Positions 1 through 33,999 of a stretch of DNA of 33,999 nt are shown in pieces. The stretch is from Anaerolineaceae bacterium. Its GTDB lineage: Bacteria > Chloroflexota > Anaerolineae > Aggregatilineales > Phototrophicaceae. Both the position numbers and the translations under genes were made by a program. Position 1 is the first letter of the stretch. Each line of letters begins with the position of its first letter. The notes beneath the pieces are model-generated. The model was not told the origin of the DNA, searched no databases, and worked only from the letters and a program-made list of their open reading frames with translations. The stretch lies in assembly GCA_007693385.1 (NCBI GenBank), contig REDR01000026.1, forward strand, positions 1-33,999. Direction: 5' to 3'.

Positions 1-1104
1 CCCGCGCCATCTGCGCCCGCCGTTTCCGGCGTCAGCTTGTCGGCGCTATCGGAGGCGTTGCTGAATATCGTCAGCGACAAGACCGGCTATCCGGCGGAGA
101 TGCTAGAGCTAGAAATGGACATCGAAGCCGATCTCGGCATCGACAGCATCAAGCGCGTGGAGATACTGGGCGCGATGCGCGACGAGTTCCCGCAGTTGCC
201 GGACTTGCCCGCCGAAGACCTCGCGGAGTTGCGGACGTTGCAGGAAATCGTCGATTACATGGGCGATCAAATGCCGTCCGGCTCGAGCAATGGCAAAGCG
301 GAGATCGCCAGCCCAAAAGCGCCCGCGCCGGAGAAAGCCACTAACGGCGGGGCGACTCCGGCGCTGACCCAACTGGATCATGATATTCCGCGCACGCCCA
401 CCGCGCTCAAGCCGTTGCCGCGCCCGGACTTCATCGCGGTTGATCCGCCCGCCGATGGTGTGTGTGTCCTCACCGACGACGGCACGCCGTTAACCGGTAT
501 GGTGGCGGAGGGACTGAGCGCGAAGGGCTGGTCGGTGGTGGTTCTCAGCTTCCCGTCGGATGTGGTCGGGCGGCAGAGCGCTATCCCGTCGCATGTCGCC
601 CGCGTCACGTTGAGCGACATGGCCGAAGTTCGCATCGAAGAAGCGCTCAAGACGATCAGCGACGGGCACGGCCACATCGCCGCGTTCGTCCACATCAGCC
701 CATCCAGCCACCAGCTCGGCGCGAACGGCGACCTGTTCGTTTCGGCGGAAAAAGCGCTGGTCAAACACGCCTTCCTGCTGGCGAAGCACCTCAAGCGCCC
801 GTTGAACGACGCCGCCGAACGCGGTTACGCGCTGTTCATGACGGTGGCGCGACTGGATGGCGCATTCGGCACACGTGACGGGCGTTATGGCGCGGTCAGT
901 GGCGGGCTGTTCGGCCTGACCAAGACGGTTAATCTGGAATGGGCGGGCGTGTTCTGTCGGGCGCTGGATGTATCCGCCGGACTGGACGACGCAACAGCCG
1001 CCGCGCAGATCATCGCCGAGATGCACGACCCGAATCGGGTGCTGGTCGATGTCGGCCTCAGCCAGAGCGGGCGCGTGACCATCGTCGCCTCCGCTGTCGT
1101 CTAA
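1..1104 (+). CDS. PfaA-like PUFA/polyketide synthase, C-terminal part (ACP and structural half of KR), truncated by window start
   Basis: The frame is open from base 1 through an Ala/Pro-rich linker, so the gene begins outside the window; the TTG at 37 is not a credible start. An acyl carrier protein domain covers roughly residues 13-90, with the PUFA-synthase signature LGIDSIKRVEIL; Ser49 is the expected phosphopantetheine attachment site. After a low-complexity linker, residues about 135-367 match the non-catalytic structural subdomain that precedes the Rossmann half of PfaA-type ketoreductases (VLTDDG near its start, FMTVARLDG and LEWAGVFCRALDV further on). The protein stops at TAA 1102-1104, before the NADPH-binding half, which is encoded by the next gene. 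PfaA proteins normally carry KS, MAT, ACPs and KR on one chain, so KS/MAT are expected upstream. The split is unusual. Family assignment is strong; the lipid product is unknown. Confidence 0.88.
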   Translation, partial: PAPSAPAVSGVSLSALSEALLNIVSDKTGYPAEMLELEMDIEADLGIDSIKRVEILGAMRDEFPQLPDLPAEDLAELRTLQEIVDYMGDQMPSGSSNGKAEIASPKAPAPEKATNGGATPALTQLDHDIPRTPTALKPLPRPDFIAVDPPADGVCVLTDDGTPLTGMVAEGLSAKGWSVVVLSFPSDVVGRQSAIPSHVARVTLSDMAEVRIEEALKTISDGHGHIAAFVHISPSSHQLGANGDLFVSAEKALVKHAFLLAKHLKRPLNDAAERGYALFMTVARLDGAFGTRDGRYGAVSGGLFGLTKTVNLEWAGVFCRALDVSAGLDDATAAAQIIAEMHDPNRVLVDVGLSQSGRVTIVASAVV

Positions 1105-1149
1105 GCAGAATCCGGACGATGGTAGGTCGAAAATAAGGATTTAGTTGAA

Positions 1150-1173
1150 AAGGCGAACAATGTTGTTCGCCTT
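1150..1173. repeat. Perfect hairpin between the two PfaA-like genes
   Basis: Arms AAGGCGAACAA (1150-1160) and TTGTTCGCCTT (1163-1173) are perfect inverted repeats around a 2-base centre. It lies in the 94-base gap between the stop at 1104 and the ATG at 1199. No strong T-run follows, so it is not a textbook terminator. It could stabilise or process the mRNA, or mark a former junction. Confidence 0.7.
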
Positions 1174-1198
1174 CTGCACGCAAGGGGAAGAAAACTTT

Positions 1199-2938
1199 AT
1201 GAGCGACATCACACCGACATCTGTCTTCGTCGTCAGTGGCGGGGCGAAGGGCATAACCGCCCGTTGTGTGGAGCATCTGGCGGCGGTTTACGGATGCCGC
1301 TTTATCCTGATGGGGCGCTCCGCGCTGACGCCAGAACCGGCATGGGCGGCGGACGCCACCGACGAGGCCGCGCTCAAAAAAGCGGCGATGGCGCATCTAC
1401 AGGCTAGCGGCCAGAAGCCGACGCCGCCGGAGGTCAACCGGCTGAGCCGCGCCGTGCTATCATCGCGAGAAATCCAGCAGACGCTGGTCACGGTGCAGGC
1501 CAACGGCGGGGCGGCGGCCTACATCAGCGCCGACATCACCGACGCCGACGCGGTGCGCGAAGCGCTGGACGGCGCACAGGCGCAGGTCGGCGCGATCACC
1601 GGCATCATTCACGGCGCGGGCAATCTGGCCGATAAGCTGATCGAGAACAAGACGCAGAAGGATTTCGAGTCCGTGTACGCCGCGAAGGTGGACGGGCTGG
1701 AAAATCTTCTGCAGGCCATCCCGAACCAGCAGATCGCCCATCTCGTCCTGTTCTCGTCGGTGGCCGGATTCTTCGGCAACGTCGGGCAGGCCGATTACGC
1801 CATCGCTAACGAAGTGCTGAACAAAGCCGCGCATCTATTCAAGCGGGCGCATCCGGCGTGCCATGTGGTCAGCATCAACTGGGGGCCATGGGATGCCGGG
1901 ATGGTCACGCCGCAACTGAAAGCCTATTTCGCGGAGAACGGCATCCAGTTGATTCCGGTCAATGTCGGCGCACATCTGCTGGCCGAAGAACTGGCGCGGG
2001 TGCCCGCCGATGACGCGGTGCAGATCGTCGTCGGTAGCGGCATCGCCCCATCGCAGACTCCGCTAGGCGGTGACCTCAAGACGTACACCATCCATCGCCA
2101 ATTGACGCTGGAAGAAAGCCCGTTTCTACAGGATCACGTCGTAGACGGCAAAGCGGTCTTGCCGATGGCGAGCGCGTTTAGCTGGATATGTAACACCGCC
2201 GCCGGATTGTTTCCCGGATATTACGCCTTCAGCTTTGAGGACTACCGCGTGCTGAAGGGCGTCGTGTTTGAGGAATCCACCACCGATCAATACACGCTGA
2301 CCATCACCGAGCTGAGCAAAGCTGAAGACGCCATCGAAGTATCGGCGAAAGTGTCCAGCCAGCCAGCAGGCGCGAAGTTGCCGCGCTTCTATTACAGCGC
2401 CCGCATCAAGCTGGTGCGTAAAAAGCCGCCGATGCCGCCGATTGATAGCTTCGACCTGACGCCGGTTGACGACCTGCCCGGCCATCAATTCTACGACGAC
2501 TACACGCTGTTTCACGGCTTCGCGTTCAAGGGTGTGGAGCGCGTGCTGAGCATCACCGAAGAGCGCGTCACCATGCAATGCCGCCTGCCAGTCGTCCCCA
2601 CCGCCTATCAAGGGCAATACCCCGTCGAGTCGTTCAACTACTTCATGACCGACATCGGCTTGCAGGCGATGGGCATTTATGCCAAGTGGCGTTATGGCGC
2701 GGGGAGCTTGCCGCTACGGGCGGGCAGTGGCGAGCATTACGCCGATGTGGGCTGGGGCGATGAGTTCTTCGTCACGCTGGACATTCACAGCGCCGCGCCG
2801 ACTGGATTAGTGACCACCATCCAGATACACGACAAAGACGGGCGCATGTACCAGACGGTGCGCCATTCCGAAATCACCATCAGCAAGAACTTGAACGACC
2901 TGTTCCGGCGCAATAAACTGCCGAAGGTGTTAGGCTAG
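1199..2938 (+). CDS. PfaA-like synthase second part: catalytic ketoreductase plus dehydratase
   Basis: I chose ATG 1199 because AAGGGGA sits about 10 bases upstream; an in-frame TTG at 1145 would add 18 unlikely residues read through a hairpin. The 579-residue protein starts directly with the NADPH-binding motif SGGAKGITA (about residues 13-21) of a polyketide/PUFA KR. The SDR catalytic residues are visible: Ser187 in LFSSVAG and Tyr200 with Asn204 in ADYAIANEVLN. From about residue 300 a double-hotdog dehydratase follows, with HxxxGxxxxP in DHVVDGKAVLP and DxxxQ in TDIGLQAM, so it looks catalytically complete. It reduces and dehydrates the beta-ketoacyl intermediate carried by the ACP. In typical PfaA proteins this region is continuous with the preceding chain. 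The next synthase gene begins 31 bases downstream. Confidence 0.88.
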   Translation: MSDITPTSVFVVSGGAKGITARCVEHLAAVYGCRFILMGRSALTPEPAWAADATDEAALKKAAMAHLQASGQKPTPPEVNRLSRAVLSSREIQQTLVTVQANGGAAAYISADITDADAVREALDGAQAQVGAITGIIHGAGNLADKLIENKTQKDFESVYAAKVDGLENLLQAIPNQQIAHLVLFSSVAGFFGNVGQADYAIANEVLNKAAHLFKRAHPACHVVSINWGPWDAGMVTPQLKAYFAENGIQLIPVNVGAHLLAEELARVPADDAVQIVVGSGIAPSQTPLGGDLKTYTIHRQLTLEESPFLQDHVVDGKAVLPMASAFSWICNTAAGLFPGYYAFSFEDYRVLKGVVFEESTTDQYTLTITELSKAEDAIEVSAKVSSQPAGAKLPRFYYSARIKLVRKKPPMPPIDSFDLTPVDDLPGHQFYDDYTLFHGFAFKGVERVLSITEERVTMQCRLPVVPTAYQGQYPVESFNYFMTDIGLQAMGIYAKWRYGAGSLPLRAGSGEHYADVGWGDEFFVTLDIHSAAPTGLVTTIQIHDKDGRMYQTVRHSEITISKNLNDLFRRNKLPKVLG

Positions 2939-2969
2939 ACCGCGAGCATAAGAGAGCAATCGCACGATC

Positions 2970-5900
2970 ATGATGAACCCAATCGCCATCACCGGTATCG
3001 CTTGCCTGTTTCCCGGCGCGGATGATCCCCGCGCTTTCTGGGAAGTGCTACGGCGCGGCGAGCGCACCACATCGGACGCCACAGCCGATCAACTGGGCGG
3101 CGACCCCGCCGCATTCCACGATCCGGCGCGGTTGCGTTCCGATACATCTTATTTTCTGCATGGCGGTTACATCGCCCGCGCCACGCTATCGCCGGAGGGG
3201 TACAGCCTGCCCGCGTCCACCGTCGCCGATATGGGGATGGCCTTCCGCATGGCGCTACACACCGCCCGCGCCGCGCTGACCGACGGGCGCTATCTGGACG
3301 ATGACGGCGGCCTGATGGCACGTTATCGCGCCCGTAGCGGCGTTATCATGGGCAATCTCGCCATGCCGACGCCGCATTCCAACCGGCTATTCACACCGGT
3401 CTATCAAGCGCTGTTCCGCAAAGCGCTAGCCGACGCGCTCGACCAGCCCGCGCCGCCACGCCACGATGCGCCAGACTCCGACACCGCGACCCTGCACGGC
3501 CTATCGCCCGGCTATCCGGCGGCGGTGGTGGCGTCCGCTTTCGGGCTGGGGCTGGGCGGCTTCGCGCTGGATGCCGCCTGCGGCTCGTCGCTGTATGCGG
3601 TCGGGCTGGCGGCGGATTACCTCAATAGCCACCGCGCCGACCTGATGCTGGCCGGTGCGGTCAGTTCCGCCGACCCGCTTTTGATGAATCTCGGCTTCGC
3701 CCATCTCGGCGGCTTCCCCGCATCCGGCGGCGATAGCGCCCCGCTCGATCAGCGCTCCGGCGGCTTGATCGCGGGGGAAGGCGCGGGTCTAGTGGTACTC
3801 AAGCGCTACGCCGATGCGGTGCGCGACGGCGATCATATTTACGGGCTGGTGCGCGGCGTCGGCCTATCCAACGATGGCGCGGGCAAACACATCCTGACGC
3901 CCAACAGCAAAGGGCAGATCACCGCGTTTCGCCGCGCCTACGACGACGCGCAGATTGACCCGTGCGATGTGGGCTACGTGGAATGTCACGCTAGCGGCAC
4001 GACAGTCGGTGATCGCACCGAGCTAGCGTCAATGGCTGGCTTTTTCAGCGATCCGCCGCGCATCGGCAGTGTCAAGAGCAATGTCGGCCACCTGATGACG
4101 GCGGCGGGCATGGCGAGCATCATCAAGCTGATTTTAGCGATGGCGCATGACGAAATCCCGCCCACGATCCGCGTCGAGCAACCGTTAACATCGCCCGATG
4201 GCCTATTCGATGGCGGGCGGATCGTGACGCGGGCGCAACATTGGCCGCCGGATAGCGCCGCGCCGCGCATCGTCGCCGCGAATGCTTTCGGCTTCGGCGG
4301 CGTCAGCGCCCATCTAATTTTGAGTGATAGCGTAGTAACACGCGATGAGAGAGAGACCGTGAGCAACCAACCGCAACACACACAACCCGCACGTATGGCG
4401 ATCACCGGCATGGGGGCGCACTTCGGCGACTTCGACACGCTAGATAGCTTCGCCCGCGCCCTGTTCGATGGGCGCACCGCCTTCCGTGATTTACCGGCCA
4501 ATCGCTGGAAGGGGCTGGAACAGCACCCCGACATCCTGCGCCAGTTCGGGCTGGATACCGGCAGAACACGCGGCGCGTATATCGAATCGTTCGATCTCGA
4601 CTTCATGGCGATGCGCATTCCGCCCACGCCCGCCGACGAGCCAATCCCGCAACAGTTGATCTTGCTCAAAGCCGCCGACGCCGCCATCCGCGACGCCGGA
4701 CTGAACGCGGGGGCGAATGTCGCCGTCATCGTGGCGCTGGGCACGGAGTTAGCGCTCCATCAGTACCGCGCCCGCGCTGATCTCAATTGGCAGTTGCGCG
4801 ACCTGCTGAACGCCAACGCCGGATTATTGCCCGCCGAGCAAGAAGAAGAATTGCGCCGCCTGCTCAAAGATAGCCTGCTGACCCCGGCGCAGGTCAACCA
4901 TTACACCAGCTACATCGGCAACATCGCCGCCAGCCGCGTCGCGTCGCTGTGGGATTTCAGCGGCCCGGCCTATACCGTCGCCGCCGAGGAGAACAGCGTA
5001 TTTAAGGCGCTGGAAATCGCGCAGATGATGTTCGAGAAGCGGCAGGTTGACGCGGTAGTGATCGGCGCGGTTGATCTGGCCGGCAGTCTGGAGAATGTCC
5101 TGCTCCGCAACCGTCGCGCCCCACTCAGCACCGGTGATCCGGTCGCCGGATGCGACGCTGAGAGCGACGGCTGGCTGATCGGTGAGGGCGCGGGCGCTGT
5201 CGTGCTGACCCGCGCTGATGCGGCGGGCGAGAACGCCTACGCGGTGATTGACGCGCTGGCCTTCGCCGGTGGTGGTGGGGTCGCGCCGGACGCCTTGCCC
5301 GCCACGCCGGACGCCGCCGCCGTGCAAAGCGCCGCCCGCGCCGCGCTAGCGCAGGCCGGAATCACGGCGGGCGATGTCGGCTATCTGGAACTACACGCGA
5401 GCGGCATCAGCGCGGAGGACACAGCGGAGATCGACGGCATCACCGCCGCCTATCGCATCGCCCGCGCTGGCGACCAGCCGCAGACCGCCATCGGCGCGGT
5501 CAAGGCCAACATCGGCCACACCTACATCGCTAGCGGCATGGCGGCGCTGATTAAGACCGCGCTCAGCGTCGGGCATCGCTTCATCCCCGCCATCCCCAAT
5601 TGGCGCGGGCCGAAGAAGCCGGAATCGTGGGCGGATACCGCGTTCTGGGCGGCCACGCAGTCGCGCACATGGTTTGATGAACGCCGTGTCGCCGCCATCA
5701 GCAGTCTGAGCGCGGACGGCACCGCCGCCCATCTGGTACTATCCGGCGTCGCCGAAACACGCCGTCAGCCGGATTATCTGCGCGGCGGCTTACCGGCGCT
5801 TGTGCTCATCGGCGGCGATTCGCTCGACGCGCTGACCGCGCAACTCAGCGCGTTGAAAGCGAGAATCAGCACCGACGCCGACCTGCCCGCGCTGGCTGAC

Positions 5901-8636
5901 GCCGTATTTGCCGAATATTCGGCGGCGTCGCGCTATGCGGTGGCGCTGATCGCCAAAAACGCCGACGCGCTCCGCGCCGAGATCGACCACGCGCTGAACG
6001 GCGTGCCGTCCGCGCTGGCGGCGGGCGAAGACTGGACGACCCCCGCCGGTAGCGCCTTCGCCGCGCATCCGGTAGGCGCTGGCGGGAAGGTCGCGTTCGT
6101 GTATCCGGGCGCGTTCAACAGCTACCCGAAGATGGGCTATGAACTGTTCCATCTGTTCCCGCACACGCTGGAAAGCCTGCGCGAGATTAAATCCGATCTC
6201 GGCGAAGCCGTCGCCGAGCGCTACCTGTACCCGCGCAGTCTGACACGCCCCGACGCCCGCCTGACGCGCACCATGAAGAACGCCTTCGCCGGTGATGCGG
6301 TCGCCACCATCGAGAGCGGCCTCAGCTTCGCGCTGGCCTATACGCGGGCACTGCGCGACGTGTTCGACATCCAGCCGTCCGCCGCTTTCGGCTACAGTCT
6401 GGGTGAAGGTAGCATGATGTGGGGCATGGGTGCGTGGCGCGATGGTGACGCCGGTAGCGCCACCTTCCACGACTCGCGCCTGTTCACAGACCGCCTCGTG
6501 CCGCCGATGCACGCCATCCGCGAAGCGTGGGGCATCCCCGCCGATGCGCCCGTCGAGTCCTTCTGGGCGGCGCATTTCGTGGCCGCGCCCGCATCCCGCG
6601 TTAAGGCGCTGGTCGAGCGCGAGAGCAAAGTGTATCTGACGCACATCAACACGCCGCAGGAAGTGATGATCGCCGGTGATCCGGCCGCGTGTGAGCGCGT
6701 GCTGGCTGAACTGGACGCCGACAGCATGAAAGCGCCTTTCAGCGTGGTGATCCATGCCGATGTGATGATGAGCGAATACCGCGAGTTCTACCGCCTGCAC
6801 GATCTGCCGGTCACGCCGGTGGATGGCGTCGATTTCTACAGCGCGGCGGACTATGCGCCGGTCAAGCTGGAGCGCGGCGTCGTGGCCGCCAGTCTGGGGC
6901 GCATGGCGTGCAAGCCGGTTGATTTCGCCAAGTTGATCGGGCGCGTATACGACGACGGTGCGAGGGTGTTCCTTGAGCTAGGACCGCGTAGCACCTGCGC
7001 CCGTTGGGTGAACGAGACGCTGGCCGGTTATCCGCATGTGGCGGCCAGCATCGACAACCTCAGCGCGGACTCGCGCACGTCGCTCGTGCGCCTGCTGGCG
7101 GCGCTGGTCGCCCATCGCGTCCCGTTGAATCTCGCGCCGTTGTACCATGCGCCCGCGCCGGTCAACGGGCGCTCATTAGTGCGACCGGTGACGCTCGGCG
7201 GTGCGGATGTGTACGCCGCTATCGTGGGGAACGCGCCCGCCATCATCGAAGGCCGCGCTTCCAGCGTGCCACAGGCGACGCCTGTCGCCGCTTCATCGTT
7301 GCCGATGCCGGAGGCGGTGCATAGCGTACACGGTGATTTCTTGCGTGCCCGCGCCGAAGGTCTGCAAGGTCTGGCGGAGCTAATCCGTCAGCAGATGGCG
7401 ACGCCCGCCGCGCATCAACCGGCAACCGTATCACCCGCGCAACCACAAACGCCGCAACTACCGCCGACGCCCGCGCCGAATCCGACGCCCGCGCCGTCAG
7501 TGGTCGCCGGTCATCAACCGCTTTACACGTATGAGCAAATCGAGACGTTCGCGCTCCGGCGCATCGCCGATACATTCGGCGAGCGCTACGCGATTTACGA
7601 CGGCAGACGCGCCCCGCGCATCCCCAACGGCGACCTGTTGCTGATCTCGCGGGTGGTCAGCATCGAAGGCGAGCGCTATAAATCCGGCGCGGGAACCAGC
7701 GTGCTGACTGAATACGATGTGCCGGTGGATGCGTGGTACTATCAGGATTCGCCGTACCCGACCATGCCGTACAGCGTGCTGATGGAAATCGCCCTGCAAC
7801 CGTGCGGCATCCTATCCGCCTATCACGGGCCGACGTTCGTCTATCCCGACGCCGACCTGTACTTCCGCAATCTGGACGGCGACGGCACGCTGATTAAAGA
7901 CCGCGACATGCGCGGACGGACGATCACCAATCGCGTCGCCATGCTCAGCCATGCCGCCATCGGTGGCTCTATCCTGCAAAAATACAGCTTCGAGCTATAC
8001 GACGGCGACGAACTATTCTACAAAGGCACGGCGGTTTTCGGCTACTTCACGCAGGAATCGCTAGCCAGCCGCGCCGGACTGGACGCCGGTACATCGCGTG
8101 ATCGCTGGATCGACACCGAGCAACCGGCCAACGTCATCAGCTTGCGCCCGCAAGAAATCGGCGACGGCTATCTGCGGCTGGGTGACGGCCATCTCGATCT
8201 GGTGCATGAGATTCGCGTCGTGCCGGATGGCGGCCACTACGGGCGCGGTTATGCCGCCGCCCGCACCGACATTGACGCCGGTATGTGGTTCTTCAAGAAT
8301 CACTTCCACGAAGACCCGGTGATGCCCGGCAGTATCGGCGTGGAGACCATGGTCGAAGCGCTACAGGGCTTCGCCATTCAGACCGGCCTCACGGCGGAGA
8401 TGCCCGACGGACACTTCGGCCACACCGACTCACGGGTGACGGACGGCGGGCATAAGGTCGCATGGCGCTATCGCGGGCAGGTTCTCGGCACGTTCCGCGC
8501 CACGCACGTTGAGGTCAACATCAAGGACATCCGGCGGAGCGCCGACGAGATCGCCATCATCGCGGATGGCAGTCTGTGGCGCGAGAATCTGCGAATCTAC
8601 GAAGTGAACGATCTGTCCTTAGTGATCCGGCGGTGA
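2970..8636 (+). CDS. Giant PUFA-synthase-like protein KS-CLF-AT-DH-DH (PfaB/PfaC-like fusion)
   Basis: This 1888-residue protein starts at a tandem ATGATG with a weak purine stretch upstream. Domains in order: an active ketosynthase (about 1-450) with Cys204 in DAACGSSLYAV, His340 in ECHASGT and His374 in NVGHLMTAAG; a second KS-like domain (about 470-935) where the Cys position reads Glu673 (VAAEENSVF), the hallmark of a chain-length factor; an acyltransferase (about 1040-1420) with Ser1143 in GYSLGEGS; a Pro/Ala linker (about 1480-1520); then two FabA-like hotdog regions. The first has PTMPYSVLMEIALQPCG but Gln where the FabA His would be; the second has NHFHEDPVMPGSIGVE with His1778. The order resembles myxobacterial Pfa3 without the C-terminal acyltransferase. 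It should extend and dehydrate chains with the two preceding proteins. The exact product (PUFA, glycolipid or other lipid) cannot be read from sequence. Confidence 0.9.
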   Translation: MMNPIAITGIACLFPGADDPRAFWEVLRRGERTTSDATADQLGGDPAAFHDPARLRSDTSYFLHGGYIARATLSPEGYSLPASTVADMGMAFRMALHTARAALTDGRYLDDDGGLMARYRARSGVIMGNLAMPTPHSNRLFTPVYQALFRKALADALDQPAPPRHDAPDSDTATLHGLSPGYPAAVVASAFGLGLGGFALDAACGSSLYAVGLAADYLNSHRADLMLAGAVSSADPLLMNLGFAHLGGFPASGGDSAPLDQRSGGLIAGEGAGLVVLKRYADAVRDGDHIYGLVRGVGLSNDGAGKHILTPNSKGQITAFRRAYDDAQIDPCDVGYVECHASGTTVGDRTELASMAGFFSDPPRIGSVKSNVGHLMTAAGMASIIKLILAMAHDEIPPTIRVEQPLTSPDGLFDGGRIVTRAQHWPPDSAAPRIVAANAFGFGGVSAHLILSDSVVTRDERETVSNQPQHTQPARMAITGMGAHFGDFDTLDSFARALFDGRTAFRDLPANRWKGLEQHPDILRQFGLDTGRTRGAYIESFDLDFMAMRIPPTPADEPIPQQLILLKAADAAIRDAGLNAGANVAVIVALGTELALHQYRARADLNWQLRDLLNANAGLLPAEQEEELRRLLKDSLLTPAQVNHYTSYIGNIAASRVASLWDFSGPAYTVAAEENSVFKALEIAQMMFEKRQVDAVVIGAVDLAGSLENVLLRNRRAPLSTGDPVAGCDAESDGWLIGEGAGAVVLTRADAAGENAYAVIDALAFAGGGGVAPDALPATPDAAAVQSAARAALAQAGITAGDVGYLELHASGISAEDTAEIDGITAAYRIARAGDQPQTAIGAVKANIGHTYIASGMAALIKTALSVGHRFIPAIPNWRGPKKPESWADTAFWAATQSRTWFDERRVAAISSLSADGTAAHLVLSGVAETRRQPDYLRGGLPALVLIGGDSLDALTAQLSALKARISTDADLPALADAVFAEYSAASRYAVALIAKNADALRAEIDHALNGVPSALAAGEDWTTPAGSAFAAHPVGAGGKVAFVYPGAFNSYPKMGYELFHLFPHTLESLREIKSDLGEAVAERYLYPRSLTRPDARLTRTMKNAFAGDAVATIESGLSFALAYTRALRDVFDIQPSAAFGYSLGEGSMMWGMGAWRDGDAGSATFHDSRLFTDRLVPPMHAIREAWGIPADAPVESFWAAHFVAAPASRVKALVERESKVYLTHINTPQEVMIAGDPAACERVLAELDADSMKAPFSVVIHADVMMSEYREFYRLHDLPVTPVDGVDFYSAADYAPVKLERGVVAASLGRMACKPVDFAKLIGRVYDDGARVFLELGPRSTCARWVNETLAGYPHVAASIDNLSADSRTSLVRLLAALVAHRVPLNLAPLYHAPAPVNGRSLVRPVTLGGADVYAAIVGNAPAIIEGRASSVPQATPVAASSLPMPEAVHSVHGDFLRARAEGLQGLAELIRQQMATPAAHQPATVSPAQPQTPQLPPTPAPNPTPAPSVVAGHQPLYTYEQIETFALRRIADTFGERYAIYDGRRAPRIPNGDLLLISRVVSIEGERYKSGAGTSVLTEYDVPVDAWYYQDSPYPTMPYSVLMEIALQPCGILSAYHGPTFVYPDADLYFRNLDGDGTLIKDRDMRGRTITNRVAMLSHAAIGGSILQKYSFELYDGDELFYKGTAVFGYFTQESLASRAGLDAGTSRDRWIDTEQPANVISLRPQEIGDGYLRLGDGHLDLVHEIRVVPDGGHYGRGYAAARTDIDAGMWFFKNHFHEDPVMPGSIGVETMVEALQGFAIQTGLTAEMPDGHFGHTDSRVTDGGHKVAWRYRGQVLGTFRATHVEVNIKDIRRSADEIAIIADGSLWRENLRIYEVNDLSLVIRR

Positions 8637-8643
8637 ATGTGAT

Positions 8644-9963
8644 ATGGCGGAACTGGTAAACGATGATCGCTCCCCGCGTGCGATCCGCTTAGGGCGCATC
8701 GCCGCGCTTTTGCGAGTAGCGGCGGGCGTGCTGGGCTGGCTGGCCGTTTTTCTGGCGCTGGCTGGCCTGCTGGGGGGCATCACCGGCGGCGACCTGTTCG
8801 ATCTGCTATCCCGCCTGATCGCAGGGTATGACGGCGCGGCGGATACCGCCTTGCTGGTCATGATCCTGCTGATTTTAGCCAACCTCAGCGCGTTTCTGGT
8901 GTTGATGATCGGCGTCGGGGCGGGCGAGTTCTGGTCGCCGCCGGTGCTGGCCGGATTGCTGGCTGTTAATGTCGCGCTGGTGCTGTGGCTGGGGTTCATC
9001 CCCGCGTTGATCCCGATTGGCTTCGCCGCTTACGCGCTGGCGTTGATGGCGGGCGACATCGGCGCGTTTCGCGTCAATCCGTTGATGCTCAAAGAAGTGC
9101 GCGAACGGATGCGCGGGGCGCGGTCTTTCGTGGTGATGACCGTCTATCTCGGCCTGATGAGCGCCTTCGCGGTCATCATCTACTTGATCGAAACACAAAG
9201 CGGGTCGGCTGTCGGCACGTCCGTCACCGGCGAGCTAGGGCGCAATCTGTTTCGCGGCGTGGTCGGCCTGCAATTGTTCTTGATCGTGTTCATCGCGCCA
9301 GCATTCACGGCGGGCGCGGTCAGTAGCGAGCGCGAACGCAAGACATACGACCTGCTACAGATCACATTGCTTCCGCATCAGTCCTTCATCATCGGCAAGC
9401 TAGAGTCGGCGCTGGCGTATATCTTGCTCCTGTTGTTGGCCGCCGTGCCGCTACAGAGCATCGCGTTTCTATTCGGCGGCGTCACCGAGCTAGAATTGCT
9501 CACCGCGCTAGCGGTGCTGGCGGTGACTGCGATCACGTTCGGCACCATCGGCCTGTACTTCTCCACCACGCTAGACCGCACGCTGACGGCCAGCACCCGC
9601 GCCTACATCGCTATCTTCATGCTGACTATCGCCGTGCCAATGGTCATCATCGTAGTGACCAGCGTATTCCGGCAATTTTTCGTGACGGCGGTAGGGTCAT
9701 CCGCCGTGTTGCAGGCCGGTATCATCTATCTACGCGGCTTCGCGGAGAGCTTAAATCCGGCGATTGTCTTGTTACAAACACAGGACTTGCTGATTAGCAA
9801 TCGCGGCAGTATGGGCTTCTATACCGAGCCGATCTTCGATGGCGTTCTATTGACCGGCGTGCCTCTGCCGTCGCCGTGGCTGGCGCTGACGATCACCTAT
9901 CTCTTGATCTCTGCCGTGATGATCGTGTTATCGGTGCGGGGCTTACGTGACCGCGATGCCTGA
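8644..9963 (+). CDS. ABC-2 type transporter permease
   Basis: This 439-residue, very hydrophobic protein starts 7 bases after the synthase stop, so it is probably co-transcribed. An N-terminal pair of membrane segments (about residues 20-45 and 62-85) and a further hydrophobic region (about 95-140) precede the conserved NPLMLKEVRERMRGARSF segment. A second core follows with FTAGAVSSERERKTYDLL, typical of ABC-2 permeases (GldF/NosY-like), then several more TM helices up to the C-terminus. No ATP-binding subunit lies nearby, so it must pair with a protein encoded elsewhere or upstream of the window. Export of the synthase product is possible from position alone but has no direct support. The 3' end overlaps the next gene by 8 bases. 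Confidence 0.8.
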   Translation: MAELVNDDRSPRAIRLGRIAALLRVAAGVLGWLAVFLALAGLLGGITGGDLFDLLSRLIAGYDGAADTALLVMILLILANLSAFLVLMIGVGAGEFWSPPVLAGLLAVNVALVLWLGFIPALIPIGFAAYALALMAGDIGAFRVNPLMLKEVRERMRGARSFVVMTVYLGLMSAFAVIIYLIETQSGSAVGTSVTGELGRNLFRGVVGLQLFLIVFIAPAFTAGAVSSERERKTYDLLQITLLPHQSFIIGKLESALAYILLLLLAAVPLQSIAFLFGGVTELELLTALAVLAVTAITFGTIGLYFSTTLDRTLTASTRAYIAIFMLTIAVPMVIIVVTSVFRQFFVTAVGSSAVLQAGIIYLRGFAESLNPAIVLLQTQDLLISNRGSMGFYTEPIFDGVLLTGVPLPSPWLALTITYLLISAVMIVLSVRGLRDRDA

Positions 9964-11332
9964 TAGCCCATCCGCCCGCGCCGAAGCCTTCATCAATGCC
10001 GCGCATGAGCGCCTCAACGCGCCCGCGATGGTCGCCGCGCTCATCCACGAAGGGCGCTTGATCTACACGCTAGAAGCGGGCGAAGCGCCGGACGGCACGC
10101 CGGTCACCGCGCAGACCGCCTTCCGGTTGGGCGCGTTGACTCACGCGCTGACCGCCTACGCCATCACGCGCCAATTCGCGGCGGGGGCGCTGACGCCGCA
10201 GACTCCCGCCGTCGATGTCGTGCATAGCTTTGATCTGGGCGCGGACGGCGCGACAATCGGCCACCTGCTGACGCACACCGCCGGATTAGGCACGGCGCGG
10301 TCATTGCGGGCGCTGGTGCGCCATGACGCGGTACAACCGGCGAGCCGTGCCATGCCGACGCTGGCCGAACATTACGGCGGGGCGCTCCATGCGCGGACGC
10401 GGGCGGGCGAAAAATGGTGCTTCTCTAACGACGGTTACGCCGTTCTCGGCCAGATTCTCGCCGACATCACCGCGCAACCGTACGCCGACGCCATGCGCGA
10501 GACGGTCTTCGCGCCGCTAGGCATGGCGCACGCCGGATTCAACGCGCCCACCATCGCGGGCGGCGGACGTTACCGGCGGCGTCCGGTTAATGCCGTGCTG
10601 GTTCCGGCGCTGGGGGCGTGTGCTTCGCTGGATGATATGGTACGCTTCGCCGTCGCGCTGTTCGATGCGCCGCAGATGACCGCGCCACACCATCAACTTG
10701 ACCCGCGCCTGCCCGCGATGGGCTACGGCCTGCGCGTGGAGGAAGTCGGCGGCCAGCGCATCGCGTGGCTAAACGGTCAAATCGGCGGCTTTAGCGCGGC
10801 GTTGTGCATCGCGCCACAGACTCAAACCGCCGCCATCCTGATGGCGAACAAACGCACCGACGGCGGTCTGGGCACGGTGGCGCGGCGGGCGGTTCTCGGC
10901 TTGTGCGGCCTGAGCGATGAGCCACCGCCAGCCGATGACTCCGCGCCGGTGACTTCGGCAGACCTGCGCGGCTACTATGCGCCGTCGGCGGGTTTGCTGA
11001 CCAACGTCGAAGTATGGAGCGCTTACGGTGGCGGCGTCAACGTGGCGCGGCGCGGCGCTGGCTGGGCGCTCTCTGCACAGATCGACCCGATGGAAAAACG
11101 TGCGCTGACGCCTGCTCATCCGCCGGATGGCTTCCGCTACCGTTCGGCGGGCGGGCATCCGCTAATCGTGTTCGACATCGACGCGGCAAGCGGGCGGGCG
11201 CGGGCGCTCCACATCGGGCTATTCACGCTGTATCGTCGCCCGCGCTGGCACAGTCTGGGCTGGCGTTTAATGCTGGCGACGGCGGCGCTGTTGCTGGCGT
11301 TCGGGTTGCTGGTCGCCGCCATCATCGCCTGA
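9956..11332 (+). CDS. Beta-lactamase-fold (serine hydrolase family) protein, probably a pseudoenzyme, C-terminal membrane anchor
   Basis: I chose ATG 9956, which overlaps the permease by 8 bases; a GTG at 9947 is an alternative. The 458-residue protein has the class C beta-lactamase/penicillin-binding-like fold: HLLTHTAGLG and FSNDGYAVLGQIL are clear family landmarks. The catalytic residues are gone. The SxxK position reads ALTH (Ala60, His63), the Tyr of YxN reads Phe (Phe156-Ser-Asn158), and the third motif reads WLNGQIGGFSA instead of H/KxG. A C-terminal beta-rich domain (about 325-425) is followed by one TM helix at about 433-458, so the body is tail-anchored. A binding or regulatory role seems likelier than hydrolysis, but that is inference. 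It is translationally coupled to the permease and ends the leftmost + strand gene run. Confidence 0.82.
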   Translation: MPDSPSARAEAFINAAHERLNAPAMVAALIHEGRLIYTLEAGEAPDGTPVTAQTAFRLGALTHALTAYAITRQFAAGALTPQTPAVDVVHSFDLGADGATIGHLLTHTAGLGTARSLRALVRHDAVQPASRAMPTLAEHYGGALHARTRAGEKWCFSNDGYAVLGQILADITAQPYADAMRETVFAPLGMAHAGFNAPTIAGGGRYRRRPVNAVLVPALGACASLDDMVRFAVALFDAPQMTAPHHQLDPRLPAMGYGLRVEEVGGQRIAWLNGQIGGFSAALCIAPQTQTAAILMANKRTDGGLGTVARRAVLGLCGLSDEPPPADDSAPVTSADLRGYYAPSAGLLTNVEVWSAYGGGVNVARRGAGWALSAQIDPMEKRALTPAHPPDGFRYRSAGGHPLIVFDIDAASGRARALHIGLFTLYRRPRWHSLGWRLMLATAALLLAFGLLVAAIIA

Positions 11333-11379
11333 TGCCCCCACATTTTAACGCGAATCGGCATGTTCACCTATTTTTAGTT

Positions 11380-11418
11380 TATAATTTAGACTCGTATTCA
11401 CCTGAATTGTTCTATAAT
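11380..11418 (+). promoter_or_regulatory. AT-rich promoter region with two TATAAT boxes
   Basis: The 130-base gap before the kinase gene is markedly AT-rich compared with its surroundings. It holds TATAAT at 11380-11385 and again at 11413-11418 (context CTATAATG). No good -35 hexamer is visible at 17 bases from either, so the exact start point is uncertain. Confidence 0.5.
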
Positions 11419-11462
11419 GTGAAAAGCACTGTCTACTCATAAAAATAAGCGTGGAAAAGACG

Positions 11463-12584
11463 ATGGCGAAAGCAAATTTATTGATCGTAGAAGACGAGCC
11501 TAATCTGCTATTGGGCATCCGCGACATCCTCGAATTGGACGGTTACGAAGTGCATACGGCGCGGCACGGTCTGGAGGCGCTGGAAGTGCTGAAGGGCATG
11601 GGCGAAAAATTGCCGGATTTGATCGTATCCGACATCATGATGCCCCGCTTGGATGGTCTGGAATTCTTGCAGGAAGTCCGCAAAGATTCGCGCTGGTTGA
11701 TGATCCCGTTCATCTTCCTGACCGCGAAGGGCAGTAAAGAGGACGTACAGGCCGGTAAGCGGCTAGGCGTTGATGATTATCTGGTGAAGCCGTTCGACGC
11801 TGATGATCTGCTGGTGGCGGTGGAATCCAAGCTGACGCGGCATCAGGGCATCCGGCAGGTGCAAACGACGCAGATCAGCGACATCAAGCGCAATATCCTG
11901 ACCATCCTCAACCATGAATTCCGCACGCCGTTGACGCTGGTCGTCGCCTACGCCGATATGTTGCGTGAGGGCGATGTCAACGACATGGAGGAGGGCGAAC
12001 TGCTCAGCTTCTTGAAGGAGATCAACAACGGCGCGGATCGCCTGCGCCGCCTGATCGAGAACTTCATCATGCTGGTTGAGATCGAGACCGGCGACGTGCA
12101 AAAGACGTTCGACTGGCGCAAACACCCGATTGACGACATGAGCGTGATTATTCGCAGTGTCGTGCAACAGGCACTCAGCGCCCCGCGCAACCAGCATCAA
12201 TGCGAGCTTGAGATCAAAGAGCCGTTGCCGGTCATCGTGGGCGATAGCGAATACATGCAGATCATACTGACGGAATTGATCGACAACGCCATCAAGTTCT
12301 CCAAAGAAAAGCCGCAAATTCGCGTCGAAGCCTTCGCACAGGATGGCAACCTGCACATCAATATTATCGACTGGGGACGCGGTATCCCCTCCGATCAAGC
12401 GCATCGAATCTGGGATAAATTCACCCAGCTTGACCGCGAATTGCACGAAGATCAAGGTTCCGGCAGTGGGCTGACCATCGTCAAAGGGTTGGTTGAGGCA
12501 CACGGCGGCCAGATCAGCGTGCAGAGCGAGCCGGGTGTGCGGACGTGCTTCACCCTTGTTTTTCCGCCCGCCGCCCACGAATAG
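11463..12584 (+). CDS. Hybrid receiver domain-histidine kinase
   Basis: ATG 11463 has GGAAAAG just upstream; a GTG at 11451 would add four residues. The 373-residue protein begins with a receiver domain (about 5-125): acidic pocket Glu10-Asp11, phospho-acceptor Asp57 in VSDIMMP, Thr87 and Lys109. A HisKA dimerisation segment follows with His151 in NHEFRTPL. The C-terminal HATPase domain shows an N box (ELIDNAIKFSKE), a G1 box (DWGRGIP) and a G2 box (GSGSGLTIVKGL). There is no TM segment or sensory input domain, so it is a soluble inverted hybrid (REC before kinase), likely controlled by phosphorylation of its own receiver. No partner regulator is adjacent. pspA follows 64 bases downstream with its own promoter. 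Confidence 0.92.
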   Translation: MAKANLLIVEDEPNLLLGIRDILELDGYEVHTARHGLEALEVLKGMGEKLPDLIVSDIMMPRLDGLEFLQEVRKDSRWLMIPFIFLTAKGSKEDVQAGKRLGVDDYLVKPFDADDLLVAVESKLTRHQGIRQVQTTQISDIKRNILTILNHEFRTPLTLVVAYADMLREGDVNDMEEGELLSFLKEINNGADRLRRLIENFIMLVEIETGDVQKTFDWRKHPIDDMSVIIRSVVQQALSAPRNQHQCELEIKEPLPVIVGDSEYMQIILTELIDNAIKFSKEKPQIRVEAFAQDGNLHINIIDWGRGIPSDQAHRIWDKFTQLDRELHEDQGSGSGLTIVKGLVEAHGGQISVQSEPGVRTCFTLVFPPAAHE

Positions 12585-12592
12585 CCTAAACA

Positions 12593-12601
12593 TGCTATAA
12601 T
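12593..12601 (+). promoter_or_regulatory. Extended -10 promoter of pspA
   Basis: TGCTATAAT gives a perfect -10 with the extended TGn element, 48 bases before the pspA start. No convincing -35 is visible, which fits an extended -10 promoter. The element is followed by GGCGGGGG. Confidence 0.6.
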
Positions 12602-12648
12602 GGCGGGGGTCGATACGAAAAATATGAACATGAAAGGATGATAGCTCG

Positions 12649-13398
12649 ATGGCCTCTTTTTTCCAGAAAGTTAGCACACTGATTAGCGCCAACCTGCACG
12701 GCATGGTAGACCGCGCGTTGGAGGCGAACTCCGTCAAAGTGCTGGATCAATACATCCGCGATGCGGAAGGCAACCTCAGCGCCCTTGAAGATTCCGCCGC
12801 GACAGTGGGCGGCACCGTCAAGACGCTCAAGCGCAAGTATGAGGAATTCGCCGCCGCCGCCGAGAAGCTGGACCGCGACATTGACACGCTCATCATGCGC
12901 GGCAAAGATGATCTGGCCGCCGCCGCCCAATCCGAACTCAACACCAAGCAACAACTGGCGCAGGAATACTATGAGCAGTGGCAAGACCAGAAGAAGCAAT
13001 ACGAGCAAATGCTGATGATGCATCGCCAGCTACAGGGCAAGATGACCACCATCCGGCAGGAGCGCGAGCATCTGATCGCCCTCATGGAACTGGCCGAAGC
13101 TAAAAAGGTGACGACCAAGACCATCCGCAGTCTGGACGGACTGGCGAGCATGGGCGACAGCGAGATCAACAGCATGGCCGACAAAATTCGTGGTCAGCTT
13201 GACCGCGAAGACGCCCGTCTGGAGATGGCGACGCGCAATGTCGCCGCCGAGATCGACGAAGCGGTGCGCGGCAGTGAAGTCGATATGCAATTGGAAGAGC
13301 GCCGCCGCCGTCTGCTCGGCAGTCAGGGCGGTGATTCCGGCGCGAGCGCGGGCGACGTGGACAGCGCCGCCAGTTCCGACAGCGCCGATTCCAACTAG
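12649..13398 (+). CDS. pspA: PspA/IM30 family membrane-stress protein
   Basis: This 249-residue protein has AAGGATG about 9 bases before the ATG and the N-terminal pattern of PspA/Vipp1: an amphipathic first helix (SFFQKVSTLISANLHGMVD), then VLDQYIRDAEGNLSALED and long coiled-coil segments to about residue 220. The charged/Ser-Ala-Asp-rich tail is low complexity. PspA-family proteins bind stressed membranes as oligomeric rods or rings and help keep the proton barrier. No pspB/C genes are present; the kinase upstream could be functionally linked but has a separate promoter. Family assignment is strong. Confidence 0.92.
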   Translation: MASFFQKVSTLISANLHGMVDRALEANSVKVLDQYIRDAEGNLSALEDSAATVGGTVKTLKRKYEEFAAAAEKLDRDIDTLIMRGKDDLAAAAQSELNTKQQLAQEYYEQWQDQKKQYEQMLMMHRQLQGKMTTIRQEREHLIALMELAEAKKVTTKTIRSLDGLASMGDSEINSMADKIRGQLDREDARLEMATRNVAAEIDEAVRGSEVDMQLEERRRRLLGSQGGDSGASAGDVDSAASSDSADSN

Positions 13399-13413
13399 GT
13401 CAGGTCTCATACG

Positions 13414-13429
13414 CGGATAAACATATCCG
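13414..13429. repeat. Small hairpin in the pspA/TVP38 convergent gap
   Basis: CGGATA (13414-13419) and TATCCG (13424-13429) form a perfect 6-bp stem with an AACA loop, 15 bases after the pspA stop. It may contribute to transcript-end stability; it lacks a T-run. Confidence 0.5.
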
Positions 13430-13440
13430 ATGATGTGTGT

Positions 13441-13462
13441 GTAGCGGCGTAGCGTGCTACGC
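13441..13462. repeat. Intergenic palindrome, CGTAGC family (copy 1)
   Basis: GCGTAGC (13447-13453) and GCTACGC (13456-13462) are inverted around GT. The left side, GTAGCGGCGTAGC, is identical over 13 bases to the copy at 24810-24822. It sits between two convergent genes. Confidence 0.65.
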
Positions 13463-13472
13463 TCGAACACGC

Positions 13473-14231
13473 TTAATGCCCCGCGTCCTCTTCGGCGTGG
13501 GGCGTGTTTTTATTCCGCCGCCGCAGATACAACGACACCAGCAGACTCAGCAACAGCACCGCCACCGATGAGATCAACAATTCGCTGTTGAGGCTGTATT
13601 GTCCGGCGTAGATGTCGCCTTCCACGCTAGCGCCCAGCGCCGCGAAACCGTATGCGGTGGCGATGTTGCCCAGAAATGTCGCCCCCATATACGCGCCGAA
13701 CGGCATGGCGATATAGCCAGCTACCAGACTGGTCATATCAAACGGCAGGCTGGATAAGCGCATCGCCAGAAGCGACTCGAACGAATTGCGCCGCAAGAAG
13801 CGCTCGATGCGCCCGCTCACACTGCGCCAACCCGGAGCCGGGACGACATCTAATGTACCGATCTCCTTGCGCGTGAATAGCAGGCCGAAGTAATACGGCA
13901 GGATCGCGGTCAGGTTCAGGCCGATCATGCAATACACGAAGCCCAGCCCGACGCCATAAATGCGCCCGCCTAGCATCACTAAGACCGTCACCGGTACCAG
14001 CGTGAACGGACGCGCCACCACAAACACGAATATGAACAGAACCGGCCCGTACCAGTTCTCCTGCATCGTGTCTTCCAACACGCCCAAAAATTGCAAGAAG
14101 TTGAGATCATTCCGTCGCATCACATGCAGGATCAGCGCGATCATCGTCAGCCAGAACAACACCGCGATGATCTGCATCCAATGGCGTTTGATCGCCCGTC
14201 CAATAATTGTCATAAATGCCGGAAAGCCCAT
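13473..14231 (-). CDS. TVP38/TMEM64 (VTT/DedA-like) family membrane protein
   Basis: I chose ATG 14231 because AGGACGG lies about 8 bases upstream on this strand; ATG 14213, which makes an ATGA overlap with the upstream gene, is the alternative. The 252-residue protein has an N-terminal TM helix, then the VTT-type core (FVFVVARPFTLVPVTVLVMLGG, then GLNLTAILPYYFG) and a later segment with the family pattern RLSSLPFDMTSLVAGYIAMPFG. The C-terminal helix (SVAVLLLSLLVSLYLRRR) ends in a basic, then acidic tail. VTT proteins are integral membrane proteins linked to lipid scrambling and transport. The overlap with a phospholipid-headgroup enzyme gene fits a membrane-lipid role. The long frame upstream of 14231 is only a shadow of the neighbouring gene. 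Confidence 0.82.
   Translation of the reverse strand: MGFPAFMTIIGRAIKRHWMQIIAVLFWLTMIALILHVMRRNDLNFLQFLGVLEDTMQENWYGPVLFIFVFVVARPFTLVPVTVLVMLGGRIYGVGLGFVYCMIGLNLTAILPYYFGLLFTRKEIGTLDVVPAPGWRSVSGRIERFLRRNSFESLLAMRLSSLPFDMTSLVAGYIAMPFGAYMGATFLGNIATAYGFAALGASVEGDIYAGQYSLNSELLISSVAVLLLSLLVSLYLRRRNKNTPHAEEDAGH
13478..13511 (+). terminator. Intrinsic terminator for pspA, inside the convergent gene's 3' end
   Basis: GCCCCGCG (13478-13485) pairs with CGTGGGGC (13496-13503) with one G-T wobble, followed by GTGTTTTT. It reads as a + strand intrinsic terminator about 80 bases after the pspA stop, and it lies within the last codons of the opposing gene. Confidence 0.5.
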
Positions 14232-14809
14232 ATCAACCGTCCTATGATCGTGACCACAACCAGCGCCCCCATCGTAGCGAATAACGGGACGATGTGTGCG
14301 GGAAATAGCAAAAACGCGGTATAGAAGGCCACCGTCTCCCCGCCTTCGATGATGCCGTTCGGCATTTTGACGGTGGTCAACGTGGCCTCTCCCGTCGTGT
14401 GACGTTCCAGTATAGCAGATAGCATCATCCACGAAGCGCCGTTGACGTAGAAGGTCGCCAGCAACCAGATGCAGGCCAGCAACGCGCCGCGCCCGCCATC
14501 GCTCAAGGCCAGCGCCACCGGAATCGCGGTGTATACCACATGATCGAGTAGCGTATCCAGATAGCCGCCCATCGCGCTCTGTTTGTCGTGTCGGCGGGCA
14601 ATCGTGCCGTCCAGACCATCCAGAAAGCGATTGACGCCCCACAGCAATAACGCCGCCGCATAAGCGCCGACCAGCGCCGCCCCCGCCGACAGCAGACCGA
14701 ATCCCAGCCCGACCACCGATACCACCGTCGGCGATAACCGCGCTCCGGCACGATCCGCCACCGGCACCAGCACCGCGTCCTTTATCTCGCGCAACGCATT
14801 ATCAAACAT
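14210..14809 (-). CDS. CDP-alcohol phosphatidyltransferase family protein
   Basis: ATG 14809 is preceded by GAGGAG at 8 bases; a GTG at 14818 lies too close to that site. The 199-residue membrane protein contains a complete CDP-alcohol phosphotransferase signature, D-x2-DG-x2-AR-x8-G-x3-D-x3-D, spanning DGLDGTIAR through GGYLDTLLD. About five to six hydrophobic helices are visible. These enzymes transfer a phosphoalcohol from CDP-activated lipid or polyol to an acceptor alcohol (for example phosphatidylglycerol-phosphate or phosphatidylinositol-phosphate synthesis). The acceptor here is not determined by sequence. It heads a two-gene - strand unit with the TVP38-like protein. Confidence 0.88.
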   Translation of the reverse strand: MFDNALREIKDAVLVPVADRAGARLSPTVVSVVGLGFGLLSAGAALVGAYAAALLLWGVNRFLDGLDGTIARRHDKQSAMGGYLDTLLDHVVYTAIPVALALSDGGRGALLACIWLLATFYVNGASWMMLSAILERHTTGEATLTTVKMPNGIIEGGETVAFYTAFLLFPAHIVPLFATMGALVVVTIIGRLIWAFRHL

Positions 14810-14969
14810 CCCACACACTCCTCACATCTTGATACAATACATCTCACTTCTGCACATCGTCTTTATAGTTGGCTTAATAGACGCTTTGAAACAATGGATT
14901 CTTTAGTTTCGACGATTTTTTGGGTACGATTAGGTGCATGATGACAATTAGGACAGATGAGTTCTGCCG

Positions 14970-15986
14970 ATGGTGCATGTAATACCACTCAAAACGCCCA
15001 CAGCCGCCCATGACGGGCACGCCCGCCCGATCAACCTGCGGACTGATCTCGGGCAGTTGGCCGACCTGATGGAACTGGCCTTTGCCGATACGATGGATAG
15101 CGGCGGACGCGCCGCGTTACAGGAGATGCGGGCGCTCAGCCGTCTCGGGCCGGGCGCGGCTTTTCTCGCCCGTATGAGCGAATTGGGGCGCGGCGTCAGT
15201 CTCGGCTACGTCTGGGAGGAGGACGGGCGCATCGTCGGCAATGTGTCGATTTATCCCGCCGACTGGCCGACGCAGTTCGGCATGACGTACATCGTCGCTA
15301 ACGTCGCGGTGCATCCCGATTATCAGGGGCGCGGCATCGCCCGCCATCTGATGAACTGCTCGATGCGGATGATCGCCGAGCGCGGCGGAGATCGCGCTAT
15401 CTTGCAGGTTGATTATCACAACCACCGCGCCCGCCATCTGTATCGCTCGCTTGGATTCGTGCAGGAAAGAACGTTTGTAACGTGGCGGCGTTCCGGCTAT
15501 GGCGAAATCCCCCAACCACCGCAGGCCGATGTCTATATCCGGCGGCGGCGGCGCTCCGAGTGGCGGCAAGAGATGGCGTTGGCGGAGCGTGTGCGCCCGC
15601 ACGCGCAGGGCGGGCTAGGCTGGATGCGCCCTCTGCATGTTGGCCTGTTTCAGCGCGGCCTGTGGCAGAACATCAAAGACTTCATCAATCTCGGCCATAT
15701 CGAACGACTGGTCATCGTCGAGCAGGACACGCCCGACATCGTGCGCGGGTCGGCATGGGTGGAAACCGCGTTCGGCATCAACGCCCGCCTCACGCTGATG
15801 GTCGATTCAGCGCATCGCGGCATTTACGATGATATACTGTTGAATAACATCGTTAAACGCTATGGGCGCGGCGTGATAACCTGCGAACATCCGCTTGATG
15901 ATGTGGTGACCGATGGAACGCTGGCGCATTATCGTTTCCGTCGCGGGCGGCAAACGGTGCATATGCGCTGGGAGCCGGACGTTTGA
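14970..15986 (+). CDS. GNAT family N-acetyltransferase with an extra C-terminal domain
   Basis: This 338-residue protein has a GNAT domain at about residues 20-175. The acetyl-CoA-binding motif A is VAVHPDYQGRGIARHLMN, followed by NHRARHLYRSLGF, a typical motif B region. Residues about 195-338 form a second domain with GNAT-like spacing but no clear acetyl-CoA motif, perhaps a degenerate second copy. No clear ribosome-binding site precedes ATG 14970. A 14-codon open frame (14938-14982) with a TTAGG upstream overlaps the start and could couple translation. The substrate is unknown. It is divergent from the phosphatidyltransferase across a 160-base gap. Confidence 0.82.
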   Translation: MVHVIPLKTPTAAHDGHARPINLRTDLGQLADLMELAFADTMDSGGRAALQEMRALSRLGPGAAFLARMSELGRGVSLGYVWEEDGRIVGNVSIYPADWPTQFGMTYIVANVAVHPDYQGRGIARHLMNCSMRMIAERGGDRAILQVDYHNHRARHLYRSLGFVQERTFVTWRRSGYGEIPQPPQADVYIRRRRRSEWRQEMALAERVRPHAQGGLGWMRPLHVGLFQRGLWQNIKDFINLGHIERLVIVEQDTPDIVRGSAWVETAFGINARLTLMVDSAHRGIYDDILLNNIVKRYGRGVITCEHPLDDVVTDGTLAHYRFRRGRQTVHMRWEPDV

Positions 15987-16019
15987 ATTAAACAACACGA
16001 CAAAGGATAAAATTCAACT

Positions 16020-16469
16020 ATGCCATTGATTAAAGAGAGCATTTCAATTGATCGTCCGGTGACCGCAGTCTTTCAACTGGTGGCCGATACCACCAGCCAT
16101 CGTGAATGGCAGAAAGACATCACCGACGCGCACTATACCGAGAACAAATTGCGCGTCGGCGCGATGATGACGCAAAACCGCAGTAACTACGCGCTCGGCT
16201 GGCGGCTGGACTTAAACGCCGATGTGACCGACTATGTGCCCAACCGCCTGATCGCCTATAAAGGCGTGCTGGGGCGCTTTCCGGCGACCGGGCGCATCGA
16301 GTTTGAATCCAGTGGCGCGACGACTACCGTCATCGAACGTGTTGATATACGCATGGGCTTTCTGTACGCTATCTTTTCGCCGTTCATCAGTGGCGCGGTG
16401 AAGCGGCGCACCCGTCAGGCGCTGGCCGGCCTCAAAGCGATGGCGGAAAGCGCCCGCATCGGCGCGTAG
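16020..16469 (+). CDS. SRPBCC (START/polyketide-cyclase-like) family protein
   Basis: This 149-residue protein has AAAGGATA about 10 bases before the ATG. It shows the SRPBCC ligand-binding layout: an N-terminal strand with SISIDRPVTAVFQLVADTTSHREWQKDI, central beta-sheet strands and a long C-terminal helix (VKRRTRQALAGLKAMAES). Such proteins bind hydrophobic ligands or act as cyclases and hydrolases; the ligand cannot be predicted. It follows the GNAT gene by 33 bases on the same strand and ends 12 bases from the convergent GT20 gene. Confidence 0.8.
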   Translation: MPLIKESISIDRPVTAVFQLVADTTSHREWQKDITDAHYTENKLRVGAMMTQNRSNYALGWRLDLNADVTDYVPNRLIAYKGVLGRFPATGRIEFESSGATTTVIERVDIRMGFLYAIFSPFISGAVKRRTRQALAGLKAMAESARIGA

Positions 16470-16481
16470 CGCCGATAATCG

Positions 16482-17996
16482 CTAATTGCTCGGCGTCGCC
16501 TTCTTCGTCGCTTTTTTGGGCTTCTCCGCGTTGCGGATGGCGGCGACAGCATCATCAAGCTGACGGCGGAACCACATCCGCACGTTGGCGTCCAACACCT
16601 GACGGCGCATCGCGTCGGCGCGGGTTTCGCGTTCGGCGGCGCTCATTTTCAGCGCTTGATCCATCGCCAGCGCGGTAGAGTGGATGTCGAAGGGGTTGAT
16701 GACCAGCGCGTGTTCGCCCAGTTCATACACCGCGCCCGCGTTCTCCGACAGGATTAGAACGCCGTTGCGCTCGTTGACCAGTGCCCCCTCTTTGGCGACA
16801 AGGTTCATCCCGTCCGCGATGGGGTTGACCAGTAGCACGTCGTATAGTTGGAATGCGGCGATAGCGCGGGGGTAGTTGTTGCCGACGATGATCCGCACCG
16901 GCTCCCAGAACGAGTCGCTGAATTCGGCGTTAATCATGCCAGCTTCGGCCATCACCGCTTGCAGGTAGCTTTGATATTCTTCAACGTCCATGCGGCTGGG
17001 CACCAGCAACATCAGCATTTGCACCTTGCCGCGATATTGCGGCTTGGTTTCCAGCAATTCGCGGAACGCTTGCAGGCCGCGCAAGATGTTCTTGCTCGGC
17101 TCGATGCGATCCACGCGCAGGATTATTTTATTGTCCGACGCGATTCCGGCCAGCCGTGATTTCAGCAAGCGTGTTTCCGCTTCTTCGGTGAGCGTCTGCA
17201 ACTTGTCCACATCAATCGAGATCGGGTAGCTGGCCGCGTGAACCTTGCGCCCCTGATATTCGATGGAGTTCCGACTGCCGCGTGAGTGCGCGTCCGGCAA
17301 ATGAAAGCGGCAGGTCTGCACGAAATTGAAGGCGTCGCGCTCCGTCTGGAAGCCGATGCGGTCAGCATTCAGCAGGCTGTCGAATATCGGCGTCCGCATC
17401 TCCGCCGGTAGCAGTCGCCATGAATCCGGGCCCGGCCACGGGATATGAATGAACGGCTGGATTTGCACTTTCGGATTGTCGATTAAGCCGCGCAAGAAAT
17501 ACGGGAACAGATACAGGTGATAATCCTGCGGCAAGACCACCACTTGACGCTCGGCGGCGTTGACGTGCGGCGCGACGGCTTCCGCTATCACACGGTTGAT
17601 CGTCTTGTAGCCGTCGTGCCACGCCGCCCACGTCGATTTGTCGATGTCGGGCTTGCGCGGGATGTTCCACATCTGATGATGGATGAACCATAGAAGCGGG
17701 TTGGCGATGACGTTGTAATACAGGTCATAAGCCTCTTTGGGTAGGCGTACCAGTTGCAGGCGCGTGCCTTCGATCTCTTGCGGCTGATCGTCGTGGGCGA
17801 TTGCCCATTTTTCATCGTCCTCGCTGAGCGCGGCGGCCACCCACAACACATCGTAATGGTCGATGACTCCCGCCAGCGCGGTGACTAATCCCCCCTGCCC
17901 GCGCTGATGGCTAAATGTGCCGTCTTCCTCTTGCTGGAAGCTAAAAGGGCCGCGATTCGACACGATAATCACCAGCGGACTCTGTTCATCTTTCAT
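16482..17996 (-). CDS. GT20 family glycosyltransferase (trehalose-6-phosphate synthase-like)
   Basis: ATG 17996 has AGGAG 10 bases upstream; a TTG two codons earlier is an alternative. The 504-residue protein shows GT20 landmarks: SNRGPFSF and GQGGLVTAL at the N-terminus, LPQDYHLYLFPYFLR, IHIPWPGPDSWR, DRIGFQTERDAFNFV, ADGMNLVAKEGALVNE and LILSENAGA. OtsA transfers glucose from UDP-glucose to glucose-6-phosphate. The diphosphate-binding element reads RVDRIEPSKN instead of the canonical RLDYSKG type, with a three-residue insertion; I recall this form in actinobacterial/Chloroflexota homologues. The exact acceptor (glucose-6-phosphate, glycerol-phosphate or other) is therefore open. A Lys/Ala-rich tail (KPKKATKKATPSN) closes it. 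No trehalose-phosphatase is adjacent. Confidence 0.85.
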   Translation of the reverse strand: MKDEQSPLVIIVSNRGPFSFQQEEDGTFSHQRGQGGLVTALAGVIDHYDVLWVAAALSEDDEKWAIAHDDQPQEIEGTRLQLVRLPKEAYDLYYNVIANPLLWFIHHQMWNIPRKPDIDKSTWAAWHDGYKTINRVIAEAVAPHVNAAERQVVVLPQDYHLYLFPYFLRGLIDNPKVQIQPFIHIPWPGPDSWRLLPAEMRTPIFDSLLNADRIGFQTERDAFNFVQTCRFHLPDAHSRGSRNSIEYQGRKVHAASYPISIDVDKLQTLTEEAETRLLKSRLAGIASDNKIILRVDRIEPSKNILRGLQAFRELLETKPQYRGKVQMLMLLVPSRMDVEEYQSYLQAVMAEAGMINAEFSDSFWEPVRIIVGNNYPRAIAAFQLYDVLLVNPIADGMNLVAKEGALVNERNGVLILSENAGAVYELGEHALVINPFDIHSTALAMDQALKMSAAERETRADAMRRQVLDANVRMWFRRQLDDAVAAIRNAEKPKKATKKATPSN

Positions 17997-18083
17997 ATTC
18001 AAACGACTCCTAATTTTAGTATCGTAAGCGGGATTAAGCGTACCAGACGTTTATAAAACCCGCGTTAACAGGGGCGCGATAGC

Positions 18084-18104
18084 GGGACGTAGCACGCTAC
18101 GCCC
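18084..18104. repeat. Intergenic palindrome, CGTAGC family (copy 2)
   Basis: GGGACGTAGC (18084-18093), AC, GCTACGCCC (18096-18104): the arms pair fully if the A at 18087 is bulged. It lies between divergent genes, so it is not acting as a terminator for either. Confidence 0.65.
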
Positions 18105-18137
18105 TGTCTTATCATTCTGGTTTCGGGCGGGATGCGC

Positions 18138-18143
18138 TATAAT
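18138..18143 (+). promoter_or_regulatory. -10 box of the 18181 gene
   Basis: A perfect TATAAT sits 37 bases before the ATG, in the context GCGCTATAATGCGGCGG. The hexamer 17 bases upstream (TTCTGG) is a poor -35. Confidence 0.5.
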
Positions 18144-18180
18144 GCGGCGGTAACGTGCGAACAATGAACAAGAGGACTCT

Positions 18181-18744
18181 ATGGCTGATCCGCAATTGAT
18201 GCAAGCATTCGATTTCACGGCGGACGAGCTACGCGCAAATCAGGCCGGGCAACTTTCCCCGCGCCAGAAAGACATCTTAGAGCAGACCGACATCCAGCAG
18301 ACTCTCGACATCGGCTGTGCCTTCGCGGTGGCGGTGGGTGTGGGGGCGTTGCTATTGCTGGCCTGCGCGTTGCTGTTCAACGTCGGCGCGTTGATCGCGT
18401 CGCTGGTCAACATCCTGCCGTTGATCGGCGCGGCGGCGGTGGCGCTGGTCGTCGCCGTCATCGTGTTTCAGGTGCGCGGCCAGATGGAACGGCGCAATCA
18501 GCCCGACGTGGTGACGCTGGAGGGTGCGCCGCAGATACGCGAAGAGGAGGGCGGCTATAATGCCCGCTACTTCCTGACCGTCGCGGACAAGACATTTCGC
18601 ATCCGTCCGGAGATGTACGACGCGCTGACGCTCCGCCTGCTGGATGAGGACGGCCAGCCCTTGCCCACGCCGGAAATCTTCCGCGTTTATTATGCGTACC
18701 GCTTCGATAAAATCCTTTCGGTGGAATCCTTAACCGAATCTTAA
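18181..18744 (+). CDS. Unrecognised two-TM membrane protein
   Basis: AGAGGA precedes the ATG at a normal distance. The 187-residue protein starts with a soluble segment containing FDFTADELRANQAGQLSPRQ (residues 10-29). Two long hydrophobic stretches follow (about 45-66 and 70-97) with a short turn, then a soluble C-terminal domain of about 90 residues with alternating strands (YNARYFLTVADKTFRI, IFRVYYAYRFDKILSVE). The layout suggests a helical hairpin with both ends on the same side. I do not recognise the family and assign no function. It has its own promoter and is divergent from the GT20 gene. Confidence 0.72.
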   Translation: MADPQLMQAFDFTADELRANQAGQLSPRQKDILEQTDIQQTLDIGCAFAVAVGVGALLLLACALLFNVGALIASLVNILPLIGAAAVALVVAVIVFQVRGQMERRNQPDVVTLEGAPQIREEEGGYNARYFLTVADKTFRIRPEMYDALTLRLLDEDGQPLPTPEIFRVYYAYRFDKILSVESLTES

Positions 18745-18799
18745 CCGGTCTCTCGCGTTTGCCGCCGTGAAACCGCACACACGGCGCGGGCGGGGTATC

Positions 18800-18828
18800 T
18801 TGTCAAAGGGCGCGATTCAGGCTAAACT
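18800..18828 (+). promoter_or_regulatory. Sigma70-like promoter in the long gap
   Basis: TTGTCA (18800-18805) and TAAACT (18823-18828) are separated by exactly 17 bases, matching the consensus at five and four of six positions. It would start a transcript near 18835, about 400 bases before the GNAT start. Confidence 0.45.
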
Positions 18829-18854
18829 GAGGGCATCTGTCAACTTTATGGAGG

Positions 18855-18897
18855 TAAGGTTTTTTACTTTTGGCCGATATGTTGGCCGGAAACCTTA
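18855..18897 (+). ncRNA. Possible structured leader (nested inverted repeat)
   Basis: TAAGGTTT (18855-18862) pairs perfectly with AAACCTTA (18890-18897). Inside it two GGCC tetrads (18872-18875 and 18884-18887) can pair around an 8-base loop. It lies about 20 bases after the predicted transcript start. No known riboswitch class was recognised; the call is tentative. Confidence 0.3.
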
Positions 18898-19233
18898 TAA
18901 TTGTATGGACGTAGCCCTATGCGCTCTATCGCGCAACCCTCACGCGTCATCCGGCGAACACTGCCTTATGGCGCTATTGCATCGGCCTGATGCTTGTTTG
19001 ATCGAAACATTCGAGACATTCCACATCTTCCCTTCACATTTCACGTGAAGCGCTCCTGACGACGCGACCACAACTGACGACATCACCCACTGGCGGCGGT
19101 CACTCATGCCATGTTATCGGATGAACCGACTCCAGCCCCCTTCGTTTATCGCGCAGATGTTTATTCTGGCGCGGCGCGTATTCGCTTTCTCATTCACCGC
19201 GCCCGCCATCCCGTCGAAAGGACACCCGTCATC

Positions 19234-19860
19234 ATGACGCAATATCAAATTATCAACACGCAATCGAGACACGCGCCCACCATCGCGGCGATCAGCTATT
19301 GTGATGATCCGGACGATGAGACCGTATTCCACGCGCATCACATCCGGGCGCACGTTCAGCGCTTCCCGCAGGGGCAATTCACCGCGCTGTGTGAGGGGCG
19401 CGTGGTCGGCTATGCGACCACCATGCGTACTAACCGCCCGCCGTCGGCGCGTCCGTTGCCATGGCTACAGGCCGTCGGCGATATGCGCCTGAGCGCTCAT
19501 CATCCGCGTGGCGAATGGCTGTACGGCGTTGATTTCTACGTGCATCCGGATTTCCGGCGGCGCGGCATCGGCAGTGCGCTGTATCGCGCCCGCTTCGATC
19601 TGGTCAAGCGGCTCGGTTTGAAAGGCTTTTACGCGGGGGGGATGCTGGCCGGTTATCATCGCTACTGCCAGCAGATGACCGCTAGCGACTACGGCGAGCG
19701 CGTCCGCCGCCGCGAGATCACCGACCCGACAATTACCATGCAGATGAATCGCGGATTCAGACCGCAGGGCGTCATCGAGAATTACGTCAGCGGCTTACCG
19801 GCGTACAGTAGCGCCATGCTGATCGTCTGGGACAACCCGACGGCGACGGGTGTCAATTAA
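19234..19860 (+). CDS. GNAT family N-acetyltransferase
   Basis: I chose ATG 19234 (AAAGGA about 11 bases upstream) over an ATG at 19111 that would add 41 residues of atypical sequence. The 208-residue protein carries a GNAT fold with the acetyl-CoA motif VDFYVHPDFRRRGIGSALY, followed by LVKRLGLKGFYAGGMLAGYH. The C-terminal third includes TITMQMNRGFRPQGVIENYV, a typical GNAT motif B region. The substrate is unknown. It sits alone after the 489-base gap and ends before a hairpin that faces the convergent SPFH gene. Confidence 0.82.
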   Translation: MTQYQIINTQSRHAPTIAAISYCDDPDDETVFHAHHIRAHVQRFPQGQFTALCEGRVVGYATTMRTNRPPSARPLPWLQAVGDMRLSAHHPRGEWLYGVDFYVHPDFRRRGIGSALYRARFDLVKRLGLKGFYAGGMLAGYHRYCQQMTASDYGERVRRREITDPTITMQMNRGFRPQGVIENYVSGLPAYSSAMLIVWDNPTATGVN

Positions 19861-19875
19861 CGCGGCAGGCAAAAA

Positions 19876-19901
19876 GGGGACGTAGCAATCGCTACGTCCC
19901 C
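19876..19901 (-). terminator. Intrinsic terminator of the SPFH gene; also CGTAGC-family palindrome (copy 3)
   Basis: GGGGACGTAGC (19876-19886) and GCTACGTCCCC (19891-19901) form a perfect 11-bp stem with a 4-base loop. On the - strand the stem is followed by TTTTT, so it reads as a strong terminator for the gene ending at 19992. The + strand GNAT transcript would meet the same hairpin without a T-run. Confidence 0.75.
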
Positions 19902-19991
19902 CTACATCGCGCTAGATCGTCGGGAAAATCAGATGATGATTCTCCATCCGCACCATTGCGCCGTGTTTATCGTGTTGCCGGTCAACGGCGT

Positions 19992-21104
19992 TTAGTTGCC
20001 GCTGTTTTGTCCTTCTTCCAGATCGAGATCACTGCCCGGCAGGTCGAACAACTCGCCGAATTCGATGGCGCCCGGATCGGGTGCGCGGAAGTCGGGGCGT
20101 GCCGACGGTAGATTTTGCACGCTGTCGAAGTCGAACAGGAACGGGCTGTTGGACGGGATCAACGCCAGCGTGATGTTTTCCGATAGGCGCTGGATGTACT
20201 CGTACTGCACCAGAATCGGATTAGCGGCGATTTGCTCACTGATGAGCGAGAGCGCCTGTGCCTGCGCCTGAGCGCGTAGCACCGTGGCTTCGGCATCACC
20301 GCGAGCTTCCTCGATGCGGGCGCTAGCGATACCACCGGCTTCAATACGGCGCGTTTCCGCCTCAGTGGTGGCGCGTTGCTGGCGCTGTTCCGCCGACACC
20401 TTCGCCTCGATCTCTTCGATGAACTGCTGGCTAAAGCTGATGCTACGAATCTGCAAGTCGTCCAGCAACAGACCCTCGCGGGCGAAACGCACGCGCACCG
20501 ACTCTTCCGCGTCCAACTCTAGTTCCTCGCGGCTGATACCGTAGATCGCTTCCGCGTTGTAATTGCTCACCGCGTTACGGATCAGGTTACGCACGGTAGG
20601 CCGCACGAAGCTCTCACGATAGCGATTTTCCCAGTTCCGGTGAATATCGTTGACCTGATCTGTATCAACCGAGAACAGCACGGTCACGTCCAGTTCAACT
20701 TCCTGACCGTCCAGTGTACGGGCGATGATTCCGTCATCGTTGCGGTTCTGCACCGCTTCCTCGCGTCCGCTAGCCATCGTATATTCCTGACGACTGATGT
20801 CGTAGATCGTGGCCTCCTGCAACACGGGGATGATGATATGCGTTCCTTCGCGGCGTGGTTCACTGAGTTCACCGCGTATCGTCTCAAAGACGACGGCGAT
20901 CTGCTGTGGCGCGACGACGATCACGCCCTGACTGATGATGAGTAACAAAACGCCGGTGGCTAGACCGACAACCGATAGGACGATGCCGCTACGGACAGGC
21001 CGGTTTTGCGATGCTGAGATGACAACCATCCCGACACCGGCTAGAAATACTAGAAATGCAAATAGCGCAAATGTACCGATGAGTGTGCTGATTCCACCAC
21101 CCAT
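19992..21104 (-). CDS. SPFH/band-7 (prohibitin-like) membrane protein
   Basis: AAAGGAG lies about 11 bases before ATG 21104. The 370-residue protein has two N-terminal TM helices (about residues 8-30 and 40-62). A band-7 domain follows (about 62-240), starting at GVIVVAPQQIAVVFETIRGEL and containing RREGTHIIIPVLQEATIYDI. Residues about 240-300 are a charged Ala/Glu/Gln-rich coiled coil (QRQQRATTEAETRRIEAGG), as in prohibitins and HflK/C. The C-terminal tail is acidic. Such proteins form large ring-like membrane assemblies that organise lipid domains or regulate proteases. It has its own promoter downstream of the pdh genes and ends at a strong terminator. Confidence 0.88.
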   Translation of the reverse strand: MGGGISTLIGTFALFAFLVFLAGVGMVVISASQNRPVRSGIVLSVVGLATGVLLLIISQGVIVVAPQQIAVVFETIRGELSEPRREGTHIIIPVLQEATIYDISRQEYTMASGREEAVQNRNDDGIIARTLDGQEVELDVTVLFSVDTDQVNDIHRNWENRYRESFVRPTVRNLIRNAVSNYNAEAIYGISREELELDAEESVRVRFAREGLLLDDLQIRSISFSQQFIEEIEAKVSAEQRQQRATTEAETRRIEAGGIASARIEEARGDAEATVLRAQAQAQALSLISEQIAANPILVQYEYIQRLSENITLALIPSNSPFLFDFDSVQNLPSARPDFRAPDPGAIEFGELFDLPGSDLDLEEGQNSGN

Positions 21105-21164
21105 AATCGAGTAGACTCCTTTTATAACAAAAGCAACGACTGCGTTCGTATGTTAAACGTGTTG

Positions 21165-21173
21165 ATTATAGCA
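21165..21173 (-). promoter_or_regulatory. Extended -10 promoter of the SPFH gene
   Basis: Read on the - strand this is TGCTATAAT, a perfect -10 with the TGn extension, about 60 bases before the start codon. It is identical to the pspA promoter core at 12593-12601. Confidence 0.6.
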
Positions 21174-21211
21174 TACGTGTGTTTGAGATTGCTTAGTATC
21201 TGCGGTGTACG

Positions 21212-21226
21212 CCCTAAATTTTAGGG
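21212..21226. repeat. Palindrome upstream of the SPFH promoter
   Basis: CCCTAAA and TTTAGGG are perfect inverted repeats around a single T. The centre is about 50 bases upstream of the -10, a position where an activator or repressor could bind. No known regulator site was recognised. Confidence 0.45.
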
Positions 21227-21250
21227 GATTGGTATTCGCAGACCAACTAT

Positions 21251-21282
21251 ACAGGGGCACGATATGCCGCCGTGCCCCCTGT
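21251..21282 (-). terminator. Hairpin after pdhC, possible terminator
   Basis: ACAGGGGCACG (21251-21261) pairs with CGTGCCCCCTGT (21271-21282) with one bulged C. It begins 32 bases past the pdhC stop. No T-run follows on the - strand, so termination may be partial or the element may protect the mRNA end. Confidence 0.45.
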
Positions 21283-21313
21283 TCGTGTGTCATTTCTGCG
21301 GTGCGGTGCGCCG

Positions 21314-22582
21314 CTATACCAGCAAGCGCATCGGATTTTCCAGCAGAGTCTTCAGGTCTTCCATGAACTGAGCGCCTTCCGCGCCGTCGCTGATGCGATG
21401 GTCGATGCTCAGTGTCGCGCTCATGATCGTCGCGACTCCCAGCGTGCCATCTTCCAGCACAACCGGCTTCTTCTTGCCCGCGCCTACCGCGATGATACCG
21501 GCTTCCGGCGGGCTGATGATCGCGCTGAACCATTCCACATTGTACGGCCCCAGATTGCTGACCGTGAACGTGGCGTTGCGCGTGTCGTCCGGCTTGATCT
21601 TGCCCTGACGGGCGCGTTCAAACATCGCTTTGTTGGCCTCCGCCAGATCGCTCAACGAGCGCTTGTCGGCGTCGTGCGCCACCACATTGACCAGCCCGTT
21701 ATTGGGTAGCGCCACGCTGATGCCGATGTTGATGCGCTGGTGGCGCACCAGTTTATCGCCGTAGTAGTGCGTGTTCAGGTTCGGATAGCGGCGCAGAGCC
21801 AGCGCGATAGCCTTCACCACCATATCGTTGACGCTGATCTTGATGCCTTCGGCTTCCAGCTCGGCATTGATGCGCTTGCGCGTGGCGAGTAGCTCATCAA
21901 TCGTGATTTCGCGGTTGATGTAAAAGTGCGGGATGTTCATGAAGCTGTTGATCGTGCCGTCGGCAATCGCCCGCCGCATCCGGCTGATGTCTTCGATTTC
22001 GACATCCTCCTGCGGGAGCTTGCCCCATGTACGACTGCTGACCGTCGGCGCGTCGCCATCACCCGCCGCCTGTTTCGCTTTAGATGGCTTGGCTGGCGAT
22101 TTAGCGGCGTCCGGGTCGAAGTTCTCTACGTCCGCCTTGACGATGCGCCCGCCGGGTCCGGTGCCCTTGACGCGGCTCAGGTCGATGCCTTTTTCCTCCG
22201 CGATGTTACGCGCCAACGGCGACGCCTTCACGCGCCCGTCCTCAGTGGTCGATGCGCCCGCGTCATCGTCGGCTTCTTCTTCGTCGGCTTCTTCTGCGGG
22301 CTTTTTGTCGTCGTCGGCTGGCGCGTCGTCTGCGGGTTTGTCATCGCTCGCGCCCGCTTCGTCCGCGTCGCCGATCTCGCCGATGACCGCCCCTTCTTCT
22401 AGCTCCTCGCCGACTTCGGCGGATTGCGCGATCAATACGCCATCGGCGGGGGCTTCGACTTCCATCGTCGCCTTATCCGCTTCAACCTCCGCGATGACCT
22501 CGCCTTTTTTGACGGTATCGCCGACTTCTTTCAGCCAGTTGAGTAATAAGCCTTCCGTCGTGAGTGTAATTGCTTGCGCCAT
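21314..22582 (-). CDS. pdhC: 2-oxoacid dehydrogenase E2 (dihydrolipoamide acyltransferase)
   Basis: AAAGGAG sits at the right distance from ATG 22582. The 422-residue protein has an N-terminal lipoyl domain with Lys37 in EADKATMEVEAP, a strongly acidic Asp/Glu/Ala linker (about 75-118), a peripheral subunit-binding domain (VKASPLARNIAEEKGIDLSRV), a second linker, and the acyltransferase core ending in the catalytic DHRISDGAEGAQFMEDL. It transfers the acyl group from lipoamide to CoA in the multienzyme complex. It lies 72 bases after the E1beta gene in the E1alpha-E1beta-E2 operon. No E3 (lipoamide dehydrogenase) gene is in the window. Pyruvate is the likely substrate, but acetoin or branched-chain versions cannot be excluded. 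Confidence 0.93.
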   Translation of the reverse strand: MAQAITLTTEGLLLNWLKEVGDTVKKGEVIAEVEADKATMEVEAPADGVLIAQSAEVGEELEEGAVIGEIGDADEAGASDDKPADDAPADDDKKPAEEADEEEADDDAGASTTEDGRVKASPLARNIAEEKGIDLSRVKGTGPGGRIVKADVENFDPDAAKSPAKPSKAKQAAGDGDAPTVSSRTWGKLPQEDVEIEDISRMRRAIADGTINSFMNIPHFYINREITIDELLATRKRINAELEAEGIKISVNDMVVKAIALALRRYPNLNTHYYGDKLVRHQRINIGISVALPNNGLVNVVAHDADKRSLSDLAEANKAMFERARQGKIKPDDTRNATFTVSNLGPYNVEWFSAIISPPEAGIIAVGAGKKKPVVLEDGTLGVATIMSATLSIDHRISDGAEGAQFMEDLKTLLENPMRLLV

Positions 22583-22654
22583 GACGCTCCTTTCATGGGT
22601 GATCTGTTATGCCAGTGACCTGTAAAAACGTGTCGGGCGTGTCCGCACGTCGCC

Positions 22655-23635
22655 CTAGACAATGCGCTTAACCGCCTCCACCACTTTATCTTTGTCCGGC
22701 AAGGCCATCAATTCGATCTTGCGGGCGTAGGGCAGGGGGACATCCATCGACGTGACGCGCTGAATCGGGGCGTCCATATAGTCGAACATATCTTCCTGCA
22801 AGCGGGCGGCGATCTCGCTACCGAAGCTGTACATCGGCAGGGATTCTTCTACCACGACGGCGCGGTTGGTCTTTTTGAAGCTCTCATATACCGTGTCCAT
22901 ATCTAGCGGACGCAACCAGCGCATATCGACTACTTCACATTCTACCCCATCTTTGGCTAATTCTTTAGCCGCCGCTAACGACCATTCCAGCCCGCGAGCG
23001 TATGTTATCAGCGTGACGTGCTTGCCCTCGCGCTTGACTTCCGCCTTGCCGATGGGCAGGGTGAAGTCGTCGTCCTCCGGCACCGGGCCGGGCTTCGGAT
23101 ACAGCGCGATGCTCTCCGTGAACAGGATCGGGTTCTCGTCACGGATGGCGGTCTTCAACATCCCTTTCGCGTCGGCGGGGGTGGCGGGGCAGGCCACGTA
23201 TAACCCCGGGAAGTGGGCGAAGATCGGCTCCGGCGTGTGCGAGTGGGTGGCCGTCGCCTGATTGCCCCAACCACTGGCGGCGCGGAAGACTAGCGGCACT
23301 TTGAACATGCCGTCGAACATATAGTGTATCTTCGCCGCGTGATTCACGATGGCGTCCAGCGCCAAAAACGCGAAGTTGATCGTCATGAATTCCGCTACCG
23401 GACGCAGACCGGCCATCGCCGCGCCCACCGCCAGCCCGCCAATCGCCATCTCGCTGATTGGCGTGTCCTTGACGCGCTTCTTGCCGAATTCATCCAGAAA
23501 ACCGGCGGTGACGCGGTGCGTGCCCTGCCATTGGCCGACTTCCTGCCCCATCACGAATACGCGCTCGTCGCGCCGCATCTCTTCCATCAACGCCTGACGC
23601 AGAGCTTCACGCATCGGTAAATTTTTGCTTGCCAT
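22655..23635 (-). CDS. pdhB: 2-oxoacid dehydrogenase E1 component, beta subunit
   Basis: AAGGAG precedes ATG 23635. The 326-residue protein has the full transketolase-like E1beta layout: N-terminal LPMREALRQALMEEMRRD, VFVMGQEVGQWQGTHRVTAGF, DTPISEMAIGGLAVGAAMAG, then FMTINFAFLALDAIVNHAAK and the GNQATATHSHTPEPIFAH segment. The C-terminal domain contains CEVVDMRWLRPLDMDTV and PYARKIE, as in PdhB. With E1alpha it forms the thiamine-diphosphate-dependent decarboxylase. It starts 41 bases after the E1alpha stop in the same operon. Confidence 0.94.
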   Translation of the reverse strand: MASKNLPMREALRQALMEEMRRDERVFVMGQEVGQWQGTHRVTAGFLDEFGKKRVKDTPISEMAIGGLAVGAAMAGLRPVAEFMTINFAFLALDAIVNHAAKIHYMFDGMFKVPLVFRAASGWGNQATATHSHTPEPIFAHFPGLYVACPATPADAKGMLKTAIRDENPILFTESIALYPKPGPVPEDDDFTLPIGKAEVKREGKHVTLITYARGLEWSLAAAKELAKDGVECEVVDMRWLRPLDMDTVYESFKKTNRAVVVEESLPMYSFGSEIAARLQEDMFDYMDAPIQRVTSMDVPLPYARKIELMALPDKDKVVEAVKRIV

Positions 23636-23676
23636 GTTTACTCCTTAACCTATCCGGTGAAAGGCCTCAGCCGTCC

Positions 23677-24657
23677 TCACTCCACGTATACGTTGCGAAT
23701 CAATTCGTCGTAACCCGGCTCCGGGCTGTTCTCCGCGAATTCCACCGCTTCCGCGACGGTCTTTTGCGCTTCTTCATCGAAAGTGTCGAGTTGGCTCTCG
23801 ACGTTCTTATAGTTCTCGGTGATGTAGCGCCGCGCCAATGTGATCGGGTCGCGGTTCTCCTGATACTCTTTTAACTCGTCGGCGAAGCGCTGGTCGTAAC
23901 TGCGATCAGAGACGCCGTGCCCTTTGTAACGGTAGGTCAACACTTCGATCAATACCGGCCCGTTGCCTTCCCGCGCATAATCGACGGCGGACTTCACCGA
24001 CTGATACACCTCAACCACATTCTGCCCATCGACGCGCCCGCCGTCCTTCATGCCATACGCGATAGCGCGTTTGTGCAGTTCCGGCTGGCCGGACGAGTCT
24101 TCGATGCGTGTGCCCATGCCGACGAAGTTATTCTCGATGATCCACACAATCGGCAATTTCCACACCGCCGACATATTCAGCGACTCGTGGAAGTAGCCGT
24201 TATTGGTCGCGCCGTCGCCGATGAACGAGAGCGTCACCGCGCCGGTTTCGTTGTACTGCTGGGCGAAGGCGATGCCCGCCGAAAGCGGCAGATGCCCGCC
24301 GACAATCGCATAGCCACCCCAGAAGTTATGGTCGATAGACGCCAGATGCATACTGCCGCCCTTGCCGCCGCCGACGCCATCCACGCGCCCCATCATCTCC
24401 GCCATCAGTAAGTTGGCGTCGATGTCACGCGCCAGCGCGATACCGTGATCGCGGTAGGCGGTCATCACATGATCGCTCGGTTCAATCGCGCCTAGTGCGC
24501 CCACGCCGGACGCCTCATGCCCGCTATACAGATGCATGTAAACGCCGGTGATACGCTTCTGCGAATAGAGATCATCGCACACCGTCTCGAATTCCCGGAT
24601 GAGAACCATTTGACGGTAAAATTCTAACATTTGCTCTTTGGTCGGTTTCTTTGCCAT
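23677..24657 (-). CDS. pdhA: 2-oxoacid dehydrogenase E1 component, alpha subunit
   Basis: GAGGAG lies 5 bases before ATG 24657. The 326-residue protein contains the thiamine-diphosphate motif starting GDGATNNGYFHESLNM and ending IIENN, and upstream GGKGGSMHLA with the Tyr-Arg-Asp-His segment MTAYRDHG. The order and length match the alpha subunit of heterotetrameric pyruvate dehydrogenases. The C-terminal TYRYKGHGVSDRSYDQR segment corresponds to the phosphorylation-loop region of PDH. First gene of the pdhABC operon. I see no convincing -35/-10 pair upstream; the 210-base leader contains a 10-base palindrome (24724-24733) and a CGTAGC-family repeat. Confidence 0.93.
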   Translation of the reverse strand: MAKKPTKEQMLEFYRQMVLIREFETVCDDLYSQKRITGVYMHLYSGHEASGVGALGAIEPSDHVMTAYRDHGIALARDIDANLLMAEMMGRVDGVGGGKGGSMHLASIDHNFWGGYAIVGGHLPLSAGIAFAQQYNETGAVTLSFIGDGATNNGYFHESLNMSAVWKLPIVWIIENNFVGMGTRIEDSSGQPELHKRAIAYGMKDGGRVDGQNVVEVYQSVKSAVDYAREGNGPVLIEVLTYRYKGHGVSDRSYDQRFADELKEYQENRDPITLARRYITENYKNVESQLDTFDEEAQKTVAEAVEFAENSPEPGYDELIRNVYVE

Positions 24658-24723
24658 GCGAACTCCTCACTACGCCGCGCAGTCGGCAGACCGGCGGCTC
24701 ATCGTCTGACACTTTGCGCGTCA

Positions 24724-24733
24724 AGTGTACACT
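24724..24733. promoter_or_regulatory. Small perfect palindrome upstream of pdhA
   Basis: AGTGTACACT is a 10-base perfect palindrome about 70 bases before the pdhA start codon. It could be a regulator half-site pair, but ten bases can occur by chance. Confidence 0.25.
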
Positions 24734-24809
24734 ACAGGTCGTTAGATAATCAAACTGTGAGAGAAAATCGGGTTTGATTCGGATTGTGGGCGCCATTCAT
24801 CAGCAAATT

Positions 24810-24834
24810 GTAGCGGCGTAGCACGCTACGTCCT
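24810..24834. repeat. Intergenic palindrome, CGTAGC family (copy 4)
   Basis: CGTAGC (24817-24822), AC, GCTACG (24825-24830), with further outer pairing of GTAG and CTAC allowing one bulge. It lies just past the 3' end of the E2-JAB-E1 operon and upstream of pdhA. The first 13 bases equal those of copy 1. Confidence 0.65.
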
Positions 24835-24867
24835 ACGCCCGCCTATGTGGGATTGTCCCGCCGCGCT

Positions 24868-25773
24868 TTATGACGCGCCCGCGCTCTCGTCGGCGTCCGT
24901 CGCGTTGATCTCGATTCCGGCGTGTTGCGCCAGATCATCCAGCGACATCTGCGCCGCGCTCTCATCGCGGGAGGTCGCGCCACACACCAGACAACCCGGA
25001 TCACGCTGAACATCCACCCACACCGCGCCATAGGGCGGCGTCTGCGTGCCCTCGATGATCTCCAGCGCGGTATTGGCGAGTATCACCGTGTTGCCCGGCA
25101 GATCGCCGTCCGTGCCCAGCAGATAGCGCAGGGCGATGTCGGCCTGTGCCGACGCCACGCGCACCACATGAAGCCACAGCCCCGGCTCGGCCTCTAGCGT
25201 GCCCTCCGCGCCGATCATGCCGTAGTCCAACGCGCCGCCGTCGTCCTGCCCGATGGCCTGCAATCCTTCGCGCAGTTCCGCCGCCCAGCACGCATAGCAC
25301 GGCCCATCATACGGACGGATCAGCACCGCGTCGCCGCCCTCGCCGCGCTCATACACGCCCGCGTAGACGGCGGGCAGATGCCGCGCCAGACACGACTCAT
25401 TCAAGATGTACTTGACCTGCTCGCCATCCACGCCGACGATCAGCAAATCCAGCCCGTTGAGCGCGTCCATGTGCGCCTCAATGCGCCCGCGATGCGTTTC
25501 GATGCGGGCGTCCGGGTTGCGCTGGCGGATTAACTCCGCCACCACATCGACCTTCGGCTGGCCGACGGCGCGATGGTCGGCCACATGGCGCACCACGTTA
25601 TGCGCCTCTAGCGTGTCGTCGTCTACCAGCACGAAGCCGCCCACGCCACTCATCGCCAGACTTTGCGCCACGAAGCCGCCGCCGGAGCCGACGCCGACCA
25701 CGCCTACCGTCTTTCGCGCCAGCTTCTCTAAGTTGCTGTCGCCGATCAAACGCGCTACACGATCCCACATCAT
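24868..25773 (-). CDS. ThiF/HesA-family E1-like adenylating enzyme
   Basis: The ATG at 25773 overlaps the stop of the upstream JAB gene (ATGA), and GGAGG lies 10 bases before it. The 301-residue protein has the Rossmann nucleotide-binding loop GVVGVGSGGG (about residues 24-33), the ATP-binding LVDDDTLEAHNVVRH, and AVGQPKVD. Four cysteines in two CxxC pairs (C159/C162 in CYAC and C261/C264 in CLVC) form the usual zinc site. Cys128 lies in NESCLARHLPAVYAG, near where some E1s carry a thioester cysteine, but its role is unproven. Such enzymes adenylate the C-terminal glycine of ubiquitin-like proteins. Third gene of an E2-JAB-E1 operon, which points to protein-conjugation chemistry rather than thiamine or molybdopterin synthesis. 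Confidence 0.88.
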   Translation of the reverse strand: MMWDRVARLIGDSNLEKLARKTVGVVGVGSGGGFVAQSLAMSGVGGFVLVDDDTLEAHNVVRHVADHRAVGQPKVDVVAELIRQRNPDARIETHRGRIEAHMDALNGLDLLIVGVDGEQVKYILNESCLARHLPAVYAGVYERGEGGDAVLIRPYDGPCYACWAAELREGLQAIGQDDGGALDYGMIGAEGTLEAEPGLWLHVVRVASAQADIALRYLLGTDGDLPGNTVILANTALEIIEGTQTPPYGAVWVDVQRDPGCLVCGATSRDESAAQMSLDDLAQHAGIEINATDADESAGAS

Positions 25774-26885
25774 GATGATTCGTCCTCCGTCGGGATGGAT
25801 TGCTGTCCGGTTTCTGCTGTTGATTCGGTGTCGTTTGTTGATTCTCCTGCTTGCGGCGCGGGGCGGATGCCGTGATGGGTTTCCACCGCTTGAATATAAT
25901 CGACCAACTTCTTATCCGTCGTCCACACGAAATCGGGCGCGGGTGCGGCGGGAGTCGCGGTCTGCCACCATGCGGGGAATACATCGGCGATAGCCTGCCC
26001 CGCGCCCAGATTGACGAATGGCGCGAGTCGCATCTGTGGCGGCGCGTGCGGGTAATTGTACGGCGTGGCGACCAGATAAATCTGCTCCGCACCGTTCAAC
26101 CGCGCCGCGCTGACGCACACTTCTAGCGGCGGCTCGGCGTCGATGTCGGCGAGCAGTACCGTGATGGCGAAGTCACCGGCTTCCAGCGCTTCCCATTCGT
26201 CGGCGGAGCGGTCTTGATCGTTCAGATGCCACGCCACCGGCGCCAGTTCTGGCAAGTCCGCGTTCTCGACAACAATCGGCGTTATCGGCTGGAAAACGCC
26301 CCAATCGCGGTGAACATACCACCAATCGACGCGCAACGCGCTCCCGTCGCCCTGATCGACCAGCACATAATTGACATCGGCGGGCGCGGGGTCAATGGTG
26401 GCCGGATGCTCCAGCGTGACGATGGGCACCAGCAAGAAGGGCGCATCGTCCGGCGCTTCGTCCAGCCATTCCAGCGCGGTCTGCAAGTCGCCGCCACTCG
26501 GCGCGATCATGTGGCCGGGTTGCTTGTGCCAGTCGCCCAGATAGCGCAACGGCACATCCCATTCGCGCCGCTTGCCGAACCAGCCGCGCCCTGATTTGCG
26601 GCGCTCCATCTCCCAATTTTCGCGCCACCACCACATGATTTCATCCTGTAGTTCGTCGCCCTGCTGGAAGGTGTGCAATTGCCGCACCGCGCTAGCATCC
26701 GGCGAGATGGTATCCAGCACACACAGCGCGGCCTGCTCGCGCCCGCCGATCATCAGCCCGACCATCGCCTCGCCGGTTTCATCCTCCACGAATGTATTGG
26801 CGGCGATCTGCATTTTGTCGATCACCCGTTGCGCGATGTGCAGACGGGGCACCGGCGGACTCTTGCGTAAAAGTCTGTTCAGCAT
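25770..26885 (-). CDS. JAB/MPN-domain protein with altered metal site and UBC-like C-terminal region
   Basis: This 371-residue protein starts 8 bases after the E2 stop. Residues about 15-205 fit a JAB/MPN isopeptidase fold: Glu36 in DETGEAMVG and GDWHKQPGHMIAPSGGD, where the canonical HxHP-x5-PSxxD would sit. The second metal-binding His is Gln122 (CAA codon), while His120, Ser130 and Asp133 remain and His125 is nearby. Residues about 235-340 contain YLVATPYNYPHAPPQMRL, a pattern like the strand-loop-PP segment of ubiquitin-conjugating (UBC/RWD) folds, without an obvious catalytic Cys. The tail (about 342-371) is acidic and disordered. The role would be to trim the modifier or deconjugate it, unless the Gln disables the metal site. 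The JAB call is good; the UBC-like extension is tentative. Confidence 0.68.
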   Translation of the reverse strand: MLNRLLRKSPPVPRLHIAQRVIDKMQIAANTFVEDETGEAMVGLMIGGREQAALCVLDTISPDASAVRQLHTFQQGDELQDEIMWWWRENWEMERRKSGRGWFGKRREWDVPLRYLGDWHKQPGHMIAPSGGDLQTALEWLDEAPDDAPFLLVPIVTLEHPATIDPAPADVNYVLVDQGDGSALRVDWWYVHRDWGVFQPITPIVVENADLPELAPVAWHLNDQDRSADEWEALEAGDFAITVLLADIDAEPPLEVCVSAARLNGAEQIYLVATPYNYPHAPPQMRLAPFVNLGAGQAIADVFPAWWQTATPAAPAPDFVWTTDKKLVDYIQAVETHHGIRPAPQAGESTNDTESTAETGQQSIPTEDESS

Positions 26886-26893
26886 GATAAAAC

Positions 26894-27355
26894 CTACCTT
26901 CGCTCCGGCGGGTTACTGGCCGACTCTTCGATTCCCGGCCATTCGTTCGTCACGCGCCACGTATAATACGCATAAACCCACTGCACCGCCCACGCGGTCA
27001 CCGTGACCGCCGTCGAGCGTGATGGATTCCAGCCGTAATTTTCGCCGTCTTTGGGGTTGAACAGGCACAATTGCCCGTCCTCATATTGATGTTTTTCGCT
27101 GTAGATCGGCGGCGATAACACGTAGGCTTCCGCCGGACGGCTGGGGTAATCACGCGGGTATAGAATCTTGAGCGTGTGTTTCGGCTGACGCAAACGCGCC
27201 AGATTGATGTCCACCACGCCGCGCCAGTACAGCAGTTCATCATCTTCGGGGACGATCAAGCGGAATGTATCCTTGAAAACCGCCCGCATCGCTTCGACTT
27301 CCAGCCGTAGACGGGCAGAGACTCGCCTGCGTGTCCCCCACCAATTTTCACTCAT
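26894..27355 (-). CDS. Bacterial E2-like (UBC-fold) conjugating protein
   Basis: This 153-residue protein matches the bacterial E2 pattern: an N-terminal helix, strands around LYWRGVVDINL and HTLKILYPRDYPSRPAEAYVLSP (the YPxxPP-type element), then YEDGQLCLFNP with Cys97 as candidate catalytic cysteine, GWNPSRSTAVT and a C-terminal helix (VQWVYAYYTWR). Stand-alone prokaryotic E2s of this type occur with E1 and JAB genes. GAGAAG is about 5 bases before the ATG. First gene of the E2-JAB-E1 operon, with a possible promoter in the 88-base gap upstream. It would carry the activated modifier as a thioester and pass it to a target. Confidence 0.8.
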   Translation of the reverse strand: MSENWWGTRRRVSARLRLEVEAMRAVFKDTFRLIVPEDDELLYWRGVVDINLARLRQPKHTLKILYPRDYPSRPAEAYVLSPPIYSEKHQYEDGQLCLFNPKDGENYGWNPSRSTAVTVTAWAVQWVYAYYTWRVTNEWPGIEESASNPPERR

Positions 27356-27391
27356 AATCGCTTCTCAACTCTCTTTAAGTACGACAACGCA

Positions 27392-27420
27392 TACTTATCA
27401 CACAATACGTAAACGGTCAA
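27392..27420 (-). promoter_or_regulatory. Possible promoter of the E2-JAB-E1 operon
   Basis: On the - strand TTGACC (27420-27415) is followed after 17 bases by TAAGTA (27397-27392), about 37 bases before the E2 start codon. The -35 is good, the -10 weak. Confidence 0.35.
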
Positions 27421-27443
27421 AAGACGGTTGCATCGCCCGCACA

Positions 27444-28139
27444 TCACCCCAGCGCGAAATCGACCGCCGCGCCCGCGTGAATCGCGGTGGTGTCGAATAA
27501 CGGCAGGGCGGTATGTTCCGCTTTGACCAGCAGGCCGATCTCCGTACAACCGAGAATGACGCCCTCCGCGCCGCGTTCAGCCAGCGCGTCGATCTGCGTC
27601 AGGTAATCGCGCCGCGATCCCTCGCGGATGACGCCATGCACCAGTTCATCGAATATCACACGGTTGACCATCTCGCGCCCGTCAGCCTCCGGCAAAAGCA
27701 CCGTCAAGCCGTGCGTCGCCGTCAGGCGGCCTTTGTAGAAATCCTCATCCATCGTGAAGCGCGTGCCCAGCAATCCCACCCGCGACAGTCCCGCGTGCTG
27801 GATGGCTTGCGCGGTGGCGTCGGCGATATGGATGAACGGGATCGGCGCGGCAGACTGCACCGCGTCCGCGACCTTGTGCATGGTGTTGGTACACAGTACC
27901 ACACAATCCGCGCCCGCCCGATGCAATGCGCCGGCCGCAGACGCCAGCTTTTCGCCCGCCTGCGTCCATTCACCCCGCGCTTGATGCGCCTGAATCGCCG
28001 CGAAATCTACCGACACCATGACGCACGCCGCACTATGATAGCCGCCGAGACGCTCGCGCACCATGCGGTTAATCAGCGCGTAGTACACCGCCGAAGACTC
28101 CCAGCTCATGCCGCCGATCAACCCGATTGTTTTCATCAT
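27444..28139 (-). CDS. Aspartate/glutamate racemase family protein
   Basis: GGAGGG precedes a tandem ATGATG start. The 231-residue protein opens with KTIGLIGGMSWESSAVYY, typical of the aspartate racemase (YgeA-like) family. The two catalytic cysteines lie in VLCTNTMH and VILGCTEIGLL, both intact. The enzymes interconvert L- and D-amino acids by a two-base mechanism without cofactor; Asp is the likeliest substrate. It begins 20 bases after the HerA stop and may be cotranscribed with it. It ends 88 bases before the E2 gene. Confidence 0.9.
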   Translation of the reverse strand: MMKTIGLIGGMSWESSAVYYALINRMVRERLGGYHSAACVMVSVDFAAIQAHQARGEWTQAGEKLASAAGALHRAGADCVVLCTNTMHKVADAVQSAAPIPFIHIADATAQAIQHAGLSRVGLLGTRFTMDEDFYKGRLTATHGLTVLLPEADGREMVNRVIFDELVHGVIREGSRRDYLTQIDALAERGAEGVILGCTEIGLLVKAEHTALPLFDTTAIHAGAAVDFALG

Positions 28140-28159
28140 CCGTCACACCCTCCCCGCGC

Positions 28160-29824
28160 TCAAACGCGCTTTTTGTCACCGCCGCCCAGCGAACGCCGCG
28201 CCGCGCCACCGTCGCGGATGGTCTGCACCGCCTGATAGAACGTCTCGTCATAGGCGCGTGTCTTGAGGACAACCGGCATCGGCACGGCATGTCCCATGAT
28301 GATCGCCTGCTGTTTGGTATCCAGCCGCGCCAGCACTTCGCGCAATCCGCCCGCGCCACTGACGCCATTCAGCACCGCGCTGATGTCGCGCTCGTTGTCT
28401 AGCAAGGCCGTCACCCGCGTGCCGATCTGACTCATCACTTCTTCGTCGATCTGGCTGGGGCGCTGGTCAACCACCAGTAACGTCACCTTGTATTTACGCA
28501 TCTCCCGCGCAATCACGCCGAAGATCGTCTGTGAGGCCACCTGCGGATCAAGGAATTTGTGCGCCTCCTCGATGACGATGAGCAACTGCGGCGGCTCCAA
28601 ACTCGGATCGCCCAGCGCTCGCTCGATCTTCTCCACGTATTGCTGATGGACGCGCCGCGTGATGTAATTGGCGACCAGCATATAAGCATCCAGCGAATTA
28701 CCGTACCGCCCGAATTCCAGAACGACGGTGCGCTCTTTCTGCACCAGCAGATCAAGGATGCTGGTGATCGTGTCCTCAACCGGCTCTTTGCTGAGGAAGT
28801 CCCAGCGCTCGAAGCGCTCCAGACGGCGTTGCAACGCGGCCAACGTGCTGGTCGTCAGCTTGGTATTCTCTTCTATTTCCAGCGCGTCATCGGGATCGCC
28901 AGCCAGCAACCGCACGATCCAGTCCCGCCCCCATAGCTTGCTCAGCGTGTAGGCGGCGTCGATCATCGCGTCGGATAAGTTCATCGTACCGGCCAACCCC
29001 TCAAGGTCACGCGGCTCGATTTCGCTATACGGCAGGCGCACCTCAAAATCATAGCGGGCTTTGCGCCGCCGTGAGCTTTCCGGGTCCAGCGTGATGATCG
29101 TCACGCGATCACCGAACAATTGCGCCAACCCTTTGACGTGATGGCCGTTCTCGCTGGTCACCTGCCAGCCGTAATCGTTGTGCATGTCGAAGATCAGATT
29201 CACGCCGATATTGCGGCTGATGATGCCCGATAGCAGGACGCGGGTTAAGAAGCTCTTGCCGGTGCCGCTTTTGCCGAATACGCCGACGGAGCGCTCCGCC
29301 AGTCGCCGCAGGTCGAGATTGACCTGTGTCGTCTCTAGCTCTAGCGGCGCACCGATGTTGAAATGCGTCGCGTCCTCCTCCCCGAACACGTTATTCACGT
29401 CGTCCTCGCTGGCGTTGTATGCCCGCGAGAAGTGGCCGGGAATGGTCTTGACCGGTAGCGGCTTGTCGTCCTCAATGGACAGCATCGGCGCGGCGTGGAT
29501 GGTGCCATAAGCCACCGTGCCGCTATAGACCGCGTGCAGGTACGGGTCGCTCATGTCTGGCGGGCTGTTCTGGATGGCCGGATGCGTGGTGTTCAATTCG
29601 ATGTCGGTCACCATGCAGAAGAAGCGCTTATGCTGGCCGCGCACCACCACATAACGCCCCACCGCCAGCGCCTCGACGCTTTGCGCCGCTTCCAGCCGGA
29701 TGACCAGCCCGCGCCCCAGCGATCCGCCGACGACCACGCCCAGATAATCCGATGTATCGACGTGGAAGGCGGCCTCGCCGCCACGCGGGAAATATTCTTC
29801 AAGTGATGCCGGTTGATCGCTCAT
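28160..29824 (-). CDS. HerA-like ATPase (DUF87/VirB4-FtsK superfamily)
   Basis: This 554-residue protein has an N-terminal beta-barrel-like region (HAS-barrel type, about 20-120), then a P-loop ATPase. Walker A is GKSGTGKS (residues 184-191). Walker B is LLIVIEEAHKF (about 414-424), followed by VVDQRPSQIDEEVMSQIGTR with the sensor Gln. HerA proteins form hexameric DNA-translocating rings and act with the nuclease NurA in end resection, or in defence with other effectors. No nurA lies in the window. A purine-rich GAGGGG is upstream of the ATG. It lies 48 bases after the rlmB stop. Function beyond the ATPase class is not determinable. Confidence 0.86.
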   Translation of the reverse strand: MSDQPASLEEYFPRGGEAAFHVDTSDYLGVVVGGSLGRGLVIRLEAAQSVEALAVGRYVVVRGQHKRFFCMVTDIELNTTHPAIQNSPPDMSDPYLHAVYSGTVAYGTIHAAPMLSIEDDKPLPVKTIPGHFSRAYNASEDDVNNVFGEEDATHFNIGAPLELETTQVNLDLRRLAERSVGVFGKSGTGKSFLTRVLLSGIISRNIGVNLIFDMHNDYGWQVTSENGHHVKGLAQLFGDRVTIITLDPESSRRRKARYDFEVRLPYSEIEPRDLEGLAGTMNLSDAMIDAAYTLSKLWGRDWIVRLLAGDPDDALEIEENTKLTTSTLAALQRRLERFERWDFLSKEPVEDTITSILDLLVQKERTVVLEFGRYGNSLDAYMLVANYITRRVHQQYVEKIERALGDPSLEPPQLLIVIEEAHKFLDPQVASQTIFGVIAREMRKYKVTLLVVDQRPSQIDEEVMSQIGTRVTALLDNERDISAVLNGVSGAGGLREVLARLDTKQQAIIMGHAVPMPVVLKTRAYDETFYQAVQTIRDGGAARRSLGGGDKKRV

Positions 29825-29872
29825 CAGTCGCCCCTCGCTATTGTTCGTCCGTCGAATCTATCAGGCGCGGGC

Positions 29873-30637
29873 TTAACGCCAGCCCGTCCACCCCCGCGCC
29901 TGCCACGCCGCATATAACGCCACCGAGCCAACCGTCGCCACGTTCAAACTGGCGACACGTCCGCGCATTGGCAACGTCAGCAACAGGTCGCACGTCTCGC
30001 GCACCAGACGGCGCAGGCCGTCGCCTTCGCCGCCCAATACCAGCCCGATAGCCATGTCTAGCTTGGTCTTGTCAATCGGGAGCAGGTCGTCGCCGATGTC
30101 CAGCCCGATCATCCACACGTCGCGCTCTTTCAGATCGCGCATCGCGTTGACCAGATTCGTCACCTGCGCGACGTGCAAATGCTCCACCGCGCCGCTAGAA
30201 GCGGCACAGACCGCCGGTGTGACGCCCACCGCCCGCCGATCCTGCAAGATGATGCCATGCACGCCCACCGCATCCGCCACGCGCATCAGACTGCCGACGT
30301 TCTGCGGGTCTTGCAACAGATCGAGCAACAGCAGGAACGGGCGCTCGCCGCGCTTTTCCGCCAGCGCCAGCATGTCGTCCACATGCACATAAGCATAAGG
30401 CTGTGTCCGCAGTATCGCGTTCTGATGATTGCCGCCACCGGCCAGATCATCCAGTATTTGACGCGGCACGCGCTGGACGGGTACTTCGCGGGTGGCCGCT
30501 ATCTGCAACATCTCGCCGATACTGCCGCGTTCGTCCGCCTTATCATATAACAACAGGCGTTCCATCTTGCGGCGGTTGGCCTTCAGCGCCTCGATGACCG
30601 GCCAGTAACCGTAAATGTATTCCGACTTAGCCGCCAT
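29873..30637 (-). CDS. rlmB: 23S rRNA 2'-O-ribose methyltransferase RlmB/TrmH (SpoU) family
   Basis: This 254-residue protein starts with EYIYGYWPVIEALKANRR, the RlmB N-terminal substrate-binding domain, then the SPOUT methyltransferase core. Motif 1 is LLDLLQDPQNVGSLMRVADA, motif 2 is GLVLGGEGDGL and motif 3 is LPMRGRVASLNVATVGSVAL. RlmB methylates a guanosine ribose in 23S rRNA; other SpoU family members act on tRNA. The start lies 3 bases after the cysS stop, so the two genes are coupled. The cysS-rlmB pairing is common in bacteria. Confidence 0.92.
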   Translation of the reverse strand: MAAKSEYIYGYWPVIEALKANRRKMERLLLYDKADERGSIGEMLQIAATREVPVQRVPRQILDDLAGGGNHQNAILRTQPYAYVHVDDMLALAEKRGERPFLLLLDLLQDPQNVGSLMRVADAVGVHGIILQDRRAVGVTPAVCAASSGAVEHLHVAQVTNLVNAMRDLKERDVWMIGLDIGDDLLPIDKTKLDMAIGLVLGGEGDGLRRLVRETCDLLLTLPMRGRVASLNVATVGSVALYAAWQARGWTGWR

Positions 30638-30640
30638 CGC

Positions 30641-32110
30641 TTAATCCGCCTTCCATAGTGTACCGTCGGGGCGGTCTTCCAGCGTGACACCCAGCGCCGA
30701 TAGCTCGTCGCGGATGCGGTCAGACGTGGCGAAGTCTTTATTCTTGCGGGCGTCGGCGCGTATCTGGATCAACAGTTCGATCAAACCGGCTTCGCGTTTG
30801 GCGTCGGTATTGACCGCCGCATCCGTCGGGCGCAGGATGCCCAGCACATCGCCGCCCAATTCGGCGTATACGTCATGGATGGCGCGGAGCGTCTCCAAGC
30901 CGACGGGCACGGTGCCGTTCAGCAGGCTGTTGACATCGCGGGTGAATTCTTGCAGGGTGGCGACCGCCTTCGGCGCGTTGAAGTCGTCGTTCATCGCGCT
31001 GGTGAAATCCGCCCGCGCTTTTTCCACGCGCTCCAAAAAGCCGTTTCCGGCGTCGCCTTCCGGCGCGGTCTCCATCTGGCGACGGGTCAGGCGGTAGGCG
31101 TTGTTCAGCCGCTCCCATCCGGCGCTGGCGGCGTGTATCGCCTCCTCGCTGTACGTCACCGGATTGCTGTAGTGAGCGCTGAACGTGAATAGGCGGATGA
31201 CCTCCGGACGGTGTACGCTCAGCGCGTCTTTGACGCTGACGAAGTTGCCCAGACTTTTACTCATCTTGACCGGCGTGCCGTCGAAGGCGTCCGGCACGTT
31301 GAGACTACCGACCAGCATCCAGTAGTTGGCGAAGGGCGCGTCGTTGGCGCTCTCGCTCTGCGCGATCTCGCATTCGTTGTGCGGGAAGATATTGTCGATG
31401 CCGCCGCCGTGAATGTCGAACGTCGCGCCCAGATATTTCTTCGCCATCGCGGAGCATTCGATGTGCCAGCCCGGAAAGCCTTCTCCCCACGGGCTATCCC
31501 AGCGCAAGATGTGATCCGGCTCGGCGCGTTTCCACAGCGCGAAATCCGCCGGACTGCGCTTTTCGTCGCGTACTTCCTCGCGCACGCCCTCGTCCTGTTC
31601 TTCCACGCGGCGATTGCTCAGCTTGCCGTAATCCTCATCTTCGGAAACGTCGAAGTACACACTGCCGTTGACCTCATACGCGAAGCCCTTGTCGATCAAT
31701 TCTTCGATCATCTTGATCTGCTCCGGCACATGGCCGCTAGCACGCGGCGAAATATCCGGACGTTGCACGCCGAGCGCGTCCATGTCATCGAAGTAACTGC
31801 GCGTGTAAGTCTCGACAATCTGCATCGGCTTGGCCTGCAAAGCCCGCGCTTGCTTCAAGATTTTGTCCTCGCCGGTTTCCGTCTCGGTCAGGTGGCCGAC
31901 ATCGGTGATATTCTGCACGTACAGCACATCATAACCGCTAAAGCGTAACCAGCGCACCACCATATCAAACGAGATGTAGCTCTTGGCGTGGCCGAGATGC
32001 GCCACGTCGTAGACCGTCGGGCCGCACACATATATCCCGATCCGCCCTTCTTCTAGCGGCTGGAAGTTCTGCTTTTGGCGGCCAAGCACGTTGAAAATGC
32101 GGAGAGTCAT
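30641..32110 (-). CDS. cysS: Cysteinyl-tRNA synthetase
   Basis: AGGATG is 8 bases before ATG 32110. The 489-residue length is normal. The class I HIGH motif is HLGH (residues 38-41), with Cys29 in [15 protein letters not shown], and KMSKS is present as KMSKSLGNF (about residue 282). The zinc-binding region is visible in [15 protein letters not shown] and [19 protein letters not shown]. It charges tRNA-Cys with cysteine. It heads the cysS-rlmB-herA-racemase run on the - strand. TACAAT at 32158-32163 (- strand) is a possible -10. Confidence 0.96.
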
Positions 32111-32157
32111 CTTTTGTTCATCCTATTCACATTGCGTTAAAATACACGGGCGATATT

Positions 32158-32171
32158 ATTGTAGCGTACAA
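32158..32171 (-). promoter_or_regulatory. Candidate cysS -10 overlapping a small palindrome
   Basis: On the - strand TACAAT (32163-32158) matches the -10 consensus at five of six positions, about 50 bases before cysS. It overlaps the palindrome TTGTA-GCG-TACAA (32159-32171). No clear -35 is visible. The divergent gene starts at 32223. Confidence 0.3.
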
Positions 32172-32222
32172 CAAGCACAATCAGAACGACAATCTGAAGC
32201 ATCCGAATCGAAACGATGAATC

Positions 32223-32741
32223 ATGGCGACAGACCCCATCATACCGCGCAAATGGAAACTATCGGCGCACGGAGCGCAAAACGTATTCGTCTGGGGCGAG
32301 CGCGAGCGTAGCGTGCATACGCTGATGAAAGCGTTCATCTGGGCGCTTTACCTGCCACACTACGCCGAACTCACCGTCGAAGTCCGCATCGACGACCCGC
32401 GCTATAAGCCGGATGTCGTCGCCATCCCGCCGCCGCCGTCCATCTACAGCGCCCAGACCGCGCCGCTTTTCTGGGGAGAGGCCGGCATGGTCGGCAAGCA
32501 GAAGATCGAAACGCTGGTGCGCCGTTACCCCGAAACGCATTTCGCCATCGCTAAATGGGCGACCAACCTGCGCCCGCACGCCGCCATCATCGAGACAGCG
32601 CTGGAAGATGTCCCGCGTTCAGCCCCGTTCGACCTCATCGCCATCCCGCACGACAGCAAAGAGCGCTTCATATCGCCGCGTGGCGAGATCAACGTCAGCC
32701 TTGATGATCTGGACGTGGTGCGCTTCGCGCCGGATAACTAG
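32223..32741 (+). CDS. Unrecognised protein, possibly YaeQ-like / PD-(D/E)XK fold
   Basis: This 172-residue protein has a helical N-terminal part (ERSVHTLMKAFIWALYLPHY), then YKPDVVAIPPP and LFWGEAGMVGKQKIETLVRRYPETHFAIAKW. The order helix, Asp-containing strand, Glu-containing strand, Lys-rich helix resembles YaeQ and other PD-(D/E)XK nuclease-fold proteins, where Asp and Glu bind metal. The canonical ExK is not present; the Lys residues come later (GKQK). The similarity is by eye only, and a non-enzymatic role is possible. No strong ribosome-binding site is seen at the ATG. It is divergent from cysS and ends 3 bases from the convergent trpS stop. Confidence 0.6.
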   Translation: MATDPIIPRKWKLSAHGAQNVFVWGERERSVHTLMKAFIWALYLPHYAELTVEVRIDDPRYKPDVVAIPPPPSIYSAQTAPLFWGEAGMVGKQKIETLVRRYPETHFAIAKWATNLRPHAAIIETALEDVPRSAPFDLIAIPHDSKERFISPRGEINVSLDDLDVVRFAPDN

Positions 32742-32744
32742 CCG

Positions 32745-33794
32745 CTATTCTTTCATCATCTTCTTCTGACGGCGCTCGACCTTGCGCCGCATCCGATTCC
32801 AGACGCCGGTTAACCCCATCGCTTTACGCATCTCTAGCACGGTGGCCTGCGTCATCGCCCGCACTTCGTTCGTGCCGTTCACGATGATCTCTTCGATCAA
32901 GCCGCTTTCTTCATATTGCGCCCGCCGTTCGTGCATCGGCGCGAGGAAGTTGTTGATCGCCGTCGTCAACTTGCCTTTTACTTCTACGTCGCCCACCTGT
33001 CCGGCACGATAGCGCGTCTTGAGGTCTTCGACTTCCGCTTTATCCGGATTGAAAGCATCGTGATAGTCGAATACCGGATTGCCTTCCACCGTGCCCGGGA
33101 TGTCGGCGCTGATGCGCTTGGGATCGGTGTACATGCCCTGTACTTTCTTGGCGACGGTCTGCGGATCATCGCTGAGGAAGATGGCGTTATTCAGGCTCTT
33201 GCTCATCTTGGCCTGCCCATCCGTGCCGACCAGCGTCCCGCCTTCGCTCAGGAAGTCCGGCACGGGGAACACGTCGCCGTATAGATGGTTAAAGCGGCGG
33301 GCGATCTCGCGGGTGATTTCCACATGCGCCACGTTATCGCGTCCCACCGGCACCAGATGCGCCTTGACATGCAGGATGTCGGCCGCCTGCAAGACCGGAT
33401 AGCCGAGCAAGCCATACGGCATTTCGATATTGGCGTTGCGTGCCATGTCTTTCAGGCTGGGCAGGCGCTCCAGCCGCGCCACCGTCACCATATTCTGGAA
33501 CAGCGTGTTGATCTCCGCCATCTCCGGAATGGCCGATTGCAGATAGAATAGCACGTTGTCCGGCTCGATACCGGCGGAGATGGCGTCCAGCACCAGCGCC
33601 CGTGCGTTGCCGTCTATCTCGGCGATGTCCTGCGGCGTGTTCTTGGTGGTCAGCATGTGCAGATCAGCGATGATGAAAACGCTGTCATATTCATGCTGAA
33701 ACCGGATGCGATTCGCCAGCGAGCCGACGTAATGCCCCAGATGCAATTTTCCGGTGGGGCGGTCTCCGGTTAAAATCCGTTTTCTTTCGGTCAT
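32745..33794 (-). CDS. trpS: Tryptophanyl-tRNA synthetase
   Basis: I chose ATG 33794, which begins [20 protein letters not shown]; the open frame continues 45 codons upstream but that part is not TrpRS-like. The 349-residue protein has the HIGH motif as HLGH (residues 18-21) and KMSKS as [11 protein letters not shown] (about residue 200), plus the TrpRS-type segments [21 protein letters not shown] and [10 protein letters not shown]. It charges tRNA-Trp. It is transcribed alone and its stop nearly abuts the convergent gene at 32741, so its terminator must lie inside that gene or be absent. Confidence 0.96.
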
Positions 33795-33892
33795 GTTGTC
33801 CGTCCTGCTCTGTTCGATAAAAACAGGCCAAGCATAGCGCAAACTACCAGAATTTCTATGGGATTTATTGTACGTTCGCGGCGGATAACGTG

Positions 33893-33898
33893 TATAAT
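33893..33898 (+). promoter_or_regulatory. -10 box of a rightward transcript leaving the window
   Basis: TATAAT (33893-33898) occurs in the context GTATAATGGGCGG, with TTGTAC 19 bases upstream. It points away from trpS, toward a gene beyond the window edge. The rest of 33795-33999 shows no gene. Confidence 0.4.
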
Positions 33899-33999
33899 GG
33901 GCGGCTAAAGCGGTTGCGGCACATTGCATTAACGATTATTATTTCGAATACGTGTGATCGTCACGTCGGCGCGGGCACAACCTTTTTTCATTAAGCGCA

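Follow-up and report, generated by a model that had tools for sequence, protein, structure and literature searches.

What does a bacterial ubiquitin-type enzyme set act upon when no ubiquitin-like gene lies beside it? The question is raised by three genes of an Anaerolineaceae bacterium (Chloroflexota, Aggregatilineales, Phototrophicaceae; assembly GCA_007693385.1, contig REDR01000026.1), of which we analysed a stretch of 33,999 nucleotides, referred to here as the window. The E2-JAB-E1 trio that a first-pass annotation had proposed on the minus strand was found as open reading frames at 27355-26894, 26885-25770 and 25773-24868.

26894..27355, minus strand: E2, a UBC-fold ubiquitin-conjugating-enzyme protein of 153 amino acids (PADLOC E2, 1e-16)
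25770..26885, minus strand: JAB protein of 371 amino acids with an MPN domain and a predicted UBC/RWD-like domain (PADLOC JAB, 3e-7)
24868..25773, minus strand: E1, a ThiF/MoeB-type adenylating enzyme of 301 amino acids (Pfam ThiF, 1e-34)

The spacing is as had been described, with 8 bases between the E2 and JAB genes and a 4-base overlap, ATGA, between the JAB and E1 genes. The profile matches of all three enzymes lie far beyond chance level, and the three genes are linked in all of the relatives' loci which have room for them. No beta-grasp gene was found next to the trio in the window, in agreement with the claim that an adjacent ubiquitin-like gene is lacking; the neighbours there are housekeeping genes. 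We also note a gene for a HerA-like (DUF87) ATPase close to the trio (28160-29824), for which no conserved link was seen among the relatives.

The E2 assignment was confirmed by HMM profiles, which matched both the PADLOC E2 model and UBE2L3-type chains. A profile built from 45 E2 relatives (A4) matches UBE2L3 (UbcH7) structures at about 1e-5, the best chain being L3A2-1 (2e-6). The cysteine proposed for the active site, Cys97, aligns with the catalytic cysteine of UBE2L3 and is invariant in 84 of 84 relatives.

27065..27067, minus strand: candidate catalytic cysteine of E2, Cys97, aligned to the catalytic cysteine of UBE2L3

A search for E2 relatives on plasmids found none. Elsewhere in the phylum, distant E2 relatives lie near JAB-like and membrane genes in two loci of family f73 (L190 and L191) and next to a gene with a nucleotidyltransferase-like motif in two loci of family f32 (L192 and L193).

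The JAB protein gave no match when compared with Pfam. Its proposed JAB/MPN domain is supported by the PADLOC JAB match and by the AlphaFold2 model (pLDDT 87, pTM 0.83), which has the MPN fold in structure comparison; the VIA-align Z scores of this domain are 14.9 for BRCC36, 14.5 for an archaeal Rpn11 homologue and 13.0 for Cap3.

26298..26852, minus strand: MPN/JAB domain, residues about 12-196, from the VIA-align structure comparison
26487..26528, minus strand: JAMM motif H120-K-Q122-P-x6-S130-x2-D133, with glutamine in place of the second zinc-ligand histidine
25860..26294, minus strand: predicted C-terminal UBC/RWD-like domain, residues about 198-342, without a cysteine at the E2 position

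Where the catalytic JAMM (MPN+) signature is E ... H-x-H-P-x6-S-x2-D, the window reads H-K-Q-P. Glutamine occupies the second zinc-ligand position in 18 of the 20 proteins of the homology-search set and in 98 of 109 distinct sequences of the tree set, and HxH is found only in family f5 and in genome G178. The frequency of glutamine among the relatives from a scan of GTDB contigs is biased because the search pattern, GDWHKQP, itself contains the residue; the homology-search set and loci found later serve as the check. In the JAB gene tree the histidine and glutamine states require at least two changes, which could have run in either direction. The near invariance of Glu39, His120, Ser130 and Asp133 argues for a JAMM site that has been retained in altered form.

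The remainder of the JAB protein is assigned, from sequence and modelling, as a UBC/RWD-like domain lacking the E2 cysteine. Since the VIA-align comparison spanned residues 8-211 only, this assignment rests on the profile-profile comparison with the E2 family (P=7e-5, probability 62%; negative controls 0.13 and 0.62) and on the order of secondary-structure elements predicted in the AlphaFold2 model (a helix, four strands and two helices). In some lineages (L029-L033) the JAB tail carries a hydrophobic patch with an acidic flank (e.g. SIPVLIEEDD), which resembles a SUMO-interacting motif.

The E1 belongs to the ThiF family as claimed and matches Escherichia coli MoeB at 1e-15 (hhalign). It has a ThiF/MoeB-type adenylation domain, with conserved nucleotide-site residues (Asp51, Asn59, Arg62, Lys74 and Asp116), and the two CxxC pairs remarked upon earlier are invariant in every alignment row with letters at those positions.

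25288..25299, minus strand: first CxxC pair of E1, Cys159/Cys162, invariant in all 87 rows with letters
24982..24993, minus strand: second CxxC pair of E1, Cys261/Cys264, invariant in all 86 rows with letters
24931..24945, minus strand: C-terminal motif SLDDL of E1, Ser277-Leu281, also present in the membrane partners M1/M2 described below

The conserved catalytic cysteine of a canonical thioester-forming E1 was not found: no column between the CxxC pairs exceeds 20% cysteine in the alignment. The four cysteines of the pairs are the only invariant ones, Cys128 being common but not invariant. By its sequence, E. coli MoeB does have a cysteine between the pairs. The lack of such a residue in the trio's E1, like the H-K-Q-P form of the JAMM motif and the second domain of the JAB protein, had gone unmentioned in the first-pass annotation.

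With glutamine in the JAMM motif and no catalytic cysteine in the E1, some components of the machinery could be non-catalytic. Taken further, a pseudo-JAMM and a cysteine-less E1 might serve mainly as a scaffold, regulating E2 or the partner protein X introduced below without any conjugation. Glutamine at the zinc-ligand position in most lineages is consistent with this, as are the lack of a conserved catalytic cysteine in the E1 and of a cysteine in the UBC/RWD-like domain, and the QSQ mutant of BRCC36 (HSH to QSQ) is a solved structure. We nevertheless regard a mainly non-catalytic role as unlikely: Cys97 of E2, the E1 nucleotide site and Glu39, His120, Ser130 and Asp133 of the JAMM site are nearly invariant, unlike the residues of decaying sites, and family f5 retains HxH.

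Possible partners of the trio were sought by clustering the neighbouring genes of 111 distinct loci. The most frequent neighbour, a small protein which we call X, is encoded on the same strand directly downstream of E1, within 1 kb, in 63 of these loci. It is followed in frequency by a PCMT-type methyltransferase (50 loci) and by a membrane-protein family, M (c7), which lies upstream of the trio in 20 loci, with another c7-like upstream gene in three more. Every other neighbour family occurs in at most six of the 111 loci. The full order M1-M2-E2-JAB-E1-X is kept in families f2-f5, with one to three M genes, and the linkage of the genes holds in five families of the order.

In the genome from which the window derives, the locus is split. 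X is encoded on the minus strand of contig C4 (G000:C4:5113-5385), followed by the methyltransferase gene and then a NUDIX gene, and M1-M2 are found on contig C109. Contig C4 ends, and the window's own contig (C9) begins, within an acyl-carrier repeat of a polyketide/fatty-acid-synthase gene; an identical repeat of 284 bases is present in positions 1-1104 of the window and in positions 5676-9422 of the locus on C4 (L156). These 284 identical bases in the same synthase repeat make it very probable that the two contigs adjoin, in which case X lies on the same strand as E1 and at least about 29 kb downstream of it. The window's genome would then have the ancestral gene order with an insertion between E1 and X, and a comparable separation, of about 12 kb, is seen in genomes of genus g7. 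The suggestion that a modifier is encoded elsewhere survives in part: a candidate partner does lie on the neighbouring contig, but its role as modifier is, in our estimate, doubtful.

The N-terminus of X is variable, acidic and proline-rich. The conserved core ends in GVSLRKRRAWY, of which SLRKRRAWY is near-invariant and is followed by a short tail, usually of 0-6 residues (76 distinct ends). In 52 of 71 tails the first residue after RAWY is glycine, alanine or valine; a C-terminal glycine is not conserved. Such a pattern resembles that of a processed modifier precursor, although GC-rich codons and common descent could produce it too. Profile searches gave no convincing family match for X. The protein is predicted to be mostly disordered, and its structure model, of low confidence at pLDDT 66, contains helices and a single hairpin. 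On the basis of this model we rejected X as a beta-grasp ubiquitin-like protein. X-like C-terminal modules were also noted within larger proteins in three genomes of the order (L164, 3937-5073; L165, 7116-7577; L163, about 5207-5308); one host protein is RHS-like and another resembles GIY-YIG by eye, with further sequence following the module.

A different role for X would be that of a precursor in a RiPP-like peptide maturation pathway, with E1, E2 and JAB acting on its C-terminus and the PCMT-type enzyme methylating it. X is linked to the trio, it has the variable N-terminus and conserved C-terminus that this reading would favour, and known RiPP pathways include E1 enzymes that lack a catalytic cysteine and have peptides as their substrates (MccB). 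The methyltransferase, of about 400 residues, follows X in many loci (e.g. L156, 3927-5165; L026, 6239-7438; L028, 7108-8403), and the NCBIfam model that it matches best is TIGR04364, the FxLD family associated with RiPPs. The score, however, falls below the curated cut-off, and in the loci checked in families f4 and f5 and in genome G178 it is a NUDIX gene that directly follows X. Furthermore, X is single-copy and conserved across the order, unlike most RiPPs, and RiPP pathways do not usually include an E2. Peptide maturation therefore appears to us an unlikely function, on a par with the scaffold role considered above.

The M proteins are tied to the trio by a further feature. Of 2055 proteins from the order's loci, 65 contain the pattern [ILMV]SL[DE][DE]L, 64 of them within the last 45 residues, and all but one of these C-terminal occurrences are in E1 or M1/M2, two E1 proteins of additional loci being counted here with the E1 set. 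The shared tail connects the M proteins with E1 even where their genes lie far apart. The lone exception is an unrelated protein of 172 amino acids encoded in the window (32223-32741), which has VSLDDL near its C-terminus, probably by chance.

The distribution of the trio was surveyed in two sets of genomes and in GTDB contigs. In the set of 298 genomes from the class, 14 of 14 in the same family and 20 of 21 in the same order carry JAB, with one weak match elsewhere. Within the order it is present in 135 of 151 genomes; those without it make up families f6, f60 and f61, together with a few others, most of them incomplete. In the GTDB contig scan a single-protein query found no relative and an alignment query found 132, of which the 80 retained are nearly all labelled Chloroflexota, some of them 'Aggregatilineales'. 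Two records labelled Pleurocapsa minor and Bacteroidetes (L115 and L065) carry a Chloroflexota locus and are probably mis-binned or mislabelled contigs. A trio that is near-universal in one order and almost absent from the rest of the class is inherited core equipment, passed on vertically, and not a sporadic cassette. X was found in 132 of the 151 genomes of the order: 130 have both X and JAB, five have JAB without a found X, two have X only (these genomes being 74-80% complete) and 14 have neither. M genes are present in 47 of 61 genomes of the order and, like JAB, are missing from f6, f60 and f61. The co-inheritance of the trio, X and M amounts to roughly one gain, in the ancestor of families f1-f5, and not to many independent events; the conserved linkage across families is for this reason the stronger argument.

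The same survey bears on the kinship to Bil and Bub anti-phage operons that the first-pass annotation had put forward, according to which the trio would be a Bil-, Bub- or CBASS-like conjugation system whose ubiquitin-like modifier is encoded elsewhere. It is true that the best HMM matches are to the PADLOC E1-E2, E2 and JAB defence models, and that distant E2 relatives are scattered sporadically through the phylum, in two cases next to a nucleotidyltransferase-like gene. Against this, the trio is near-universal and vertically inherited in a single order and is surrounded in the window by housekeeping genes; it has no linked ubiquitin-like gene, its E1 lacks the catalytic cysteine and in most members the second zinc-ligand histidine of the JAMM site is glutamine. 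The genome-wide check for beta-grasp proteins that had been recommended did return candidates, but only of the ThiS/MoaD type, one of which has its own E1, and YukD was not found. The proposed kinship is not borne out by these data, and we consider a defence function improbable.

A role as a sulfur-carrier activation operon for thiamine or molybdopterin, already disfavoured, is very improbable despite the similarity of the E1 to MoeB and ThiF. The E1 falls far short of the ThiF/MoeB equivalog cut-offs, a separate ThiF-family gene with a full-strength match adjoins a ThiS-like gene on contig C21, and the trio lay within no such operon in any locus inspected.

In our view, and with about an even chance of being correct, these three enzymes form the core of a ubiquitin-type modification pathway that is inherited, specific to the order and linked to the membrane, and whose ancestral locus was M1-M2-E2-JAB-E1-X. 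The basis is what can be read from the sequences, namely the protein families, their linkage and co-inheritance, the shared tail motif and the residue patterns, and from these we infer a mechanism. The zinc-bound, MoeB-like E1 would adenylate a protein C-terminus, and the acyl group might then pass from the adenylate directly to Cys97 of E2, with no E1 thioester in between. From E2 it would go to a membrane-proximal target, and docking of M1/M2 and E1 through their SLDDL tails may place the complex there. The JAB/RWD protein would trim, reverse or gate the reaction, in most lineages with a metal site changed to HxQ. For the partner that is activated or modified, X is the leading candidate. Cap2 offers a precedent for such a partner, since it conjugates cGAS, a protein without a beta-grasp fold, via the cGAS C-terminus (PMC10097602). 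The most specific form of the proposal, a housekeeping, membrane-tethered conjugation confined to one order in which a non-beta-grasp, partly disordered X is the modifier and passes directly to E2 from an E1 that has no catalytic cysteine, is put forward as a less likely, tentative possibility.

Most of what is known of ubiquitin-like enzyme sets in bacteria concerns defence cassettes of sporadic occurrence, whereas the set described here is fixed and inherited across an order, with partners (X and M1/M2) previously unlinked to such enzymes. If active, it would represent an everyday bacterial role for E1-E2 chemistry and possibly a new type of modifier. The natural variants, with an HxQ JAMM motif and a cysteine-less E1, are useful for dissecting the evolution of the cascade.

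Comparison with known systems places the trio close to several of them and within none. It shares with E. coli MoeB and ThiF the adenylation fold and paired CxxC zinc motif of the E1, but differs in having no conserved cysteine between the pairs and in having E2 and JAB as gene partners. Like Cap2 (E1-E2) and Cap3 (JAB) of Type II CBASS, it brings together the chemistries of E1, E2 and JAB with no separate ubiquitin. Its E1 and E2 are, however, distinct proteins, a conserved catalytic cysteine is missing from the E1, and the trio is part of the core inheritance of one order, with X and membrane partners; no CD-NTase lies alongside, and no nucleotidyltransferase was found among the frequent neighbours in the 111 loci.

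The Bil and Bub operons, as described (PMC11354881 and PMC12687455), come complete with a ubiquitin-like protein. The trio resembles BilABCD (ISG15-like) in its separate E1, E2 and JAB genes but is vertically inherited, not sporadic, and has no BilA: no linked gene with tandem ubiquitin-like domains was found in the window or among the frequent neighbours. Its E1, at 301 amino acids, is too short for the pseudodimer and cysteine domain of BilD as outlined in that source (PMC11354881), and its distribution argues against Bil-type anti-phage activity. The likeness to Bub operons, compared by description only, lies in the bacterial cassette of E1, E2 and protease; Bub carries a ubiquitin-like gene (PMC12687455), and none was found linked to the trio among the neighbours in the 111 loci.

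Parallels in gene content are also offered by the JAB/E1/E2 operon types 6a-6e of Iyer et al. (2006), described as sporadic and in some cases without a ubiquitin-like gene (PMC1779556). As listed there, JAB, E1 and E2 are neighbours as in the trio, types 6a-6c include no ubiquitin-like gene and inactive E2/RWD-like domains occur in type 6e. What distinguishes the trio from every type from 6a to 6e, as far as these are described (PMC1779556), is the combination of a fused JAB-RWD protein, X, and membrane proteins with SLDDL tails.
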